Shown piece after piece: positions 1 through 64,000 of a stretch of DNA of 64,000 nt. The DNA lies in assembly GCF_001040845.1 (NCBI RefSeq), contig NZ_CP011941.1, positions 1,311,676 through 1,375,675 of the forward strand, in the 5' to 3' direction. Source of the stretch: Synechococcus sp. WH 8020. Its GTDB lineage: Bacteria; Cyanobacteriota; Cyanobacteriia; PCC-6307; Cyanobiaceae. The position numbers were made by a program, and so were the translations under genes. How positions within the stretch are numbered: the first letter of the stretch is position 1; each line of letters begins with the position of its first letter. The notes beneath the pieces were generated by a model. That model did no database searches and was not told the DNA's origin. It was given only the letters and a program-made list of their open reading frames with translations.

Positions 1-1622
1 TGCAGATCATCTCGTTCAGTGATCTTGACTCCATCAACCCCAAAAGCCCTGGCTAATGCACTGAAATCAGGCATGCCATTGAGCATGTCGGATGCAGAGT
101 ATCTCTCCTCATAAAAGCTTTCTTGCCACTGCCGAACCATTCCCTGCCAGTGGTTATTCACAATCACAACTTTCACTGGAAGTGAATACTGAGCCAGTGT
201 TCCGAGTTCCTGAATATTCATCAGGATGCTGGCATCACCAGCAATACAAACCACTTTCTGATCAGGGAATGCCACCTGTGCCCCAAGAGCCGCTGGCATT
301 CCAAAACCCATGGTTCCAAGTCCTGCGCTGCTGATCCAACAACGCGGCCCGTTGCGCAAGTACTGCGCAGCCCACATCTGATGTTGGCCTACATCGGTGG
401 TGATGATCGCGTCACTGGCGAGATCCCGGACAGCCAACAGCACTTCTTGCGGAAAGATCGCTCCTTCCTTGGCAGGGATGGTGAGCGGATAAAGCTCCTT
501 CCAGGTGTTGATTTGTTCCAACCAAGATGAGGTCGTCAACTCGGCGGAATGCGGGAAACTCTGATCGACAAGTTGAGCAAGACTTAAACCCACATCACCC
601 AGCACGACCACATCGGGGCGCCTGTTCTTACCAACCTCCGCAGGATCAATCTCAAAATGAATGACCTTGGCCTTGGGAGCAAACGTGTCCAGCTTGCCTG
701 TCACGCGGTCATCAAAACGAGCACCAACGGCGATCAATAGATCGCAGTCTGTGACTGCAAAGTTGGCATATGCCGTGCCATGCATCCCCAACATGCCCAA
801 GGCGAGTGGATGATTCTCGTCAAAAGCTCCCTTCCCCATCAGGGTGGTGGTCACAGGGATCTGGAAGCGCTCAGCCAAGACTTGAACGCTGTCGTGGGCA
901 CCTGCGCTGACCGCGCCACCCCCGACGTAAAGAAGGGGACGACTCGAGGCTTGAATCAACTCAAGAGCATCTGCCACCGCCTGAACCGAAGGCTTGGCCG
1001 GCTGCCTGAACCCAGGCGGGTGGATCGAGCCCGGTTGCACTGGGACGTAATCAAATTCTTCTTGCCCTACATCTTTGGGGATATCAATCAGCACAGGGCC
1101 AGGGCGTCCTGACGCAGCGATCAGGAAGGCTTGAGCCACCACTGAAGCAAGATCTGCTGGGTCACGAACCACCCAGGAGTGCTTCACGATTGGCAACGTG
1201 ATGCCGAAAATATCTGTTTCCTGAAAAGCATCAGTACCAATAGCCGGTCTAGGGACTTGCCCTGTAATGACCACCATTGGCACAGAATCCATTTGGGCCG
1301 TGGCAATGCCCGTGACCAAGTTGGTGGCACCAGGTCCAGACGTTCCGAAACAGACGCCAACCCGACCAGTGGCGCGGGCATAGGCATCGGCCGCATGGGT
1401 GCCGCCCTGCTCATGACGCACCAAAATGTGCTTCAGCCATCCTTCGCTCTCAGCGATATGCAGAGCGTCATAGATCGGCAGGATCGCACCGCCCGGATAG
1501 CCAAAAATGGTGTCGACCCCATGGAGCCTGAGGGCATTCATCAAGGCATGGGCGCCGGTGATACGGCGTTGACCATTCCAATCCAATGCATCCGCGGCCG
1601 TGGGAACGGATGTCAGGGTCAC
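1..1622 (-). CDS. ilvB: Acetolactate synthase large subunit (3' end cut by window edge)
   Basis: Makes acetolactate or acetohydroxybutyrate from pyruvate, the first common step of branched-chain amino acid synthesis; ThDP-, FAD- and Mg-dependent. Translating the minus strand gives a ThDP-enzyme fold in order: an N-terminal PYR domain with the catalytic-Glu stretch around RHEQGGTHAADAYARATGR and GTSGPGATNLVTG, a central FAD-type domain (GARFDDRVTGK), and a C-terminal domain with the ThDP/Mg motif GDASILMNIQELGT followed by NNHWQGMVRQWQ. The start is GTG at 1620-1622; an in-frame TAA about 45 bases upstream leaves no earlier start. The frame runs off position 1, so the last part of the protein lies outside. 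It is followed upstream by hemH, 60 bp away on the same strand. Family assignment is very secure. Confidence 0.96.
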   Translation of the reverse strand, partial: MTLTSVPTAADALDWNGQRRITGAHALMNALRLHGVDTIFGYPGGAILPIYDALHIAESEGWLKHILVRHEQGGTHAADAYARATGRVGVCFGTSGPGATNLVTGIATAQMDSVPMVVITGQVPRPAIGTDAFQETDIFGITLPIVKHSWVVRDPADLASVVAQAFLIAASGRPGPVLIDIPKDVGQEEFDYVPVQPGSIHPPGFRQPAKPSVQAVADALELIQASSRPLLYVGGGAVSAGAHDSVQVLAERFQIPVTTTLMGKGAFDENHPLALGMLGMHGTAYANFAVTDCDLLIAVGARFDDRVTGKLDTFAPKAKVIHFEIDPAEVGKNRRPDVVVLGDVGLSLAQLVDQSFPHSAELTTSSWLEQINTWKELYPLTIPAKEGAIFPQEVLLAVRDLASDAIITTDVGQHQMWAAQYLRNGPRCWISSAGLGTMGFGMPAALGAQVAFPDQKVVCIAGDASILMNIQELGTLAQYSLPVKVVIVNNHWQGMVRQWQESFYEERYSASDMLNGMPDFSALARAFGVDGVKITERDDL

Positions 1623-1682
1623 GGCTGCCTCACAGGGATCTGACCCTAAAGATTAAGTGGCCATCTGGCCAATTGGCACTGT

Positions 1683-2858
1683 TTAAAGCAAACCAACAGC
1701 ATGCAGTGGGCCATGGCCGCTGATCAGCTCGAGAAGGAATGCGAAAAAACCAATCATTGCCAAGCGTCCATTCCACACTTCTGAGCTGTTGTTCCAACCC
1801 CACTCCCACTTCTCCTGGGGGTAGAGCTTCACCGTGGTGGGAAGTTCGGCCGCCTGATCGAGATTCACTTCAGGACCCTCAAGGCTGGAGACGACTAAAT
1901 CAGCCAATCCGGCAATGAAGGGCGGATAGGTGTCCAAAGCCCGAACGCGTCGGAAATTCACAACACCTGACTCGGTTGCGAGCTCGCGGTATTCGATGTC
2001 AATTTCCTCAAGCGTTTCGATGTGCTCACTCACAAAGCTGATGGGGACGACCACCAGATCTTGCGTCTTCGCCCGGCCGAGCTCTTCGAGGGCTTCCTCG
2101 GTGTAGGGCTTGAGCCATTCCACCGGCCCAACTCGGCTTTGATAAGCAAGAGTGTGGGGGTTGGAATGGCCAACAATGGTCTCCAATTCAGCCATGATCA
2201 AGGCTGTGCAGGCTTCAATTTCCTTTTGATAAGGATCACCGGCCTCTTCCACATAGCTCTTCGGCACTCCGTGGGCGCTAAAGAAGATGTGCGCATTCTC
2301 AATGTCGTCACTGGCACGAACCTGCTCGGCAATGAGCTCGGCCATCGAGCGCACATAGCCTGGATGGTCGTACCAACTGCGAATACAGCGCAAAGGCAAC
2401 GACTCAAAGCGCTCATCCATTTGCCGCAGGCGTTGGAGCTCACGGAAGCTCGAACCGCTGGTACTGATCGAGAAATGGGGATACAGAGGAAGGACGACAA
2501 CCTCATCAATGCCGTCAGCTTTGATATCAGCCACCGCCGATTCCGTAAACGGGTGCCAGTAGCGCATAGCCACGTAGCTGGTCGCATCCACCCCCCGCTG
2601 GCGCAAAAGGCTCTGGAGCTCTCGTGCTTGCTGCTCAGTGATTCGGCGCAGAGGAGAGCCTCCGCCGATTGAGCGATAGGCCTCTTGAGACTTGCTGCTG
2701 CGCAACGTGCTGATCAACCAAGCCAGGGGTTTCTGCAGAATCGGATTCGGAAGCCGAATGATCTCTGGATCTGCAAACAGGTTGTACAGAAAAGGGCCAA
2801 CATCCTGAATCCGTTCTGGTCCACCCAGATTGAGCAGAAGAATGCCAACCCGAGCCAT
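1683..2858 (-). CDS. hemH: Ferrochelatase with C-terminal chlorophyll-binding helix
   Basis: Inserts ferrous iron into protoporphyrin IX, the last step of haem synthesis, on the thylakoid side. The 391-residue protein starts with the family signature [12 protein letters not shown], has [11 protein letters not shown] near residue 130 and the catalytic His in [10 protein letters not shown] (His196). After the catalytic domain (to about residue 330) comes the cyanobacterial extension ending in a CAB-like helix with [19 protein letters not shown], the light-harvesting-type chlorophyll-binding motif. Such a tail is known in cyanobacterial and plastid type-II ferrochelatases and affects product release and chlorophyll binding. 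It lies 60 bp upstream of ilvB on the same strand; a recombinase is divergent. Confidence 0.97.
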
Positions 2859-2930
2859 CGAAATTTCTTTGTATTAAGGGGTTGAGCGTAACTCCCATCA
2901 ACGTCATGGTGACGCTGTCTTTACAGGGTC

Positions 2931-4118
2931 ATGAACTTCGACACCGCTCTAAAGGCCGCCAATGCGGCCCTGGCCGAGCAGGGCTGCGGTCTTCGTGTGG
3001 AGCGGCGAGGACAAAAACTCAATCTGCGTGGACGGCTGCCATGTCGCCAGCAACCCAACCACAACCAGTGGAAAACTCAGCGCCTGAGTCTTGGACTGCT
3101 GGCCGACATGAAGGGGTTGAAAGAGGCTGAGCGCATCGTGCAGCTTGTGGAGTTGCAATTACACAGACAGCTTTTTGCTTGGGACCAATGGTTACCGAAG
3201 CAAAAAATGCAGCAGAGCAACAACTCAAAAGGCACATCTACCACGATTGCCAATCCCCTGGATCGCAATCTGGAAACGTTTAAAGAAGCCTTTTTCGCAG
3301 ATCCCCGTCGTCGTCGCTCCCCCGCCGGAAGCCGCACCACTTGGAGCGGGGCCTACCAGCCCTACCTAAGACGCCTCAAGGCATTGGCTCTTGAACAGCA
3401 ATCGGCCCTCACTCCTGACTTATTGCTTCTGACCTTGAACAGTTATCCCGATGGGAGCCGGAGTCGCCAACAGTGTTCCACTGCACTAGGGGCACTCGCC
3501 CGTCATCAAGACCTGCCCCTTCCGGATGCATGGCGTGCAGAGGCAGGCGGATACGGCCTCCACCGCGCTCGTTTTCGGCAGTTACCTAGTGACCCGCAAA
3601 TTCTCGAAGCCATTTTGCGTATTCCAAATCCGGGTTGGCGCCTTGTTTATGGACTGATGGCCACCTATGGACTTCGCAACCATGAAGTGTTTTTCACGGA
3701 TGTTTCGGCTTTAGCGGATGGAGGAGACAGGGTGATCCGCGTTCTGCCCACAACCAAAACCGGTGAGCATCAGGTTTGGCCCTTCCATCCGGAGTGGGTG
3801 GATCGCTTCAACTTGAGGGATCTCGCCTCAAACGCTGCGGCGCTCCCTCCCGTTTGCACAGATCTTCGCCAGACCACACTCCAACAAGTTGGACGACGTG
3901 TAGCAGAGCAATTCAGGAGGTACGACGTTCCCCTGACGCCCTATGACCTTCGTCATGCATGGGCCGTACGCACCATCCACATCGGACTTCCCGATACCGT
4001 TGCAGCCAGGATGATGGGACATTCCGTGGCGATTCACACCCGCACCTATCACCACTGGATCACCAGGCGAGATCAACAGCAGGCCGTCGATGCCGCGTTG
4101 GCCAGGAGAGAAGCCTGA
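2931..4118 (+). CDS. Tyrosine recombinase/phage-integrase family protein
   Basis: A 395-residue protein with a C-terminal tyrosine-recombinase fold. The first catalytic Arg sits in TYGLRNHE, the box II motif is YDLRHAWAVRT (Arg341; the usual His is Tyr338, a common substitution), then MGHS (His364) and the nucleophile Tyr373 in RTYHHW. The N-terminal part has an SAM-like core-binding region and an Arg/Ser-rich linker. All catalytic positions are present, so it could be active. It does not sit beside an obvious mobile element: the 3' end overlaps the methyltransferase start (ATGA) inside what looks like a conserved operon, so a domesticated chromosomal recombinase is more likely than a recent phage integrase. 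The target site is unknown. Confidence 0.85.
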   Translation: MNFDTALKAANAALAEQGCGLRVERRGQKLNLRGRLPCRQQPNHNQWKTQRLSLGLLADMKGLKEAERIVQLVELQLHRQLFAWDQWLPKQKMQQSNNSKGTSTTIANPLDRNLETFKEAFFADPRRRRSPAGSRTTWSGAYQPYLRRLKALALEQQSALTPDLLLLTLNSYPDGSRSRQQCSTALGALARHQDLPLPDAWRAEAGGYGLHRARFRQLPSDPQILEAILRIPNPGWRLVYGLMATYGLRNHEVFFTDVSALADGGDRVIRVLPTTKTGEHQVWPFHPEWVDRFNLRDLASNAAALPPVCTDLRQTTLQQVGRRVAEQFRRYDVPLTPYDLRHAWAVRTIHIGLPDTVAARMMGHSVAIHTRTYHHWITRRDQQQAVDAALARREA

Positions 4119-4783
4119 TGACATCACCCCTGCGCCATCTGGCCTATCGCTATCGCTGGATCTACAACACCGTCACAGGAGTCTCTGCTCTGAGTGTTGG
4201 AGGTGTCGAGCGACTCCGCCGCCTTGGACTTGAAGCGCTCGGTCCTGTTCTGCCAAGGGGTGCCAGGGTGCTCGACTGCTGCTGCGGCTCAGGAGAAGCG
4301 GCGGCGCCATGGATCGAAGCAGGGTTTCAGGTCACGGGGCTCGATGTCTCACCCAAGGTTCTGGAACTCGCCGCAGCCCGCTACCCACTCCTCACCTGCA
4401 TTGAGGGGCTGGCAGAAGCTCCGCCCTGCGCAACCGCCAGTTTTGATGCCATTCAGATCAGCCTGGCGCTGCATGAATTCCCACGGGCAGAACGCCAGCA
4501 GGTGTTGATGTCCTGTTTGGCATTACTCAAACCAGGCGGCTGGCTGGTGGTTGTCGATCTCCATCCTGCTGGTCCTCTCTTGCAACTTCCCCAACAGCTG
4601 TTTTGTGCTTTGTTTGAAACGGAAACGGCGATTGCTTTGCTCGAGGACGACATCCCCAAGCAATTGCAGGAGATCGGCTTTACCACTGTTGAGCAGTCTG
4701 TTCTGGCCGGGTCTGCTCTCCAACGCATCACAGCGCGCTGCCCCTCCAGCGGCATGCTGGAGGTCACGGGGAAGATCTCATGA
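4118..4783 (+). CDS. SAM-dependent class I methyltransferase
   Basis: A 221-residue methyltransferase with the Rossmann SAM-binding motif I VLDCCCGSGEAAAPWIEAG, acidic residue of strand 2 in VTGLDVSPKVLELAA, motif IV region ASFDAIQISLALHEFP and post-motif LLKPGGWLVVVDLHP. The layout resembles UbiE/Methyltransf_11 enzymes, small-molecule methylases. The frame is open upstream to 3959, but the ATG at 4118 overlaps the recombinase stop as ATGA and gives a normal N-terminus, so I use it. Its own stop overlaps the cobO start in the same way, implying translational coupling of three genes. The substrate is not evident; a quinone or tetrapyrrole-type substrate is only a guess. Confidence 0.88.
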   Translation: MTSPLRHLAYRYRWIYNTVTGVSALSVGGVERLRRLGLEALGPVLPRGARVLDCCCGSGEAAAPWIEAGFQVTGLDVSPKVLELAAARYPLLTCIEGLAEAPPCATASFDAIQISLALHEFPRAERQQVLMSCLALLKPGGWLVVVDLHPAGPLLQLPQQLFCALFETETAIALLEDDIPKQLQEIGFTTVEQSVLAGSALQRITARCPSSGMLEVTGKIS

Positions 4784-5484
4784 GCTCGGATCGAACGTCA
4801 GCCGGAAAATCATCTCCTGGGGACGCATCAGCGTTAGATCAATCAGCCGAGTCACTGGGGATGGGAGGCGATTTAGCCCCAGAGAAAGACGCGGATGCCT
4901 ACCGAAAGCGCATGGCACGCCGACAAGACGTGCAGCGACAACGCGTCTCAGAGCGAAGTGTTGAAAAGGGATTGGTCTTGGTGTTCACAGGTCACGGCAA
5001 GGGAAAGACCACGGCGTCTCTGGGTCTGGCCTTAAGGACCCTGGGTCACGGACACCGTGTTGCCGTTGTCCAATTCATCAAAGGTGGATGGGAGCCTGGA
5101 GAAGCCAAAGCCTTAAAAGCCTTTGGAGAATCACTGAGTTGGCATGCACTCGGAGAGGGTTTCACCTGGGAAACCCAAGATCGTGAACGTGATCGTCAGC
5201 TGGTTCAAGCCGCTTGGGACACCTCGCTCTCCTATCTCAAAGATCCCAAGCAAAAGCTTGTGGTGCTGGACGAAGTGAATGTGGCGTTAAAACTTGGCTA
5301 TCTCGAACTGGATCAAGTCCTGCAAGGCCTCGATGAGCGGCCTGAACTCACCCACGTTGCTCTGACCGGCAGAGGAGCTCCGAACGGGCTGATCCAACGA
5401 GCCGATTTGGTTACGGAAATGTCCCTTGTCAAGCACCCCTTCCGGGAACAGGGCGTTAAAGCACAGCAAGGAATTGAGTTCTGA
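4780..5484 (+). CDS. cobO: Cob(I)yrinic acid a,c-diamide adenosyltransferase (CobO/BtuR type)
   Basis: Transfers the adenosyl group of ATP to Co(I) corrinoids during adenosylcobalamin synthesis. The 234-residue protein has an unrelated hydrophilic N-terminus of about 60 residues, then the P-loop FTGHGKGKTTAS (residues 69-80), LGHGHRVAVVQFIKG, the acidic pair in LVVLDEVNVALKLGYL and TGRGAPNGLIQRADLVTEM, all hallmarks of CobA/CobO/BtuR. The longer N-terminus is typical of cyanobacterial CobO. It starts at an ATGA overlap with the methyltransferase. cobK at 27 kb belongs to the same cobalamin pathway but is not clustered with it. Confidence 0.95.
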   Translation: MSSDRTSAGKSSPGDASALDQSAESLGMGGDLAPEKDADAYRKRMARRQDVQRQRVSERSVEKGLVLVFTGHGKGKTTASLGLALRTLGHGHRVAVVQFIKGGWEPGEAKALKAFGESLSWHALGEGFTWETQDRERDRQLVQAAWDTSLSYLKDPKQKLVVLDEVNVALKLGYLELDQVLQGLDERPELTHVALTGRGAPNGLIQRADLVTEMSLVKHPFREQGVKAQQGIEF

Positions 5485-5624
5485 TCAAATCGAGTTCTGA
5501 TCAATGCGTCAGCAGCGATCTGGTTGACTTCCACACCCAGTTAGCAGGGCACCATCAGCAGCGCATCCACTTTCTCGATCCTTGAAGAACAGCCTTGCTA
5601 CTGTCCTAAAGATAAGGATATTGA

Positions 5625-6332
5625 ATGGCCTACGCGCGTGCCCTCCTGAAGCTCAGCGGTGAAGCGCTGATGGGCAATCAGGGCTACGGAATTGATCCAG
5701 AAATTGTTCAGGCCATCGCCACAGATGTTGCCGAAGTTGTTGCAACTGGAACACAGTTGGCGATTGTCGTCGGCGGCGGAAACATTTTCAGAGGTTTGAA
5801 AGGTTCAGCCGCAGGCATGGATCGCGCCACCGCTGACTACGTCGGCATGCTCGCCACCGTGATGAATGCCATCACCCTCCAAGACGGACTGGAGCGAGCC
5901 GGTATTCCCACCCGCGTTCAAACCGCCATTGAAATGCAAGAAGTGGCTGAGCCCTACATCCGCAGGCGCGCAATGCGACATCTAGAGAAAGGCAGGGTGG
6001 TCGTGTTTGGGGCAGGTTGCGGCAATCCGTTTTTCACCACCGACACCACAGCTGCTTTACGCGCAGCAGAAATCAGTGCTGATGTGGTGTTCAAAGCCAC
6101 CAAGGTTGACGGTGTGTATGACAAAGATCCGCATCAATTCCCTGATGCCGTCCGTTACGACTCCTTGACCTTCCAACAAGTGCTCAGCGGAGAGCTGGGC
6201 GTGATGGACAGCACTGCCATCGCTCTTTGCAAAGACAACAACATCCCGATTGTTGTTTTCAATTTGTTTGAACCTGGCAACATCGGCAGAGCCGTAGCCG
6301 GTGAGCCCATCGGTTCTCGTATCAGCAACTAG
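5625..6332 (+). CDS. pyrH: UMP kinase
   Basis: Phosphorylates UMP to UDP in pyrimidine nucleotide synthesis; bacterial amino-acid-kinase fold, hexameric. The 235-residue protein has the expected KLSGEALMG start, [43 protein letters not shown] and [13 protein letters not shown] motifs. Length matches the family. It is followed after 8 bp by frr, the classic pyrH-frr pair found across bacteria, and the frr stop overlaps the next gene, so a three-gene unit is likely. The 140-bp leader after cobO probably carries its promoter. Confidence 0.98.
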
Positions 6333-6340
6333 TCATCGTC

Positions 6341-6889
6341 ATGTCGAACTCCGATCTCGAAGCCAACATGCGCAAGTCGGTGGAAGCCACCCAGCGCAAC
6401 TTCAACACCATCCGAACGGGCCGAGCCAATCCTTCGTTATTGGATCGAATCAATGTTGAGTATTACGGCGCTGACACACCACTGAAGTCACTCGCCAGTC
6501 TCTCCACACCCGACTCGCAAACGATTGCCGTTCAACCCTTCGATATGGGATCCCTGGCGCTCATCGAAAAAGCGATCGCCACGAGTGACTTGGGATTCAC
6601 GCCCAACAACGACGGCAAGGTCATTCGCATCAACGTGCCACCCCTCACAGAAGAACGCAGAAAAGAGTTCTGCAAGCTTGCCGCAAAATATTCAGAAGAG
6701 GGGAAGGTGGCATTGCGCAGCGTGCGTCGTGACGCTATTGACAAAATCAAGAAACAAGAAAAAGAAGGTGATCTTTCAGAGGATCAAAGCCGAGATGAAC
6801 AAGATAAAGTTCAGAAAACAACCGATCGTTTCATCGCAGAACTTGAAAAACATCTAGCTGATAAAGAGGTGGAAATCCTCAAGGTTTGA
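6341..6889 (+). CDS. frr: Ribosome recycling factor
   Basis: With EF-G, splits post-termination ribosomes. 182 residues, the standard length, with the conserved N-terminal helix ([18 protein letters not shown]), the beta domain ([20 protein letters not shown]) and the C-terminal helix region [30 protein letters not shown], followed by the usual [11 protein letters not shown] stretch. Immediately downstream of pyrH; the stop TGA overlaps the TTG start of the FAD reductase. Confidence 0.98.
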
Positions 6890-8016
6890 GCACCACTGAC
6901 GTTGCTGTAATCGGGGCTGGTGCAGCCGGCTCCAGCACGGCCTTCCATCTCGCCCGCTTAGGACATCGCGTCACCGTTCTGGAACGCGAGCGATCAGAGC
7001 GGATCAAACCATGCGGTGGTGGGATGGCAGCCTCCGTTCAGCGGTGGTTCCCCTTCGACCTTCAACCAGCTGTGGATGACGTCATCCAACAGGTTGATTT
7101 CAGCTGGTGTCTCACTGATCCAGTGGTCGCTGAGCTTCCAGGCTCTGCACCCTTCTGGATCGTCAAACGTGAACGGCTTGACGCACTGTTGCTGGAGCAA
7201 GCGATCGCTTTAGGAGCAGAGCTTCGGCGACCCTTCGAGGTTGTCGACCTTGAGCGGGGTGAAAACCACTGGCTTGTTCACAGCAAAGACGGTGAAGTGA
7301 TCAATGCCAAAGCCGTTGTTTTGGCTGATGGCTCAGGCTCTCCCTGGCCCACGCGCTTTGGGATCGGCCCTCGAGCTCTGCACATGGCTAAGACGCTCTC
7401 TGTTCGACTCGAAGGAATGGGCACCTTGCAACCAGGAACAGCAAGGTTTGAATTTGGGCTCGTCCACCATGGTTTTGCCTGGGCGTTTCCACTAGCGAAC
7501 GGCATCAATGTGGGAGTTGGCACTTTCATTGGCCGTCGGGCCAGTGACGCGGAAGCCGTGCTCGAGCAACTCCTACCGGATCTGGGGTTTTCTTCCACAG
7601 ACGGGCTGCGACAAAACGCCGATTTAAGAGTTTGGAATGGCCACACAGCCCTCCATGGCAAAGGCATCGTGGCAGTAGGTGATGCGGCATCGCTCTGCGA
7701 TCCCTTTCTGGCCGAAGGCCTCAGGCCATCGCTGATGAGCGGTTGCGAAGCAGCCGCCAGTCTTGATTCTTGGCTGAAGGGGACTCACCCTGACCTGTCC
7801 AACTACACAGAGAACATGCGCGAACGCTGGGGCGATTCGATGGCTTGGGGACGCCGCATTGCCCAAGTGTTTTATCGATTTCCGAAAGTGGGCTATCAAC
7901 TGGGAATCAAGCGCCCCACTGCGCCGCAGCGCATTGCCCAAATTCTCTCTGGTGAGATGGGATACGGCGACATCGCGCAGAGGGTCATCCGCCGGTTGAT
8001 GCTGCAAAGGGGTTAA
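6886..8016 (+). CDS. Geranylgeranyl-reductase-family FAD-dependent oxidoreductase
   Basis: A 376-residue flavoprotein of the GG-reductase/halogenase-like group. It starts with the dinucleotide-binding motif [18 protein letters not shown] and an acidic end in VLERE, followed by PCGGGM (typical of geranylgeranyl reductases) and the second FAD motif [19 protein letters not shown]. It is shorter than cyanobacterial ChlP (about 450 residues), so it is probably a paralogue acting on another isoprenoid or lipid chain rather than on chlorophyll. The TTG start overlaps the frr stop (TTGA); no ATG or GTG gives a complete N-terminal FAD motif, which supports this start. The 3' end overlaps the convergent photolyase gene by 4 bp. 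Confidence 0.88.
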
Positions 8017-9527
8017 AGATCAAGCGTTAGCTGTTGTGAATCATCGAGCGCAGGGTTTCGCCTTCGTCGACGGCGGCCCTGGCCCGTTGGTGCCAAACCT
8101 GAACGTCTCGACCCGTGACGCTGCTGAATGCCATCGGCAATGGCAAAAAACCCAGAGCGCTCCCTGATCGCCCAAATTCTCTGCTTGGCTTCCCGCGCCG
8201 CAAGCGCAGGTTCCACGATGGGCAAGGGATAGTCCACTCCAATTTGGATCCCTGCTTGTCCTTGCGCCGCCCTCGACAACTTCCACGGCTCATGCACGTA
8301 GACATCGGAAACCAGGTGGAGTTCAGGCAGCCAAGTTCGAATGAATTCACCGTTCAAGTCATGGTCTTGCCCCTGCTTGATCGGGTTATAAACCCGAACG
8401 GTATTGATGGCCGTACTGCCTGACTGCATCTGGCACTGGCTCCAATGGATTCCGGGCTCGTAGTCCACGAACTGTCGCGCCAGATGAAGGCCGCTATCAC
8501 GCCACGGCAACCAGAGGTGGTAGCTGGCAAATGACATCAACATTGCTCGCATCCTGAAGTTGATCCAACCGTGGACCCGCAAGGCGCGCATGCAGGCATC
8601 CACGAAAGGCACTCCAGTGCGTCCCTCTGCCCAAGCGGAGAGCCGCTCATCATTCGTGCAGCGCAGCCCGCGCATGAACGGATGAAAATCTTCGAATTCA
8701 ATCGCCGGCTGCGCTTCAAGCTTTTGGATGAAGTGACAATGCCAATGCAAACGGGACTCGAAGCTGCTAATCCCACGACCACTGAAGCCACGGCTTGTTT
8801 GAATCACCTCTCGCATCGAAAGACATCCCCAGGTGAGATAAGCGGAGAGCCGAGAACAACCGGTGAAAGCGGTGTTGGGGCTGGAGATGGAGCGTGCATA
8901 TCCCGGCGCCCGATGTTCGAGAAAATCAACCAGTTCCAGCAAGGCCATCGAACGACCACCGCTTTGGCGATGCGGGCATGGATCAGATGCCAATGCTGGG
9001 TCGGGTCGGTCCGGAATGATGCCGGCATCGACCCCCTCGATCGATGGCAGACCTAAAGGGGATGGCGTGATTGGTTCAGCCATCTGCGCTTCCCAGCGTT
9101 TGGCCCAACGATTGCGCGATCGCAGCCGGCGGATCACACCAAATTGGGGAATTTCCTTCCAAGCGATGCCGTGCTGCCGGCACCAAGTGGCTACCCGCTG
9201 GTCGCGCTGATAGGTCCAACCATTGCCGGTTTCTTCATGGCTCCACAGCGCCTCTAGACCAAATTGACGATGGGCTCGCTCGAACACCTCCAACACATCA
9301 CCACTGCGGACCAGCAGCGGTTGGCCTAGTTCCGCGAGAGCCAAGCGCAAATCCAGCAACGACTCCCGACAAAACAACCACTGCCTCTCCGAGGCGTCTT
9401 GCTGCTGCCACAACTCGGGCTCAATGACATAAAGCGGTAGGACTGGTCCCCTGAGCAAGGCCTGCTGCAAGGGCTTGTGATCTTTCACCCGAAGGTCTCG
9501 CTTGAACCAGACAAGCTGGAGCGCCAT
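8013..9527 (-). CDS. Photolyase/cryptochrome family FAD-binding protein
   Basis: A 504-residue protein with an N-terminal photolyase-type alpha/beta domain (LVWFKRDLRVKDHKPLQQA) and a C-terminal helical FAD domain: GYARSISSPNTAFTGCSRLS (phosphate-binding stretch), then the box around WSQCQMQSGSTAINTVRVYNP where the adenine/flavin site lies. That last motif differs from classical CPD photolyases, which have a WQW...TGTDA sequence, and matches a cryptochrome-like group common in cyanobacteria and proteobacteria. The last 40 residues are basic (GRRRRRR) and low complexity. DNA repair and blue-light sensing are both possible; sequence alone does not decide. Confidence 0.85.
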   Translation of the reverse strand: MALQLVWFKRDLRVKDHKPLQQALLRGPVLPLYVIEPELWQQQDASERQWLFCRESLLDLRLALAELGQPLLVRSGDVLEVFERAHRQFGLEALWSHEETGNGWTYQRDQRVATWCRQHGIAWKEIPQFGVIRRLRSRNRWAKRWEAQMAEPITPSPLGLPSIEGVDAGIIPDRPDPALASDPCPHRQSGGRSMALLELVDFLEHRAPGYARSISSPNTAFTGCSRLSAYLTWGCLSMREVIQTSRGFSGRGISSFESRLHWHCHFIQKLEAQPAIEFEDFHPFMRGLRCTNDERLSAWAEGRTGVPFVDACMRALRVHGWINFRMRAMLMSFASYHLWLPWRDSGLHLARQFVDYEPGIHWSQCQMQSGSTAINTVRVYNPIKQGQDHDLNGEFIRTWLPELHLVSDVYVHEPWKLSRAAQGQAGIQIGVDYPLPIVEPALAAREAKQRIWAIRERSGFFAIADGIQQRHGSRRSGLAPTGQGRRRRRRNPALDDSQQLTLDL

Positions 9528-9601
9528 TGAAGCCGACCCCCTAAAGCCTCGTCGGTTGACCCTAACGATGGAGTACGGACTCAGCGAGCCTCTGCACTGA
9601 C

Positions 9602-9629
9602 ACGCCCTCGATCTATCGAGAGAGGGCGT
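9602..9629 (-). terminator. Hairpin downstream of tal
   Basis: Perfect 8-bp inverted repeat, ACGCCCTC (9602-9609) and GAGGGCGT (9622-9629), with a 12-base loop. It sits about 30 bases past the tal stop codon on the minus strand. There is no clear T-run on the minus strand, so it may be an RNA-stabilising or weak terminator stem rather than a canonical intrinsic terminator. Confidence 0.4.
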
Positions 9630-9660
9630 ACTTGACGACGGAAGCCTTAAACCAGCTCGA

Positions 9661-10833
9661 TCAAACGGCGGTCAAGGACAAAGCACCACCGAAACCCAAA
9701 CGCACATCGTCTGGTGTCAAACGACCGTCATGATCTTGATCTAAAGCGTCAAAGACCGCATCACTTCCCAACCATTCATCGCGGGTGATGCAGCCATCGC
9801 CGTTGAAATCGTTCAGCATAAAAATTTCTTGAACAGCATGGCTAAATGCGGAGCCACCCTCAATCTGAGCCAAACGGTGCGCCAGTTGCTGCTCAAGAGT
9901 TTCGATCGCTTTGCTGAAACCTTTGATGCCTTCACTGAGTTTGTCAGTGGCCATTCGATCTTGAGCCATCATCGAACTGAAGCGCTCCTGATCGACGTGC
10001 ATTTGCTCTGCAACAGGAGCCAGATTCGCAGGATCGAGCTTGCGAATCAACGAAGCATCGCTACTGCGCAATTGATCCAGCAATTTCGGGGAAATAGTTA
10101 ATAGATCGCAACCGGCAAGCTCAGTGATCTCATCAAGATTGCGGAAGCTAGCTCCCATAATTTCGGTTTTATAGCCGTATGTCTTGAAGTAGTTGAAGAT
10201 ACTGGTCACTGAAATCACACCAGGGTCTTCTGGACCTGGATAGGAATCGCGCCCTGTGTCGGCCTTGAACCAATCGAGAATGCGACCCACAAATGGCGAA
10301 ATCAAGGTCACGCTTGCTTCAGCGCAGGCCACAGCTTGTGAGAAGCCAAACAACAGGGTGAGGTTGCAGTGAATTCCATCTTTCTCAAGAACTTCAGCCG
10401 CTTTAATTCCCTCCCACGTTGAGGCAATTTTGATCAAAACACGGTCATTACTAATTCCCGAGTCGTTGTAAAGGCGGATGAGCTTCCGCCCTTTTTCAAT
10501 CGTGGCCTCGGTGTCATAACTTAAGCGGGCATCCACTTCCGTTGAAACTCGGCCAGGCACGATCTTCAGAATTTCCTTTCCGAATATCACGCTGATTTCA
10601 TCCAGCGCTTCGTGCACCACTTGCTCCACAGGAGCGCTCTCTCCTAAAAGCCGGCGGGATGCCCGCAGAGCTTCATCGATGAGATTCTCATAAGCAGGAA
10701 TCTGAGCCGCAGCAAGGATCAGAGAGGGATTAGTCGTCGCATCACGAGGAGTGAAACGCCTGATCGCTTCGAGATCACCCGTATCGGCCACCACCACTGT
10801 CATGGCGGAAAGCTGCTCAAGGAGGGTGGCCAT
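9661..10833 (-). CDS. tal: Transaldolase with C-terminal EF-hand pair
   Basis: Moves a dihydroxyacetone unit between sugar phosphates in the pentose-phosphate pathway. 390 residues from the ATG at 10831-10833; the frame opens earlier, but [20 protein letters not shown] is the normal family start. Motifs: [14 protein letters not shown] near the N-terminus and the Schiff-base Lys in [19 protein letters not shown]. The last 60 residues hold two EF-hand loops, [12 protein letters not shown] (Asp/Asn/Asp...Glu, canonical) and [12 protein letters not shown] (ends in Asp rather than Glu). Transaldolase/EF-hand fusions are known in picocyanobacteria; calcium control of the enzyme is an inference. It lies 54 bp downstream of ftsI. 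Confidence 0.95.
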
Positions 10834-10887
10834 GGCGCACTTAAAACTGTATGAATTCAACGTAGCGACGATTTTCAAACTGACAGC

Positions 10888-12699
10888 TCAAGGGGGCGAT
10901 GTGTCCGTTTGTGCAGATTTAACCGGGCCACTTGGTGGGATTTTTTCAATCACCAACAGCCCATCAATGATGGATTTAGCCACAGGCAAAGCCACAGTTG
11001 AGCCATAGGCATGGGCCCCTTGTGGTTCATCAATCACCACCAGCACGACATAACGAGGGTTCTCGATCGGAAGCGTTGCGACAAAACTGCAAATCAGAGC
11101 TCCAGGCACATACACACCATTCACTGCCTTTTGGGCCGTGCCTGTTTTGCCACCAATGCGATAACCAGGGGTGCGAACTCCCTTACCACTCCCTTTTTCC
11201 ACCACAGATTCCATCCAGTTCAAAACCGTGCGCGTGACCTCTGGGCGGAGCAGGGGCTGTCCCATCCGGTCTCCACTCGGCGCCAACGCATGACCGGCCC
11301 GTAAACCCCGGGTTATGTGAGGGCTCACAAGCCTCCCGCCATTGGCGATCAGGGCGTGGAGTTGAACAAGCTTGAGAGGCGTGAGTGAGAAGCCTTGACC
11401 GAATGCTGCGGTTGCTGGCTCGATGGGCTGATTGGTGAATTGTTCCTTGGTCTTTAACTGGCCAGCCACCGCACCGGGGAGGTCTGTATCCGGCTTCGCA
11501 TCAAGCCCAAGTCGGTTCAACCAGTCCCAGTAATGAGAGGGACGCATTTTGCGCATCGCCTGGACCATGCCGACATTGCTCGATACCTGAAGCACAGTTG
11601 CGAAATCGACGACGCCATTGCCCTTCCGGTCGTGGTTGCGAATCGGCCAACCACCAATGGTGAGGGCCCCACTGTCGTAAACCTTCTCATTGGGTTGGAT
11701 CACACCTTCTTGCAGCGCTAAGGCCAAATTGATCGGTTTAAAAGTCGACCCCGGTTCGTATAGATCTTGAACGGACCATTCCCGAAAACGCTCTGGCTTG
11801 AAGTCCCAATAACGATTCGCGTCATACGTCGGCGTTGAGGCGAGCGCCATTAATTCGCCATTGATGACATCCATCACGATTGCCACTCCCTTTTTGGCTT
11901 TCCAGGTTTTGACCTGTGCCGTCAGCGCCTTTGCAGCAAGCTCCTGCAAGCGAGCATCCAAGGTGAGCTGCAATCTCAGGTCATCCCCGAAAAACACCCC
12001 AGGGGCCAGGTTGTCTGGCAATGGCGTTCCGTCTGCTCCGCGACGAAGACTACGGGCCTGTTCATGGCGCTGCAGGTCTTCATGACGACTTTGCTCAAGG
12101 CCTGCCTGGGGCTGACGCTCTTGATTGAGGAAACCAACGACATTGGCAAAGAGAGATCCCTGCGGATAAACGCGGTAGGGATAGGGCTCGAGATCGATGC
12201 CACTGATTCCTAGGGAACGAACTGTTGTTGCCGTTTCAGGATCGACGCCCTCTGCCAACTTGATGCCAGACGAGCTGTCTCCCATTCTTTTGTTGAGCTC
12301 GCGAGTGGAAAGGGCCAACACGGGAGACAGGCGTGCCGCAACCTCCTGACGATCACGAATGAGTGTTGGCTCGTCGCCAGGAAAGTTGAAGTAACGAGGA
12401 TGGGCCCAGAGTCGGTAGCGCTCCTCGTCCAAGGCCACGAGTCTGCCGTTGCGATCCACAATCGGCCGACGGCTGCCCAGGGGTTTGGTGCGCTGCGTTT
12501 GCACCACACGGGCCCGCGCCTCCAACTCAGGGGCTTGAATAATCTGTAGCCAGGCCATACGCCCGACCAATCCCAATAAGCCTGCACACAGCAGGACAAA
12601 CACCATTTTCATTCGACCGGCGGGCACCGGCTCAAGACGAATCACCCGTCGTCGTTCACGACGAGACCTAGAGGTCGAGCCTTGCCGGTTGGCTGGCAT
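10888..12699 (-). CDS. ftsI: Division-specific transpeptidase, penicillin-binding protein 2/3
   Basis: Crosslinks septal peptidoglycan in the divisome. 603 residues: basic cytoplasmic N-terminus, one membrane segment at about 31-53, PBP dimerisation domain (GSRRPIVDRNGRLVALD), then the transpeptidase domain with the active Ser in SxxK (EPGSTFKPIN, Ser318, Lys321), the SxN motif (VSSNVGMVQ) and the KTG triad (GGKTGTAQKAV). The C-terminus is hydrophilic with no PASTA domain. Only 4 bp separate it from the small single-pass membrane gene upstream, as in the ftsL-ftsI order of many bacteria. Confidence 0.96.
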   Translation of the reverse strand: MPANRQGSTSRSRRERRRVIRLEPVPAGRMKMVFVLLCAGLLGLVGRMAWLQIIQAPELEARARVVQTQRTKPLGSRRPIVDRNGRLVALDEERYRLWAHPRYFNFPGDEPTLIRDRQEVAARLSPVLALSTRELNKRMGDSSSGIKLAEGVDPETATTVRSLGISGIDLEPYPYRVYPQGSLFANVVGFLNQERQPQAGLEQSRHEDLQRHEQARSLRRGADGTPLPDNLAPGVFFGDDLRLQLTLDARLQELAAKALTAQVKTWKAKKGVAIVMDVINGELMALASTPTYDANRYWDFKPERFREWSVQDLYEPGSTFKPINLALALQEGVIQPNEKVYDSGALTIGGWPIRNHDRKGNGVVDFATVLQVSSNVGMVQAMRKMRPSHYWDWLNRLGLDAKPDTDLPGAVAGQLKTKEQFTNQPIEPATAAFGQGFSLTPLKLVQLHALIANGGRLVSPHITRGLRAGHALAPSGDRMGQPLLRPEVTRTVLNWMESVVEKGSGKGVRTPGYRIGGKTGTAQKAVNGVYVPGALICSFVATLPIENPRYVVLVVIDEPQGAHAYGSTVALPVAKSIIDGLLVIEKIPPSGPVKSAQTDTSPP

Positions 12700-12703
12700 C
12701 TTT

Positions 12704-13159
12704 TTAATACCCGTGATGAATTGAACGATCCATCAAGGAGCCAATGAAAGCCAAGTGATCATGGGATCCGCCGGATTCAGCCTCAGTGGGACGTTCGAGA
12801 TATAACAATTTTTCTGCGGTCGTCGGAACCATCGACTTTGGCGCCTGGGTTCGATCGAGGAGATAACGCTCCAACATGGCTGTGGACTCCGTCAGTCGAT
12901 GGCCCACTCCTCGTGTGTCCTCCAAGCGTTCAAAAGCGACCGTCCAGCGGTATTGCCAGTGAAGAGTGAGGCCACTGAGAGCCAGCACGGCTGTGAACAC
13001 ACCAATCAAACTGCCATCAGCCGCACGATGAAGGCCAGCAAGCAGGGGAGAGCGGCGTGCAACACGCTTAGCGGATAGTGAGCCCTGGATGAGCTCGAAG
13101 GCACCAGTGGCTGATGCGTGTTCCTGTGGAGCAGGTTGAGTTTGGGGAACCGCGACCAC
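12704..13159 (-). CDS. Small single-pass membrane protein upstream of ftsI, possible FtsL
   Basis: 151 residues, no family recognised from sequence. The N-terminal 48 residues are cytoplasmic-like and basic near the membrane (KRVARRSPLLAGLHRAADG), followed by one hydrophobic segment at about 50-67, a helical region of about 30 residues (WTVAFERLEDTRGVGHRLTE), and a 50-residue disordered C-terminus. This is a type II bitopic layout like FtsL/FtsB, and the gene ends 4 bp before ftsI in the place ftsL normally occupies. Cyanobacterial FtsL is poorly recognised at sequence level. The start is GTG at 13157-13159. The FtsL assignment is inference from position and topology only. Confidence 0.75.
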   Translation of the reverse strand: MVAVPQTQPAPQEHASATGAFELIQGSLSAKRVARRSPLLAGLHRAADGSLIGVFTAVLALSGLTLHWQYRWTVAFERLEDTRGVGHRLTESTAMLERYLLDRTQAPKSMVPTTAEKLLYLERPTEAESGGSHDHLAFIGSLMDRSIHHGY

Positions 13160-13246
13160 TTTGAGCGAATAGGTTGATGCGCCAGTGAACCACCCGTATG
13201 GTCCTCCCGCAAGGCTGAAATGTCTTACACCATCAGGGAAATTGGC

Positions 13247-14593
13247 TCAAGTTCCGAGCAAGACAAGATTCAGGAAGGTGACACCATTCCAGAGAGCATG
13301 CATCACCACACAAGGAAGAAGACGACCACTGCTCAAACGCAGCAATGCCAACCCCAAACCAAGAACCAATAAAGGAAGTAATTCACCAATGCTGAGGTGA
13401 GCAACCGCAAACACGAGGGCGCTACCAAACACGCTCAAACCCCGCCCGAACGAACGCCCTAAAACCGGCAACAACACCCCACGGAATACGGTTTCTTCGA
13501 ACAGTGGGGCTAACACAACCGCTGTAATGGCAAGCAAGATCAAGGCCAACGGATCTCTGCCGTTCAGCACCATTTCCAGCAATGGATTACTGCCTCCCTG
13601 ATCGCCGATGACGTGACTCATCAGCCAACCGGTCAACACCACAGGTGGCATCACCATCAACCAGGCGCGACCTCCCTGAAACAGAGCTGACCACCACGGG
13701 CGAACCCGCCACTGCAGCCAACCGCCTACAGGCATCAAACGTTGATCCAGACCATCCAGCTGACTTTTGAGAATGAGCAGCGGTGGCGTCGCTAAAGCGC
13801 AATAGCCAATCAGCACAACCACCGACTGGCTGAGCGGCGCCGCAATGCTCCGAGCCACCAAGGCGGAGAGAGGCGTTACAAGAAGTGGGACCAACACCTC
13901 ACCCAGCACCACAAAACCGCCAGCGATCAGCAGCACCATGTCAACCAAGCCAAGGGGAGCGGATTGCAGCTCAGGCCAGGCGGACTGCTTTCGGCGAAAA
14001 AGCAACCAAAGCTGCCGAACCAGCAGAAGAGATCCCAACAACAACGCTCCGAGCGGCATGAGCTCACTGAGAACAAGACGTCGGGCCGCGGCCTTGGCAG
14101 CTGAGCTTTCCACACAAGCAGCCTGGGACCCTCCCAGTGCTTCACAGACCAGACGCCGGGTTAAGGGATCAGGACTGTTCTCAGTTAACAGGTCTTGATC
14201 CTCAGAGGAGAGTTCGCGGGGAAGGGGCTCGGTGGCCAGGGTCTCCTGAAGCGTCCGAAGGTTTGGGAGCTGGAGTGGAGTCTCCAGAAGGGTCTTGCGA
14301 CGCCCTGGGTCGTTTTCTAACGATGCATATAAGAGCGTTTGGCGATCACTGAGGCTGTCAAGAGGGGTCTCTCTGAGTGTTTCAAGCAAGCTCTTGGCTG
14401 GATCTTGGCCAACAAGCAGAGGTTTGAGCGTTGGCGTCAACGCCGGGTCGGCCAACAACGCCAGCTCTTGCTGCTCCAAAGACAACGCGGGAGCCACGGA
14501 GGGTCGCCCGAGGCTATCCATCAAGCCGAGGAACCAAACGCTGCAAGCCAGCACCATCGAAACGACAGCCAAAAGGACTTTCCACTTGGGCAC
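13247..14593 (-). CDS. CPBP family intramembrane metalloprotease (CAAX/Abi type)
   Basis: A polytopic membrane protein with a C-terminal CPBP (Abi) domain: motif 1 is FEETVFRGVLLPVLGRS (Glu-Glu and Arg), then AVAHLSIGELLPLLVLGLG (motif 2 His) and HALWNGVTFLNL (motif 3 His/Asn). The N-terminal half has one membrane helix, a long soluble Leu/Pro-rich region with many short helices (about residues 35-165) and several further helices. The frame is open to 14878, but that runs across the divergent phosphatase gene at 14724. I use the GTG at 14591-14593 (start VPKWKVLLAVVSM) as the likely start, giving 448 residues; this is uncertain. The substrate is unknown. Confidence 0.82.
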   Translation of the reverse strand: MPKWKVLLAVVSMVLACSVWFLGLMDSLGRPSVAPALSLEQQELALLADPALTPTLKPLLVGQDPAKSLLETLRETPLDSLSDRQTLLYASLENDPGRRKTLLETPLQLPNLRTLQETLATEPLPRELSSEDQDLLTENSPDPLTRRLVCEALGGSQAACVESSAAKAAARRLVLSELMPLGALLLGSLLLVRQLWLLFRRKQSAWPELQSAPLGLVDMVLLIAGGFVVLGEVLVPLLVTPLSALVARSIAAPLSQSVVVLIGYCALATPPLLILKSQLDGLDQRLMPVGGWLQWRVRPWWSALFQGGRAWLMVMPPVVLTGWLMSHVIGDQGGSNPLLEMVLNGRDPLALILLAITAVVLAPLFEETVFRGVLLPVLGRSFGRGLSVFGSALVFAVAHLSIGELLPLLVLGLGLALLRLSSGRLLPCVVMHALWNGVTFLNLVLLGT

Positions 14594-14723
14594 TGCGTTT
14601 GAACGTCCGTTCAGCGGGCTGGTCAACAGACGATGGGCGACTGCAACCAATTCTCTCCGGCGAAGGGCTGCCAACAACCGATTTTGACCATTTCGGCGTG
14701 TAATTCGACCATGCGCCCATACG

Positions 14724-16079
14724 ATGACCGCGCCTTTCCCCCTTGTTGCGGTGTCACTGCGTCTCCTCCTGGTCCGCCACGGCCTGAGCAGCTTCAACGT
14801 TGAGCGCCGCATCCAGGGGCGTAATGATCTTTCAATACTCACTACGACTGGCGAAGACCAAGCGCGTCGCCTAGGCATGGCCTTGGCCGACGTGCCGATT
14901 GATGCGGCCTACAGCTCACCTCTTCAACGTGCTGCCGCCACCACAGCCGGAATTCTGAGCGTGCGGCAAGACGGTCTATCCCCCGTCCTGGATGACGGAC
15001 TGCTGGAGATTGATCTTGAGCCCTGGAGCGGACTGACCGCCGATGAACGGGCGATCAAGGATCCCGAGGGCTACACCACCTGGCGTCAACGACCTGAAGC
15101 CCTAGAACTCACTCGCGCTGACGGCACGCCATATCAACCGGTTACCGAGTTGATGGGTCAGGCCAGGGAGTTCTTGAAAGGCCTCATGGATCGGCATCCG
15201 GCGACCAGCGACGACACCGTGCTGGTGGTAGGTCACAACGCCATTCTCCGCTGCTTAATCCTGGTATTGCTTGGCGAGCCCCAAGGCGGCTTCAGGCGGC
15301 TGCGCCTGGACAACGCATCGTTGTCGGTGTTCAACCTCTCCTCAGGGCCGAATGGTTACCAAGTTCAGATCGAATGCTTAAACAACATTGCCCACTTAGA
15401 ACCTTCGCTGCCAGCCAAAGGCTCCAAGGCGCGTCTGATCCTTGTCCGGCACGGTGAAACAGATTGGAACCGGCAGGGACGTTTCCAAGGACAGATTGAT
15501 ATTCCTCTCAATAGCAATGGCCATGCCCAAGCAGAGGCTGCGCGCTCCTTCCTCGAAGGTGTGACTCTGGATCGTGCCTTCAGCAGCTCGATGTCTCGCC
15601 CAAGAGAAACCGCTGAGGGGATTTTGAAATCGCACTCAGGGGTCCCGCTCACCGTGACTGATGGCCTAATGGAAATCGGCCACGGGCTTTGGGAGGGAAA
15701 ACTGGAGTCAGAAATTCGAGAGGGCTGGGAAGAGTTACTTCAAGCCTGGAAAGACGCTCCCGAAACCGTACAAATGCCCGAAGGAGAAACCATTCAAGAC
15801 GTATGGGAACGCTCCGTGGACTGTTGGAACACCATCGCTGATGGCCTGAATCCCTCCGAGACAGCCTTAGTTGTGGCGCATGATGCGGTCAATAAAACAA
15901 TCCTTTGCCACCTCTTAGGGCTTGCGCCCAAAGACATTTGGTCTGTGAAACAAGGCAACGGTGGCGTCACGGTGATCGACATGCCCGAAGATCCCAGCCA
16001 ACCTGCTGTTGTGAGTTGCCTGAATCTCACATCCCACCTGGGTGGGGTTCTGGATCGAACAGCAGCGGGAGCACTGTGA
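14724..16079 (+). CDS. Two-domain histidine phosphatase (phosphoglycerate-mutase superfamily)
   Basis: 451 residues formed from two tandem histidine-phosphatase domains. Domain 1 has LLLVRHGLSSFNVERRIQG (catalytic His) and VVGHNAILR; domain 2 has LILVRHGETDWNRQGRFQGQ and VVAHDAVNKT. Both keep the phospho-His RHG motif and the second His, so both may be active. Cyanobacterial relatives are annotated as phosphoglycerate mutases, but cofactor-dependent mutases of this branch often turn out to be phosphatases, for example for phosphoserine. It is the first gene of a pair with the dihydroorotase-like gene 4 bp downstream. Confidence 0.9.
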   Translation: MTAPFPLVAVSLRLLLVRHGLSSFNVERRIQGRNDLSILTTTGEDQARRLGMALADVPIDAAYSSPLQRAAATTAGILSVRQDGLSPVLDDGLLEIDLEPWSGLTADERAIKDPEGYTTWRQRPEALELTRADGTPYQPVTELMGQAREFLKGLMDRHPATSDDTVLVVGHNAILRCLILVLLGEPQGGFRRLRLDNASLSVFNLSSGPNGYQVQIECLNNIAHLEPSLPAKGSKARLILVRHGETDWNRQGRFQGQIDIPLNSNGHAQAEAARSFLEGVTLDRAFSSSMSRPRETAEGILKSHSGVPLTVTDGLMEIGHGLWEGKLESEIREGWEELLQAWKDAPETVQMPEGETIQDVWERSVDCWNTIADGLNPSETALVVAHDAVNKTILCHLLGLAPKDIWSVKQGNGGVTVIDMPEDPSQPAVVSCLNLTSHLGGVLDRTAAGAL

Positions 16080-16083
16080 ACCG

Positions 16084-17361
16084 ATGACTGAGACGATGCT
16101 GCTCGATCCGGTACAGGTTCTAGTCTCCAGCGATCAGCCGCTCCAAGTAGCCAGTGCTGCTCTCTTTGAGGATGATCGCCTCATCGCCCTTGGGGACGAA
16201 GCGAGAGAGAGAGCTGCTGAGCAGGGTGTTGCAAGCCAGAGCCGTGCCCACCAACTGCTGGCCCCGTGTCTCGTCGACCCCCATTCAAGCCTTCCCAGTC
16301 CCTTCACAGGCGGGGGAGAGACGCTCGAAACGCTCATTCACTCAGCAGGGCGAGCCGGCTATGGACAACTAGCACTGCTGCCAAACGGTGAATCGGAGCG
16401 CGACAGTCCAGAACGCTTAAAGGGTTTCCAACCAAGGGGTTGCGATCTCAAAGTTCATTTATGGGGAAGCTTCAGCCATCGCGGTGAAGGAGAACGCCTC
16501 AGCAGTCACGCCGATCTTCTTGACGCAGGTGCCATCGGTCTCAGTGCTGGGCAACAGATCCCATCTGTCAACCTCATCGACCGCGCCTTACTGCTTGGGG
16601 AGATGGCTGGGGCTCCTGTGCTGATTGCACCCAATGACCCCAGCCTGCGCGGCAACGGAATGATCCGGGAGGGCGTCGAAACACTTCGCGCCGGATGGCC
16701 TGCCGATCCAACCATCAGCGAAACACTCCCGATGGGGCAACTCCTGGAGCTGCAGCGACGGCACAGCACTCGCAAGCTTGTGCTCATGAATCTCTCTACC
16801 GCTGATGGCGTAGAGATGCTGAGCCACACCACGTCACCACCACTGGCCACTGTGAGCTGGTGGCACCTGGTGCAGGATCGTTCCAACCAAACAGCAGAAA
16901 ACACCCATTGGTTTGTCACACCGTCCATTGGTGGACAAGCCGATCGCCAAGCCTTAATCCAGGCCTTAGGAGAAGGAACGATCAACGCCGTTGCGGTCCA
17001 TGGCATTCCACTCGACGATGAGGAGTGTCTGTTGCCTCCCGATCAACGCCCTAAAGGCCTATCCGGGCACCACTTGGTGCTGCCAACGCTCTGGCAACGC
17101 CTCGTGGTCGATTTGGGGTGGAGCGTGAACCAGCTCTGGGAAGCGCTCAGTTTTGGCCCGGCACGGTTGCTTGGACAGGACGAAGAACGACTCAGCATCG
17201 GAAGCAACCGCTGGTTGCTCTTTGATCCTGACCAAATCTGGAATCAAACCCGTGATGCCCCCTACGCCCCCAAAGCGGCCAATCAACCTTGGATCGGCGT
17301 TCCGATTCGGGGGCAAGTGGTGAGTTGTGGACTCAAGATCCCAACGAACCAAATCGGTTGA
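16084..17361 (+). CDS. Dihydroorotase-like protein lacking metal ligands
   Basis: 425 residues with the whole amidohydrolase layout of PyrC but altered catalytic sites. The usual D-x-H-x-H after strand 1 is LVDPHSSLPSP here (second His lost); the NxxxxHxE region reads LIAPNDPS; the LHxST motif reads MNLSTADG; and the catalytic Asp-His pair reads AVHGIP. The downstream VTPSIGGQADRQALIQAL and LSGHHLVLPTLWQRL stretches still align with PyrC. It is therefore probably not a working dihydroorotase. Inactive DHOase homologues serve as structural partners of aspartate transcarbamoylase in some bacteria; such a role here is a guess. Start ATG at 16084 is chosen because it avoids overlap with the upstream gene; the frame opens at 16042. 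Confidence 0.85.
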   Translation: MTETMLLDPVQVLVSSDQPLQVASAALFEDDRLIALGDEARERAAEQGVASQSRAHQLLAPCLVDPHSSLPSPFTGGGETLETLIHSAGRAGYGQLALLPNGESERDSPERLKGFQPRGCDLKVHLWGSFSHRGEGERLSSHADLLDAGAIGLSAGQQIPSVNLIDRALLLGEMAGAPVLIAPNDPSLRGNGMIREGVETLRAGWPADPTISETLPMGQLLELQRRHSTRKLVLMNLSTADGVEMLSHTTSPPLATVSWWHLVQDRSNQTAENTHWFVTPSIGGQADRQALIQALGEGTINAVAVHGIPLDDEECLLPPDQRPKGLSGHHLVLPTLWQRLVVDLGWSVNQLWEALSFGPARLLGQDEERLSIGSNRWLLFDPDQIWNQTRDAPYAPKAANQPWIGVPIRGQVVSCGLKIPTNQIG

Positions 17362-18106
17362 ATGGCCAGAAACGCCAGACCGCTCGACCAATAATCTGAT
17401 CTTCAGGCAGGAAGGCCCCTCCCGGCCAATAGCGACCATCCCAGCTGTTACTGCGGTTATCACCAAGAACGAGTACGCGTCCCTTCGGGACCGTGGCGTT
17501 CAGAGTGCGGCAAAGACTCATCCCCCGCTTGTCCAGAGGGCAATAATTGGTCACATAGGGTTCGTCGAGATCAACACCATTCACTTTCACCTCTCCTCGA
17601 GGGTTCACGACGACCTGATCACCTGCCACAGCCACAACGCGTTTGATGTAGGCATCACAGGCCGGATGGCTGACGCCAGGAATCAACCCAATCAAAGGGA
17701 TATTCGCGAGAACGCATTGGAAAGGTGGGGGTGACGTTGTTGAACGCAGTGCAGGATCGAAGGCATAGGGAGAGTTGAACACAACAATGTCTCCCCGCCG
17801 AGGTTTGCGGCCGCGATAGGTGAGTTTCTCGACAAGCAGGCGATCCTGGATCTGCAAGCCAGGAAGCATCGAGCCTGAGGGAATGAAGCGTGCCTCGGCC
17901 AAATAGTGACGAATCCCGAAATAGAGAGCCATCGTGAAAAACAACGGGCCCCAAAAATCCCAGAGCGGATGTCCAGAACCCCGGTCCTTTTTCAGAGCCT
18001 GGTTGGGCTCCTGGGGAGGCTCGCTGCTGTTGGGCCGGTCATCGTCAGAACGACTGTTGCGTTGCTTATCTGCCAACAGGCACCTTGCTTCAATCCTCAA
18101 GATCAC
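17333..18106 (-). CDS. lepB: Signal peptidase I
   Basis: Cleaves signal peptides from exported proteins at the membrane. 257 residues: a polar N-terminus, one membrane segment around residues 51-68, the active Ser in FIPSGSMLPGL (Ser79), the general-base Lys in YIKRVVAVAGD (Lys155), and box E LVLGDNRSNSWDGRYW. Length and boxes fit the S26A family. The start could be a later codon, since the first 15 residues are weakly supported. The last 29 bases overlap the convergent dihydroorotase-like gene. A second copy elsewhere in the genome is common in cyanobacteria. Confidence 0.94.
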   Translation of the reverse strand: MILRIEARCLLADKQRNSRSDDDRPNSSEPPQEPNQALKKDRGSGHPLWDFWGPLFFTMALYFGIRHYLAEARFIPSGSMLPGLQIQDRLLVEKLTYRGRKPRRGDIVVFNSPYAFDPALRSTTSPPPFQCVLANIPLIGLIPGVSHPACDAYIKRVVAVAGDQVVVNPRGEVKVNGVDLDEPYVTNYCPLDKRGMSLCRTLNATVPKGRVLVLGDNRSNSWDGRYWPGGAFLPEDQIIGRAVWRFWPFNRFGSLGS

Positions 18107-18157
18107 GATAGGCGCGATCAGCCTGCGCTTCTAGCCTAAAAACAGGCACGGTGATCC

Positions 18158-19663
18158 ATGGTCCGACCCCGCTGGCAGGGCGTGAAACCCCGCACCATCC
18201 AATTGTTCTGGAATCGCTGGGATCAGGTCTTAGCCCTGATTGCAGCGCTCAATCTGATCTGGGTGATTTTCGATGTCACCTACATCCCGCTGCGAAATTT
18301 CTGGCTGCAAAGAACGCTCTACCCCCTCCCCTCGATCAACTTGGCCTTGCCACTGCCGTGGCTGCCCGACATCACACCCGTTTATGACCCGCTGAAGGGC
18401 ATCGAAGTTCATCGAGACACGATGTCCTATGTCGAGCATTTCCGCAGACTCGAAACCACCGCCTCAAAATTGGGCATCAACAGTCAAGCCGCTCGACAAA
18501 TGCGGCTTGAGATGGTTGTCAGAAATAGCCAATTAATGGATGAAAACCCATTCATCAGTTCTGGGAATGTAGGTGCATTCGAAAAGCTCAAAAACCGTCT
18601 TAGAGCAAGAGCTGGGATGGATTCAGCCAAGCAAGCTGCGGCCTATCTCCTCAGCGATCGCTACTTGAGTCAGCATGACTGGGGACAAGAGCGCCAATTT
18701 TGGAACACCAAAATCCTTCCGCTAGCGGAGACCAATTACGCGCGCGGGATTGATGAAAACGGAATGCCCATCGACCTCTCCTGGCGGATCGACATTCCTT
18801 TTCAAACACTGTTCCTTTTGGACATCCTGATCCGGACACTCCGACTGAAACGACGGTTTCGGGCGATTACCTGGAGAGATGCCTTACTCAGGCGTTGGAT
18901 TGACCTACCCCTCTTAATTCCATTTTGGCGTCTGTTGCGAGTCGTTCCAGTTACAGAGCGGCTATCACGCGCTCAACTTTTGAATCTTGAGCCCCTTCGA
19001 GCAGCTGTCAGTCGCGGCGTTGTAGCGGTCCTGGCACTCGAATTATTTGAAGTGATCACACTGCGGGTTCTGGATGCCATGCAAGGCATCGTGCGCTCGC
19101 CGAATCTTCCCGACAGGATTCTCCGGCTTTGTAGTCATCAATCTGTTGATAACAGCGAAGAGCGTGAACTCGCAGAGCTGGTGCGCCTATGGCTCCCCCT
19201 GATCCTCACCCAAGTGGGTCCAGGGATGCGGCCACAACTTGTGGCGCTATTCGGCCACGCCCTTCAGCGCAATCTGGATGCTCTGGTCTTGCCGGCACCG
19301 CTCAGGGAGCTACCTGGAGTGCAAAAAGCGGAATCCGAATTGAGCCGTCAGCTCGCCATCGGAATGGTGGATTCGCTACTCGGTCTTTCAAAAAGTGCGG
19401 GCGACCAACTTGGCCAGAAAGATCAAGTTCTCGAAGATCTAGGGATTCAAACGCTCGATCGTTTCTGGGAGGAGCTCGCTCGAACGCTCGAACAAGGCGT
19501 CGTGCTGGAACGTAGCCAAGAACTCTTGGTGGCGTTTCTCGAAGAATTTAAACGCACCAGCATGTTCCAACTACACACCCAGGGTGGAGTGGACGAACTG
19601 ATCACCGAGCTCGATGGGATTAATTTCAACCCAAAAGAGCCTGATTCCACTCCTCAAGCTTGA
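18158..19663 (+). CDS. Conserved cyanobacterial membrane-associated protein
   Basis: 501 residues; no enzymatic motif recognised. An N-terminal amphipathic region is followed by hydrophobic stretches around ALIAALNLIWVIFDVTYIPL (residues 29-48) and FQTLFLLDILIRTLRL (mid-protein) and RGVVAVLALELFEVITLRV, with an Arg-rich loop between. The C-terminal 200 residues are soluble and helical. It looks like a multi-pass membrane protein with a large cytosolic helical tail and is of a length typical of conserved proteins restricted to cyanobacteria. Its 3' end overlaps the convergent ArsC-like gene by 38 bp. Function unknown. Confidence 0.85.
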   Translation: MVRPRWQGVKPRTIQLFWNRWDQVLALIAALNLIWVIFDVTYIPLRNFWLQRTLYPLPSINLALPLPWLPDITPVYDPLKGIEVHRDTMSYVEHFRRLETTASKLGINSQAARQMRLEMVVRNSQLMDENPFISSGNVGAFEKLKNRLRARAGMDSAKQAAAYLLSDRYLSQHDWGQERQFWNTKILPLAETNYARGIDENGMPIDLSWRIDIPFQTLFLLDILIRTLRLKRRFRAITWRDALLRRWIDLPLLIPFWRLLRVVPVTERLSRAQLLNLEPLRAAVSRGVVAVLALELFEVITLRVLDAMQGIVRSPNLPDRILRLCSHQSVDNSEERELAELVRLWLPLILTQVGPGMRPQLVALFGHALQRNLDALVLPAPLRELPGVQKAESELSRQLAIGMVDSLLGLSKSAGDQLGQKDQVLEDLGIQTLDRFWEELARTLEQGVVLERSQELLVAFLEEFKRTSMFQLHTQGGVDELITELDGINFNPKEPDSTPQA

Positions 19664-19994
19664 ATCCCACCAAAAAGTCGCCACTGGGCAAGGCAACAAA
19701 AGGGCGTTTGATCAAACGCCCATCTGCTGCCAATGCAGCCAGGGCTTCATCGTCACTCATCGCTTTTACAACCGCTGCTCCAAGAGCTCGATAGCTCTGG
19801 CCACTGGTGTTGAAGAGAAGTTGACGACGAACTAACCGATCAAAGGCAAGTGAAAGCTCCTCTTTTGAAGGAGGAGCAATCGTGATGTCAACGACCTCAT
19901 AGGCCAAGTTATTGGCATCCAGCCAAGCCAAGGCCTTACGACACGTTGAACATCTGGAGTAGCTGTAAACCTTGATGGTTGGAGCCAAGCTCAA
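19626..19994 (-). CDS. ArsC/Spx family thioredoxin-fold protein
   Basis: 122 residues of the ArsC/Spx/YffB group. It begins with a thioredoxin-like strand and redox motif SRCSTCRKALAWLDANN (a CxxC pair), then the typical KEELSLAFDRL helix, and ends with LIKRPFVALPSGDFLVGFKLEEW, the RPxx substrate-binding stretch of arsenate reductase-like proteins. Arsenate reductases of this class have one active Cys; the CxxC here fits the Spx/MgsR-type group better. Start TTG at 19992-19994 overlaps the stop of the upstream ferredoxin gene (TTGA), so the two are probably co-translated. The real function may be redox sensing rather than arsenate reduction. Confidence 0.85.
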   Translation of the reverse strand: MSLAPTIKVYSYSRCSTCRKALAWLDANNLAYEVVDITIAPPSKEELSLAFDRLVRRQLLFNTSGQSYRALGAAVVKAMSDDEALAALAADGRLIKRPFVALPSGDFLVGFKLEEWNQALLG

Positions 19995-20350
19995 CGCCCA
20001 AACAAGTTCTTCACAGCTCCAAGCAGGCTGTTTGAACCCTTGCCAACGCCTTCGTCAGGGCGCGTCCGAATCGTTACATCGCCTATCACGCTGGTGCGGC
20101 AGCTCAAGCGATAGTTCGCAGGGCGGTCAGCGAGATAGACCTCCTCAACGTCGCTACGGGGTGAGAGGTTCTGGGCTCCTTCGAGGACCTCGATCACACA
20201 AGTTCCGCACTGGCCAACCCCACCACAGTTGTTGAGGTTGTTCAGACCCTTGTAAGGATTAATCCCGGAGGAAAGGGCTGCTTTGCGCAAATTCGCTCCT
20301 TCGATGCAACCGACCTGTTGGCCTTCCTGCTCAAAACGGATGGTGGGCAC
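19991..20350 (-). CDS. 2Fe-2S ferredoxin, plant type
   Basis: 119 residues with the plant-type ferredoxin cluster ligands Cys42, Cys48 and Cys51 (NNCGGVGQCGTC) and Cys84 (RLSCRT). The pattern C-x5-C-x2-C differs from C-x4-C-x2-C of photosynthetic PetF and places it with a separate group of cyanobacterial ferredoxins. The C-terminus carries an extra basic tail after the fold. The frame is open to 20410, but the GTG at 20348-20350 gives the clean start PTIRFEQEGQQVGC; the upstream residues look untranslated. Partner enzyme unknown. Co-translated with the ArsC-like protein, suggesting a shared redox task. Confidence 0.9.
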   Translation of the reverse strand: MPTIRFEQEGQQVGCIEGANLRKAALSSGINPYKGLNNLNNCGGVGQCGTCVIEVLEGAQNLSPRSDVEEVYLADRPANYRLSCRTSVIGDVTIRTRPDEGVGKGSNSLLGAVKNLFGR

Positions 20351-20454
20351 GGGTCGTTCACATCTAGGCGCGAACCAACTTACAAGAAGAAAGCCCGAAT
20401 AGCGCCTCAATCTCAGATCTTGCCGAGAAAAGCTGGATTCAGCACCCTGGGGGC

Positions 20455-20967
20455 TTACCCTTCAGCCGCTCGAATGCATGACTCCACCAGGGGAGCGACG
20501 GCATCCGAATCACGCCAACCTCCGATCGAAATGACGCGACCGTCCATATTTTTGTAAGTACGGAAAAACTCAGCCACATCCTCAAGCTGGCTGGGTGCAA
20601 TTTGTTGGATGCTCTGAATCCCGGCCTGCCGAGGGTCAGCGACGGGAACGCAAAGGATTTTGCCGTCGTAATGACCCGTGTCATTCATGTCCAGCACCCC
20701 GATCGGTCTGGCTTTGATTAAACATCCCGCAAAAGTGGGTTCCGCCATGATCACCATGGCATCGAGAGGAGACCCGTCCTCGGCAAGGGTATTGGGAACA
20801 AATCCGTAGTCAAAAGGATATCGAATCGAAGGGTGGAGCACACGGTCCAGTGCCATCACTCCAACATCTTCTGAAAACTCATATTTATTGCAACTACCCG
20901 CTGGAATTTCAACGATCAGGTTGAGTAGCCCCGGAGAGGGCGAAGGAGGCAGGGACCTCAGATCCAT
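20455..20967 (-). CDS. ppa: Inorganic pyrophosphatase, family I (copy 1)
   Basis: Hydrolyses pyrophosphate, pulling biosynthesis forward. 170 residues, the length of prokaryotic family I enzymes. Motifs: VEIPAGSCNKYEF, RYPFDYGFVPNTLAEDGSPLD and the LCVPVADPR metal loop. The usual DGDPxD metal site reads DGSPLD, with Ser in place of the middle Asp; this variation occurs in other cyanobacterial enzymes, so it is not evidence of a dead protein. A second family I gene lies at 39.1-39.7 kb and keeps DGDPLD. A small membrane-protein gene overlaps its 5' end. Confidence 0.93.
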   Translation of the reverse strand: MDLRSLPPSPSPGLLNLIVEIPAGSCNKYEFSEDVGVMALDRVLHPSIRYPFDYGFVPNTLAEDGSPLDAMVIMAEPTFAGCLIKARPIGVLDMNDTGHYDGKILCVPVADPRQAGIQSIQQIAPSQLEDVAEFFRTYKNMDGRVISIGGWRDSDAVAPLVESCIRAAEG

Positions 20968-21145
20968 GGCGATCTTGCGCGGTGAGTGGTGTCAAAGAAC
21001 CCATTGGAGGGCGATCGGTCAGCACAGCAGCCAACGGAATTCCAAGGCTCGTGAAAGCAAGAATGAACCCGAACAAGGCAAGTGTTGGTGCAGCAACTTG
21101 AAACGAGGGTTGCTGAGAAGGTTCGGGGGCAGGCTCGGGGTCCAT
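20909..21145 (-). CDS. Small membrane protein overlapping the ppa start
   Basis: 78 residues, one hydrophobic segment at about residues 16-40 (VAAPTLALFGFILAFTSLGIPLAAV), with a Pro/Glu-rich N-terminus and a polar C-terminus. ATG at 21143-21145 is used; the frame is open a further 16 codons. It overlaps the ppa start by 59 bp in another frame, so it would be translationally coupled to ppa. No family recognised. The overlap and Pro-rich start make it plausible rather than certain. Confidence 0.5.
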   Translation of the reverse strand: MDPEPAPEPSQQPSFQVAAPTLALFGFILAFTSLGIPLAAVLTDRPPMGSLTPLTAQDRHGSEVPASFALSGATQPDR

Positions 21146-21269
21146 GCAGACAGGATTAAGGACATCCGGTAGGGGGGGGTTGTCCCTGTGCAAGCCATAC
21201 CTGATGGCATGAAAAGCTCCGGAAAGGCGTTATGGAAAGGCTAGAGATAATTGTCGCACCATCTCAGCT

Positions 21270-21734
21270 CTAAGCGGCTGGACGCTCTTGTCGATCACGA
21301 CGGGCAGCAAGGTCAGAGGGTGCTGCGGGAAGGTCTTCAAGGTGAGTTCGAATCTGGCGCAACTCCTCGAGGATGGCAGCGAGAACTTGCTGAGTCGCGG
21401 TCGAGGGAGAGTTGAGAACTTCAACAGTGACCTCCTTAATCCTCAACACATCCTTGGCAAAACGCGCCACTTCGTTCGGATGAAAAAGAAGAGGATCTTT
21501 TTGATCGCTTCGATATTCAGGATTTAACTTCTTGGGGTTAAAAGGAGGATTTAAATTGCGAGTGTCAGTATTCGTGTAGCGATAAACGGATGCTCTAGAT
21601 CGGTTCAATGATTTCTGAACATCATCGATAGCCACTAATGCATCTGATTGAGCCATCACCACATCAACATCTGCTCCAGATATTGAAGAATCGTCGGCAG
21701 CAGAGACAGGACCATCGATCGACCTAGGAAACAT
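21270..21734 (-). CDS. Conserved hypothetical, possible helix-turn-helix protein
   Basis: 154 residues. The mid-part AIDDVQKSLNRSRASVYRYT resembles a recognition helix followed by a wing-like Tyr/Asn/Pro-rich stretch, as in small DNA-binding proteins of the MerR or resolvase type, and the C-terminal 60 residues form a Leu-rich helix (QQVLAAILEELRQIRTHLEDL) suited to dimerisation. Acidic/Ser-rich N-terminus. No named family is certain. It lies alone between ppa and proS, on the opposite strand to proS, with promoter-sized gaps on both sides. A DNA-binding role is inference. Confidence 0.75.
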   Translation of the reverse strand: MFPRSIDGPVSAADDSSISGADVDVVMAQSDALVAIDDVQKSLNRSRASVYRYTNTDTRNLNPPFNPKKLNPEYRSDQKDPLLFHPNEVARFAKDVLRIKEVTVEVLNSPSTATQQVLAAILEELRQIRTHLEDLPAAPSDLAARRDRQERPAA

Positions 21735-21882
21735 GAGACTGATTTAGGACGCGCTGGATTGGGCCGACAGTAGCAGCTGAAATTCAGGATGCCAGAGAGG
21801 TTCCAGGCGATCGGGACACTTCCTAAAGCGACCTTTTTATGCAGCGGTGGTAGCTTCCAATCTCACTCAACTCAGAATTGCT

Positions 21883-23679
21883 ATGCGCGTCTCCCGCCTG
21901 ATGCTGGTGACGCTGCGGGATGTTCCCGCTGACGCCGAAATCGCCTCGCAACAATTGCTGATTCGTGGCGGATATATCCGACGCGTTGGATCAGGAATCT
22001 ATGCCTATCTCCCACTGATGTGGAGGGTCCTTCAAAGGGTGATGAGAATCGTCAGGGATGAGATGAATCAAGTTGGGGCACTTGAAACATTGTTACCTCA
22101 ACTTCAACCCGCCGAATTGTGGGAAAAAAGTGGCCGTTGGCAGGGATACACCGCAGGCGAGGGGATCATGTTCCACCTTGAGGATCGCCAGGAGCGCTCC
22201 CTTGGCTTAGGCCCTACCCATGAGGAAGTGATCACGGAATTAGCCAGTGACCTACTGAAGTCCTATCGCCAGCTCCCCGTCACTCTTTACCAAATTCAGA
22301 GCAAATTCAGGGACGAGATTCGCCCGCGCTTTGGCTTGATGCGAGGCCGAGAATTCATCATGAAGGATGCCTATTCCTTCCATGCGGATGAAGGCGACCT
22401 GGCCAGCATGTATGCGGAGATGGAAAGGGCCTACACCCGGGTGTTCCAACGTTGCGGTCTGACGGCTGTCGGAGTGGATGCCGACAGTGGAGCCATCGGC
22501 GGCGCCGCATCCCAAGAGTTCATGGTGACGGCAGATGCTGGAGAAGATTTAATCCTCATCAGCCCTGATGGTGATTACGCAGCAAATCAAGAGAAAGCCG
22601 TCTCAATCGCACCCCCTGCTCAGGCCTTACCAAGCGGAGAAGCACAGGTTATTTCCACTCCAAAACAGATCACGATTGAGCAGCTCTGCTCCGCCCAATC
22701 GCTTGATCCCAGCCAGATCGTGAAAGTTCTGCTACTGCTTGCCAAGCTCGAATCTGGCGATGAACAGCCGGTTCTTGTCTGTCTACGCGGAGATCAAGAA
22801 CTCAACGAGGTCAAGCTTGTTAATGCACTGACGCAACAACTCGACAGCCCCGTTCTCGATCTCAGCCCGATCAACGCCGATCAACTGAAATCACAAGGAC
22901 TGAAGCCTCTCCCGTTTGGCTCAATCGGTCCTGACCTCCCTGATGACGTCCTCACCGGAGCGCGCAGCTGGAACACTCGGTTCTTCAAACTCGCCGACAC
23001 AACAGCTGCGGAGCTGGAGCGTTTTGTCTGCGGAGCCAACACCAGCGATGAGCATCGCTGGGGGTGCAGCTGGTCTGATCTCGGAAGCATGCCTGCGCTG
23101 GATCTCCGCAATGCCAAGGCAGGGGATCACTGTGTCCATAGCCCAGAACAGAGCCTCGAAGAACGACGGGGAATCGAGGTGGGGCATATTTTTCAACTCG
23201 GTCGCAAGTACTCCCAATCAATGGGGGCGCAAATCACCACCAAAGAAGGAAAACAAGAACACCTCTGGATGGGGTGTTACGGCATCGGGATCTCACGGCT
23301 GGCCCAGGCCGCCGTTGAGCAACATCACGATGACGCCGGCATGATCTGGCCGCTCAGCATTGCTCCGTTTCAGGTGATCGTGGTGGTGGCCAATGTTCAA
23401 GACGAGGTCCAAATGGACCTCGGTGAGGCGATCTACAACGAACTCCGGGACTCGGGGATCGATGCCCTATTGGACGATCGTGGCGAGCGGGCTGGGGTGA
23501 AATTCAAGGATGCTGATCTCATTGGCATCCCTTGGAGAGTTGTCGTTGGTCGCTCTGCTGCAGACGGAAATGTGGAACTGGTGCAACGGTCAGAGCGAGA
23601 TGCCAACGTTTTAAGCCGAGCCGAAGCAGTCTCGTCCCTTCTCGAAGCCATTCCAACCGAGCTTCGCGTCCAACTCTGA
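21883..23679 (+). CDS. proS: Prolyl-tRNA synthetase
   Basis: Charges tRNA-Pro. 598 residues, bacterial-type ProS with class II motifs: motif 1 around EMNQVGALETLLPQLQPAELW, motif 2 FRDEIRPRFGLMRGREFIMKDAYSF, motif 3 GCYGIGISRLAQAAVEQ near residue 465. Between motifs 2 and 3 is the editing (YbaK-type) insertion with KVLLLLAKLESGDEQ. The C-terminal anticodon-binding domain starts about residue 490 (PFQVIVVVANVQDEV). ATG at 21883 is chosen over the upstream codon at 21847, since MRVSRLMLVTLRDVPADAEI is the normal start. Confidence 0.98.
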   Translation: MRVSRLMLVTLRDVPADAEIASQQLLIRGGYIRRVGSGIYAYLPLMWRVLQRVMRIVRDEMNQVGALETLLPQLQPAELWEKSGRWQGYTAGEGIMFHLEDRQERSLGLGPTHEEVITELASDLLKSYRQLPVTLYQIQSKFRDEIRPRFGLMRGREFIMKDAYSFHADEGDLASMYAEMERAYTRVFQRCGLTAVGVDADSGAIGGAASQEFMVTADAGEDLILISPDGDYAANQEKAVSIAPPAQALPSGEAQVISTPKQITIEQLCSAQSLDPSQIVKVLLLLAKLESGDEQPVLVCLRGDQELNEVKLVNALTQQLDSPVLDLSPINADQLKSQGLKPLPFGSIGPDLPDDVLTGARSWNTRFFKLADTTAAELERFVCGANTSDEHRWGCSWSDLGSMPALDLRNAKAGDHCVHSPEQSLEERRGIEVGHIFQLGRKYSQSMGAQITTKEGKQEHLWMGCYGIGISRLAQAAVEQHHDDAGMIWPLSIAPFQVIVVVANVQDEVQMDLGEAIYNELRDSGIDALLDDRGERAGVKFKDADLIGIPWRVVVGRSAADGNVELVQRSERDANVLSRAEAVSSLLEAIPTELRVQL

Positions 23680-23710
23680 CCCGCGTAAAGTCCACCAAAG
23701 TCCCTCCGAC

Positions 23711-24133
23711 ATGATCGCCGTACTGAAACGCCTTACCAGCCGTCTAATCAATGTGAGCCTGGCCCTTTGCCTTGGGCTTTCTTTGCTCGTGACGGCCTGC
23801 GGAAACGAATCGTCCACGCTGACCGGGGACTACGTCCAAGACACCGTGGCTGTTGCCCATGCCATTCACGACACTTTGGCGTTGCCCCAGGACGCGGCTA
23901 ATCACCAAGAGGCGGAAGGAGAGGCACGCGACTTAATCACCAAATATGTTTCGCGTTACAGAGCCCGTCCCAAGGTGAACGGCTTGAGTTCGTTCACAAC
24001 GATGCAAACCGCACTCAACTCCTTAGCTGGTCACTACAACAACTACACCAACCGTCCCGTTCCCGAAGCTCTAAAAGCCAGAATTGACAAGGAGCTGAGC
24101 AAGGCCGAGAAAGCAGCAGTTCGCGGCACTTAA
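23711..24133 (+). CDS. psb27: Photosystem II assembly lipoprotein Psb27
   Basis: A thylakoid-lumen lipoprotein that binds CP43 during assembly and repair of photosystem II. 140 residues: N-terminal signal with hydrophobic stretch and lipobox LVTAC (Cys30 is the lipid-modified residue), then the four-helix bundle with DYVQDTVAVAHAIHDTLALP, RDLITKYVSRYRARPKVNGL and SFTTMQTALNSLAGHYNNYT. Length and lipobox match the family. It lies between proS and purA, 31 and 90 bp away, and probably has its own promoter. Confidence 0.94.
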   Translation: MIAVLKRLTSRLINVSLALCLGLSLLVTACGNESSTLTGDYVQDTVAVAHAIHDTLALPQDAANHQEAEGEARDLITKYVSRYRARPKVNGLSSFTTMQTALNSLAGHYNNYTNRPVPEALKARIDKELSKAEKAAVRGT

Positions 24134-24157
24134 TCACAAAATTGAACAGCACTTTGA

Positions 24158-25537
<1,380 letters not shown>

Positions 25538-25611
25538 GCGCGCTCGCGTCGGCGCTTCACAGCCGCGATCCAACGAACAGCCATACTTCCGCTGTATTAA
25601 CGACAGCAGAG

Positions 25612-26625
25612 ATGTCCTCCACTCCCCGGTTCAGCACTACCAGTTCTCTCGACGTGGTGGGCATCGGTAATGCCATCGTCGATGTCTTGGTTCAAACCGA
25701 GGACCAGTTTCTAACCGATCACAACCTCACCAAGGGCAGCATGGCCCTCGTTGACGAAGAACAAGCCAAAATCCTTTACGAGGCGAGCGGTGCAGGTCTC
25801 GAAACCTCTGGAGGTTCAGCCGCCAACACACTGGCCGGACTCGCTCAGCTCGGAAGCAAGGCTGGTTTCATCGGTCGTGTGCGTGACGACCAACTCGGAA
25901 CCATCTTTACCCACGACATCCGCGCCGTAGGGACCCGTTTCGAGACACCGGCAGCCGTGACCGGTGCGAGCACGGCCCGTTGCCTCATTCTCGTCACTTC
26001 GGATGCCGAACGCACGATGTGCACCTACCTCGGTGCCTCGACTCAACTGGACCCTGATGATCTCGACCTCTCGATGGTTCGCGACACCAAAATCCTGTAT
26101 CTCGAGGGCTACCTCTGGGATAGTCCAGAAGCAAAAAAAGCCTTCATCACAGCGGCTGAAGCCTGCAGAGCAAGCGGCGGACAAGTCGCCCTCTCCCTCT
26201 CTGACGGCTTCTGCGTTGACCGTCACCGTGACAGCTTTCTCGAGCTTGTCGATGGACATGTTGACGTGCTGTTCGCCAATGAGGATGAGATCAAATCGCT
26301 CTACGGAGCAGCAGATTTCGAGAGCGCGCTTGAGCAAGTGAAAGGTCGCTGCAGCGTGGCCGTCCTGACCCGCAGTGCCCAAGGGTCTGTCGTTCTTTGC
26401 GGTGATCAGAGGTGGGAAATCCCCTCCTACAAGCTCGGCGATCTCGTCGATACCACTGGAGCAGGAGATCTCTATGCGGGTGGCTTCCTGCATGGCTACA
26501 CCCAAGACCTTCCCTTGGATGTCTGCGGGAAAATGGGGTCAATCTGCGCCGGACAGGTTGTGACCCAATTAGGACCTCGTTCCAAGGTTTCATTGCCAGA
26601 CCTCATTGCTAAGCATCTGGATTGA
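25612..26625 (+). CDS. PfkB-family sugar/nucleoside kinase
   Basis: 337 residues with a ribokinase-like fold. The signature 1 region is ETSGGSAANTLAGLAQLGSKAGFIGRV and signature 2 is DTTGAGDLYAGGFLHG, which carries the catalytic Asp in GAGD. Relatives include adenosine kinase and various sugar kinases of cyanobacteria; the substrate is not evident. Its last bases overlap the convergent cutA gene by 17 bp. Being just after purA makes a purine-related substrate such as adenosine plausible, but this is inference. Confidence 0.9.
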   Translation: MSSTPRFSTTSSLDVVGIGNAIVDVLVQTEDQFLTDHNLTKGSMALVDEEQAKILYEASGAGLETSGGSAANTLAGLAQLGSKAGFIGRVRDDQLGTIFTHDIRAVGTRFETPAAVTGASTARCLILVTSDAERTMCTYLGASTQLDPDDLDLSMVRDTKILYLEGYLWDSPEAKKAFITAAEACRASGGQVALSLSDGFCVDRHRDSFLELVDGHVDVLFANEDEIKSLYGAADFESALEQVKGRCSVAVLTRSAQGSVVLCGDQRWEIPSYKLGDLVDTTGAGDLYAGGFLHGYTQDLPLDVCGKMGSICAGQVVTQLGPRSKVSLPDLIAKHLD

Positions 26626-26941
26626 TAGACGCCGCGGCCCAAGCGCCATAGGCGTGCGATGACTGAGCCTGCCAATGAAGAATCTCGGGGGTGTCGTAGC
26701 TGTGGAGTGCCTCAATAGCTCCAAGCAACGCGTTCAATCCCGTTGCAGTGGTCTTGATCAAAAGCTGCACTTCCTTGGCCTCTTCAACCACGCCTTTCCA
26801 GCGGTAGCAAGACTGAATCGCCTGAAGGCTCACGCATGCGGCAAGCTCACGGCTGATCAGCGTCTGAGCAAGTGAATCAGCTCTCTCTTGATCAGCCTCC
26901 GTCGTCAAGACCAACCACAAAGCATCAGGGTGTTGTGCCAT
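26609..26941 (-). CDS. cutA: Divalent-cation tolerance protein CutA
   Basis: 110 residues, a small trimeric ferredoxin-fold protein. Motifs: VLTTEADQERADSLAQTLISR, ELAACVSLQAIQSCYRWKG, EAKEVQLLIKTTATGL and HSYDTPEILHWQ. Binding of copper and other divalent ions is known, but the cellular role of the family is unclear. Tail-to-tail with the PfkB kinase; its start overlaps the upstream cobK stop by 17 bp, so cobK and cutA are probably co-transcribed. Confidence 0.94.
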   Translation of the reverse strand: MAQHPDALWLVLTTEADQERADSLAQTLISRELAACVSLQAIQSCYRWKGVVEEAKEVQLLIKTTATGLNALLGAIEALHSYDTPEILHWQAQSSHAYGAWAAASINPDA

Positions 26942-27734
26942 TCAGGTGCACCAGAAGCTGGTCCAAGCTATGCACAACAGGAACGTCAGCCATGGGAACT
27001 GGTCGGCGCAGAAGCCATAACCCAAGCCCCATCTCCATCGAAAGATTCTCCCAGAGCGACTCAGTCGCTCCCCCCGACTGCCTACAAAGCACGTCCGTAA
27101 TGCCCCAGCGCCTGCAAAGTGCAGCTTCCAGTGCTCCTGGCTCGGAACCCTGAAGGGGTCGTACCACTGCGAGTTGTTCCTGTGAAACACCCGCTGCTGC
27201 TGCCTGGACCAGAGACATCGGCGACGGCAGAACCCTTGCAAAAACGATGGCCCCTGCTTGTCGAGCGACCTTCGCGGCCTCAACCAACTGGCGGGCACCG
27301 AGGGCCAGAAGAAGTCGTTGTCCTGCTAGGGGCTGATTGGCAAGGTCAGCGATGGAGCCGAGCACAACGGCCTTGCCCGACGCCTCCCTCAGGCGTTCGA
27401 ACCGCACCAGTTGCTGGCCAGAGCCCTGACAAGACTGGTGCAACTGAGTACTAATCCTCAGCGCAAACGGGTGCGTGGCATCCACAACCCAATCCACAGG
27501 AATCCTCTGCAGCCATTGCGAAATTGCCTGCGAACCTCCCAGAGCACCGACGTGTATCGCTTCCACAGCCATTCCCCGATAAGGATGGGCAGCCATGTCA
27601 CTGACAACGCTGACGTGAACCCGCCAGCCCTGGGAGATCAGAGCCGCAGCCAAAGGGGGGCCATCACCCGTACCTGCCAGCAACCAAACAGTCCCCTGGC
27701 GATTCGTCTGTCGGTGCATCAGGATGGCGATCAC
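26925..27734 (-). CDS. cobK: Precorrin-6A reductase
   Basis: Reduces precorrin-6A (or cobalt-precorrin-6A) in the corrin ring route of cobalamin synthesis. 269 residues, with the N-terminal nucleotide-fold start TVWLLAGTGDGPPLAAALISQG, the DATHPFALRIS motif (typical of CbiJ/CobK) near residue 88, and a C-terminal segment DVLCRQSGGATE that contains the substrate stretch. Length is standard. The start could be 27719 instead of 27734. Divergent from ssb. Confidence 0.92.
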   Translation of the reverse strand: MIAILMHRQTNRQGTVWLLAGTGDGPPLAAALISQGWRVHVSVVSDMAAHPYRGMAVEAIHVGALGGSQAISQWLQRIPVDWVVDATHPFALRISTQLHQSCQGSGQQLVRFERLREASGKAVVLGSIADLANQPLAGQRLLLALGARQLVEAAKVARQAGAIVFARVLPSPMSLVQAAAAGVSQEQLAVVRPLQGSEPGALEAALCRRWGITDVLCRQSGGATESLWENLSMEMGLGLWLLRRPVPMADVPVVHSLDQLLVHLNGTTP

Positions 27735-27748
27735 TGTGACAGCTGAGA

Positions 27749-28231
27749 ATGAACCACTGCGTGCTCGAGGTGGATGTCCTTCAAGCTCCCACCCTGCGAT
27801 ACACCCAAGACAATCAAACGCCCATTGCTGAGATGGACGTGTCCTTCGATGCCCTCCGACCCGATGACCCTAAGGGGCAATTGAAGGTCGTCGGATGGGG
27901 CAACCTCGCCCAGGACCTTCAAAATCGCGTGCAAGTCGGGCAGCGGCTCGTGATTGAGGGCCGACTGCGCATGAACACAGTTCCCCGTCAAGACGGCACC
28001 AAAGAGAAGAGAGCTGAGTTCACCCTCTCCCGGCTGCATTCAGTGGGTGCAGCGGGATCCAGCCCGGGCCAGGCCCCTGCCGCTGCTCGCAAAGCGCCAG
28101 CTCGACCCGTACCAGCTCAGACGCCCCAGTCTTCCGAATCACCGACCAAGCCCGCGGCGGCTGGACAGGATTCAGCGGCTCAATGGAACACCTCTCCCCT
28201 TGTTCCCGAGACCGACGACATTCCCTTTTAA
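27749..28231 (+). CDS. ssb: Single-stranded DNA-binding protein
   Basis: Coats single-stranded DNA in replication and repair. 160 residues: OB-fold (about 1-105) with MNHCVLEVDVLQAPTLRYTQ, VVGWGNLAQDLQNRVQVGQR and VIEGRLRMNTV, a Pro/Ala/Gln-rich linker, and the acidic tip ETDDIPF that recruits repair and replication partners, as in bacterial SSB. Divergent from cobK, 14 bp apart. Confidence 0.94.
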   Translation: MNHCVLEVDVLQAPTLRYTQDNQTPIAEMDVSFDALRPDDPKGQLKVVGWGNLAQDLQNRVQVGQRLVIEGRLRMNTVPRQDGTKEKRAEFTLSRLHSVGAAGSSPGQAPAAARKAPARPVPAQTPQSSESPTKPAAAGQDSAAQWNTSPLVPETDDIPF

Positions 28232-28252
28232 CGCCAGCAAGGAGCAGGGTTT

Positions 28253-28447
28253 TTACTGATTTTTGTCAGACAATTGCTCTGAAGCACGCAAGAGCAGCTG
28301 ACCCAGCTCTCGCTCGAGGGCCGCTAGATCCAGTCTCAAAGCTGGCCAGCGGCCGCGATCAATTTGTTCGAGCAACCAAGCGCGATCCGTCTCCAGCTGA
28401 GCAATGAGCTCTCTGGTTTCAACAGCCTGTTGGGACGAGGGATTCAT
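28253..28447 (-). CDS. Small conserved coiled-coil-like protein
   Basis: 64 residues, mainly helical: RELIAQLETDRAWLLEQI, then DLAALERELGQLLLRASEQL. Leu and charged residues alternate, suggesting a short coiled coil. No family recognised. Tail-to-tail with ssb (22 bp apart) and divergent from the DUF2854 gene 68 bp away, which gives it room for a promoter. Small size lowers confidence. Confidence 0.6.
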   Translation of the reverse strand: MNPSSQQAVETRELIAQLETDRAWLLEQIDRGRWPALRLDLAALERELGQLLLRASEQLSDKNQ

Positions 28448-28514
28448 GATTGTTGGACTCCTCCACCCATCCTGCAGTCCTCTTGGTCACAATGGCTGCA
28501 ATGCACGGGCCTCA

Positions 28515-29081
28515 ATGAACGAGCTCATTTCGCCCGGAAGTCTGATCACCATCGCTGGCGGTGTCCTCACCGTGGTTGGTGCTCTGGCCTACGGAGCTGG
28601 CAATGCCAATCTCAGCCTGCCCACCATTTTTTACGGAATTCCCATTCTTCTCGGGGGTCTTGCCCTCAAATCCTCGGAACTTCCCCCAGCACGCCGGGTG
28701 ACTCCCAAAAGGCAATTTCGCGAAGAACGCGAGACGGCATCTCCCGAACTGGTCAAGTTGCTGAACGATGTCACACGCTGGCGCTATGGGCAGAAAGCTC
28801 ACTTAGAGAGCTCACTCGAAGCGTTGAAACTCTGGGATGAAGACAAGCCGTCTCAGCTGCTGGAAATTGAAGAGATGAGTAATGAAGCCGGATATGGTCT
28901 GAGGATGCGCTTTGCCTGTGAAGCAGTGGGGCTCGAGCGTTGGCAAGAACGCCGCGAGCGCTTGGGTCGTTTTTTTTCGAAAGGTATGGAAGCGGAAATT
29001 ATTCCACTGGAAAACGATCAACTCGATTTGACCCTGCTCCCCAAGAATGAGGCCACGAGAGGCGAGCATGGAGAGCCCTGA
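28515..29081 (+). CDS. DUF2854 family membrane protein
   Basis: 188 residues, resembling the cyanobacteria/plant DUF2854 family. Two hydrophobic helices at residues 5-25 and 32-52 ([36 protein letters not shown]) separated by Asn-Leu-Ser-Leu-Pro, then a soluble domain with [21 protein letters not shown] and [15 protein letters not shown]. Start ATG 28515 is used; the frame is open to 28404 but the residues there look like non-coding. Function unknown; membrane location is clear. argB follows 11 bp downstream. Confidence 0.82.
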
Positions 29082-29092
29082 GCAGCTGCAGC

Positions 29093-29950
29093 ATGGATGA
29101 TTCCCTACGGGTCTCCGTCCTGAGCGAGGCCCTTCCTTACATCCAACGCTTCGCTGGTCGGCGCATCGTGGTCAAGTACGGCGGCGCGGCCATGGTCCAC
29201 GCAGAGTTGCGTGATGCCGTATTCCGCGACATCGCCCTACTTGCCAGTGTGGGAGTGCAGCCGGTGGTGGTTCATGGGGGTGGCCCAGAGATCAACACCT
29301 GGCTGAAGCGACTCGACATTCCCTCCGAATTTCGTGGCGGTTTGCGGGTCACCGATTCCGACACGATGGACGTGGTGGAGATGGTTCTTGTTGGCCGAGT
29401 GAACAAACAGATCGTCAACGGACTCAACCGTCTTGGAGCAAGCGCTGTAGGCCTCAGCGGTAGCGACGGCCGACTGGTGGAGGCTCGTCAATGGGGGGAT
29501 GGCAACCATGGCTTGGTCGGCGACGTGGCTCGGGTGAATCCCGATGTGTTGGAACCACTTCTGGCACGGGGATACGTTCCGGTGATTTCAAGCGTGGCTG
29601 CCAACCCGGATGGGGAATCTCACAACATCAATGCCGACACGGTTGCTGGAGAGCTTGCTGCGGCACTCGAGGCAGAGAAATTGATTTTGTTGACTGACAC
29701 CCAAGGAATCCTTCGCGATCGCGACAATCCCGACTCCCTGATCCGACAGCTCAGGCTGTCGGAGGCACGGCAATTGATCCACGATGGCGTTGTTGCCGGT
29801 GGAATGACGCCCAAAACAGAATGCTGCATTCGTGCTCTGGCTCAAGGGGTTGCTGCAGCCCACATCGTGGATGGTCGTGTCCCCCACGCTCTTCTCCTTG
29901 AAGTCTTCACCGATGCAGGCATCGGAACGATGGTTTTGGGCCGCGGTTAA
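29093..29950 (+). CDS. argB: N-acetylglutamate kinase
   Basis: Phosphorylates N-acetylglutamate in arginine synthesis; in cyanobacteria it is activated by PII. 285 residues with VVKYGGAAM (ATP lid), [30 protein letters not shown] and [10 protein letters not shown], plus [14 protein letters not shown] near residue 243. The N-terminal helix of about 20 residues and the [15 protein letters not shown] stretch match PII-regulated hexameric enzymes. Followed after 3 bp by the TPR protein. Confidence 0.97.
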
Positions 29951-29953
29951 TCG

Positions 29954-31048
29954 ATGACCAATGCACTGGTAGCCGCGGAAGCCGCTCTCGAGCGTGGCGA
30001 TTACGGCCAGTGCATCGCACTGTTGGAGCCGCTCGCAGAAGCCAACACGATCAGTGACAGTCAAGGAGCTGAGATCCACATGCTGTTGGTCACAGCCTGG
30101 ATGGGGAAGGGGGATGAGAGCAAGGCCCTGAGCACCTGCCGACGCCTCACACGATGCAAAGATCCAGAGCTAAGAACACGGGCACGGCAGTTGCTGGATG
30201 TTCTTGAGGCGCCAAGCCTGGAAAGGCCTGCGCGCTGGTCAATGCAATTGCCAACATTGGAGATGGATCCGCGGGTTGGCCAACGACCCAAGCTATTCAA
30301 TCGCCGCAAACTGCCACCACCACCACCATCACCTCCTACCGGTCCAACTCGAGCCCCGGCAGCTGGCTTCGCATTACTTGTCATCACCGTGCTGGTTGGG
30401 CTCATGCTCTTGTTGAGCGGCTGCGTACGCATCACTGCAGATCTCAGCCTCCCAGGACCAGACAGGGTGGAGATGGCTTGGACAATCGACAGTCGCAGTG
30501 GCTTGAAACTTCCTTGGCAGGACGCGTTCAGCCGAGAGTTGAGAGCGATGCATCTGCCTTGGAAGGTTCGCAACTCAGGACAAGGTCATCTTGAGGTCAA
30601 AGCACCAACCCAAAACAGTGAGGACGCTGCTGCACTCCTGAGCCAAACGGTCGAAGCAGCAGGACGAACAGCCGGCCTTGTACTACCAGCACCCACCCTC
30701 AAACTGGAAGAGCGCAACTGGCTCGTGGGTCTCAAGCAAGAGCTGCTGTTGGAACTGGATTTAAGAGCTCTTGAGAGCCTGAATGAGCTGCAAATTGTGG
30801 TGCGTCTTGGGAACCAAGCGAGCTTGCACGATCTGCAAAGCAGCCCTGCAATCGCAAGCAAAAACGCCAAGGGAGAACTCATCTGGCCGCTCACGATTGG
30901 CGTGCAGAACCGGTTGCAGTGGAGTCAATGGCGCTGGAGCCGCCTTGGAGTAGGCAGTCTCGCGATCGTGGCGCTGCTGATTTTGACTGCCAGCTTGCAA
31001 CGGCTTCGGCTGATGATGGGTTTCGGTTACCCGGAATTACCGTCCTGA
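29954..31048 (+). CDS. TPR-like domain joined to a DUF3153-type membrane protein
   Basis: 364 residues in two parts. Residues 1-75 form helical repeats like a short TPR (VAAEAALERGDYGQCIALLEP, LLVTAWMGKGDESKALSTCR). A Pro-rich linker (PPPPPSPPTGPTR) leads to a membrane segment near 137-155 ending in LLLSGC, a lipobox-like end, then a beta-rich domain resembling the cyanobacterial DUF3153 family and a final membrane helix before the tail (LAIVALLILTASL). In stand-alone homologues LLSGC would be a lipoprotein signal; here an N-terminal domain precedes it. Function unknown. Probably in one operon with argB. Confidence 0.75.
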   Translation: MTNALVAAEAALERGDYGQCIALLEPLAEANTISDSQGAEIHMLLVTAWMGKGDESKALSTCRRLTRCKDPELRTRARQLLDVLEAPSLERPARWSMQLPTLEMDPRVGQRPKLFNRRKLPPPPPSPPTGPTRAPAAGFALLVITVLVGLMLLLSGCVRITADLSLPGPDRVEMAWTIDSRSGLKLPWQDAFSRELRAMHLPWKVRNSGQGHLEVKAPTQNSEDAAALLSQTVEAAGRTAGLVLPAPTLKLEERNWLVGLKQELLLELDLRALESLNELQIVVRLGNQASLHDLQSSPAIASKNAKGELIWPLTIGVQNRLQWSQWRWSRLGVGSLAIVALLILTASLQRLRLMMGFGYPELPS

Positions 31049-31050
31049 AT

Positions 31051-33330
31051 TCAGAGCTGTAGCGGGTCTGGATCAACAGCCAGTGACACCCCACTGGGCA
31101 AGCCATCCCAAAGGGAGCTGCCAGATGGCAAAGGCAAGGCCGAAGCTTGTGGACCATGCATCAAGAGCTGCCAGCGACTGCGTCCAGCAACCCTTGCCAC
31201 CGGAGCTGGAGCTGGACCGATGAGCTGCCAACCAGCATCCTTGCAACCGGGCCGAAGTTGTTCCGCCACAACGGCAGCAGCAGTTGCCGTTGTGGATGCG
31301 GACGTCCCAGACAGCCGCAAGACACAAGCCCTGGCATAGGGCACCAATCCGGCTTCGCGTCGCTCCCGAGCTTCCTCCTCCAAAAAACGCTCGTAACGAC
31401 CATCGACCAAGTGCAAAATCACCGGATGATCGGGGCTATAGGTCTGAACAAGGACTTGCCCGGGACGCTCTCCACGGCCAGCCCTGCCTGCGAGTTGCAA
31501 TAACAACTGAAGCGCCTGCTCCCCAGCCCGGAGATCGGGACGGTGCAACAAGCCATCAGCTGCCAACACGGCGGCCAGCGTGACGCTTGGCAGGTCCATC
31601 CCTTTCGCCAGCATTTGGGTTCCCACCAAGACATCCGCTTCACCCGCCGCAAATTGCTCCAACAAACGCCGATGTCCGTCACGTCCACCGGTGGTATCGC
31701 GATCAAAGCGCAGCAATCGCAGACCCTCCAACTCAGACTCCAGTTGCTCCAAAACCCTTTGAGTGCCAGCACCAAAGGGCTTAAAAGCTGACGAGCCACA
31801 ATGCCCACAGTTCGTCGTCACCGGGGCTCGGTAATCACACCAGTGGCAACGCAGCCACTGGTGACCGGTGCTTTTTCCATGAACGGTCAACGCCACATCG
31901 CAATGCGGACACTGCATTACCTCACCACAGCTTCGGCAGCTCAAAAACGTGCTGTATCCACGGCGGGGCACTAGCACAACCGCCTGTTCTCCCTGTTCAG
32001 GAAGTTTCGACAAACGATCCATCAGCGCCCTGCTGATCAAGCGCCGATGGCCATCGGCGAGCTCATGGCGCATGTCGATGATCTGAACCGGCGGCAAAGG
32101 CTGATGAGAGATGCGCTGTTGAAGACGAGCTAAAGCCAACGGACCCTCTGGAGCGAGTTGAATCCAGGTCTCAAGTGAGGGTGTTGCACTACCCAGCAAG
32201 ACACGACCTCCCTCCCTTTGCACTCTCGCCATCGCAAGGTCCCGGGCGTGATAGCAGGGCATCGGAGACTCCTGCTTGTAGGAGCTGTCGTGCTCCTCGT
32301 CCAAGACAATCAAACCCAGGGGACTGAGCGGCAGAAAAATGGCCGAACGGGTGCCCACAATGACGAGCGGTTCTTCTGCCTCCAAGCTGTTGCGCCAGGT
32401 GTGGACCCGTTCTCTTTCTTTGCAACCACTGTGATATTCGAGCACTCGAGAGCCAAATCGACGCCGACAGCGATCCACCAGCTGGGGAATCAAACCAATT
32501 TCGGGAGTCAGCAACAAAACATGTCGCCCTGCTGCCAACTCATCAGCGGCGAGCTGGAGGTAGACCTCGGTCTTCCCTGAACCGGTGATTCCCCAAAGCA
32601 ACACACCTCCACCCTCGGGTTGCTTTTGAAGGGTTTCAATTGCAACCCGCTGCTCGCTGTTGAGAGTTCTGGGAGCTTCAGTCGCATCGACCAAGTTCAC
32701 CGACACCGGACTTGGCTGCGCATCAGAGGCGAGACGCAACTCACGAACCAAAAGCTCTCGGCGCACTAGGGCTTGCACGATTCCTGATTGAAAACCTGCA
32801 GCGACGAGATCTCGCTGCCACGCTCCCCCCCCGAACTCCTGCAACTTGGACACCAAGCAGGCCTGTCGCGCTGGCAAATCAGCATCCAAATGGGGGCTGC
32901 TGTCAGGCAAGGACACCCACCAAAGCTTGCGTTCCTTCACGGTTGTCACAACGCGCTGCCCCAACCAGCCAGGAGGGAGAGCGGCTTTCAGCATTCGAAA
33001 CGGGCTGGTATGACAACGTTGTGCCATCTCCTCAAGCCACAATCTCCAGGCTTGTCCAACGGCAGCCGATTGCAGGAGCGCATCCACAGGCTGGAGCGGG
33101 CGGCTTGCATCCTCAGGTTGTGTTCGACAGGCCGTGACCAACCCCTGAATGCGGCGACCGCGCAGGGACACCTGAACAAGATCCCCTAAACGAACATTCA
33201 GTTGCTTCTGATCGCAGTACGTGAAGGTGCGACCATCCCGACCCGCTTCAACCCAAACATCGACCACCACTAGAACTGGTGGCGGGCGGACGGGGTTTTT
33301 CGAAAAATCGGCTATTGGGGTTGCGTTCAT
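31051..33330 (-). CDS. priA: Primosomal protein N', replication-restart helicase
   Basis: Restarts stalled replication forks by loading the replisome. 759 residues: N-terminal 3'-DNA-binding domain (VVVDVWVEAGRDGRTFTYC), helicase core with Walker A GITGSGKTEVYLQ, DEEHDSSYKQES box, VLLGSATPSLETW, and a zinc-binding insertion with four pairs of Cys (CRSCGEVMQCPHCD and CHWCDY..CGHCGS). RDTTGGRDGHRR and QMLAKGMDLPSVTL are helicase motifs V/VI. The length matches cyanobacterial PriA. The last bases are 3 bp from the TPR gene on the opposite strand. Confidence 0.97.
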   Translation of the reverse strand: MNATPIADFSKNPVRPPPVLVVVDVWVEAGRDGRTFTYCDQKQLNVRLGDLVQVSLRGRRIQGLVTACRTQPEDASRPLQPVDALLQSAAVGQAWRLWLEEMAQRCHTSPFRMLKAALPPGWLGQRVVTTVKERKLWWVSLPDSSPHLDADLPARQACLVSKLQEFGGGAWQRDLVAAGFQSGIVQALVRRELLVRELRLASDAQPSPVSVNLVDATEAPRTLNSEQRVAIETLQKQPEGGGVLLWGITGSGKTEVYLQLAADELAAGRHVLLLTPEIGLIPQLVDRCRRRFGSRVLEYHSGCKERERVHTWRNSLEAEEPLVIVGTRSAIFLPLSPLGLIVLDEEHDSSYKQESPMPCYHARDLAMARVQREGGRVLLGSATPSLETWIQLAPEGPLALARLQQRISHQPLPPVQIIDMRHELADGHRRLISRALMDRLSKLPEQGEQAVVLVPRRGYSTFLSCRSCGEVMQCPHCDVALTVHGKSTGHQWLRCHWCDYRAPVTTNCGHCGSSAFKPFGAGTQRVLEQLESELEGLRLLRFDRDTTGGRDGHRRLLEQFAAGEADVLVGTQMLAKGMDLPSVTLAAVLAADGLLHRPDLRAGEQALQLLLQLAGRAGRGERPGQVLVQTYSPDHPVILHLVDGRYERFLEEEARERREAGLVPYARACVLRLSGTSASTTATAAAVVAEQLRPGCKDAGWQLIGPAPAPVARVAGRSRWQLLMHGPQASALPLPSGSSLWDGLPSGVSLAVDPDPLQL

Positions 33331-33648
33331 GACACGTTTTTTTTAAGATAAATATTGGACAGCTTCAAAGGCTGTTGTTGGAACAAGCAGAGTTCCTTCC
33401 AAAGGGAAGATCCGAAGCTCGAGCCATGGAATTCCATGAAGCCGACCGGTCTGAGAATGCCCTTGACAGTTCTGCATCGGACCCCTCCAGCTCTCCCAAT
33501 TTTGCTTAACGCTCAGCGTTTTTCTTTGCGCACCGTTTCTATGAAGGGAAGGTGACGCCTCAAAAGCATCCGCCCGCATCAGGACGGTTGCATTGACTGT
33601 TGATGACATTCGCTTCCTATTCCGCTCTCTCCTTCGTTACTGACCGCC
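33331..33648. other. Intergenic region between priA and rpoD
   Basis: 318 bp between the divergent priA and rpoD genes, so it must contain both promoters. A TTGACA hexamer at 33463-33468 could be a -35 box for rpoD, but no convincing -10 lies 17 bases on. A minus-strand frame of 88 codons (33343-33609) shows no coding signature. No RNA gene recognised. Confidence 0.5.
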
Positions 33649-34986
33649 ATGAGTCCTGCCGCGACCAAGTTGGCAAAGGCCAAAGCAAAACAAGCGCCTT
33701 CAATCATGATGCTGGCCGACGAGAAAGGTCAGCCCAAGCAAGTGAAGGCCAAAGCAAAGCCTGCCTCAAAAGCCAAGGCAGCAACAAAGGCCAGCACCAA
33801 ACCAAAGGTAAGTAAACCCACTAGCAAAGCTAAAACCAGCAAAGCCAAAACCAGCAAAGCCAGCAGCAAAGCCAAAGTCAGCGCTACTTCAGCGAACCTG
33901 GACGCCTCTGCAGATCAACTACTGGCTGCAGCTGCAACGACTGCCACCGCAGTAAAAGCCACTGAGACGTCAGCAGCAAAAGCCAAAGCAGAAGCGAAAG
34001 CCAAGGTTTTAGCGAGCATCAAGGTAGGACCCAAAGGTGTTTACACCGAAGATTCCATCCGCGTTTACCTTCAGGAAATCGGACGCATTCGCTTACTGCG
34101 TCCGGACGAAGAGATTGAATTGGCTCGCAAAATTGCGGACCTACTGCATCTCGAAGAACTCGCAGCGCAGTTTGAAAGCGATAACGGCAAACTTCCTGAC
34201 ACCAAGGAATGGGCAGCACTGGTTGAGATGCCAGTGATTCGCTTCCGCAGACGATTGATGCTTGGCCGACGAGCCAAAGAAAAAATGGTGCAATCGAACT
34301 TGCGCCTCGTGGTGTCGATTGCCAAGAAATACATGAACCGAGGCCTTAGCTTTCAGGACCTCATTCAGGAAGGCAGCCTTGGCCTCATTCGTGCCGCGGA
34401 AAAATTCGACCATGAAAAAGGATATAAGTTCTCAACTTATGCCACCTGGTGGATCCGACAAGCCATCACTCGCGCCATCGCAGATCAATCGCGAACCATC
34501 CGACTACCTGTTCACCTTTACGAGACTATTTCCAGGATCAAGAAAACAACCAAGGTCCTCAGTCAGGAATTTGGACGCAAACCAACAGAGGAAGAAATCG
34601 CCGAGTCGATGGAAATGACCATCGAGAAATTGCGCTTTATCGCCAAGAGTGCACAGCTTCCAATTTCCCTCGAAACACCCATCGGCAAAGAAGAGGATTC
34701 ACGGCTAGGCGACTTTATTGAAGCCGATATCGAAAATCCAGAGCAAGATGTTGCTAAAAATCTTCTTCGCGAAGACCTTGAAGGAGTTCTTGCAACCCTT
34801 AGCCCTCGCGAACGAGATGTCCTGCGCCTTCGCTACGGCCTTGACGATGGACGCATGAAAACATTGGAAGAAATTGGACAAATCTTTGATGTAACCCGTG
34901 AGCGGATTCGTCAAATTGAAGCCAAAGCCCTTCGTAAATTACGTCATCCCAACAGGAATGGAGTCCTCAAGGAATACATCAAATAA
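33649..34986 (+). CDS. rpoD: Primary sigma factor of RNA polymerase (SigA/RpoD type)
   Basis: Directs RNA polymerase to housekeeping promoters. 445 residues: a Lys/Ala/Ser-rich low-complexity N-terminus (1-125), region 1.2 ([19 protein letters not shown]), region 2 with [20 protein letters not shown] and [20 protein letters not shown], region 3 with [12 protein letters not shown]-like sequence ([15 protein letters not shown]), and region 4 with [20 protein letters not shown] and [19 protein letters not shown] (helix-turn-helix for the -35 box). The domain order and length fit a group 1 sigma factor; group 2 factors lack the long basic N-terminus. A terminator follows. Confidence 0.96.
33823..33880 (+). 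repeat. Short tandem repeat inside rpoD
   Basis: The 15-base unit AGCAAAGCYAAAACC occurs at 33823-33837 and 33838-33852, followed by a partial third unit and similar AGCAAAGCC copies to about 33880. It encodes Ser-Lys-Ala-Lys-Thr repeats in the sigma factor's N-terminal extension. Such slippage-prone repeats commonly vary in number among strains. Confidence 0.8.
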
Positions 34987-35016
34987 AAAGCCAAGCTTGA
35001 GGTAGTAGTTCTCCCA

Positions 35017-35042
35017 CCTCCTGTCTTTAACAGGGGGTTTTT
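35017..35042 (+). terminator. Intrinsic terminator of rpoD
   Basis: Stem CCTCCTGT (35017-35024) pairs with ACAGGGGG (35030-35037) with one G-T pair, loop of five bases, followed by TTTTT (35038-35042). It lies 31 bases past the rpoD stop, a typical rho-independent terminator. Confidence 0.85.
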
Positions 35043-35107
35043 CAATGCTCCATTGCAGATCAACTTATTACCTGTAAAGCGAATTAGCCATCGATATACT
35101 TGAGCAG

Positions 35108-35125
35108 GATCTTACAAGTAAGATC
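35108..35125. promoter_or_regulatory. Perfect inverted repeat, possible operator
   Basis: GATCTTAC (35108-35115), AA, GTAAGATC (35118-35125): an 18-base near-perfect palindrome in the intergenic region between rpoD and the following gene. The dyad is symmetric enough for a dimeric regulator's site, but no regulator is known for it; it may also be a weak hairpin. Confidence 0.35.
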
Positions 35126-35403
35126 TGTTTTAATATTCCTCTCCTTCCCCCATTTAAGGCCTCGAATTCATCGAGGCTACCTGCAAGATCCTGAATCAAG
35201 ATGTGAAACTCCTGAGGTCCCCGCTGGCTGGGGCACGCATCGAATGACTGATTCTGAGCCTGAAAAGGGACGCCCAGAAGGGACAGGAACGGAATACAGA
35301 AGAGACTTCTCTCGTCAAAGCATGACATCCATTAGCTACTCACACTGACACCAAACCTTCAAACAAAACACATCAACTAAAACCTTACCCACCAACAAAG
35401 CCA

Positions 35404-35760
35404 ATGAGTATCAACCACAGACATGCACCACGCGACTTCCTAGAGGCGCTGGAGTCACTCAAACAAGCAAGACTTGCGACCCATGCATTCATGACGCATG
35501 ACCACCTATTCAGGGGCCTAACCGAAGCTGAACAAAATAGCTTGCAAAACAGCATCACACCATTCTTTAATGCAATTTTTGAAATCGAAGACAGAATTCT
35601 ATCCTGGTATCGCGACATTCATCCAGAGCTCATAGACGATGACGACCTAATCGAATCAATCGAGGAAGAGTTTGGCTACGAAACGCTACTTTCCGAAAAA
35701 GCAAAACTAGACTTAGAAAAAATCTTCAAAGAAGACACTGAAGAAACCACTCAAATCTAA
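35404..35760 (+). CDS. Hypothetical acidic helical protein
   Basis: 118 residues, strongly acidic C-terminal half (DDDDLIESIEEEFGYETLL) and helical throughout. No family recognised. It starts with ATG preceded by an AT-rich leader. Codon use is AT-leaning compared with neighbours such as hemC, so it may be lineage-specific. Function unknown. Confidence 0.7.
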   Translation: MSINHRHAPRDFLEALESLKQARLATHAFMTHDHLFRGLTEAEQNSLQNSITPFFNAIFEIEDRILSWYRDIHPELIDDDDLIESIEEEFGYETLLSEKAKLDLEKIFKEDTEETTQI

Positions 35761-35828
35761 GCGCATAAATCTGATCAACTCAAGACTCAAAACCCAATAC
35801 TGATCACGACATTCTTGCAAGCATCGAC

Positions 35829-36284
35829 CTACACTTCCCCCTCAATGCATTCAGTGAATTCCTGGAAAGCTCTCTTCAGTCGTTCAACAGGCGTCTCCGA
35901 AGGCGGACACTCTTGGGATGTATTGCGTGCATAAACCTGAAGAAGCCGAGGATCAGGATCAAGAATGGATGCCACCGCAGCCTTGTAAACCACAATATTT
36001 TTTTGTGAGGTCAAGCCCTCTAAGTAAGGCTCTAACTCCCAAGGCTGATTGGGGTTGGCTTTGATCACGCTGAGTGGACGAATCAATTGATACGCCCTTT
36101 CGCCATCTGGATCCGTTGTGTTCCTAAGCCGCGCCATCAAGACACCGCCACTGCTTAATAGAATCAATTTGATCGTGCCCTCATTTAAGAGAGGCAAAAA
36201 AGGGAGGGCCTCCTTCATGGACGCTGCCTGATCCGCGACAGGCAGGCCGTCCTTCCGAACACCGTTCACCACAGGCCCTGGCAT
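35829..36284 (-). CDS. Conserved hypothetical protein
   Basis: 151 residues, no motif recognised. Contains LILLSSGGVLMARLRN, a short beta-rich core, and ends with a Cys-containing helical tail (PVERLKRAFQEFTECIEGE). Likely a small soluble cyanobacterial protein of mixed alpha/beta fold. Lies between the acidic helical protein (convergent) and hemC (divergent, 135 bp away). The exact start among upstream codons is uncertain. Confidence 0.72.
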   Translation of the reverse strand: MPGPVVNGVRKDGLPVADQAASMKEALPFLPLLNEGTIKLILLSSGGVLMARLRNTTDPDGERAYQLIRPLSVIKANPNQPWELEPYLEGLTSQKNIVVYKAAVASILDPDPRLLQVYARNTSQECPPSETPVERLKRAFQEFTECIEGEV

Positions 36285-36419
36285 GGCAATCGCTCACTTG
36301 TGATGAATTGTAAAGCTGAGCGTTCGAGCAAGGGCGGCGACCCATGCCAATTTTCATAGACAGGCAGGTGACAGCGGGGGGCACGTCTGCGTAATCTTGC
36401 GGACTGAAGTCTCTCAAAC

Positions 36420-37370
36420 ATGGCCCTCGAGCACCTGCGCATCGCCTCACGCCGCAGCCAGCTGGCCATGGTTCAGACCAATTGGGTCAAAGCAGAACTT
36501 GAAAAAGCCCACCCTGGTCTTGCCATCTCTGTTGAAGCAATGGCGACCCAAGGCGACAAAATCCTCGACGTTGCCCTAGCAAAGATCGGAGACAAAGGCT
36601 TATTCACCAAAGAGCTAGAAGCTCAAATGCTGGTGGGCCGTGCCGAGATCGCCGTTCACTCCCTGAAAGACCTCCCCACAAATCTTCCCGAGGGGCTGAT
36701 GCTGGGTTGCATCACCGAGCGGGAAGACCCCGCAGATGCCTTAGTGGTGAACAGCAAAAATGCTGAGTACACACTTGAGACACTGCCAGAGGGTTCCATT
36801 GTTGGAACCAGCTCTCTACGGCGCCTAGCCCAACTGCGCTATCACTACCCGCATCTTCAGTTCAAAGACGTTCGCGGAAACGTCATTACACGGCTCGAGA
36901 AGCTCGACTCAGGCAATTACGACTGTTTGATTCTGGCCGCAGCTGGACTCAGCCGACTCGGCTTCGGAGATCGAATTCACCAAAGCATCCCAGGGAACAT
37001 CTCCCTTCACGCGGTGGGTCAAGGAGCTCTAGGGATTGAATGCGTTTGCGATCGCCCCGAAGTGATGGAGCTGATTCAAGTGCTAAATCATGCACCAACC
37101 GCAGCCCGTTGCTTAGCGGAACGCGCATTCCTGAGAGTTCTTGAGGGAGGCTGCCAAGTGCCAATCGGCGTCAACACTCAAATCAAGGGAGACACGATCC
37201 AGCTCACGGGAATGGTGGCCAGCCTCGACGGCAAACGGCTGATCCGTGACGAGCAAGCTGGCTCCCTAGCCGACCCTGAAGCGGTGGGACGAGACCTCGC
37301 CCACAAGCTCAAGGATCAAGGAGCCGGCGAGATCCTTCAAGAGATCTTTGAACAGGAGCGAAGCCAGTGA
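36420..37370 (+). CDS. hemC: Porphobilinogen deaminase (hydroxymethylbilane synthase)
   Basis: Polymerises four porphobilinogens into hydroxymethylbilane in tetrapyrrole synthesis. 316 residues: [17 protein letters not shown] start, [40 protein letters not shown] and the cofactor-binding Cys in [12 protein letters not shown] (around residue 245). Length and motifs are standard. With hemL (57.6 kb) and hemH (1.7 kb) it belongs to one pathway, but these are scattered. Convergent with the L,D-transpeptidase gene. Confidence 0.97.
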
Positions 37371-37379
37371 TCGCTGGGC

Positions 37380-37967
37380 TCAACGCGTAATTTCTACAGC
37401 CATCCCCACTTCCACGTGGTCGTAGAGCTGTTGAACATGCGCATTCAACATGCGCACACAGCCATTGGATACGGCCGCTCTGGTTTTCACCCAATGGGGC
37501 CAGGGAGTGCCATGAATGCCAAATTGATTGGGTCCACTGCGTAGGAAGCCAATCCAGCGATGTCCCAACGGGCTTTGAGGACCGCGTTTGGGATGCACCT
37601 TTCCTGACTTGGTGCTCTGGTACTGAGGGTTAATCATCATGTTCTCGACCTTGAACATCCCAGAAGGCGTGGGGGTCTTGGGATCACCAATCGCTACCGG
37701 CCATGGGCCCAGGGTCTGACCCTGTCGCACAACGCTGATTTGCCTTCGGCCCAAGTCCAAGACAACACGCCCCTCCACGGGGTGACGCACAGCCATCGAC
37801 ACATGGGTGGGCTGAGATCGAGACAGAGCTGGAGCCGCCACAAGCAAAGAGGAGGCGAGCAACGCCACTGGAAGGCCAGAAGCGCAAGCAGTGCATTTAA
37901 GACTCACGAGTAGACGGCCAAGACTCACTGGTCTCAACGTATGCACTGTGCGAAAAAAAAACCGCAC
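37380..37967 (-). CDS. L,D-transpeptidase (YkuD family)
   Basis: 195 residues. The YkuD catalytic box is AAVSNGCVRML (Cys170), with the conserved His in FGIHGTPWPHWV about 18 residues earlier. The enzyme crosslinks peptidoglycan or attaches proteins to it in the periplasm. A signal peptide is clear at about residues 22-50 (hydrophobic LPVALLASSLLVAAPALS). If translation begins at the GTG 37905-37907, the signal is of normal length and the protein has 175 residues; the longer start is reported but less certain. Tail-to-tail with hemC. Confidence 0.88.
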   Translation of the reverse strand: MRFFFRTVHTLRPVSLGRLLVSLKCTACASGLPVALLASSLLVAAPALSRSQPTHVSMAVRHPVEGRVVLDLGRRQISVVRQGQTLGPWPVAIGDPKTPTPSGMFKVENMMINPQYQSTKSGKVHPKRGPQSPLGHRWIGFLRSGPNQFGIHGTPWPHWVKTRAAVSNGCVRMLNAHVQQLYDHVEVGMAVEITR

Positions 37968-38035
37968 ACCGCGCGAAGCGAAACCTTAAGGATTTAAGAA
38001 ATGTGCTACTCAAACCCCAGCCCATCAAGACTGGA

Positions 38036-39013
38036 ATGAAGCACCAACTGTCCTGGCCCGCAGGAGACGCACAGCTGTTCCTACAAGCCATGCAAGAAGT
38101 GGGCTCCATGGGAGGCATTGCAAATATTGAGCCCATCACCATGGAAATGATGGAATCCATTCAGAACTTTGTTCTGAAGTCGTCCATCGACCTGAACCAT
38201 CTAAACGGGATCAAACCTGAAGATCTATCAGCAAAAATATGCGACAGAAACAAACGAGAGCAACTCCTTCAAATTCTTATTCTTATCCCTTATGTTGATA
38301 TGAAGGTCGACCCCAGGATGGTCGCGATTGTAGATAATTTTGCAGATCACTTAGAAATTCACCCCCAAACCATTAAAGATCTACATCGAGTTCGAGACAA
38401 CCACTTAAAGCGACTTCTAATTGATTACGGACGCAGAAGTCTAAGCGAATTCTTAGGCCTCGACTCAGCACCGAAAGTCATCAAAGGTGTCATCACAATG
38501 TTCCATCAAGCCATCGGAGATCGGTCTGTCTCCGAACGCTATCAACAACTAGAGACCTATCCAGAAGGTAGCCTAGGCCATACTTTATTTCATTGGTATC
38601 GAGACAGGAATTGGGCACTACCCGGGGAGAAAAAAAGCACATCTGAATTGCTCTTAAATCATGATTGCTGCCACATCCTTGGAGGATTCAATACAGATGT
38701 GCAAGGCGAGATGAATGTAGCGGCATTTCAAGCTGGGCTTTTTGACGATGGATTTGGATTTGAATCACTTCTAGAAGTCATCCTAGATTTTCACTTAGGG
38801 AAAGCTTTCAGCACTGTTGGAAACATCATTCCACCCTCAACTGGAGCCTTTCACCCAAACGATGCGATGGCTGGCTATGAAAAGGGTCTAGCATGCAATG
38901 TGAACCTAATTAAAGATTTAGACTTCTGGCTAGAAGCTGACCAACCCGTTTTAACACTGAGAGACAAATTCAACATTCCAGCCTCATCAGGACCTCTTTT
39001 AATCAAGCCCTAA
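38036..39013 (+). CDS. TerB-like domain fused to a Coq4-like domain
   Basis: 325 residues, AT-rich relative to neighbours. The N-terminal half contains a helical stretch like the TerB (tellurite resistance) domain: REQLLQILILIPYVDMKVDP. The C-terminal half holds HDCCHILGGFNTDVQGE, which is the HDxxH-x11-E zinc motif of Coq4 (His209, Asp210, His213, Glu225). Coq4 is a ubiquinone-synthesis scaffold with decarboxylase/hydroxylase activity in mitochondria and alphaproteobacteria; cyanobacteria make plastoquinone, so the role here is unknown. ATG 38036 is used; the frame also has GTG at 38003. The resemblance is motif-based; the TerB assignment is tentative. Confidence 0.78.
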   Translation: MKHQLSWPAGDAQLFLQAMQEVGSMGGIANIEPITMEMMESIQNFVLKSSIDLNHLNGIKPEDLSAKICDRNKREQLLQILILIPYVDMKVDPRMVAIVDNFADHLEIHPQTIKDLHRVRDNHLKRLLIDYGRRSLSEFLGLDSAPKVIKGVITMFHQAIGDRSVSERYQQLETYPEGSLGHTLFHWYRDRNWALPGEKKSTSELLLNHDCCHILGGFNTDVQGEMNVAAFQAGLFDDGFGFESLLEVILDFHLGKAFSTVGNIIPPSTGAFHPNDAMAGYEKGLACNVNLIKDLDFWLEADQPVLTLRDKFNIPASSGPLLIKP

Positions 39014-39030
39014 AGCAACCATTAAGCAAA

Positions 39031-39056
39031 AAAAAAACGGGGTTACACCCCGCTTT
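39031..39056. terminator. Bidirectional terminator hairpin
   Basis: CGGGGT (39038-39043), loop TAC, ACCCCG (39047-39052): a 6-bp GC-rich stem preceded by A-run AAAAAAA and followed by CTTTT. It lies between the convergent Coq4-like and ppa genes and fits a terminator for both. Confidence 0.88.
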
Positions 39057-39087
39057 TACCAAAGTCTTCAAAAGGGTTCTAAGGACG

Positions 39088-39675
39088 TCAGTCAACCAAC
39101 TTGGGATCAATATCAGTCATGTAGCGAGCTTCGCAGCTCTTGATGATCTCCACAGCTTTTTCGGTGCCAAAAAATCCATTCACCGTGCAGGTTCCTGGCT
39201 TCTTCAAATCCTTGTAATGCTCCCAGTAGTAAGTGGTTTCCTTTTTCCATTGTTCTCCAAGATCTTCGAAGCTCTTGATGTGATCAACGCGTTTGTCATC
39301 GGCCAAAACGGCGATCACTTTGTCATCAACCTCACCACCATCATCAAAGGTCATAATCCCGATGATCCTTGCTTCCACAATCGACCCCGGAATCAAGGGT
39401 TCGGTCACATTCACGATCTCAATATCGAGAGGGTCACCGTCCTCATCCCAAGTGCGAGGGATACAGCCATAGGCAAAGGGATAAGCCAGAGACGAGTAAC
39501 CAACCCGATCCAACTTCAGATGGCCTGTTTCCGTAATGAGCTCGTACTTGTTGATCGTATTGGAGTTGAGCTCCACGATGGTGTTGAGGCGTAGCTCAGC
39601 CTCATCAGCAAAGGCCGGCAGCACATGAAGCAGGTTGGGCATGCTTCGGCTTGGAGCCTGGTCGAGATTGGCCAT
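39088..39675 (-). CDS. ppa: Inorganic pyrophosphatase, family I (copy 2)
   Basis: 195 residues, longer than copy 1. Motifs: NTINKYELITETGHLKLDRV, AYPFAYGCIPRTWDEDGDPLD (canonical DGDPxD metal site) and VIAVLADDKRVDHIKSFEDL. The extra C-terminal helix and the sequence place it closer to the longer bacterial/plastid type of family I enzyme. Two family I genes in one genome may reflect separate expression or location; I cannot tell which is the main one. It ends beside the bidirectional terminator. Confidence 0.92.
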   Translation of the reverse strand: MANLDQAPSRSMPNLLHVLPAFADEAELRLNTIVELNSNTINKYELITETGHLKLDRVGYSSLAYPFAYGCIPRTWDEDGDPLDIEIVNVTEPLIPGSIVEARIIGIMTFDDGGEVDDKVIAVLADDKRVDHIKSFEDLGEQWKKETTYYWEHYKDLKKPGTCTVNGFFGTEKAVEIIKSCEARYMTDIDPKLVD

Positions 39676-39757
39676 GAAAGAGGACGATCAGCGCCGGAAT
39701 CCTACGGGGAGGCAGATCCAAGTTATGCAGCACGCATTCGCACCTTGAGCGTAACGG

Positions 39758-41293
39758 CTAAGTGCCAGCAGCTGAGCTCGTGGCTAAAACCCGATCGAGT
39801 TTGTCTTCTAAATAGCGCAAGAATGGTTCAGAAGTCAGGGCTCGGCCACTCACGGTCTGCACCAATTGTTCCGCATTCATGGCCCGTCCGATGGGGTGTA
39901 CATGCTCACGGAGCCAGTCCAACAAAGGGGTGACATCACCCCGACGAACATGCTCTTCGGGGGAACCGATGGCAGCAGCCATCGCCTCGCTCAGCTGAGC
40001 ACTGATCAGGTGTCCAAGTAGATACGAAGGGAAGTATCCAAACAGTCCTTCGCTCCAGTGCACATCTTGAAGACAGCCCTCTGCGTCATTGGATGGTGTC
40101 ACTCCAAGAAGTTCTCCGTAACGCCGATTCCATTCAGCAGGAAGCTCCTCCACCGGAAGGCCTTGCTCGAGCAGAGCAATTTCTAGATCCGTTCGGATCA
40201 TGATGTGCAGCCCATAGCTGAGCTCATCGGCCTCGACCCGGTTGAGACCCGGAGCCAAGGGATTCATGGCGCTCCAAAGAGCATCTGCTGATGGCAGCGG
40301 AGCCCCCGCAGCCTCGAAATCCGGCCACCACTGCTGCGCAAACGGCTGACTTCTCGCCACTCGGTTTTCCCAAAACAGCGATTGACTTTCGTGCACGGCC
40401 ATGGATGTTGCCTGCCCCAGAGGCCAGGCAAACCATTGATGTTTCTGATCGGGAAGCCCCTGCTCGTAGAGGGAGTGGCCCCATTCATGGGCAGTGGCCA
40501 GGAAACAGGAGAGCGGTTGGCCTGGAACAACTCTGGTGGTGATCCTGTAGTCGCTCGGGCCAAGCGTGATCGAAAAGGGATGGGGAGATCGCGCAACACA
40601 GGTGATCGACGCATCTTGCCCCCAGGAGGTCAACAACCTGTCGCAGAGGTGTTGTTGTGCTGGTTCAGAAAGATCCCAACTGAGCGCTCGCTCCCGTGTC
40701 TGCCCACCAGCTCGTTGCAACAACTCTGGCAAGCGCTGCCTCAGCGGTGCAAACAACTCCTTCAGCCTCTTCATCGTGAGATCGGGCTCAAATGGCTGAG
40801 CCAGTGTTTCCCAACAACTGCGCGGCTCTGCAAGCTGGCGAGCCTGCTCCTGACGCAATCCAATCATGGAGCGCAAGGAAGGAGCAAACAAGCCGAAATC
40901 AGAGTCAGCTCGAGCTTGTTGCCAATTGTTGTAGCCGTCGGCTTTAGCCGTTGCCAACGCTGCCACCAATGTGGGATCTAAAGCCTGTTGCCGGCCCAGA
41001 TCCTGTTCAAGCAAATCAAGGTTTCGGCCGCGATCAGCCTGCTCTGTCGTTGCAAGCCCTGAATGACTCCACTCGACCCGGGCTTCCTGGATCAGATCGG
41101 CATACTCCCGAGAGCTTTGCCGGGAATGCAATTGAATCGCGAGTAGCGCCAACTGCTCTCCACGCCAGGCTGCACCTCCAGAGGGCATGCGCGTGTTTTG
41201 GTCCCAGTAGAGCGTGCTCGCGATGGAACCAATGATTTTGGTCTGATGCAGGTAATCGCCTAACCGATCCCAGGCCATTGTCCTGGATCCCAT
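39758..41293 (-). CDS. Carboxypeptidase Taq (M32) metallopeptidase
   Basis: 511 residues of the M32 zinc carboxypeptidase family. The zinc motif is AHEWGHSLYEQG (HExxH) near residue 265, with the third ligand region AVHESQSLFWENRVARS downstream and LHIMIRTDLEIALLEQ near residue 360, both family hallmarks. The enzyme removes C-terminal residues; in the cytoplasm it recycles peptides. Length is standard. The start may be the ATG at 41276-41278. Confidence 0.95.
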   Translation of the reverse strand: MGSRTMAWDRLGDYLHQTKIIGSIASTLYWDQNTRMPSGGAAWRGEQLALLAIQLHSRQSSREYADLIQEARVEWSHSGLATTEQADRGRNLDLLEQDLGRQQALDPTLVAALATAKADGYNNWQQARADSDFGLFAPSLRSMIGLRQEQARQLAEPRSCWETLAQPFEPDLTMKRLKELFAPLRQRLPELLQRAGGQTRERALSWDLSEPAQQHLCDRLLTSWGQDASITCVARSPHPFSITLGPSDYRITTRVVPGQPLSCFLATAHEWGHSLYEQGLPDQKHQWFAWPLGQATSMAVHESQSLFWENRVARSQPFAQQWWPDFEAAGAPLPSADALWSAMNPLAPGLNRVEADELSYGLHIMIRTDLEIALLEQGLPVEELPAEWNRRYGELLGVTPSNDAEGCLQDVHWSEGLFGYFPSYLLGHLISAQLSEAMAAAIGSPEEHVRRGDVTPLLDWLREHVHPIGRAMNAEQLVQTVSGRALTSEPFLRYLEDKLDRVLATSSAAGT

Positions 41294-41410
41294 CTGGGCT
41301 CCATCTCTGCTTGAACCCTATACAGCTCGGTGCTTGAAGGTGAACACACCAACACATTTCATCCGTGCCGATTCACCCCATCAAGCGGAATGGTTTGGTC
41401 AAGGCAGCGG

Positions 41411-41623
41411 TCAAGAGTCCTCTTGCCTGCTGTAAGCAGCAGGCACAAGCACCAAAAACAACATCCACCAAGCCACAATCGCCAGGGTGGTGGGAAGCGT
41501 GATCCAAAGTTGATGAAGGAGCAGCCAGCTCCCAATGGAAATCACAAATCCTGTGAGCAAAATGCTCCAGGGCTGACACCACCACGGCTTGAGAGACCAA
41601 AAAGAAACTGGCTGCTGATTCAT
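41411..41623 (-). CDS. Small two-helix membrane protein (DUF6737-like)
   Basis: 70 residues from ATG 41621-41623; the upstream codons (to 41683) look non-coding. An N-terminal stretch PVSFWSLKPWWCQPWSI, then hydrophobic helices LLTGFVISIGSWLLL and TLAIVAWWMLFLVLVPAA. Resembles small conserved cyanobacterial membrane proteins (DUF6737); function unknown. Its 5' overlap with the next gene's 3' end (41632) is avoided by this start. Confidence 0.65.
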   Translation of the reverse strand: MNQQPVSFWSLKPWWCQPWSILLTGFVISIGSWLLLHQLWITLPTTLAIVAWWMLFLVLVPAAYSRQEDS

Positions 41624-41631
41624 ACTCAGAC

Positions 41632-41865
41632 CTACTTTTTCCTGCAATAACCAGCACCAACATTCATCCAACCGGAGTCGCAAGCTTCACCATTCGTTGG
41701 CCTCATTTGGTAATAAATGGGCGACACGCAGGTGGTGCCAAGTGTGTTGAGATAACCCACTGGGCACTGATTATGCCCCTCTGCTTTCGGAATCCTTTTC
41801 TGAGCGAAGGCATCGGTAGGTGCAAGCAAAGACACCAACACACCAAGAGCGAACAAGCGGACCAT
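41632..41865 (-). CDS. Small secreted Cys-containing protein (copy 1)
   Basis: 77 residues: signal peptide LFALGVLVSLLAPTDAFA, then KRIPKAEGHNQCPVGYLNTLG, TTCVSP and a C-terminal CDSGWMNVGAGYCRKK. It has four Cys after the signal. The neighbour at 41928-42221 shares the pattern K-x-E-x-H-x-CP-GY-x-x-x-LG and SGW-NVGxGYCRK, so the two are paralogues from a tandem duplication. No known family; likely periplasmic or cell-surface. Confidence 0.78.
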   Translation of the reverse strand: MVRLFALGVLVSLLAPTDAFAQKRIPKAEGHNQCPVGYLNTLGTTCVSPIYYQMRPTNGEACDSGWMNVGAGYCRKK

Positions 41866-41927
41866 TCAAGTTGAATCAACTTTGGGAACTTTAGTGATGA
41901 GATTGCCGGGCGACAGAAAGCAGCGAC

Positions 41928-42221
41928 TCACTGTTTGCGGCAATACCCTCCCCCCACATCCACCCATCCGGATGGACAGGATCTGCCATCGATGGCTTGG
42001 ACCTTGTAAGTCATCATTCCGAGCGTGCTGCATTTTCCATTGAGCATGTCCACATAGCCCAAAGGACAATGGCTCTCGATCTTTTTGACAATCCGCTGCG
42101 CCGAAGCGGATGGCGCTTGACAAACCCACAACACAACAGTGGTTGAGGCAAGGAAAGAGCTCAAAGCCCAGGTCCTCATCAAGGACGCACGATCAAGCAA
42201 GGGCGCCATCGCCATGGGCAC
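41928..42221 (-). CDS. Small secreted Cys-containing protein (copy 2)
   Basis: 97 residues: longer N-terminus with hydrophobic signal (LSSFLASTTVVLWVCQAPSASA), then HCPLGYVDMLNGKCSTLG and CPSGWVDVGGGYCRKQ. It is paralogous to the gene 62 bp downstream. Four Cys in the mature part may form two disulfides; the mature core is about 55 residues. Start may be the ATG at residue 15 (RTWALS...), which gives a typical signal. Confidence 0.78.
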   Translation of the reverse strand: MPMAMAPLLDRASLMRTWALSSFLASTTVVLWVCQAPSASAQRIVKKIESHCPLGYVDMLNGKCSTLGMMTYKVQAIDGRSCPSGWVDVGGGYCRKQ

Positions 42222-42242
42222 TCAAAACGCCCTAAAACATTA

Positions 42243-42279
42243 GTGGTAGTTCTCCCAATCGTTTGGTTCTGAACCAAAC
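42243..42279. promoter_or_regulatory. Repeated motif next to a palindrome, between divergent genes
   Basis: GTGGTAGTTCTCCCA (42243-42257) is followed by the palindrome GTTTGGTT (42261-42268), CTG, AACCAAAC (42272-42279). The region separates the divergent secreted-protein and pterin-dehydratase genes, so it may be a control site. GTAGTAGTTCTCCCA with 14/15 identical bases occurs just before the rpoD terminator (35002-35016). Confidence 0.4.
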
Positions 42280-42308
42280 TTCAACGAGCACAAGAGCCAG
42301 ATTCATCC

Positions 42309-42608
42309 ATGTCAAAGCAAGCTGTTTTGCTCGATGACGCTGCACGCCAGAACCTCTGCTCCTCTTGCCCTGCCTGGACCATTGCTTCTGATGGGTTGGA
42401 ACGAGAGTGGCGCTTTCACTCTTTTGTTGAAGCGTTCGGCTTCATGACACAAGTTGCATTGCTCGCAGAACGCGCCAATCACCATCCCGAGTGGAGCAAT
42501 GTTTACAACCGTGTCACCATTCGACTCACGACCCATGATCTTGGTGGACTTTCCAGCCGTGATGCCGAATTAGCCCAAGCGATCGACGGCCTCTCTCCAA
42601 TCCTTTAA
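42309..42608 (+). CDS. Pterin-4a-carbinolamine dehydratase
   Basis: 99 residues of the PCD/DCoH family, which dehydrates 4a-hydroxytetrahydropterin. Motifs: [20 protein letters not shown], then [20 protein letters not shown] and [12 protein letters not shown]; the catalytic His pair is His58-His59 with the third in TTHD (His76). Length is standard. It lies 8 bp before a CobW-type GTPase gene and is probably in one operon with it. In bacteria PCD supports phenylalanine hydroxylase or molybdopterin-related steps; the partner here is unknown. Confidence 0.93.
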
Positions 42609-42616
42609 AACCGGCC

Positions 42617-43654
42617 ATGTCAGAGACTGCTTCGAACCCGAGGATTAAAACCAACGGCACACCTGTCACGATTCTCACTGGATTTCTAGGCGCCGGTAAG
42701 ACCACTCTTCTCAACCACATTCTCAGCAATCAAGACGGGCTCAAAACTGCCGTGCTCGTGAACGAGTTTGGAGAGATTGGGATTGATAACGATCTCGTGG
42801 TGAGCACCAGTGCAGACATGGTGGAACTCAGCAATGGCTGTATCTGCTGCACGATTAATGGTGAATTATTGGAAGCCGTCGAGCGAATACTGCAGCGCCC
42901 TGAACCTTTGGACTATCTGGTTGTAGAGACCACAGGTCTTGCCGATCCACTTCCTATAGCCATGACATTTCTGGGCAGCGAGCTTCGAGACCAGACCAGG
43001 CTGGATTCAATCATCACCCTGATTGATGCTGAAAATTGCAATGCTCGCGTTTTTGAGAGTGAGGTAGGGCGCTCTCAAATCATTTACGGAGATATCCTCC
43101 TCCTAAACAAAACGGATTTGGTATCAACAGAACGGGTCAAAGAGTTAGAAGAAAGCCTGCGCGATATCAAAAAAGATGCACGTATTCTTCATTCCGTAAA
43201 AGGACATGTTCCCCTGCCTTTATTGATGAGTGTTGGATTGTTTGAAAGCGATCGTGTTTCGAATACTGCCGATCACGACCATGGAGCCCACGATCACGCG
43301 CATCACGACCACAGCCACGCGCACCATGGCCATGAGGACCATCTCGACATCGAGGGCTACACCTCACTTTCATTCAGTAGCGACGGTCCCTTCTCCCTTC
43401 GCAAATTTCAGAACTTCCTCGACAATCAATTACCAGAAAGCGTGTTTCGCGCCAAAGGCATCCTTTGGTTCAACGAAAGCGAAAAGCGTCATGTTTTCCA
43501 CCTAGCTGGAAAACGCTTCTCTATCGATGACAGCGATTGGAATGGCAAACGCAAAAACCATCTGGTGTTGATTGGTCAGGAGATGGACCACAACGCCCTA
43601 AGAGAGCAGCTTCAAGAGTGCGTCGCCACCGACTCTGGCAAGGTCTCCACCTAA
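42617..43654 (+). CDS. CobW/ZNG1-type GTPase with a His-rich stretch
   Basis: 345 residues of the COG0523 G3E GTPase family. Walker A is GFLGAGKTTLLNH (22-34), the metal-binding CxCC is SNGCICCTIN (Cys75, Cys77, Cys78), and TKTDL-type motif appears as LLLNKTDLV. A His/Asp-rich segment of about 30 residues (DHDHGAHDHAHHDHS and on) precedes the C-terminal domain, typical of zinc metallochaperones. The protein probably carries zinc (or cobalt) to a client enzyme. Adjacent to the pterin dehydratase, so the client may be in pterin/folate metabolism; this is inference. Confidence 0.93.
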   Translation: MSETASNPRIKTNGTPVTILTGFLGAGKTTLLNHILSNQDGLKTAVLVNEFGEIGIDNDLVVSTSADMVELSNGCICCTINGELLEAVERILQRPEPLDYLVVETTGLADPLPIAMTFLGSELRDQTRLDSIITLIDAENCNARVFESEVGRSQIIYGDILLLNKTDLVSTERVKELEESLRDIKKDARILHSVKGHVPLPLLMSVGLFESDRVSNTADHDHGAHDHAHHDHSHAHHGHEDHLDIEGYTSLSFSSDGPFSLRKFQNFLDNQLPESVFRAKGILWFNESEKRHVFHLAGKRFSIDDSDWNGKRKNHLVLIGQEMDHNALREQLQECVATDSGKVST

Positions 43655-43743
43655 ACCAACCGTTCCATTCCAACGTTTATGTTCAAGGGGAGATGTCGAA
43701 ACGCAAGCAATCTGATTAGAGTTCAACCAGCTTTGGGTTGGCG

Positions 43744-43893
43744 ATGTTGGAGCTCACCCTTCTGGGCACTTTTTGCATTCTGATCGGCATTGTCCTTTGG
43801 TTTACCGCCAACTCCGATGATGACGACAACAGCGGTGGCGGCCTGATGGAACCTTCACTCATTCCGATCCCGATAAGGACTGATCGACGCTGA
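43744..43893 (+). CDS. 49-residue membrane peptide
   Basis: Short frame ATG 43744 to TGA 43891-43893. One hydrophobic segment at residues 4-21 (LTLLGTFCILIGIVLWFT), then an acidic stretch ANSDDDDNSGGG and a Pro/Ile-rich, basic end MEPSLIPIPIRTDRR. The mix of helix, acidic linker and conserved-looking end looks like a real small protein. It follows the CobW gene by 90 bp. No ribosome-binding site is strong. Function unknown. Confidence 0.55.
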   Translation: MLELTLLGTFCILIGIVLWFTANSDDDDNSGGGLMEPSLIPIPIRTDRR

Positions 43894-44156
43894 CTGCGCC
43901 ATCTCCGTCTATTCCCTTTCTCTAAGGAGGGATTCAACGAGCGGTCGATCAGGCCAAGCGTGACGCTCTTGAGTATCATTCTCAACAGGCTCATGGAGCG
44001 AATGCAAATCAGTAGTAATTCATTGCTTCGGCATCGACCTGACTACGTTCCAGTGTTGTGAAGAGTCGATCCATAGGCCTTTACAGATCAATCGCCTCAG
44101 CATCGATTCACCAAATCGATTGGTTGGGTGATCTCTTTGGATGAGCCCTACCACCC

Positions 44157-45695
44157 ATGACAAGCAAGAGCTTGCAAGGCCAATGGCAGCAGGGTCGAAC
44201 TCTCTTGGCGGTCCTGGCCTGCTTCCTCGCCGCACTCGCGCTCTTTCCCTTGGGCGGATTAATCGGAGAGGGGATGAGAGGCATCCTTCTTGGTTCGGCC
44301 AGCCTTGGTGCTGATGGTCTGATCCAAATTCGGGGGACATCACTCCTGCTGCTTGGCACTGCGAGCCTCGGAGCCGTTCTTGGCTCCGCGAACGGCTGGC
44401 TTCTCGCCAATTGCCGCTTTCCAGGCCGACGCCTGCTTCGGATCGCCCAGCTTCTCCCGCTCGCCAGTCCTTCATACCTGCTGGCTGCAACGCTCGTTGA
44501 TCTGGGCAGCATCCATGGGATCCGAATTCATGGTCTTGGCTGGGGGGTGCTGGTCATGGCGTTGAGCACTTACCCCTACGTTTTCCTTCTCAGCACTGAA
44601 AGCTTCAGCATCTGCGGGCGCCGTCAGCTTGAAGCCTGCCGATGCCTCGGCGTTGGGCCATGGGAAAGCTTTCGACGCATCGCTCTCCCGATGGCTCTCC
44701 CTGCCATCGGAGCAGGAATCGCCCTGATGGGAATGGAGGTGGTCAACGAACTGGGTGCTGTCCAACTTCTGGGTATCCCAAGCCTCTCCGCTGGAATCCT
44801 CCAGGCCTGGCAACTTGAAGGGAACCCAGCAGGAGCGGTCGGACTTGCCTTAGTCACGCTGATCATCGTGACGGGACTGTTGGTCGGCGAGCGCAAGCTT
44901 CGTCGTCGTAGCCGTCGATGGTCCGAAGGCCTAACAGGTGGAGAATCTCCGAACTGGAGTCTCACGGGCACGAGAGCCTTAGCCGCGCAGGCCTTGGGGT
45001 TCATTCCACCGTTTCTGAGTCTTGGCACACCATTGATCTGGGCCTGCTTAAACCTGGATCAACTGCAAACCGGTTTACAGCTAGAGCTATTGCTGCTCAC
45101 CTTGCGCAGTCTTGGGCTCGCCCTTGCCGCAGCAGGCTTGGCCTTAGCAGCTGCCTTACTCCTTGCCATCACAAAGCGCTGGACCACGGCACCTTGGCTG
45201 CACAGCCTCACCTTTCTCGCCGGGCTCGGCTACGCAATTCCAGGAGCCGTACTCGCCCTGGCCTTACTCATCATCGGTGGCCCTTGGCAGCTCTCACCCA
45301 TCCTGCTTTTGCTCTGGGGCTACAGCGATCGTTTCCTTGCAGTTGCCAAAGGGGGGCTTGATGCAGGCTTAGAGCGCATGTCACCCAGCCTTGATGAAGC
45401 AGCCACTGGACTGGGCTGCCGCTGGCCGGAGGTGTTACGTCGCATTCACATTCCCCTGCTCAAGGGCCCGCTCGCGGTTGGCGCACTCCTTGTCTTTGTG
45501 GACACCGTGAAAGAGCTACCTCTGACCTTCGCACTTCGACCCTTTGATTTCGACACCCTTTCGGTGCGCGTCTTTCAATACGCGAGTGACGAAAGGCTTG
45601 CCGCAGCGCTTTGGCCTGCATTGATGATCCTGGGACTCGGACTCATTGCTGCAGCCGCTCTGGTACCAGGCCTCGACCACACAACTGAGACTTAA
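44157..45695 (+). CDS. ABC transporter permease of the iron/thiamine type
   Basis: 512 residues with about 12 membrane helices in two permease halves, as in FbpB/FutB-type iron transporters. EAA loops: EACRCLGVGPWESFRRIALP (first) and EAATGLGCRWPEVLRRIHIP (second). Probably imports ferric iron with a periplasmic binding protein and an ATPase that lie elsewhere. Its 3' end overlaps the convergent phytase-like gene by 4 bp. Regulation by iron (Fur) is plausible but no Fur box was recognised. Confidence 0.92.
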   Translation: MTSKSLQGQWQQGRTLLAVLACFLAALALFPLGGLIGEGMRGILLGSASLGADGLIQIRGTSLLLLGTASLGAVLGSANGWLLANCRFPGRRLLRIAQLLPLASPSYLLAATLVDLGSIHGIRIHGLGWGVLVMALSTYPYVFLLSTESFSICGRRQLEACRCLGVGPWESFRRIALPMALPAIGAGIALMGMEVVNELGAVQLLGIPSLSAGILQAWQLEGNPAGAVGLALVTLIIVTGLLVGERKLRRRSRRWSEGLTGGESPNWSLTGTRALAAQALGFIPPFLSLGTPLIWACLNLDQLQTGLQLELLLLTLRSLGLALAAAGLALAAALLLAITKRWTTAPWLHSLTFLAGLGYAIPGAVLALALLIIGGPWQLSPILLLLWGYSDRFLAVAKGGLDAGLERMSPSLDEAATGLGCRWPEVLRRIHIPLLKGPLAVGALLVFVDTVKELPLTFALRPFDFDTLSVRVFQYASDERLAAALWPALMILGLGLIAAAALVPGLDHTTET

Positions 45696-46708
45696 TGTTC
45701 AGGCAAAGACTGGCAACGAGGGCTACGACGAGGAGCCAACACACCCACCAAATTTCGCTGAATCAGACTGAAATTATCGTCACTCACAATCACGAGAGTG
45801 CGACGCCCATCTTCAAGCTTTGGTCCCCAAGCCAGACCTTCCCAATTGTCTCGAGGGATCTCCTCACTCGTGAGATCCCAACCCGTTATGGGCTGCAATG
45901 CCAACGGAGACATAGGTTCAGGCCAAGAGAACACTTGAAGCCTGGCTGTCCATTGCAATGGCCGATGACGACGAATTAGTGCCAACAATGCAGGGGGGCC
46001 ATCCAATGCAAGAAGTTCGGTGAGTCCCACCGTTTGTTTCGGATCGGAACTAAAGGAATCAAGACGAATGCGACCACGCTCTTGCATGACGCCTTCCAAG
46101 TTCACATGGGCTAACCGAACGATATCTCTACCCCCTACCTCGAGATCTTGAAGCAACGGTGCCTCCGCTGCCAACACCATCCCCCCATCGATGGATCGTG
46201 TCAAAGACTCTGGCCCTTGATTGACAGCGAGTCCCTGGCCAGGAAGAGCTGTCCAAGATGAAGGCAGAGACATCGTCTCCAACAACCGACCATTGCGAAG
46301 CGAAAAGCGCTGAAGACGAGCCTGATGCCCTGCTTGACGTCGCCCCTCGCTAACAATCCAAACTCCATGATCGCCCGTCAGCACCAAACCCTCGGCGTCG
46401 GACGTTGAAGGAAGGGGAGTTCCGCTTTGGTTCCGCAACACCAAGCGGGGACCAACCTGCAGTTGACCGCCTGATTGCAATGCTTTTGCAACAGGTCCAA
46501 CGGGCAGCAAATATCCCCGGGACGCATCACTCACCAACCAAAGGCGGTCGTCCGATGCTTGGTAAGCAGCTGCTGAAAACCCGCCAAGGGACAACCCGTT
46601 ATCGGCCCGTTTTGGGAGTTCCCAAAGACGGATCAGAGCCCAACCAGCATCGAGCGGACAGGGCAAAGCCTCCCAGCGCATCGGGAGTTCAGGAAGCGGC
46701 CACACCAT
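45692..46708 (-). CDS. Esterase-like phytase-family protein
   Basis: 338 residues resembling the phytase-like (esterase-like) beta-propeller family. Motifs: LGGFSAAAYQASDDRLWLVSD, STSDAEGLVLTGDHGVWIVSE, and near the C-terminus RDNWEGLAWGPKLEDGRRTL followed by VSDDNFS, the usual end of this family. No N-terminal signal is clear. Function may be phosphatase or esterase on an organic substrate; weak evidence. Last gene of a likely minus-strand operon. Confidence 0.85.
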   Translation of the reverse strand: MVWPLPELPMRWEALPCPLDAGWALIRLWELPKRADNGLSLGGFSAAAYQASDDRLWLVSDASRGYLLPVGPVAKALQSGGQLQVGPRLVLRNQSGTPLPSTSDAEGLVLTGDHGVWIVSEGRRQAGHQARLQRFSLRNGRLLETMSLPSSWTALPGQGLAVNQGPESLTRSIDGGMVLAAEAPLLQDLEVGGRDIVRLAHVNLEGVMQERGRIRLDSFSSDPKQTVGLTELLALDGPPALLALIRRHRPLQWTARLQVFSWPEPMSPLALQPITGWDLTSEEIPRDNWEGLAWGPKLEDGRRTLVIVSDDNFSLIQRNLVGVLAPRRSPRCQSLPEH

Positions 46709-46720
46709 CAGATCAACCGC

Positions 46721-47656
46721 TTAAACGCGAACCTTTGCCGTCATCCAGGCATCACCCTTCACAGCAGCGGCAGCGATCAAATCCGCCAACGTCACGAGCA
46801 ATCGATAACTGAGTGCCACTGCAAGCAATGGCGCCTCCGGCACAATCGTGCCCATACGAAATAACAAAACCGCCTCAAAAACCCCCAAACCACCTGGAGC
46901 AGCAGGAACAACCAGGCCAGCCGTCCAGGCGAGGGCAAAGGCCGCAAGCCAAAGGCCCAGAGGCTGCCCAGCCAAAAGTCCGAACGTCTGCAAGCAGCAC
47001 CAAAACCCAGCAAATCGACAGAAAACGAACAGCAGTTCAGAGGCGAGAGGCCACCAGGGGTAAGAGGGTCTGCCGCTGCCCAAGTCCTCATCCTCAATGG
47101 AGGTCATCCCCCCCGGATCCACACGATTGAGCTGGCGCAACTTGCTGGTCTCCAACCGACGCAACAAAGGCTCACGCCAACGCGGCAACAGCAGCGCAGA
47201 AGGAAGAACACAGAGCAACGCCAAACCGTTTTGGAACCCACCGAACGGCACCCAAAGCAAGGCAGCAACGGCCATCACCATCGGCTCCATCAACACCGAG
47301 ACCAAAGCCTTGCCCCCTCCAAGGTCAGACCGCAGAGCACGAAAACGATCGAGGAAATGCCAGATGCCACCAGGCAAATATTTGAGCAAGTTGCTTCGCA
47401 GATAAAGCGGCACCAAGGACAAGCGTTCCGGCTGATGCCCGAGCCAAACCACCAAAACCTTCCATGCCAAGGCATTAACCACCAAGCTGAGCCAACTCAA
47501 ACCAAGCCCCAATAACAACCACCACCATCCCTGTCGGCTGATGGTGAGGGCGCGCAATCCTGTGGCATGGCTTGCCAATGCCACTCCCACAAAGGCGAGG
47601 GTCAGCAGGGTGATCCAAAGGCGTAAACCACCAGGCAAAGAAAGCCGTTTCAGCAC
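46721..47656 (-). CDS. Membrane protein of the UPF0104/lysylphosphatidylglycerol-synthase transmembrane family
   Basis: 311 residues, with about eight hydrophobic helices, of the family formerly UPF0104 (lipid flippase/synthase-like, GtrA-less). Diagnostic stretches: NLLKYLPGGIWHFLDRFRALR, WLAAFALAWTAGLVVPAAPG and GVFEAVLLFRMG. Homologues move or modify membrane lipids in bacteria; substrate unknown. Its start overlaps the larC stop by 7 bp, so it follows larC in an operon. Confidence 0.88.
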   Translation of the reverse strand: MLKRLSLPGGLRLWITLLTLAFVGVALASHATGLRALTISRQGWWWLLLGLGLSWLSLVVNALAWKVLVVWLGHQPERLSLVPLYLRSNLLKYLPGGIWHFLDRFRALRSDLGGGKALVSVLMEPMVMAVAALLWVPFGGFQNGLALLCVLPSALLLPRWREPLLRRLETSKLRQLNRVDPGGMTSIEDEDLGSGRPSYPWWPLASELLFVFCRFAGFWCCLQTFGLLAGQPLGLWLAAFALAWTAGLVVPAAPGGLGVFEAVLLFRMGTIVPEAPLLAVALSYRLLVTLADLIAAAAVKGDAWMTAKVRV

Positions 47657-48861
47657 TGCCAGTCCTCCTCGGGCACAAAAGCATGGGCCTCAAGAGGGAG
47701 GCGATCACGAAGCTCCATCACGGTGAGACCAGCCTCAGCAGACACACGCTGAAGCTCATCTTGCTCCCACTTCAGCGTGAAAGTCCCATCCGGACGGCGA
47801 GTCTGCTTGGCACGAATCAGGCCCCAAGGCGTTGCGATGGCCCCACAACGGCGGGGCAGCACCCAGCGCCCCTGTTCCCGCTCCCTCAAGCCGATGGTCG
47901 GACTATGGCGCCACCACACCTGCCGCAAGGCAGCGGCTTGATCTGGCGTTGTAAGGGCCATCACCGAAGTCCCAGGCCTTTGCTTTTTCATCAACACAGC
48001 TCCCTGAACCACATCCAACGCACCCGCCAAACGCAAATGCTGAGCCAGGCTTGCCAACTCTTCGGCAGTGGCATCATCAATCCAGGCCTCCTGCACCACA
48101 AGCTCCTGCCAACCAGGCTCTGGTTGGCTCTCATCACGCATACGGATCAAGCGCAGCAAGTTGGGACGATCCAAAGAGCGATGGCCAAGGCCAATGCCGA
48201 CGGCTTCTACCTCCATCCTTGAGGGGCGTTGAAAGTGATCCGCCAACACAGCCACTAAGGCCAACCCTGTGGGAGTCGTGAGCTCAACAGCAGGAAGATC
48301 CTGCCCGGTGAGGAGCGGCAGCTGATGACGCCTGGCCAATTCCAGTACCGCTGGCACAGGAACAGGAAGCACCCCATGGGCCGTCGTCACTTGACCATGA
48401 CCGGCTGGGGGTGTTGTGCAATAAATCAAATCAGGGGCGAGGTGCTCAATACCAGCGCAGACGCCGATGACATCAACCAAGCTGTCAATCGCGCCAATCT
48501 CATGAAAGTGAACTTGGTCAGGGGCACAACCGTGAACCGTGGCTTCTGCATCAGCCAGGGCCTGAAACACCTTCAAAACCCTGGTTTTTAGAGAAGCAGA
48601 CAACGAGGCCTCCGAAATCAACCGGCGGAGATCAAACCAGCGACGATGGGGAGGACTGGGGTCCTCATTCCTCACCGTGAGGCGAAGCCCACGCAATCCT
48701 CCACTCTGAGACTCCTCAACGTTGAGTCCATAGGCCTTCGCGAGACCAAGCGCCTGCAAAGGCTCATGAATCACCAACTCCGGCACTCCTAAATCCAGGA
48801 GTGCCGACAACAACATGTCCCCGGCAAGACCCGTCGGACAATCAATGACCAGAGCGCTCAT
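47650..48861 (-). CDS. larC: Nickel-pincer cofactor synthesis protein LarC
   Basis: 403 residues of the LarC family (formerly UPF0272). It starts with DCPTGLAGDMLLSALLDLGVP, has VHFHEIGAIDSLVDVIGVC, PPAGHGQVTTAHGVLPVPVP and ELTTPTGLALV. LarC inserts nickel into the pincer cofactor of lactate racemase and related enzymes. LarA, LarB and LarE are not in the window, so the client is unknown; many bacteria carry an orphan LarC. Its start overlaps the M41 peptidase stop (ATGA). Confidence 0.93.
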   Translation of the reverse strand: MSALVIDCPTGLAGDMLLSALLDLGVPELVIHEPLQALGLAKAYGLNVEESQSGGLRGLRLTVRNEDPSPPHRRWFDLRRLISEASLSASLKTRVLKVFQALADAEATVHGCAPDQVHFHEIGAIDSLVDVIGVCAGIEHLAPDLIYCTTPPAGHGQVTTAHGVLPVPVPAVLELARRHQLPLLTGQDLPAVELTTPTGLALVAVLADHFQRPSRMEVEAVGIGLGHRSLDRPNLLRLIRMRDESQPEPGWQELVVQEAWIDDATAEELASLAQHLRLAGALDVVQGAVLMKKQRPGTSVMALTTPDQAAALRQVWWRHSPTIGLREREQGRWVLPRRCGAIATPWGLIRAKQTRRPDGTFTLKWEQDELQRVSAEAGLTVMELRDRLPLEAHAFVPEEDWQC

Positions 48862-49496
48862 ACAGGCTCTGGAGGCATGCCGTCCAGCAACCTGTCGGCG
48901 ATCGATTCAATCTCTGTGCGTCGCGAACGCAGCAGCTGCTCCACCTCCCGGCGTGCTCGGCGTTGCTCTCGCTGAGCCGTGTCGACATCTTGTCCAGAGA
49001 CGCCCCAGATACGTCCAAGCAGAGCCTTGTCATCTGCGCCACCTTGAGGGGGGCCCTCTAGCAACGTCTCAGCAGCCATTCCAGCCTGAAGAACCCGGCT
49101 CCAACGACGCAAGTCTTCCAAAGACAAACGCGCCCGCTCGGGCAGAGCAAATTCGGTAACACCGTTGCAGCGCAACCCCGCCTGAAGACAGCCTCGGGTA
49201 CCAACAAGAACGCGTTTAACTTCGAGATTTTCCTCCTGAGCCACCAACCAGTGACCAGCCTCGTGAAACGCGACTCTGCGCAATCTGTTACGTCCGCCTG
49301 GAAGGGATTCCGCGAGAAGGTGGCCTCCCATTCCATTCAGCTGAGCAGCATCAACGGTGAGACCCAACAGCGCTCCTCCCAAACCGAGAGCAATCCATGC
49401 CGGCGATAGTCCGACTAACGGCCCAAACACAGCCAAACCGGTGGCACTAGCCACCGCGACACCGGCGGTGGTGTTGAAGGCGGGGGAAGAGGGCAT
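48858..49496 (-). CDS. FtsH-like M41 peptidase domain without ATPase
   Basis: 212 residues. Two hydrophobic helices in the first 50 residues, then VAFHEAGHWLVAQEE, the HExxH zinc motif (His78, Glu79, His82), and ADDKALLGRI, which supplies the third zinc ligand Asp (155 or 156). This is the M41 (FtsH) peptidase fold without an AAA ATPase domain. Such ATP-independent FtsH-like proteins are found in cyanobacteria and plants. Start overlaps the upstream OB-like gene stop by 1 bp, and its stop overlaps the larC start, so the genes form an operon. Client unknown. Confidence 0.88.
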   Translation of the reverse strand: MPSSPAFNTTAGVAVASATGLAVFGPLVGLSPAWIALGLGGALLGLTVDAAQLNGMGGHLLAESLPGGRNRLRRVAFHEAGHWLVAQEENLEVKRVLVGTRGCLQAGLRCNGVTEFALPERARLSLEDLRRWSRVLQAGMAAETLLEGPPQGGADDKALLGRIWGVSGQDVDTAQREQRRARREVEQLLRSRRTEIESIADRLLDGMPPEPV

Positions 49497-50152
49497 CAGG
49501 TCTTGGCAGGTCGGGGACGAGCGCCTCCCTTACGGGATCCCTCCCGACCTTTTCCACCTCGAGTCGGCATGGGTGCAATCACTTCAAAAGCTTCAACGGC
49601 GAGGAGCTGTCCTTGACGACGCACATCCAAGCTCACGAAATGTCTTAGATGCTCGAGGGGCAGCTCACCTGTGAGCTGAACTTTGAATGGCAAAGGACGG
49701 AATCCATCGGCTCGAGGCAGCTGTCGTACCTTCACCACGAGCTCATTGGCTTCTGGCTTCGTGAAGATCAATTCGCCACGAATCGAGAAGAAGTCGTCTC
49801 CTTCGGGCAGTTGATCCAGAGCACCCTCGGCATCTGTAGCTTCGGCATCCGAAGATTCAGCTGTCGCCAGCGTGCTCGGCTCCCAAATTCCTGCAATTTG
49901 GAGATGCAGCTGCTCAGACTCACGACAGCGGGGATACACCACCCAGAGATGGGGTGCAGTCATGTCGAGGTGACGGCGCATGAGGGTGAGCATTCTTCCG
50001 AGGACGACAGCCTCTAATTCATTGCCATCGGAATCGATCAAGACTCCACGGGTCAGCTGATCGTCGGATTCCGGTCGGTAGACGCCCCTTACAACACCGA
50101 TCGCCCGGTACTGGAGGAGTTCTGTAACCGGGGAAATCGGATGGTCGCGCAT
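49496..50152 (-). CDS. Conserved cyanobacterial OB-fold-like protein
   Basis: 218 residues from ATG 50150-50152 (the frame is open to 50227, but MRDHPISPVTELLQYRAIGV is a cleaner start). A beta-rich N-terminal half (AIGVVRGVYRPESDDQLTRGV), an acidic linker near residue 110, a second beta-rich part (FFSIRGELIFTKPEANELVV) and a basic Gly/Arg/Lys-rich tail (GGKGREGSRKGGARPRP) suggest nucleic-acid binding. I recognise the overall pattern of a conserved cyanobacterial protein but no named domain. First gene of the minus-strand operon with the M41 peptidase and larC. Confidence 0.72.
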   Translation of the reverse strand: MRDHPISPVTELLQYRAIGVVRGVYRPESDDQLTRGVLIDSDGNELEAVVLGRMLTLMRRHLDMTAPHLWVVYPRCRESEQLHLQIAGIWEPSTLATAESSDAEATDAEGALDQLPEGDDFFSIRGELIFTKPEANELVVKVRQLPRADGFRPLPFKVQLTGELPLEHLRHFVSLDVRRQGQLLAVEAFEVIAPMPTRGGKGREGSRKGGARPRPAKT

Positions 50153-50284
50153 TGCCGTCAGTGGCTTCCATATGCCTTCGTTAACTCTAGCCAGCTCGAG
50201 GGATTCGATCCAAAGTGGTCTCAGCACTCCCCATGCAGATTGCCCGGCGCTAACCGATTACAGGCGGTTCGAAATCGATGGTTG

Positions 50285-51046
50285 ATGGGGTTGGGACTTC
50301 CTTTGGCCCTGCTGACAGGCTGGCTTGTAGCCCAATCAGCTCATCAATATCCAAAGCCCGAACAGAGCAATCAAGAGGCGAAGGCAGGCGTCAAGCCTGT
50401 CAAGCGTCCAACCAAAACCAAACTTTCTTCAGCGATTGAGCCAGAGCAAAGGCTGGAGCAACGCGCCCTCTCCCATCCTCGCGAGTGGCGTTGGCGCATG
50501 CTCCTGGCTCAATCGAAGCTCCAACGAGGTGATCGTGATGGAGCCAGGCGTGAGCTCATCACCCTTCAAGCCCTATGGCCTCATCGCCCAGAAGTACAGA
50601 ACCTCCAACTGTTGTTGGATGTGGGAACCAAGCGTCAGGCCACCGCTTTGGGACAGACAAGCGATCGCTTCAAGAAAACACCAAAAGGTCAAAGACTCCA
50701 GCTTGGATTGCGCCTCGCTGATCTGCAACGCCTCTCCGGACAAAACAACGCAGCCATCGCCACGTACCGCCTGATTGCCGCGGAATCTCCAAAGAGCATG
50801 GACCCCCTGCTCGCTCTCGCTCTCCTCCATCGAGACATGGGCCAAAGTCAGCAATCGCAAAACGTGCTGCTCAGTCTCCGAAACAGGCTTTCTGTCAGTG
50901 AAAAGAACAAGCAAGCCCTCGATCAGCTAGCGGTGCGCTGGCAACTTGATTCCTTCCGAAAGGGTGCAGATAGAGCGGCAACACCTGGAGCAACCGTTCT
51001 GCCCACTCCGACTAAGGCGCGGGCTGCGACGACTCCAAGGCCTTAA
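50285..51046 (+). CDS. Membrane-anchored TPR-like protein
   Basis: About 253 residues from ATG 50285; the frame opens at 50141, overlapping the divergent gene, and TTG 50240 is another candidate. One hydrophobic segment at the N-terminus (LGLPLALLTGWLVAQ), a basic linker, then helical repeats: WRWRMLLAQSKLQRGDRDGA, RLADLQRLSGQNNAAIATYR and ALLHRDMGQSQQSQNVLL, typical of TPR repeats. A Thr/Pro/Ala-rich tail ends the protein. It could act as a scaffold at the membrane. The 3' end overlaps the next convergent gene by 35 bp. Confidence 0.72.
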   Translation: MGLGLPLALLTGWLVAQSAHQYPKPEQSNQEAKAGVKPVKRPTKTKLSSAIEPEQRLEQRALSHPREWRWRMLLAQSKLQRGDRDGARRELITLQALWPHRPEVQNLQLLLDVGTKRQATALGQTSDRFKKTPKGQRLQLGLRLADLQRLSGQNNAAIATYRLIAAESPKSMDPLLALALLHRDMGQSQQSQNVLLSLRNRLSVSEKNKQALDQLAVRWQLDSFRKGADRAATPGATVLPTPTKARAATTPRP

Positions 51047-51332
51047 GCGCTGCATCGATGGCGTCGGATGGCGGTGTGGCGTCATTCATGGCGTTGGCCC
51101 TGCGCAACCGGTTCATCAAATCCATGGGGTTGGTGGCATCCAGCACCGACTCCTGGTCGTTCTGACCTGGCACGGTCTGGAACACATCACGTTGCTGGGG
51201 AGACTGATAGCCACTTCCCATCGGGCTTTCCTGAGCCAAAACTTCCGCGGAGGCAACCAGCGCAAGCACACTGATAATTCCAAGGAGATGAGGTCTTAAG
51301 GCAGTAAGCGATGGCACGTTCTCAGCTCCCAA
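51012..51332 (-). CDS. Small secreted protein
   Basis: 106 residues. Signal peptide LLGIISVLALVASAEVLA, with cleavage likely after AEVLA; then a Gln/Pro/Asp-rich mature part with NPMDLMNRLRRANAMNDATP, a possible amphipathic helix. No Cys and no known family. Tail-to-tail overlap with the TPR-like gene by 35 bp. Likely periplasmic; function unknown. Confidence 0.65.
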   Translation of the reverse strand: MGAENVPSLTALRPHLLGIISVLALVASAEVLAQESPMGSGYQSPQQRDVFQTVPGQNDQESVLDATNPMDLMNRLRRANAMNDATPPSDAIDAALKALESSQPAP

Positions 51333-51791
51333 ATAACGGCCTGATGCTAAGGGTCACCTTCAGAAGCCGCATCATCCGTGCAAAATGCCAGCTGGACTAT
51401 TATTGCAAACAGAGATCAGTAAAACACTAGTTATACCAATGGCTTAGGAGATACGAGAAAAGCCACTGCACCTACAAGCTGTACCGACAAAAGGACGAAA
51501 AACGAACTGACTTGGTCACAAAAGGCCAGAAGCCTTTATCGCCTTGACCTGCTTAAGAAGCTTCAAGTGCGCCATGAAGACTTGAGCTGCTGCTACGTGA
51601 AAACGATCGGCATTAGATGCAGACCAGTCTCAAAAAAAGCAGGATCAATGGTTATTCCACGCTCAACTCAGAGTTTCAGATCAGTTCGTGAATATTCAGC
51701 CAGGAGATCGATAGCGACAGCTACGCCCCATTTTTTCTTACGGGTTTTGCAACGTTTTCAGCCCCACTTGCTAAAAGCTTTACGACTGATA
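51333..51791. other. Gene-poor AT-rich stretch
   Basis: 459 bp that is visibly richer in A and T than the genes to the left. The plus frame 51567-51998 (143 codons) overlaps the next real gene in the opposite strand and lacks a coding signature. I see no RNA gene or clear repeat. It opens the accessory region that ends at the integrase. Confidence 0.45.
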
Positions 51792-52133
51792 TCAATACTC
51801 ATAAAAGCCAATTCTGTTGCCATTTTTATGCACCATGAACCGTTCATCGGTTGGATCAGGTCGCCAAATACCTCCGCGCTTATCCACAAAAAAACCGTCG
51901 CCTTGATCACTAAATTGATGACTATATACTTCGACCACTCCATCTGCCCAGATCATCGTCATTGTAAATGGATTTTGCCTCACCGTGCATTGCATTGACA
52001 TATCATTGAAGTAGCAAATTCCTTTATACTCAGCTGCTTTTACGGGAGCAGATACAATCAATGAAGATCCAATAGCAAATGTAGCAATAGCTAACGAGAA
52101 AAGTTTCATCCGACGAACATTTGAGTCTTTCAT
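51792..52133 (-). CDS. Hypothetical secreted protein
   Basis: About 113 residues from ATG 52131-52133; a longer frame to 52361 adds residues that look random. N-terminal signal peptide: KLFSLAIATFAIGSSLIVSA with cleavage near APVKAAEY. The mature part has two Cys (YKGICYFNDMSMQCTVRQ) and a beta-rich end with GVVEVYSHQFSDQGDGFFVD. No family recognised. An alternative start is the ATG at 52107-52109. AT-rich codon use suggests accessory origin. Confidence 0.62.
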   Translation of the reverse strand: MKDSNVRRMKLFSLAIATFAIGSSLIVSAPVKAAEYKGICYFNDMSMQCTVRQNPFTMTMIWADGVVEVYSHQFSDQGDGFFVDKRGGIWRPDPTDERFMVHKNGNRIGFYEY

Positions 52134-52420
52134 CCCTTGACGCAATAGCAGAGCCTGCCGTGCGTGAACAGCATTCATTGAAGACAATGGAATGAGTGGC
52201 AATCCAGCAACAGTTATCTCAGAAAAGAATTTCATGTAAGAAGTGACCATCCCTTTGGTCCCAGTATCATCAAATCGGCAGAAAAAGGCATCACCCGTTC
52301 TGTGGAATGGAAGATCTGGATCATCCCCAAAAAGAACTAAAAGCTTACTCCCAGCTGCCAAACTATCAGCCTGCCTCTCTCTTCTTCAACCAATAAAGGC
52401 AGCATCCAGTCCAACTCAAC

Positions 52421-52537
52421 CTAAGCAGCGTCATCCCTTCCAAACTCTTCAATGCCCAGTGCCAGCCGAGCCCCATGGTCATCGGCGTCATTCGCTCGCA
52501 GCACCATCAACAGCTCCTGCCGCAGAGCCAGCGTCAT
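52421..52537 (-). CDS. 38-residue acidic peptide
   Basis: Short frame ATG 52535-52537 to TAG 52421-52423, giving MTLALRQELLMVLRAN followed by DADDHGARLALGIEEF. An amphipathic helical pattern and the acidic DADD turn look like a conserved small protein rather than a chance frame, but at this size chance cannot be excluded. An in-frame stop lies seven codons upstream of the ATG. No function known. Confidence 0.35.
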   Translation of the reverse strand: MTLALRQELLMVLRANDADDHGARLALGIEEFGRDDAA

Positions 52538-52747
52538 CTTCTGATCGCAGAGAATTCACCAGACAGGAGGAAAAACACACCGATGAAACCCCAAAAATCC
52601 GCTCTGCCAGAGCCGCCCTAGGGGTGCTCCTGCTGCTGAGAGAGAAAGGTAGAAGGCTTCAGACAATTTTGCCAAAAATCTAAGCAAACTTTCATGTAAG
52701 GAAGATCAAGTACGGCAACACTTAAAAGACTCATCAATCCGCCATTC

Positions 52748-52960
52748 ATGAAACTTACCAATGCCTGGGAAGTGGGTTGGCTTGGTCAGTCATCAGTTGC
52801 GTTATTTTTAATTGTTCTTGTCTGCGCTTTTTATTCAACGGTCAAGAATACTAATCAAGGAGCCAACACAGCTAGGTCTTCCTTAGAGCAGATCAACAAA
52901 GAATTTTGCGAAGGCATGCGCAAGCGAAACTCAACCATCAAATTAGACATTTGCAGTTAG
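52748..52960 (+). CDS. Small single-pass membrane protein
   Basis: 70 residues: hydrophobic segment SVALFLIVLVCAFYSTV at about 16-32, followed by a polar C-terminal tail with two Cys (FCEGMRKRNS; LDICS). No family recognised. ATG start is preceded by an AT-rich leader. Lies in the accessory stretch with no near neighbour on the same strand. Confidence 0.5.
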   Translation: MKLTNAWEVGWLGQSSVALFLIVLVCAFYSTVKNTNQGANTARSSLEQINKEFCEGMRKRNSTIKLDICS

Positions 52961-53198
52961 TGATGTTTTTAGACAATTTTGTCAAAATCATCGCGTGACA
53001 ATCTCCTAAACAATGGATTCCAGACTGAGCATTAGATCTCTGTAGACATTCCCATTTGTTCTAACGAGAACGCTCTCTTTTTAATCCTAGTCTTGCTCTT
53101 ACTTGAGGTATTGCAATCTCCGCTGCCGCCAATAAAGCACAAGTCTCTTTAAGTGGTGCGATTGGCGATTCTGGAAGGGCTGAGTATTTGATTTCGAT

Positions 53199-53651
53199 TC
53201 AATAGCGGAACGCTGTCACCACCTCGTAGACACCTTCGTTCTTCCATTTAACCCACTTACCAGTTTCCATTGCATCATTTCTCCTTCCTACAATTGTATT
53301 ATTTGCTTTATCGTTGACGCAAACACGAGAGAGGACAAGTTCCTTTCCATTCATGGGATATCTCCTCGTCAAGGAGGGATTTACATAATCACAACTTCCT
53401 TGTCCTTCAAAAAGGCCAAGGGCATGTCGAGCATTCTCCCAGGATATTGATTCATGGACATCACCAGTCTGTCGCCACCAAGTACAGGCAGCCTCTGCTT
53501 TCTCAAGTGAGGAGTAAATCTTAGGCTTGCCAGACGATGCTCGATTAACCACTTTGCCAACAATTGGAAGAATCACACCAAGAGACAACAAGAGGATGAT
53601 CGCCTTGCCTTTCCTGGACTTCCAGTCCATCTTATTAGTTAAAATTTTCAT
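53199..53651 (-). CDS. Membrane-anchored hypothetical protein
   Basis: 150 residues: basic N-terminus (MKILTNKMDWKSRKGK), one membrane helix (AIILLLSLGVILPIVGKVV), then an extracytoplasmic domain with three Cys (AACTWWRQ, GSCDYVNP, SRVCVND). No family recognised. AT-rich codon use. Lies next to the integrase gene on the same strand (downstream of it). Confidence 0.62.
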   Translation of the reverse strand: MKILTNKMDWKSRKGKAIILLLSLGVILPIVGKVVNRASSGKPKIYSSLEKAEAACTWWRQTGDVHESISWENARHALGLFEGQGSCDYVNPSLTRRYPMNGKELVLSRVCVNDKANNTIVGRRNDAMETGKWVKWKNEGVYEVVTAFRY

Positions 53652-53805
53652 TGCTTAGCTCCGTTTCAGAAGAGAGGTTAAGCCATAAAAAAGCAGTGGA
53701 AAGCCCCTTTCATAAACAACTTGGCTGATAACAGCAGTGACCTGGGTCATTATATCTAACAAACAAGTATCAGCTGTTTTGTTTAGATGCCAGGATTGCT
53801 GGCGA

Positions 53806-55071
53806 TCAGTCCAATAGTTCCATCACGGCCGCCACATCCGACCAAGACGGTCTTGTCCAACCCATAACTACTTTTGGCATCCCAGTCTGTGTGTGTCTGG
53901 TTATTTCATACAGTAAGCAAGGAGAGATATTTTTGGCTCCTAGCTGGGTGATGACATGGGAGCGGATTGCATGGCTTTTGATTGCATATCGTTTCTTACA
54001 GTTCACCGTCCAGCGATGACTGAACAACTTCAGAGAAGGATCATATGACTTTGGAAAGATCAGCTCATCAGAAGTGTTCTCGACTACATCAGGCAGGAGC
54101 TCTTCTAAAACTGCTTTTAGTTTCATGCAAATTGGAACCTTACGTACATCTTTTTCTCCACCTTTCAGCCGTCGTTCAATCGTTTCGGTCTGCCACTCAA
54201 TCAAGCGTATGGATAACTCGGACATGTCTATGTCGGAATATCTCAAGCCTTGGTGATCCATTGCACGACAGCCTGTATAAAGCTGAAGGAAGAATCCAAG
54301 ATCTTTTAGCTGGAGTGCCTTGACCTTTGCTTGTTGAACAAGTTCAGGGGCTAATGCATCATCTTTCGTTGATTCTTTTAGTTTCTTTTTCAGGCCAGAC
54401 CATACATTTATTTGAACTTCACCGGCATCAATAGCCCAAGTCCAGAAGGCGAGCATTGTTCCAAGTTCTGTCTTGACACTTGAAGGTTTCTTTTGCTCCA
54501 GAAGGTGGTCCTTGTATGCAGCTGCTTGCTTGCGGTTGATGCCAGCTAGGTGGTCACTGCCATACCAATCAGCCAAACGCCTAAGACGACCTCTCCAGGA
54601 CAGCTCTGTCGTAGCGGCAGGAGCTTCAGCCTTGAGTCTTCGGTCTATCCACGTCAGATAGCTGCTAGAGCCGCTTAGAGAGGCTTCTAGCTGCTGAGGA
54701 AGCTTGGGCTGAGGCTCATCAGGCAAACCCGGCTTTTCAAGCTCTTCACGGCTGTAGAGCACTGAGTTGATCTGGTCATCAGTGAGACCAACGCTTTTAA
54801 GACGTTGTTCGAGATGGATCAGAACAATGCCATCAACATCAGGACCACCGTCTTGCTCGAACTGCTGACCTATGGGATCTAAACCGCGCTTGTCTTGGAA
54901 GAGCTTGTCGATCTCCAGAACAATCCGAGTTCGATTCTTGAGAGCTTCCGCATGCGTCTTGCCAGCCTTCCTGACCACGGCGCTGGTACCCATGACCTTC
55001 CTGAGCGGATTGGGGACAGCAACACGGATGTAAAAGCCGCTACGGCCTGGGATAGTTGTGATGGCGCCCAT
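53806..55071 (-). CDS. Integrase-like protein lacking the catalytic Tyr
   Basis: 421 residues with phage-type integrase layout: N-terminal region (ITTIPGRSGFYIRVAVPNPL), a SAM-like DNA-binding domain (LSWRGRLRRLADWYGSDHL), and a catalytic domain with an Arg in YTGCRAMDHQGLRYSDID, HxxR as HAIRSH (His367, Arg370) and His393 in ITRHTQTG. The nucleophile Tyr that should follow is absent: the stretch MPKVVMGWTRPSW has Trp405 where related integrases appear to have Tyr. It is therefore probably inactive or uses another residue. It closes the AT-rich accessory stretch; no att repeats were recognised. Confidence 0.82.
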   Translation of the reverse strand: MGAITTIPGRSGFYIRVAVPNPLRKVMGTSAVVRKAGKTHAEALKNRTRIVLEIDKLFQDKRGLDPIGQQFEQDGGPDVDGIVLIHLEQRLKSVGLTDDQINSVLYSREELEKPGLPDEPQPKLPQQLEASLSGSSSYLTWIDRRLKAEAPAATTELSWRGRLRRLADWYGSDHLAGINRKQAAAYKDHLLEQKKPSSVKTELGTMLAFWTWAIDAGEVQINVWSGLKKKLKESTKDDALAPELVQQAKVKALQLKDLGFFLQLYTGCRAMDHQGLRYSDIDMSELSIRLIEWQTETIERRLKGGEKDVRKVPICMKLKAVLEELLPDVVENTSDELIFPKSYDPSLKLFSHRWTVNCKKRYAIKSHAIRSHVITQLGAKNISPCLLYEITRHTQTGMPKVVMGWTRPSWSDVAAVMELLD

Positions 55072-55153
55072 AACAGCACTGTATCTACAACCTGTACCTA
55101 CAATATCCCAAAAGATCCCTGTCCACCACTAAAAGAAATCGTTTTCGTCAGCC

Positions 55154-55978
55154 ATGAAAATCGCCAGCTGGAATGTCAACTCAGTGCGAACCCGACTGGA
55201 TCATGTTCTGAATTGGCTTGAGCACTCACAAGCAGATCTGTTGGCATTGCAGGAAACCAAGGTGGACGACCCTCAATTTCCGCTAGAGCCGTTTCTCCAG
55301 AGGGGATATCAAGTTCAGATTCACGGACAGAAGGCCTACAACGGCGTTGCACTGATTAGTCGCACACCACTGGAGGACGTGCGCATGGGTTTCAGCGCAG
55401 AACTCGTTGACGACGCAGAAGCCGAAGAGCTTGGAGCGCAAAAACGCGTCATCAGCGCTCTCATCGATGGCGTACGAGTCGTGAATTTGTACGTCCCCAA
55501 TGGATCAAGTCTCAGCTCGGATAAATACAGCTTCAAACTCACCTGGCTGTCCTGTCTGGAGCGCTACTTAAGGGCCATCCAAACCAGAGATGAACCGCTT
55601 TGCGTGATGGGAGATTTCAATATTGGTCTTGACGCGAAAGACCTCCCTGATCCAGATCGCTTAACCGGGGGGATCATGGCCTCAGATCGCGAGCGGAACG
55701 CGTTGAAAGCGGCCCTAGGTCCTGACCTTCAGGATGCATTTCGTCTGTTCGAACCGAACAGCGGCCATTGGAGCTGGTGGGATTACCGCAGTGGTGCTTG
55801 GGATCGAGATCGTGGCTGGCGAATCGATCACATCTATCTCGATGAAACGCTTCGGGACGTAGCTCGCAGCTGTTCAATCGACAAGCAAGAACGGGGACGC
55901 ATCCAACCCAGCGACCACGCACCTGTCGTGGTGGACCTGGCCTGGGACTTCGAGGAGGACGAAGAGGTTGAGGACTGA
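55154..55978 (+). CDS. xth: Exodeoxyribonuclease III
   Basis: Base-excision repair AP endonuclease and 3'-5' exonuclease. 274 residues: MKIASWNVNSVRTRLDHVL, LALQETKVDDPQFP (catalytic Glu), GDFNIGLDAKDL, DAFRLFEPNSGHWSWWDYRS and SDHAPVVVDL at the end of the fold. C-terminal tail is acidic (FEEDEEVED). Length and motifs match the family. It follows the integrase gene divergently with an 82-bp gap. Confidence 0.97.
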   Translation: MKIASWNVNSVRTRLDHVLNWLEHSQADLLALQETKVDDPQFPLEPFLQRGYQVQIHGQKAYNGVALISRTPLEDVRMGFSAELVDDAEAEELGAQKRVISALIDGVRVVNLYVPNGSSLSSDKYSFKLTWLSCLERYLRAIQTRDEPLCVMGDFNIGLDAKDLPDPDRLTGGIMASDRERNALKAALGPDLQDAFRLFEPNSGHWSWWDYRSGAWDRDRGWRIDHIYLDETLRDVARSCSIDKQERGRIQPSDHAPVVVDLAWDFEEDEEVED

Positions 55979-56014
55979 TTCTGTCCAGAACGATGCTTGA
56001 AGCCAACACTTCGT

Positions 56015-57532
56015 TCAATACACAATGGCTTCTGCGGGAAGAGATTGTCCCTCGGCTTGCAATTGCACGGAACGTCGCATCGACTCACCGCAACTCTGAG
56101 GTGTCGGGAAGATTTTTCCGGGATTGGCACGGCCAAGCGGATCAAAAGCAAGCCGAACCCACTGCATGCTGACCAGGTCATCGGCGCTGAACATTTGGTC
56201 GAGATAACAGCGTTTATCACTGCCAACCCCGTGTTCACCGCTGATGCTGCCGCCAACCTCAAGGCAAAGATTCATGATCGCGCCGCCGAGAGCTTTCACC
56301 CGTTCATTCACACCCTGCTCTGAGGCGCGGTACAAGATCAAAGGATGCAGGTTGCCATCACCGGCATGGAACACATTCGCAACAACGAGACCGTGTTCGG
56401 CACTGAGCTGATCAATGGCCTCGAGGACCCTGGGCAGCGCCGTACGTGGCACCACACCGTCTTGGAGGTAATAGCTGGGGTATTGCCTACCCAGCGCTGA
56501 AATGGCACTTTTACGGCCTTTCCAAAGACGGGCGCGATCCTCTTCACTCCAGGCTTCACGGATCGCTCCAGCCCCAGCCTCTCGACAAAGGGCCGTGCTG
56601 ACTGTGACCGCTTGCTTGACCTCCTGTTCCTGTCCATCGAGCTCAATCAATAAAACAGCTCCGGCCTCCGGCGGATATTCCTCTTCTCCAAACGCTTCAT
56701 TCACCGCCTCAATGCAGGTCTGATCCATGATTTCCAGACCAGCCGGCAACACCCCCGCGCGAGTGATCAACCGCACAGCCTCTCCAGCGGCCTGCATGGA
56801 CGGGAAATCTGCCAGCAACACACCAACAGCATCGGGAGCACGCAACAAGCGAAGGGTGATCGCCGTGGCGATTCCAAGGGTGCCCTCACTCCCAATGAAC
56901 ACACCCCGAAGATCAAGCTCAGCCGCATCGCACAACGAGGTGCCAAGGCGCGTGGGTGTGCCGTTAGGCAGCACTACATCCAAGGAGAGCACATGGTTGC
57001 TGGTGACGCCGTACTTCAAACAATGCACACCACCTGAATTTTCAGCGACATTGCCACCGATGCTGCAAACCACCTGACTCGAAGGATCTGGAGCGTAATA
57101 AAAGCCATCACCAACAACCGCACGACTCACCCAACTATTGATCACCCCAGGCTCCACCGTGATCGTCTGATTTTCGAGATCAATCTCGAGAATGCGGCGC
57201 ATCCGACTGGTCACGACCAACAGCGCTTCTTGCTCAACCAACGCACCACCTGAAAGCCCCGTGCCACTCCCTCTCGCCACAAAAGGAATGCCTTGACGAT
57301 GACAACACGCCAAAATTTGGGCTACCTGTTCGGCCGTTTCCGGCAACACCGCAAGCCTTGGCATGTGCCGATCCATGGTGAGACCGTCACAGTCGTAAGA
57401 CAACAATTCCTGCCGTTTCGCGACCACTGATTTGGAGGGAAGAAACCCTCTCAACTCCCGCTCAAGCGCTGGCCAGTCGTAGTTCACTGATGACGTGCCG
57501 AACAGTTGCAACCTAGGCAGGTTTGTCATCAA
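56015..57532 (-). CDS. glcD: Glycolate oxidase subunit GlcD
   Basis: Oxidises photorespiratory glycolate to glyoxylate; FAD-linked, works with GlcE/GlcF. 505 residues with the FAD-binding domain (FVARGSGTGLSGGALVEQEAL, GGNVAENSGGVHCLKYGV, GSEGTLGIATAITL) and a C-terminal FAD-oxidase domain (NVFHAGDGNLHPLILY, GSISGEHGVGSDK). Family and length are secure. GlcE and GlcF are not in the window. Divergent from hemL. Confidence 0.95.
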   Translation of the reverse strand: MMTNLPRLQLFGTSSVNYDWPALERELRGFLPSKSVVAKRQELLSYDCDGLTMDRHMPRLAVLPETAEQVAQILACCHRQGIPFVARGSGTGLSGGALVEQEALLVVTSRMRRILEIDLENQTITVEPGVINSWVSRAVVGDGFYYAPDPSSQVVCSIGGNVAENSGGVHCLKYGVTSNHVLSLDVVLPNGTPTRLGTSLCDAAELDLRGVFIGSEGTLGIATAITLRLLRAPDAVGVLLADFPSMQAAGEAVRLITRAGVLPAGLEIMDQTCIEAVNEAFGEEEYPPEAGAVLLIELDGQEQEVKQAVTVSTALCREAGAGAIREAWSEEDRARLWKGRKSAISALGRQYPSYYLQDGVVPRTALPRVLEAIDQLSAEHGLVVANVFHAGDGNLHPLILYRASEQGVNERVKALGGAIMNLCLEVGGSISGEHGVGSDKRCYLDQMFSADDLVSMQWVRLAFDPLGRANPGKIFPTPQSCGESMRRSVQLQAEGQSLPAEAIVY

Positions 57533-57623
57533 TTCTTAGGCTTCAACTACAGAAAAAACACATCGGGCCGATCTTGGGTCAAGATGTTGCACGGTTTGCA
57601 ATTGCCCTTTGGCTCCCGTCCCC

Positions 57624-58925
57624 GTGACTGCTTCCAACCTGAACACCAGCCACTCCGAAGCCATTTTCAGTGCTGCCAAGGCTCTGATGCCCGGCGGAGT
57701 GAGCTCTCCGGTGCGCGCCTTCAAGTCGGTTGGCGGACAACCCATCGTGTTCGATCGGGTTAAAGGTCCTTACGCCTGGGATGTCGATGGCAATAAGTAC
57801 GTGGACTACATCGGCAGCTGGGGGCCAGCCATCTGCGGTCATGCTCATCCAGAGGTCATCAGCGCTCTCCAAGAGGCGATCGAAAAAGGCACAAGCTTTG
57901 GTGCTCCCTGCGCTTTAGAGAACACCCTGGCCGAGATGGTGATTGAAGCCGTCCCAAGCGTTGAGATGGTGCGCTTTGTGAACAGCGGCACGGAAGCCTG
58001 CATGTCGATGCTGCGCCTGATTCGAGCTTTTACAGGGCGCGACAAAATCATCAAGTTCGAAGGCTGTTACCACGGCCATGCGGACATGTTCCTCGTCAAA
58101 GCTGGCTCAGGCGTGGCAACACTCGGTTTGCCTGATTCCCCCGGAGTGCCAAGGAGCACCACAGCCAACACGCTGACAGCTCCTTACAACGATCTGGAAT
58201 CGGTCAAGCAGCTCTTCGCTGAGAATCCTGACGCCATTGCTGGCGTGATTCTCGAGCCGATTGTGGGCAATGCAGGGTTCATTCAACCTGAACCAGGCTT
58301 TTTGGAGGGCTTGCGAGAACTCACCAAAGAAAACGGAGCACTTCTCGTCTTCGACGAAGTGATGACTGGATTCCGCATCAGCTACGGCGGCGCCCAAGCA
58401 CACTTTGGAGTAACTCCCGATCTCACCACGATGGGAAAGGTGATTGGAGGAGGCTTACCCGTTGGTGCCTATGGCGGTCGCAAGGAGATCATGGAAATGG
58501 TCGCCCCAGCGGGTCCTATGTATCAAGCAGGAACGTTGAGTGGCAATCCGTTGGCAATGACGGCTGGAATCAAAACACTTGAATTACTTAAGCAGCCAGG
58601 AAGTTACGAAAAGCTCACTGCCACAACCGAACGCTTAATTCAAGGAATCCTGGATGCAGGCAGAGAAGCGGGGCTTCCAATCACCGGTGGCAGCGTTGGA
58701 GCCATGTTTGGTTTCTTCCTTTGTGAAGGTCCAGTCCGTAACTTCGAAGAAGCGAAAGCAACCGATTCCGTTCGATTTGGACAACTGCACAGAGCAATGC
58801 TGGAACGCGGTGTATACCTTGCACCCTCAGCCTTTGAAGCTGGCTTCACGTCGCTTGCTCATTCAGATGAGAACATCGACGCGACCATCCAGGCCTTCCG
58901 AGACAGCTTCGCTGCAATCTCCTGA
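57624..58925 (+). CDS. hemL: Glutamate-1-semialdehyde 2,1-aminomutase
   Basis: Converts glutamate-1-semialdehyde to 5-aminolevulinate, the precursor of haem and chlorophyll; PLP enzyme. 433 residues from GTG 57624 (start [17 protein letters not shown]); an earlier TTG at 57609 is also in frame. Motifs: [36 protein letters not shown] and [18 protein letters not shown], where Lys carries PLP. Length is standard. Divergent from glcD; followed by the porin gene. Confidence 0.97.
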
Positions 58926-58958
58926 ATCGAACAAAGATCAAAGGTCAATGTGTCGCCC

Positions 58959-59044
58959 ATGCGACGCTGAGCCTTGTTTTACTGGTCACTGGCGCTCAAG
59001 CCAACGAGACGAAACCATCTCGACAACAACCCTCTTGGGTTGAT
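58959..59044 (+). pseudogene. Out-of-frame signal peptide of the porin gene
   Basis: ATG 58959 reads MRR then TGA. In the porin's own frame, the same bases encode LSLVLLVTGAQA followed by NETKPSRQQPSWVD, a clear signal peptide and mature start, but this frame has no ATG or GTG in this region. Adding one base near 58967 would join MRR to LSLVLLVTGAQA and give a textbook signal peptide. A one-base deletion, real or a sequencing error, is the simplest account. Confidence 0.65.
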
Positions 59045-60163
59045 TTGAATCTGGATTTCACAGCTCAACCGTTGGTTGGAGTTTCAGGAGGACTAGAGCC
59101 GTCCTCAAGTAGTTGGATGCAACAAGTTGCCGCGGGACTCACCCTCAGCACGGGCCTCAACAAAGATCGAAGCAACTGGACAGATTTAGATCACTGGCAA
59201 ATTCAGTTGGGACTAAGTCAGTTCGCAGGCAATCCAAATCTCAATGATCAACTAGGAACAGACTATCCACTGCAAAGCTTGGTCACTCCAACAGGAATGT
59301 GGATCACACAAGCATCATTAGAGCGAATCGAAGGCGATAACAAACTCGATTGGAGCATGAATGCTGGAGTAATCGCAATCGGAAACAATTTAATGGATAT
59401 ACCGATCCTAGATTACTATATAAACGACACATTAGACACACCTTACAATCTATCCGTGATTGGCTATCCAATCACACCACTTACCGCGACAGGAGCACAA
59501 ATAGGCTTGCACCACAATCAACTAGGAAGCCTTGATTATGCCTACTACAACTTAGACAAGACCCGTCAAATTGCGGGCTCTCTAGGGGTTACGCCACTAA
59601 CACCGAAGCTCGAAGGCAATCTACAACTTGTCCAGTGGTCGATCAATCCGTTAGCCAATTCGAAACAAACAACAACAGAGGAAGGAGAACAAAACATGCC
59701 CGACCCGCTCATTCAATTGGGCGGCTACATTTCAACTACCAACTTGGACGTAAGCTCGAACAAAAATATGGGCGAGGGTACCAATCGAGGCATTTACGGA
59801 GCAGTCACTTGGCCAATATCCCTACCGATTGGGAAAGACAGCAGGATCTGGATCTCTAGCAACTTCAGTCTCGATCCAAACAACAATCCACTAGCAAGCT
59901 ATACAGCTGCAGGACTGCTCAGCCAAGGCATCTTGCATGGCAGGCCTCAAGATGTACTGGCAATAGGCTTAAACCGAAGCGGATTCAGTCGCAGCATTAC
60001 CCCCGACCAAAGCTACGAAGGGGTCATCGAACTCAACTACAAGATACAAATCTCTGAGCGCCTACAAATACAGCCGCTCATGCAATGGATCATCAACCCC
60101 TCTGGGGTAGGATCTCAATCAACAATCTGGGCAACAGGAGCTCAAATCAACCTTTCTATATAA
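59045..60163 (+). CDS. OprB-family carbohydrate porin, N-terminus frameshifted
   Basis: 372 residues from TTG 59045; the true protein should begin about 30 codons earlier in a signal peptide that is now out of frame (58959-59044). The beta-barrel core shows alternating aromatic/polar strands and ends with QINLSI, while IQLGGYISTTNLDV, RPQDVLAIGLNRSGFSR and ISERLQIQPLMQWIINPSG fit the OprB carbohydrate-porin family. Its likely role is uptake of sugars or other small polar solutes across the outer membrane. AT-leaning codon use. The gene is probably disrupted unless the frameshift is an artefact. 6 bp from the DUF481 gene. Confidence 0.8.
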   Translation: MNLDFTAQPLVGVSGGLEPSSSSWMQQVAAGLTLSTGLNKDRSNWTDLDHWQIQLGLSQFAGNPNLNDQLGTDYPLQSLVTPTGMWITQASLERIEGDNKLDWSMNAGVIAIGNNLMDIPILDYYINDTLDTPYNLSVIGYPITPLTATGAQIGLHHNQLGSLDYAYYNLDKTRQIAGSLGVTPLTPKLEGNLQLVQWSINPLANSKQTTTEEGEQNMPDPLIQLGGYISTTNLDVSSNKNMGEGTNRGIYGAVTWPISLPIGKDSRIWISSNFSLDPNNNPLASYTAAGLLSQGILHGRPQDVLAIGLNRSGFSRSITPDQSYEGVIELNYKIQISERLQIQPLMQWIINPSGVGSQSTIWATGAQINLSI

Positions 60164-60169
60164 GTTCGC

Positions 60170-61126
60170 ATGGGGATACAAGCAACAAGCCTGCTCTATA
60201 TCTTGAGACAAACCGTATACCTCTCGATTGCCTGTAATGCAACAGCAATGCTGCTTCTCGATGGCAGCTCAAGGAGTAGCATCGCAGAAACAGTGACCTT
60301 AACCCTCAGCAACGGCGACAAAATAAAAGGAACATTGATAAAAAGCGAAAGCAATGAGCAAACAACAGTCATCAATCATCCCAGCCTTGGAAGACTGGAA
60401 ATTCAAGCCAATTCTCTGAAAGCAAAACCAAAAAAAAAGCGCTGGACAGGAAGCTTCTCAGCTGGGGTAACAGGCTCAAATACAGACCAAGACTACGATC
60501 TCGATAGTACATCTCAACTGATTACACAATACAAGGATGAGGTAAACCTGCTTTCCTTTAAAGCCAATACAGAATATGATTTTTCAAGAAGCGAGGATCA
60601 GAAAAAAGGATCTACAGACACCAACCAAGGGCAAATCGACTTACGATATTCATACACATTCTCAGGAAAGTTAAGTGCCTATGCATCAAATATTTATGAG
60701 TACGACATGCTGAATCAAGTTGGCAAAAACAATCTTATCAACTCGATTGGGCTTGGATATGACCTCATTAAAACTGATACAACAACACTCAACTTCTCGG
60801 CAGGACCCGCTGCACAGAGTGTCTGGGGAGGCCCTGGTTGCAATACTGATCAATACTGTGGCAACACTTACTTTGGAAGTAGTGCCCGAATTGGTTTCGA
60901 CTGGGTGCCAAACAACTTCTTTAATCTTTCGCTAAGCAATCAATTTACAGGCTCCTATGTTGCCGGAGTGTCTCCGAGCAATAACTTCTCAGGAACAATC
61001 AAAATCTATCCATTCGGAAACAAAAAGCTTTTCACATCGCTCAATGGACAACTCATTTACAATGCATTAACCACTCCACAAATAGACAATAGTTTTTCAT
61101 TACAATTTGGCACACAACTTTTTTAA
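60170..61126 (+). CDS. DUF481 outer-membrane beta-barrel protein
   Basis: 318 residues: N-terminal hydrophobic stretch (TVYLSIACNATAMLLLDGS), a small beta domain with LSNGDKIKGTLIKSES, a Lys-rich linker (KAKPKKKRW), then the DUF481 barrel: WTGSFSAGVTGSNTDQ, GLGYDLIKTDTTTLNFSAGP, RIGFDWVPNNFFNLSLSNQF and a C-terminal Phe. DUF481 proteins are outer-membrane proteins of unknown function, sometimes salt-induced. It follows the porin gene by 6 bp. The frame is intact. Confidence 0.85.
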   Translation: MGIQATSLLYILRQTVYLSIACNATAMLLLDGSSRSSIAETVTLTLSNGDKIKGTLIKSESNEQTTVINHPSLGRLEIQANSLKAKPKKKRWTGSFSAGVTGSNTDQDYDLDSTSQLITQYKDEVNLLSFKANTEYDFSRSEDQKKGSTDTNQGQIDLRYSYTFSGKLSAYASNIYEYDMLNQVGKNNLINSIGLGYDLIKTDTTTLNFSAGPAAQSVWGGPGCNTDQYCGNTYFGSSARIGFDWVPNNFFNLSLSNQFTGSYVAGVSPSNNFSGTIKIYPFGNKKLFTSLNGQLIYNALTTPQIDNSFSLQFGTQLF

Positions 61127-61687
61127 GGTTGTTCAGCTACGACAGCTCCTTCCGCCCCGCGAGGATCAGCCACTCCATAACTACCGCTATTGAATTTCGC
61201 CTCCACCCTGTTTGCGGAACCCATGGAGCGAGTGAACCGCAATGCATGGCCTCATTGTTTTAAGAGCTCAAGAGTGACGGGACTGAATCCCTGCTCAAGC
61301 TGCAAGGAATCAGGCCAAAGCTGACGATGAATCCTGGGTGTAGCGACACTTGTCGCAAGATACAGACCATGAACAAACCGATTTAAAACGCCTGCAGAAC
61401 AGTCGTCATAATCCTGCTCCCACAAGGGCTCCCCGTCGCCAACCAAGAATTAACCTCTTGATTCAGCACAATTATCGGCATCATTAAGCTGAAGGGTCTT
61501 CGACGTGGAGCAACTGCATTTTGCTCCCCTCTACCAAGCCATAGGCATTAGGAACACCAGCCTTGGCGGTAAAGTCTGCCAGCTCATGATTCAAGAGAAA
61601 ACCAGAGCCTGGAACGGCGATTCCATTGCCATAAGCAGAATTCAATGCCGTGGTTAATGCCACCAATGAGCCATCACTTTCAGCCAT
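61123..61687 (-). pseudogene. Gamma-glutamyltranspeptidase remnant
   Basis: Only the C-terminal part of the enzyme remains, in three frames. Segment A (61484-61687) reads SLVALTTALNSAYGNGIAVP and LADFTAKAGVPNAYGLVEG. Segment B (61383-61484) reads IIVLNQEVNSWLATGSPCGS. Segment C (61123 to about 61377) reads ATPRIHRQLWPDSLQLEQGF, is broken by TGA at 61252-61254, and continues GHALRFTRSMGSANRVEAKF to a natural-looking stop at 61123-61125. These match consecutive GGT C-terminal motifs. The nucleophile-bearing N-terminal portion is absent, so the gene is dead. Its stop overlaps the DUF481 stop. Confidence 0.85.
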
Positions 61688-62054
61688 TGTCCCGCCAAAG
61701 CAGCCGCAGAAGGATGAGAGTTAAGGGTTAATTGAGGACAGATACTCAACGATCGGGCAAAACCCCTCAACCTTAGTCAACACACACAAAAGAATCAAAA
61801 GGCCATTAAATACCATCAAATCGTTCATAGAAACAAGCTCCTGAGGAAACGACACCAACATCAAAAGGAATGATTCCCCTGCCTCATCAAAACACCAAGA
61901 ACAAGCCCATAGATCGCTAATTTCCCTCTCAAAAGCGTGCCGCCAAGACAAATTGCACCACAACAGCCTGATCAGCAGGACGTTCTCATTGGCTGGCAAC
62001 AATTCATACTAAGGACCACCAACTTCAAACGAAAATCTGAGCAGAAACTGAAAT
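61688..62054. other. Gene-free stretch between GGT remnant and yajQ
   Basis: 367 bp. No coding frame is convincing; a 93-codon minus frame (61721-62002) shows no domain. The lost GGT upstream part is not recognisable here. No RNA gene or repeat found. Confidence 0.4.
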
Positions 62055-62549
62055 TCAGCGATAATTTTCAAATTGAAGCGGAACATCTAACTCTTCTTCC
62101 TTACTTTTCACGAGTTGAATTGCAGCCTGAAGGTCATCCTTACTCTTACCCGTGACACGAAGGCTTTCCCCTTGAATCGCAACCGTGACCTTCTTCAATT
62201 CATCGCGGACCATTTTGCTGAGCTTTTTAGCAAGCTCTTGACTGAGCCCCTTGCGCAATTGAATAACCTGCTTCACACGATTCCCCCCAACAGCTTCAGG
62301 AGTTTGGAAGTCAAAAATCTTGAGAGAAAGATCTCGCTTCGTTGCTTTAGTCCTCAAAATATCTTCAACAGCTTGCAATGTCATGTCACTAGCTGTGGTG
62401 ATAACCACTTCCGTTTCCGCCAGTTCAATCTCTGTACCTGAATCCTTAAGGTCGTAGCGATTGCCAACATCTCGTCGAACTTGATCCAAAGTATTGACCA
62501 GCTCCTGGCGGTCAAAATCGGAAACCACATCAAATGAATATGACGCCAT
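62055..62549 (-). CDS. yajQ: YajQ-family nucleotide-binding protein
   Basis: 164 residues of the YajQ/UPF0234 family: YSFDVVSDFDRQELVNTLDQ, DLKDSGTEIELAETEVVI, DVVTQFL-type region absent but SDMTLQAVEDILRTKATKR present, then SQELAKKLSKMVRDELKKV and TGKSKDDLQAAIQLVKS at the end. Known members bind cyclic di-GMP or nucleic acids. Length matches. An inverted repeat lies 30 bp upstream of its start. Confidence 0.94.
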   Translation of the reverse strand: MASYSFDVVSDFDRQELVNTLDQVRRDVGNRYDLKDSGTEIELAETEVVITTASDMTLQAVEDILRTKATKRDLSLKIFDFQTPEAVGGNRVKQVIQLRKGLSQELAKKLSKMVRDELKKVTVAIQGESLRVTGKSKDDLQAAIQLVKSKEEELDVPLQFENYR

Positions 62550-62873
62550 AGTGCTTTGCTGCTAGTCCGAACAGGTCTTCGCTCAACTTACTCACGTTGA
62601 GCGTTCATGGCAGGATCAACAAACAAACTCATAGCACCCCGGTGGTTCTGAACCTGAAAAGGAGAGTTTCAGAGCCCTAAAGCCCGCAAGCCATTGCAAC
62701 GCCCATGCCATGCTGGTCGTTGCGACAGGAGTTGCAAAAGAACAAACCAAGCAAAGCCAGCAAAGATTGAGTCAATATTATTTTAAAAGGATTTACCAAG
62801 GTTTGAGATTAAGAATATTTCGCAACTAATTTATAATTGCCAAAGGCTACCGACGCAGCATTTCAGGATCTCC
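62550..62873. other. Intergenic region upstream of yajQ
   Basis: 324 bp between divergent genes. Contains the hairpin CGCTCAAC...GTTGAGCG (62580-62603) near the yajQ start and an AT-rich half closer to 62874. No coding frame or RNA gene recognised. Confidence 0.45.
62580..62603. promoter_or_regulatory. Inverted repeat upstream of yajQ
   Basis: CGCTCAAC (62580-62587), loop TTACTCAC, GTTGAGCG (62596-62603): 8 perfect base pairs. It lies in the 5' region of yajQ (start 62549) and could be a protein-binding site, a leader hairpin or an orphan terminator. No T-run follows on the plus strand. Confidence 0.35.
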
Positions 62874-63116
62874 ATGACAACACCTCTCGATCAAGCACGC
62901 GCCATTGCCAATGAGATGGAAAAACTTGCGGATCAGCTAACGCCTAATGTAATTCGAGCCGCTCGGTCTGATAAAGAGGGACGCAAAAATCTCGATCGTC
63001 TTGAATACGCCCTTGGAACGATTGGGAAGGCACTCATCCTTACTGATTACAGCGTAGATGAGCAAAAAGATCTCGATAAACTAGAGGAGTTCAGAGAACT
63101 GCATGGAAAGAAGTAA
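62874..63116 (+). CDS. Conserved hypothetical helical protein
   Basis: 80 residues, all helical: ARAIANEMEKLADQLTP, RLEYALGTIGKALILTD and DLDKLEEFRELHGKK. No family recognised; no signal or membrane segment. A soluble three-helix protein is likely. ATG start with an AT-rich leader. Confidence 0.7.
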   Translation: MTTPLDQARAIANEMEKLADQLTPNVIRAARSDKEGRKNLDRLEYALGTIGKALILTDYSVDEQKDLDKLEEFRELHGKK

Positions 63117-63159
63117 GACAGCGAAGTCTTAAAGAAACCTGCGCAAACAAAGATCCACG

Positions 63160-63345
63160 CTATGAGTTTGACATTTCGAATGCAGCTTGCTCTAGGTCTT
63201 TCCAGGTCAAATCAATCAAAGGGAGTGCTTCATCAATTTCTTTTTTCAAGCATGAGGCCTCATCACTTAGACCCTGCTCGATGTACTGCTGATATTTAAG
63301 GTATTGGTTGACCCAGATCAGGATCGTGGGGGTGTTGTTCGTCAT
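63160..63345 (-). CDS. Small hypothetical protein
   Basis: 61 residues from ATG 63343-63345; the longer frame to 63465 looks non-coding upstream. Helical with IWVNQYLKYQQYIEQGLSDE and LPLIDLTWKDLEQAAFEM. No family recognised. Convergent with the helical gene upstream. Confidence 0.6.
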   Translation of the reverse strand: MTNNTPTILIWVNQYLKYQQYIEQGLSDEASCLKKEIDEALPLIDLTWKDLEQAAFEMSNS

Positions 63346-63694
63346 GCTTCTCGTATGGCGAGACATTCCATCAACAGGGGACGAAGATGAAATGCCATTG
63401 GGCATCATCAAAACCAAAGCTAATCGATTCATCCGCTTGTAAGGCCTGGATGAGCGAGAGCTCACTTGCTATCTCGCGAGTCAAGCCTGCCCCAGAGGGG
63501 ATCAGTGGCCGAATTCCAGAAACTACAGGGTTTCCCTGTTCCAAGAACTGAGCATCAGAGTGTTGTCAAAGACACCACTGTGAACCCAAAAAATTGATCA
63601 ATCACCTCAAAGAATCAAAAGCATTCAACTGGCTTGGACGAATCAAGTCCATTCCTTCTAAAGCGATTCTCAATCAATGCCCCCAAGCAAAACA
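63346..63694. other. Gene-free stretch near the right edge
   Basis: 349 bp. No coding frame is convincing. A short stem ACAGGG (63525-63530), loop TTT, CCCTGT (63534-63539) is present but lacks a T-run. No RNA gene found. Confidence 0.4.
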
Positions 63695-64000
63695 CTAAAA
63701 ATCATGTTTTTCACCCTCAACCACCATCGAAACCAATAAAGGCCAGTAGCGATAGCTCGATCGAATCAAGAGAGCCCAAATGAACCAGAGAAGCCAAAAA
63801 TTAACGCTTTCATCGATGGCTTGACCACAGTCCTGATCCAACCGCTTGGCCACAGAACTTGAAACTTGCTCTTGCAACGAGCGATTCATCGCTGCGCACA
63901 CCCTCCCGGCGGGAAGACGGAACAGTTCTGCAGAAAGCCAGGCTGGAGCCAAAGCCACTGGGATCGCAACCAACCATCTGCCGACAAATCGCTCTAAGGA
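63695..64000 (-). CDS. Hypothetical membrane protein (5' end outside window)
   Basis: Minus-strand frame open to the window end. The partial protein reads RFVGRWLVAIPVALAPAWLS, a hydrophobic signal-like start, then MNRSLQEQVSSSVAKRLDQD, and a second hydrophobic helix NFWLLWFIWALLIRSS before the C-terminus. A TTG at 63971-63973 is a candidate start, but the hydrophobic reading continues upstream without a stop to position 64000, so the gene probably begins outside. Function unknown. Confidence 0.55.
   Translation of the reverse strand, partial: SLERFVGRWLVAIPVALAPAWLSAELFRLPAGRVCAAMNRSLQEQVSSSVAKRLDQDCGQAIDESVNFWLLWFIWALLIRSSYRYWPLLVSMVVEGEKHDF

Follow-up and report, generated by a model that had tools for sequence, protein, structure and literature searches.

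A TerB-like domain joined to a Coq4-like domain with a conserved putative metal site in cyanobacterial proteins

The window, that is, the whole stretch of 64,000 nucleotides of the Synechococcus sp. WH 8020 genome analyzed here, encodes a 325-residue protein in which a TerB-like helical domain is followed by a Coq4-like domain with a putative metal site. Such a joining of domains, with a Coq4-type site in a cyanobacterium, was proposed in an earlier note made from the sequence alone; the present analysis supports it and finds the site conserved, and on sequence comparison the protein belongs to a TerB-Coq4 two-domain family as defined here. The reading that we prefer, to which we assign a probability of about 0.4, is that the protein is an accessory metalloprotein with a lipophilic substrate and is induced on demand in a related clade of six genomes. 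This is a two-domain variant of a known fold, and Coq4 homologues in cyanobacteria are already known. The family is easily overlooked because standard models fail to call many fused members; searches of the open-licence literature for TerB and Coq4 together returned only unrelated titles, and a search for 'Coq4 family protein' in Synechococcus returned no match. The features discussed below are as follows.

36420 to 37370, plus strand: hemC (porphobilinogen deaminase), synteny marker
37380 to 37967, minus strand: YkuD L,D-transpeptidase (PF03734), divergent neighbour of conserved position
38036 to 39013, plus strand: gene for the TerB-Coq4 two-domain protein, 325 aa (open reading frame, alignment of relatives, dN/dS)
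38036 to 38455, plus strand: N-terminal TerB-like helical domain, residues 1-140, with the acidic DG...E signatures largely gone (model, profile)
38456 to 39010, plus strand: C-terminal Coq4-like domain, residues 141-325 (profile; predicted structure, 6e12, Z 12.2)
38660 to 38710, plus strand: putative metal-site motif HDxxH-x11-E, residues 209-225 (motif search, alignment)
39088 to 39675, minus strand: ppa (inorganic pyrophosphatase), synteny marker

The open reading frame starts with the ATG at 38036, and 39013 is the last base of its stop codon; a GTG located 33 bases 5' of the ATG would yield 336 residues, and the ATG is preferred because the alignment of relatives begins there. Residues 209-225 read HDCCH-x11-E (letters HDCCHILGGFNTDVQGE), so that both the location of the reading frame and the motif with the Coq4 spacing are as the earlier note had described them. 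An exact motif appeared by chance in 392 of 200,000 shuffles of the window protein. Relatives were gathered from the window's own genome, 149 genomes of relatives and 291 genomes of the class, and 42 full-length two-domain (fusion) rows, the window protein included, make up alignment A1, in which R133, G181, H209, D210, H213, E225 and G284 are invariant (42/42). The exact HDxxH-x11-E occurs in 53 of the 54 two-domain rows (all but L116) and in 27 of the 28 stand-alone Coq4 rows; judged on sequence, the x11 spacing lies within the HDxxH-(x)10-13-E pattern of the Coq4 superfamily. Among same-locus orthologues, dN/dS ranges from 0.07 to 0.15 for the eight computable pairs (two more distant pairs are saturated), which by this measure places the gene under purifying selection.

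The window protein scores 16.6 bits (E 0.0051) against PF05019 (Coq4) in a Pfam scan, below the gathering cut-off of 22.9 bits for curated membership; 20 of the 42 A1 members match this model at E 0.01 or better, and an NCBIfam scan of the window protein gave no match. More sensitive comparisons point to Coq4. Searching the PDB with the A1 profile put the Coq4 structures 3msq (E 2.9e-10) and 6e12 (Alr8543; E 2.6e-9) first, not an unrelated family, and hhalign aligned A1 with stand-alone Coq4 at a probability of 99.0 (E 3.7e-18). An AlphaFold2 model of the full-length protein was built from A1, that is, from fusion sequences only (pLDDT 87.8, pTM 0.87). With this model as the query, Foldseek placed 6e12 and 3msq at the top, followed by 2h5n (6e12: E 5e-4, probability 1.00), with modest TM-scores (6e12, 0.33/0.49 at an rmsd of 11.6; 0.31-0.33 by query length for 6e12 and 3msq). 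VIA-align gave Z 11.0 for 6e12 (rmsd 5.3, 164 aligned residues) and 10.2 for 3msq; 2ou3 (Z 10.0) and 2h5n (Z 8.7) came after these, and the row below them fell to 4.5. The C-terminal 185 residues modelled alone (pLDDT 83.6) matched 6e12 at Z 12.2 (rmsd 3.8 A over 138 aligned residues); 3msq followed at Z 10.6, the row after it dropped to 2.2, and the Foldseek TM-scores were modest (0.55/0.49). The alignment behind this model (A4, 42 rows) includes six stand-alone Coq4 sequences, hence the model is not wholly independent. According to the tool's own note, VIA-align Z values of 10-12 can arise by chance for helical bundles; here a chance match is disfavoured by the gap in Z to the next row together with the sequence-profile match. 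The Coq4-like helical fold is thus predicted both in the full model and in the C-terminal domain alone, and profile similarity to the superfamily agrees with it, as the earlier note had anticipated. The phmmer matches to cellulosomal scaffoldin (best E 0.013) were judged spurious, given that the profile search puts Coq4 first.

For the N-terminal half, the full model matches the TerB structure 2ou3, whose title names a tellurite resistance protein from COG3793 (rmsd 4.5 over 135 aligned residues, with the alignment straying to residue 266), and, further, 2h5n. The first 120 columns of the A1 profile match many stand-alone proteins in the class genomes; five examples of this type form alignment A3, and all three of those scanned combine TerB, above the Pfam cut-off, with Mo-nitro_C. 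A1 and the five A3 proteins align in hhalign at a probability of 98.0 (E 2.5e-13). A TerB-like fold ahead of the motif, as claimed earlier, is therefore predicted by both structure model and profile. Canonical TerB, understood as a PF05099 match over the cut-off plus the acidic signatures, is another matter: the window protein has no PF05099 row up to E 10 (within the HMMER filters), the model reaches E 0.01 or better in only 2 of the 42 A1 members, and the acidic DG...E signatures present in the A3 proteins are mostly lost from the fusions in the alignments. Nor are there ter genes beside the window gene, which sits in the stretch from ykuD to ppa, close to hemC, as do its same-genus orthologues (13/13). 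The aligned span with Alr8543 begins at residue 108 of the full model and that with 3msq at residue 104, both within the TerB half, which suggests that helices of TerB take the place of those at the N-terminus of Coq4.

The closest known systems each share one half of the protein. Alr8543 of Nostoc PCC 7120 (6e12) and Npun02000094 (3msq) have the C-terminal fold and the HDxxH-x11-E site in common with the window protein, but are stand-alone proteins with 18-21% identity to it in structural alignments; relative to stand-alone cyanobacterial Coq4 proteins, the window protein carries TerB where they have N-terminal helices, and its loop preceding the motif is shorter. The TerB proteins (PF05099/COG3793; 2ou3) and the cyanobacterial TerB plus Mo-nitro_C proteins resemble it in N-terminal fold and profile; in the latter, Mo-nitro_C takes the C-terminal position held here by Coq4, and the acidic residues are those that the fusions have mostly lost. 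Cyanobacteria, the window's host included, make plastoquinone, and in this respect, as well as in its score under the PF05019 cut-off, the window protein differs from the human and yeast members of that family. By published description, the motif and its spacing are the same in human COQ4, as H163...E179 (PMC9774615). That source describes Nostoc Alr8543 as the first Coq4 homologue to be solved, with Mg at the motif and oleic acid in structure 6e12 (PMC9774615). The function of COQ4 was long unsettled; according to a recent report, COQ4 in human cells acts as an oxidative decarboxylase that swaps the C1 carboxyl of coenzyme Q precursors for a hydroxyl (PMC11495197).

In the full-length tree, the 54 two-domain rows fall into several well-supported subfamilies. 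In the tree of the Coq4 domain alone, the 54 fusions lie on one side of a branch and the 28 stand-alone proteins on the other (support 95/95), a branch recovered in 94% of 200 bootstrap trees; on these trees, in which long branches are many, a single origin of the fusions is favoured, not proved. Relatives of the window protein are found in many cyanobacterial families, and matches to A1 over at least 250 of its 321 model positions in 21 of the 291 class genomes; in G266 the match is split and in G023 broken. A scan of the named genomes yielded 2 distinct loci, both in Synechococcus, the second with a broken copy. The distribution of the family is thus patchy, with broken copies, and among the loci compared there is no gene neighbour that recurs across subfamilies. 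Six genes of the Coq4 superfamily are present in the window's own genome, two of them fusions (the window gene and L072) and four stand-alone PF05019 genes. As an aside, L072 and a stand-alone Coq4 gene of another genus (L080, genome G039) adjoin the same gene, a hexapeptide/nucleotidyl transferase that, named by eye, looks like glmU; ubiD lies ~10 kb from the former and ~5 kb from the latter.

The gene order hemC-ykuD-gene-ppa is conserved in all 13 intact same-genus orthologues (13/13), with extra open reading frames in the interval in some genomes, and in three further same-genus genomes (G013, G019 and G023) the locus is occupied by fragments of the broken gene. The orthologue in another genus (G090) has a different location and a GC content of 0.41. 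The earlier note had observed that the gene is AT-richer than its neighbours, consistent with transfer. The observation is locally true, as the GC content is 0.444 for the gene and 0.539 for the window overall; even so, a neighbouring gene of 118 codons is just as AT-rich (0.432). The suggested transfer fares worse: GC is low (0.43-0.47) in only five of the 14 same-locus genes, the window's included, and 0.55-0.56 in the other nine, so that AT-richness is confined to one sublineage, and the gene tree and the hemC+ppa tree agree in their main groups, with finer branches that differ or lack resolution. Recent acquisition of a gene descended from alphaproteobacterial Coq4, for which a GC content below that of most neighbours would speak, is highly improbable in view of the shared locus across the genus, these congruent groups and the presence of relatives in many cyanobacterial families. 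A plasmid or phage origin was rejected, the window protein having no match among plasmid and phage sequences. The hemC-ppa interval may be an insertion hot spot. At L124:4008-9075 (G265), it holds a member of another TerB-Coq4 subfamily, 22% identical to the window protein, together with a PhyH-like gene and another gene of unassigned family. Elsewhere in the window, positions 52000-55000 and 59000-64000 have a GC content of 44-49%, below that of most of the window, over spans far longer than the gene studied.

Cyanobacteria, to our knowledge, lack ubiquinone, and the earlier note had found a Coq4-type site in one of them odd in itself and had turned to a role other than the native quinone. 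The first point does not hold, given the solved Nostoc homologue, the four stand-alone copies in this genome and the presence of PF05019 in 66 of the 291 genomes sampled across the phylum, some of which lie outside the window's class (63/282 near-complete ones), and in 68 of 151 genomes of the family (55/95 near-complete); a cyanobacterial Coq4 should nevertheless not be read as ubiquinone synthesis. The second point is reasonable, with a better argument provided by UbiD, the family of the plastoquinone-precursor decarboxylase. UbiD is found, under the same sampling, in 132 of the 151 family genomes (89/95 near-complete), and four genomes with UbiD (G040, G068, G085 and G253) have neither an A1 match nor PF05019; G059 and G292 likewise have UbiD and no PF05019, with no A1 match among the matches listed. 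A core role in plastoquinone synthesis is unlikely because one genome has six superfamily genes and many cyanobacterial genomes show none, and the three broken same-locus genes in the genus argue for an accessory role; the window gene is thus probably outside the core pathway. That it supplies plastoquinone-9 biosynthesis with a step still missing, a ring hydroxylation or an oxidative decarboxylation, is accordingly an improbable reading, disfavoured by the same broken copies, by the limited spread of PF05019 in the phylum and by near-complete genomes that have UbiD and show no Coq4 relative. In its favour are the C1 oxidative decarboxylation carried out by human COQ4 (PMC11495197), a review that regards the cyanobacterial pathway as incompletely worked out (PMC7133116), and stand-alone Coq4 genes located directly 3' of ubiD on the same strand at 2 of 20 stand-alone loci, both of another cyanobacterial family (L133:3243-5636 in G289 and L139:5001-7390 in G282). 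This adjacency keeps a quinone-pathway role possible for some paralogues. Separately, no UbiD was detected at 1e-10 in six small near-complete genomes, namely, G056 and five of genus g18 (G047, G163, G175, G194 and G232), and PF05019 was likewise not detected in these five.

The preferred reading, an accessory protein that is inducible in some relatives, draws on a neighbouring part of the tree. In the full-length tree, the window's 14-row subfamily clusters with two further groups, a clade of six rows drawn from other cyanobacterial families and a Synechococcus group of four rows, in no settled branching order; in the Coq4-domain tree, the six-row clade groups with the four-row group. At all six loci of the former (L115, L117, L118, L119, L120 and L122), a divergent TetR gene lies opposite the fusion gene, and the intergenic region contains an operator-like palindrome with perfect arms, TGACCGACnnGTCGGTCA (6/6). 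Allowing up to one mismatch, the palindrome occurs once per genome, always at the fusion locus (6/6), and the reversed control pattern 0 times, with the proviso that four of the six assemblies are <90% complete and could be missing further sites; among 149 loci, it is found at those six places only. The six TetR proteins, compared with 67 loci, match only their own six loci and one 48-residue stretch in L082. TetR proteins typically act as local regulators through an operator, and such a regulator with a single putative operator is the simplest reading of these loci. At the loci of the window's subfamily and of the four-row Synechococcus group, searches found no TetR gene and no palindrome; the window itself has one site at 3 mismatches, with 2.12 expected by chance. 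An inducible role for the window gene is hence carried over from its relatives, and the absence of the arrangement from the equally close four-row group lowers our confidence in the preferred reading.

Under the preferred reading, the protein would be a metal-dependent member of the Coq4 superfamily fused to a degenerate TerB domain. By homology to Nostoc Alr8543, the site formed by H209, D210, H213 and E225 would bind an ion beside a hydrophobic pocket, and the TerB helices, which seem to occupy the place of the N-terminal helices of Coq4, probably shape this pocket or dock the protein. The substrate, we would guess, is lipophilic or a prenylated aromatic from outside the core plastoquinone pathway; a guess of lower confidence is that the reaction is of the Coq4 type, converting a ring carboxyl to a hydroxyl, or a related oxidation. 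In the six-genome clade, the divergent TetR probably switches the gene through the single operator, and the protein probably acts on its own in response to a single lipophilic signal or toxicant. Bacterial Coq4 relatives, some of them with an apparent one-operator switch, offer a tractable route to the chemistry and ligands of the HDxxH-E site. A bolder version, tentative and on balance doubtful, sees here an as yet undescribed family of metalloenzymes that are self-sufficient, with a TerB scaffold in the place of the Coq4 N-terminal helices, and that oxidize or decarboxylate a quinone-like lipophilic signal or toxicant; one clade would use a one-gene response governed by a dedicated TetR and a single genomic operator, and Coq4 chemistry would be in use well outside quinone synthesis.

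The protein could instead be non-catalytic, a lipid- or fatty-acid-binding or stress protein in which the metal holds the fold and TerB provides a membrane or stress link. We consider this somewhat unlikely, as the four putative ligands do not vary even among rows of 16-20% identity, which points to chemistry, and the acidic signatures of TerB are degraded. TerB is linked to stress, which would fit such a role, as would the TetR arrangement in the related clade. The oleic acid and Mg described for 6e12 (PMC9774615) are in line with it as well.

A further alternative, in our view quite unlikely, is that the protein tailors a specialized metabolite whose gene cluster lies nearby or far off. At L123:6827-14000 (G245), a divergent TerB-Coq4 gene is followed by a run of genes on the same strand, three of them Rieske genes and two with AurF-like and ferritin-like matches below threshold, but this member is a very long branch. 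As a secondary line of evidence, Nif11-type genes occur at 5 of the 56 loci compared (Pfam confirms 3/3 scanned), and a Coq4 is listed in a synechococsin cluster of strain MITS9509 (PMC10783134). Against such a role, none of the 13 same-genus orthologues in the hemC-ykuD-ppa interval has a cluster of this kind recognized beside it. Arrays of Nif11-domain genes lie near TerB-Coq4 members at L059:8239-14409 (six copies) and L074:12317-13591 (three copies), and these genes are possibly prochlorosin-type precursors.
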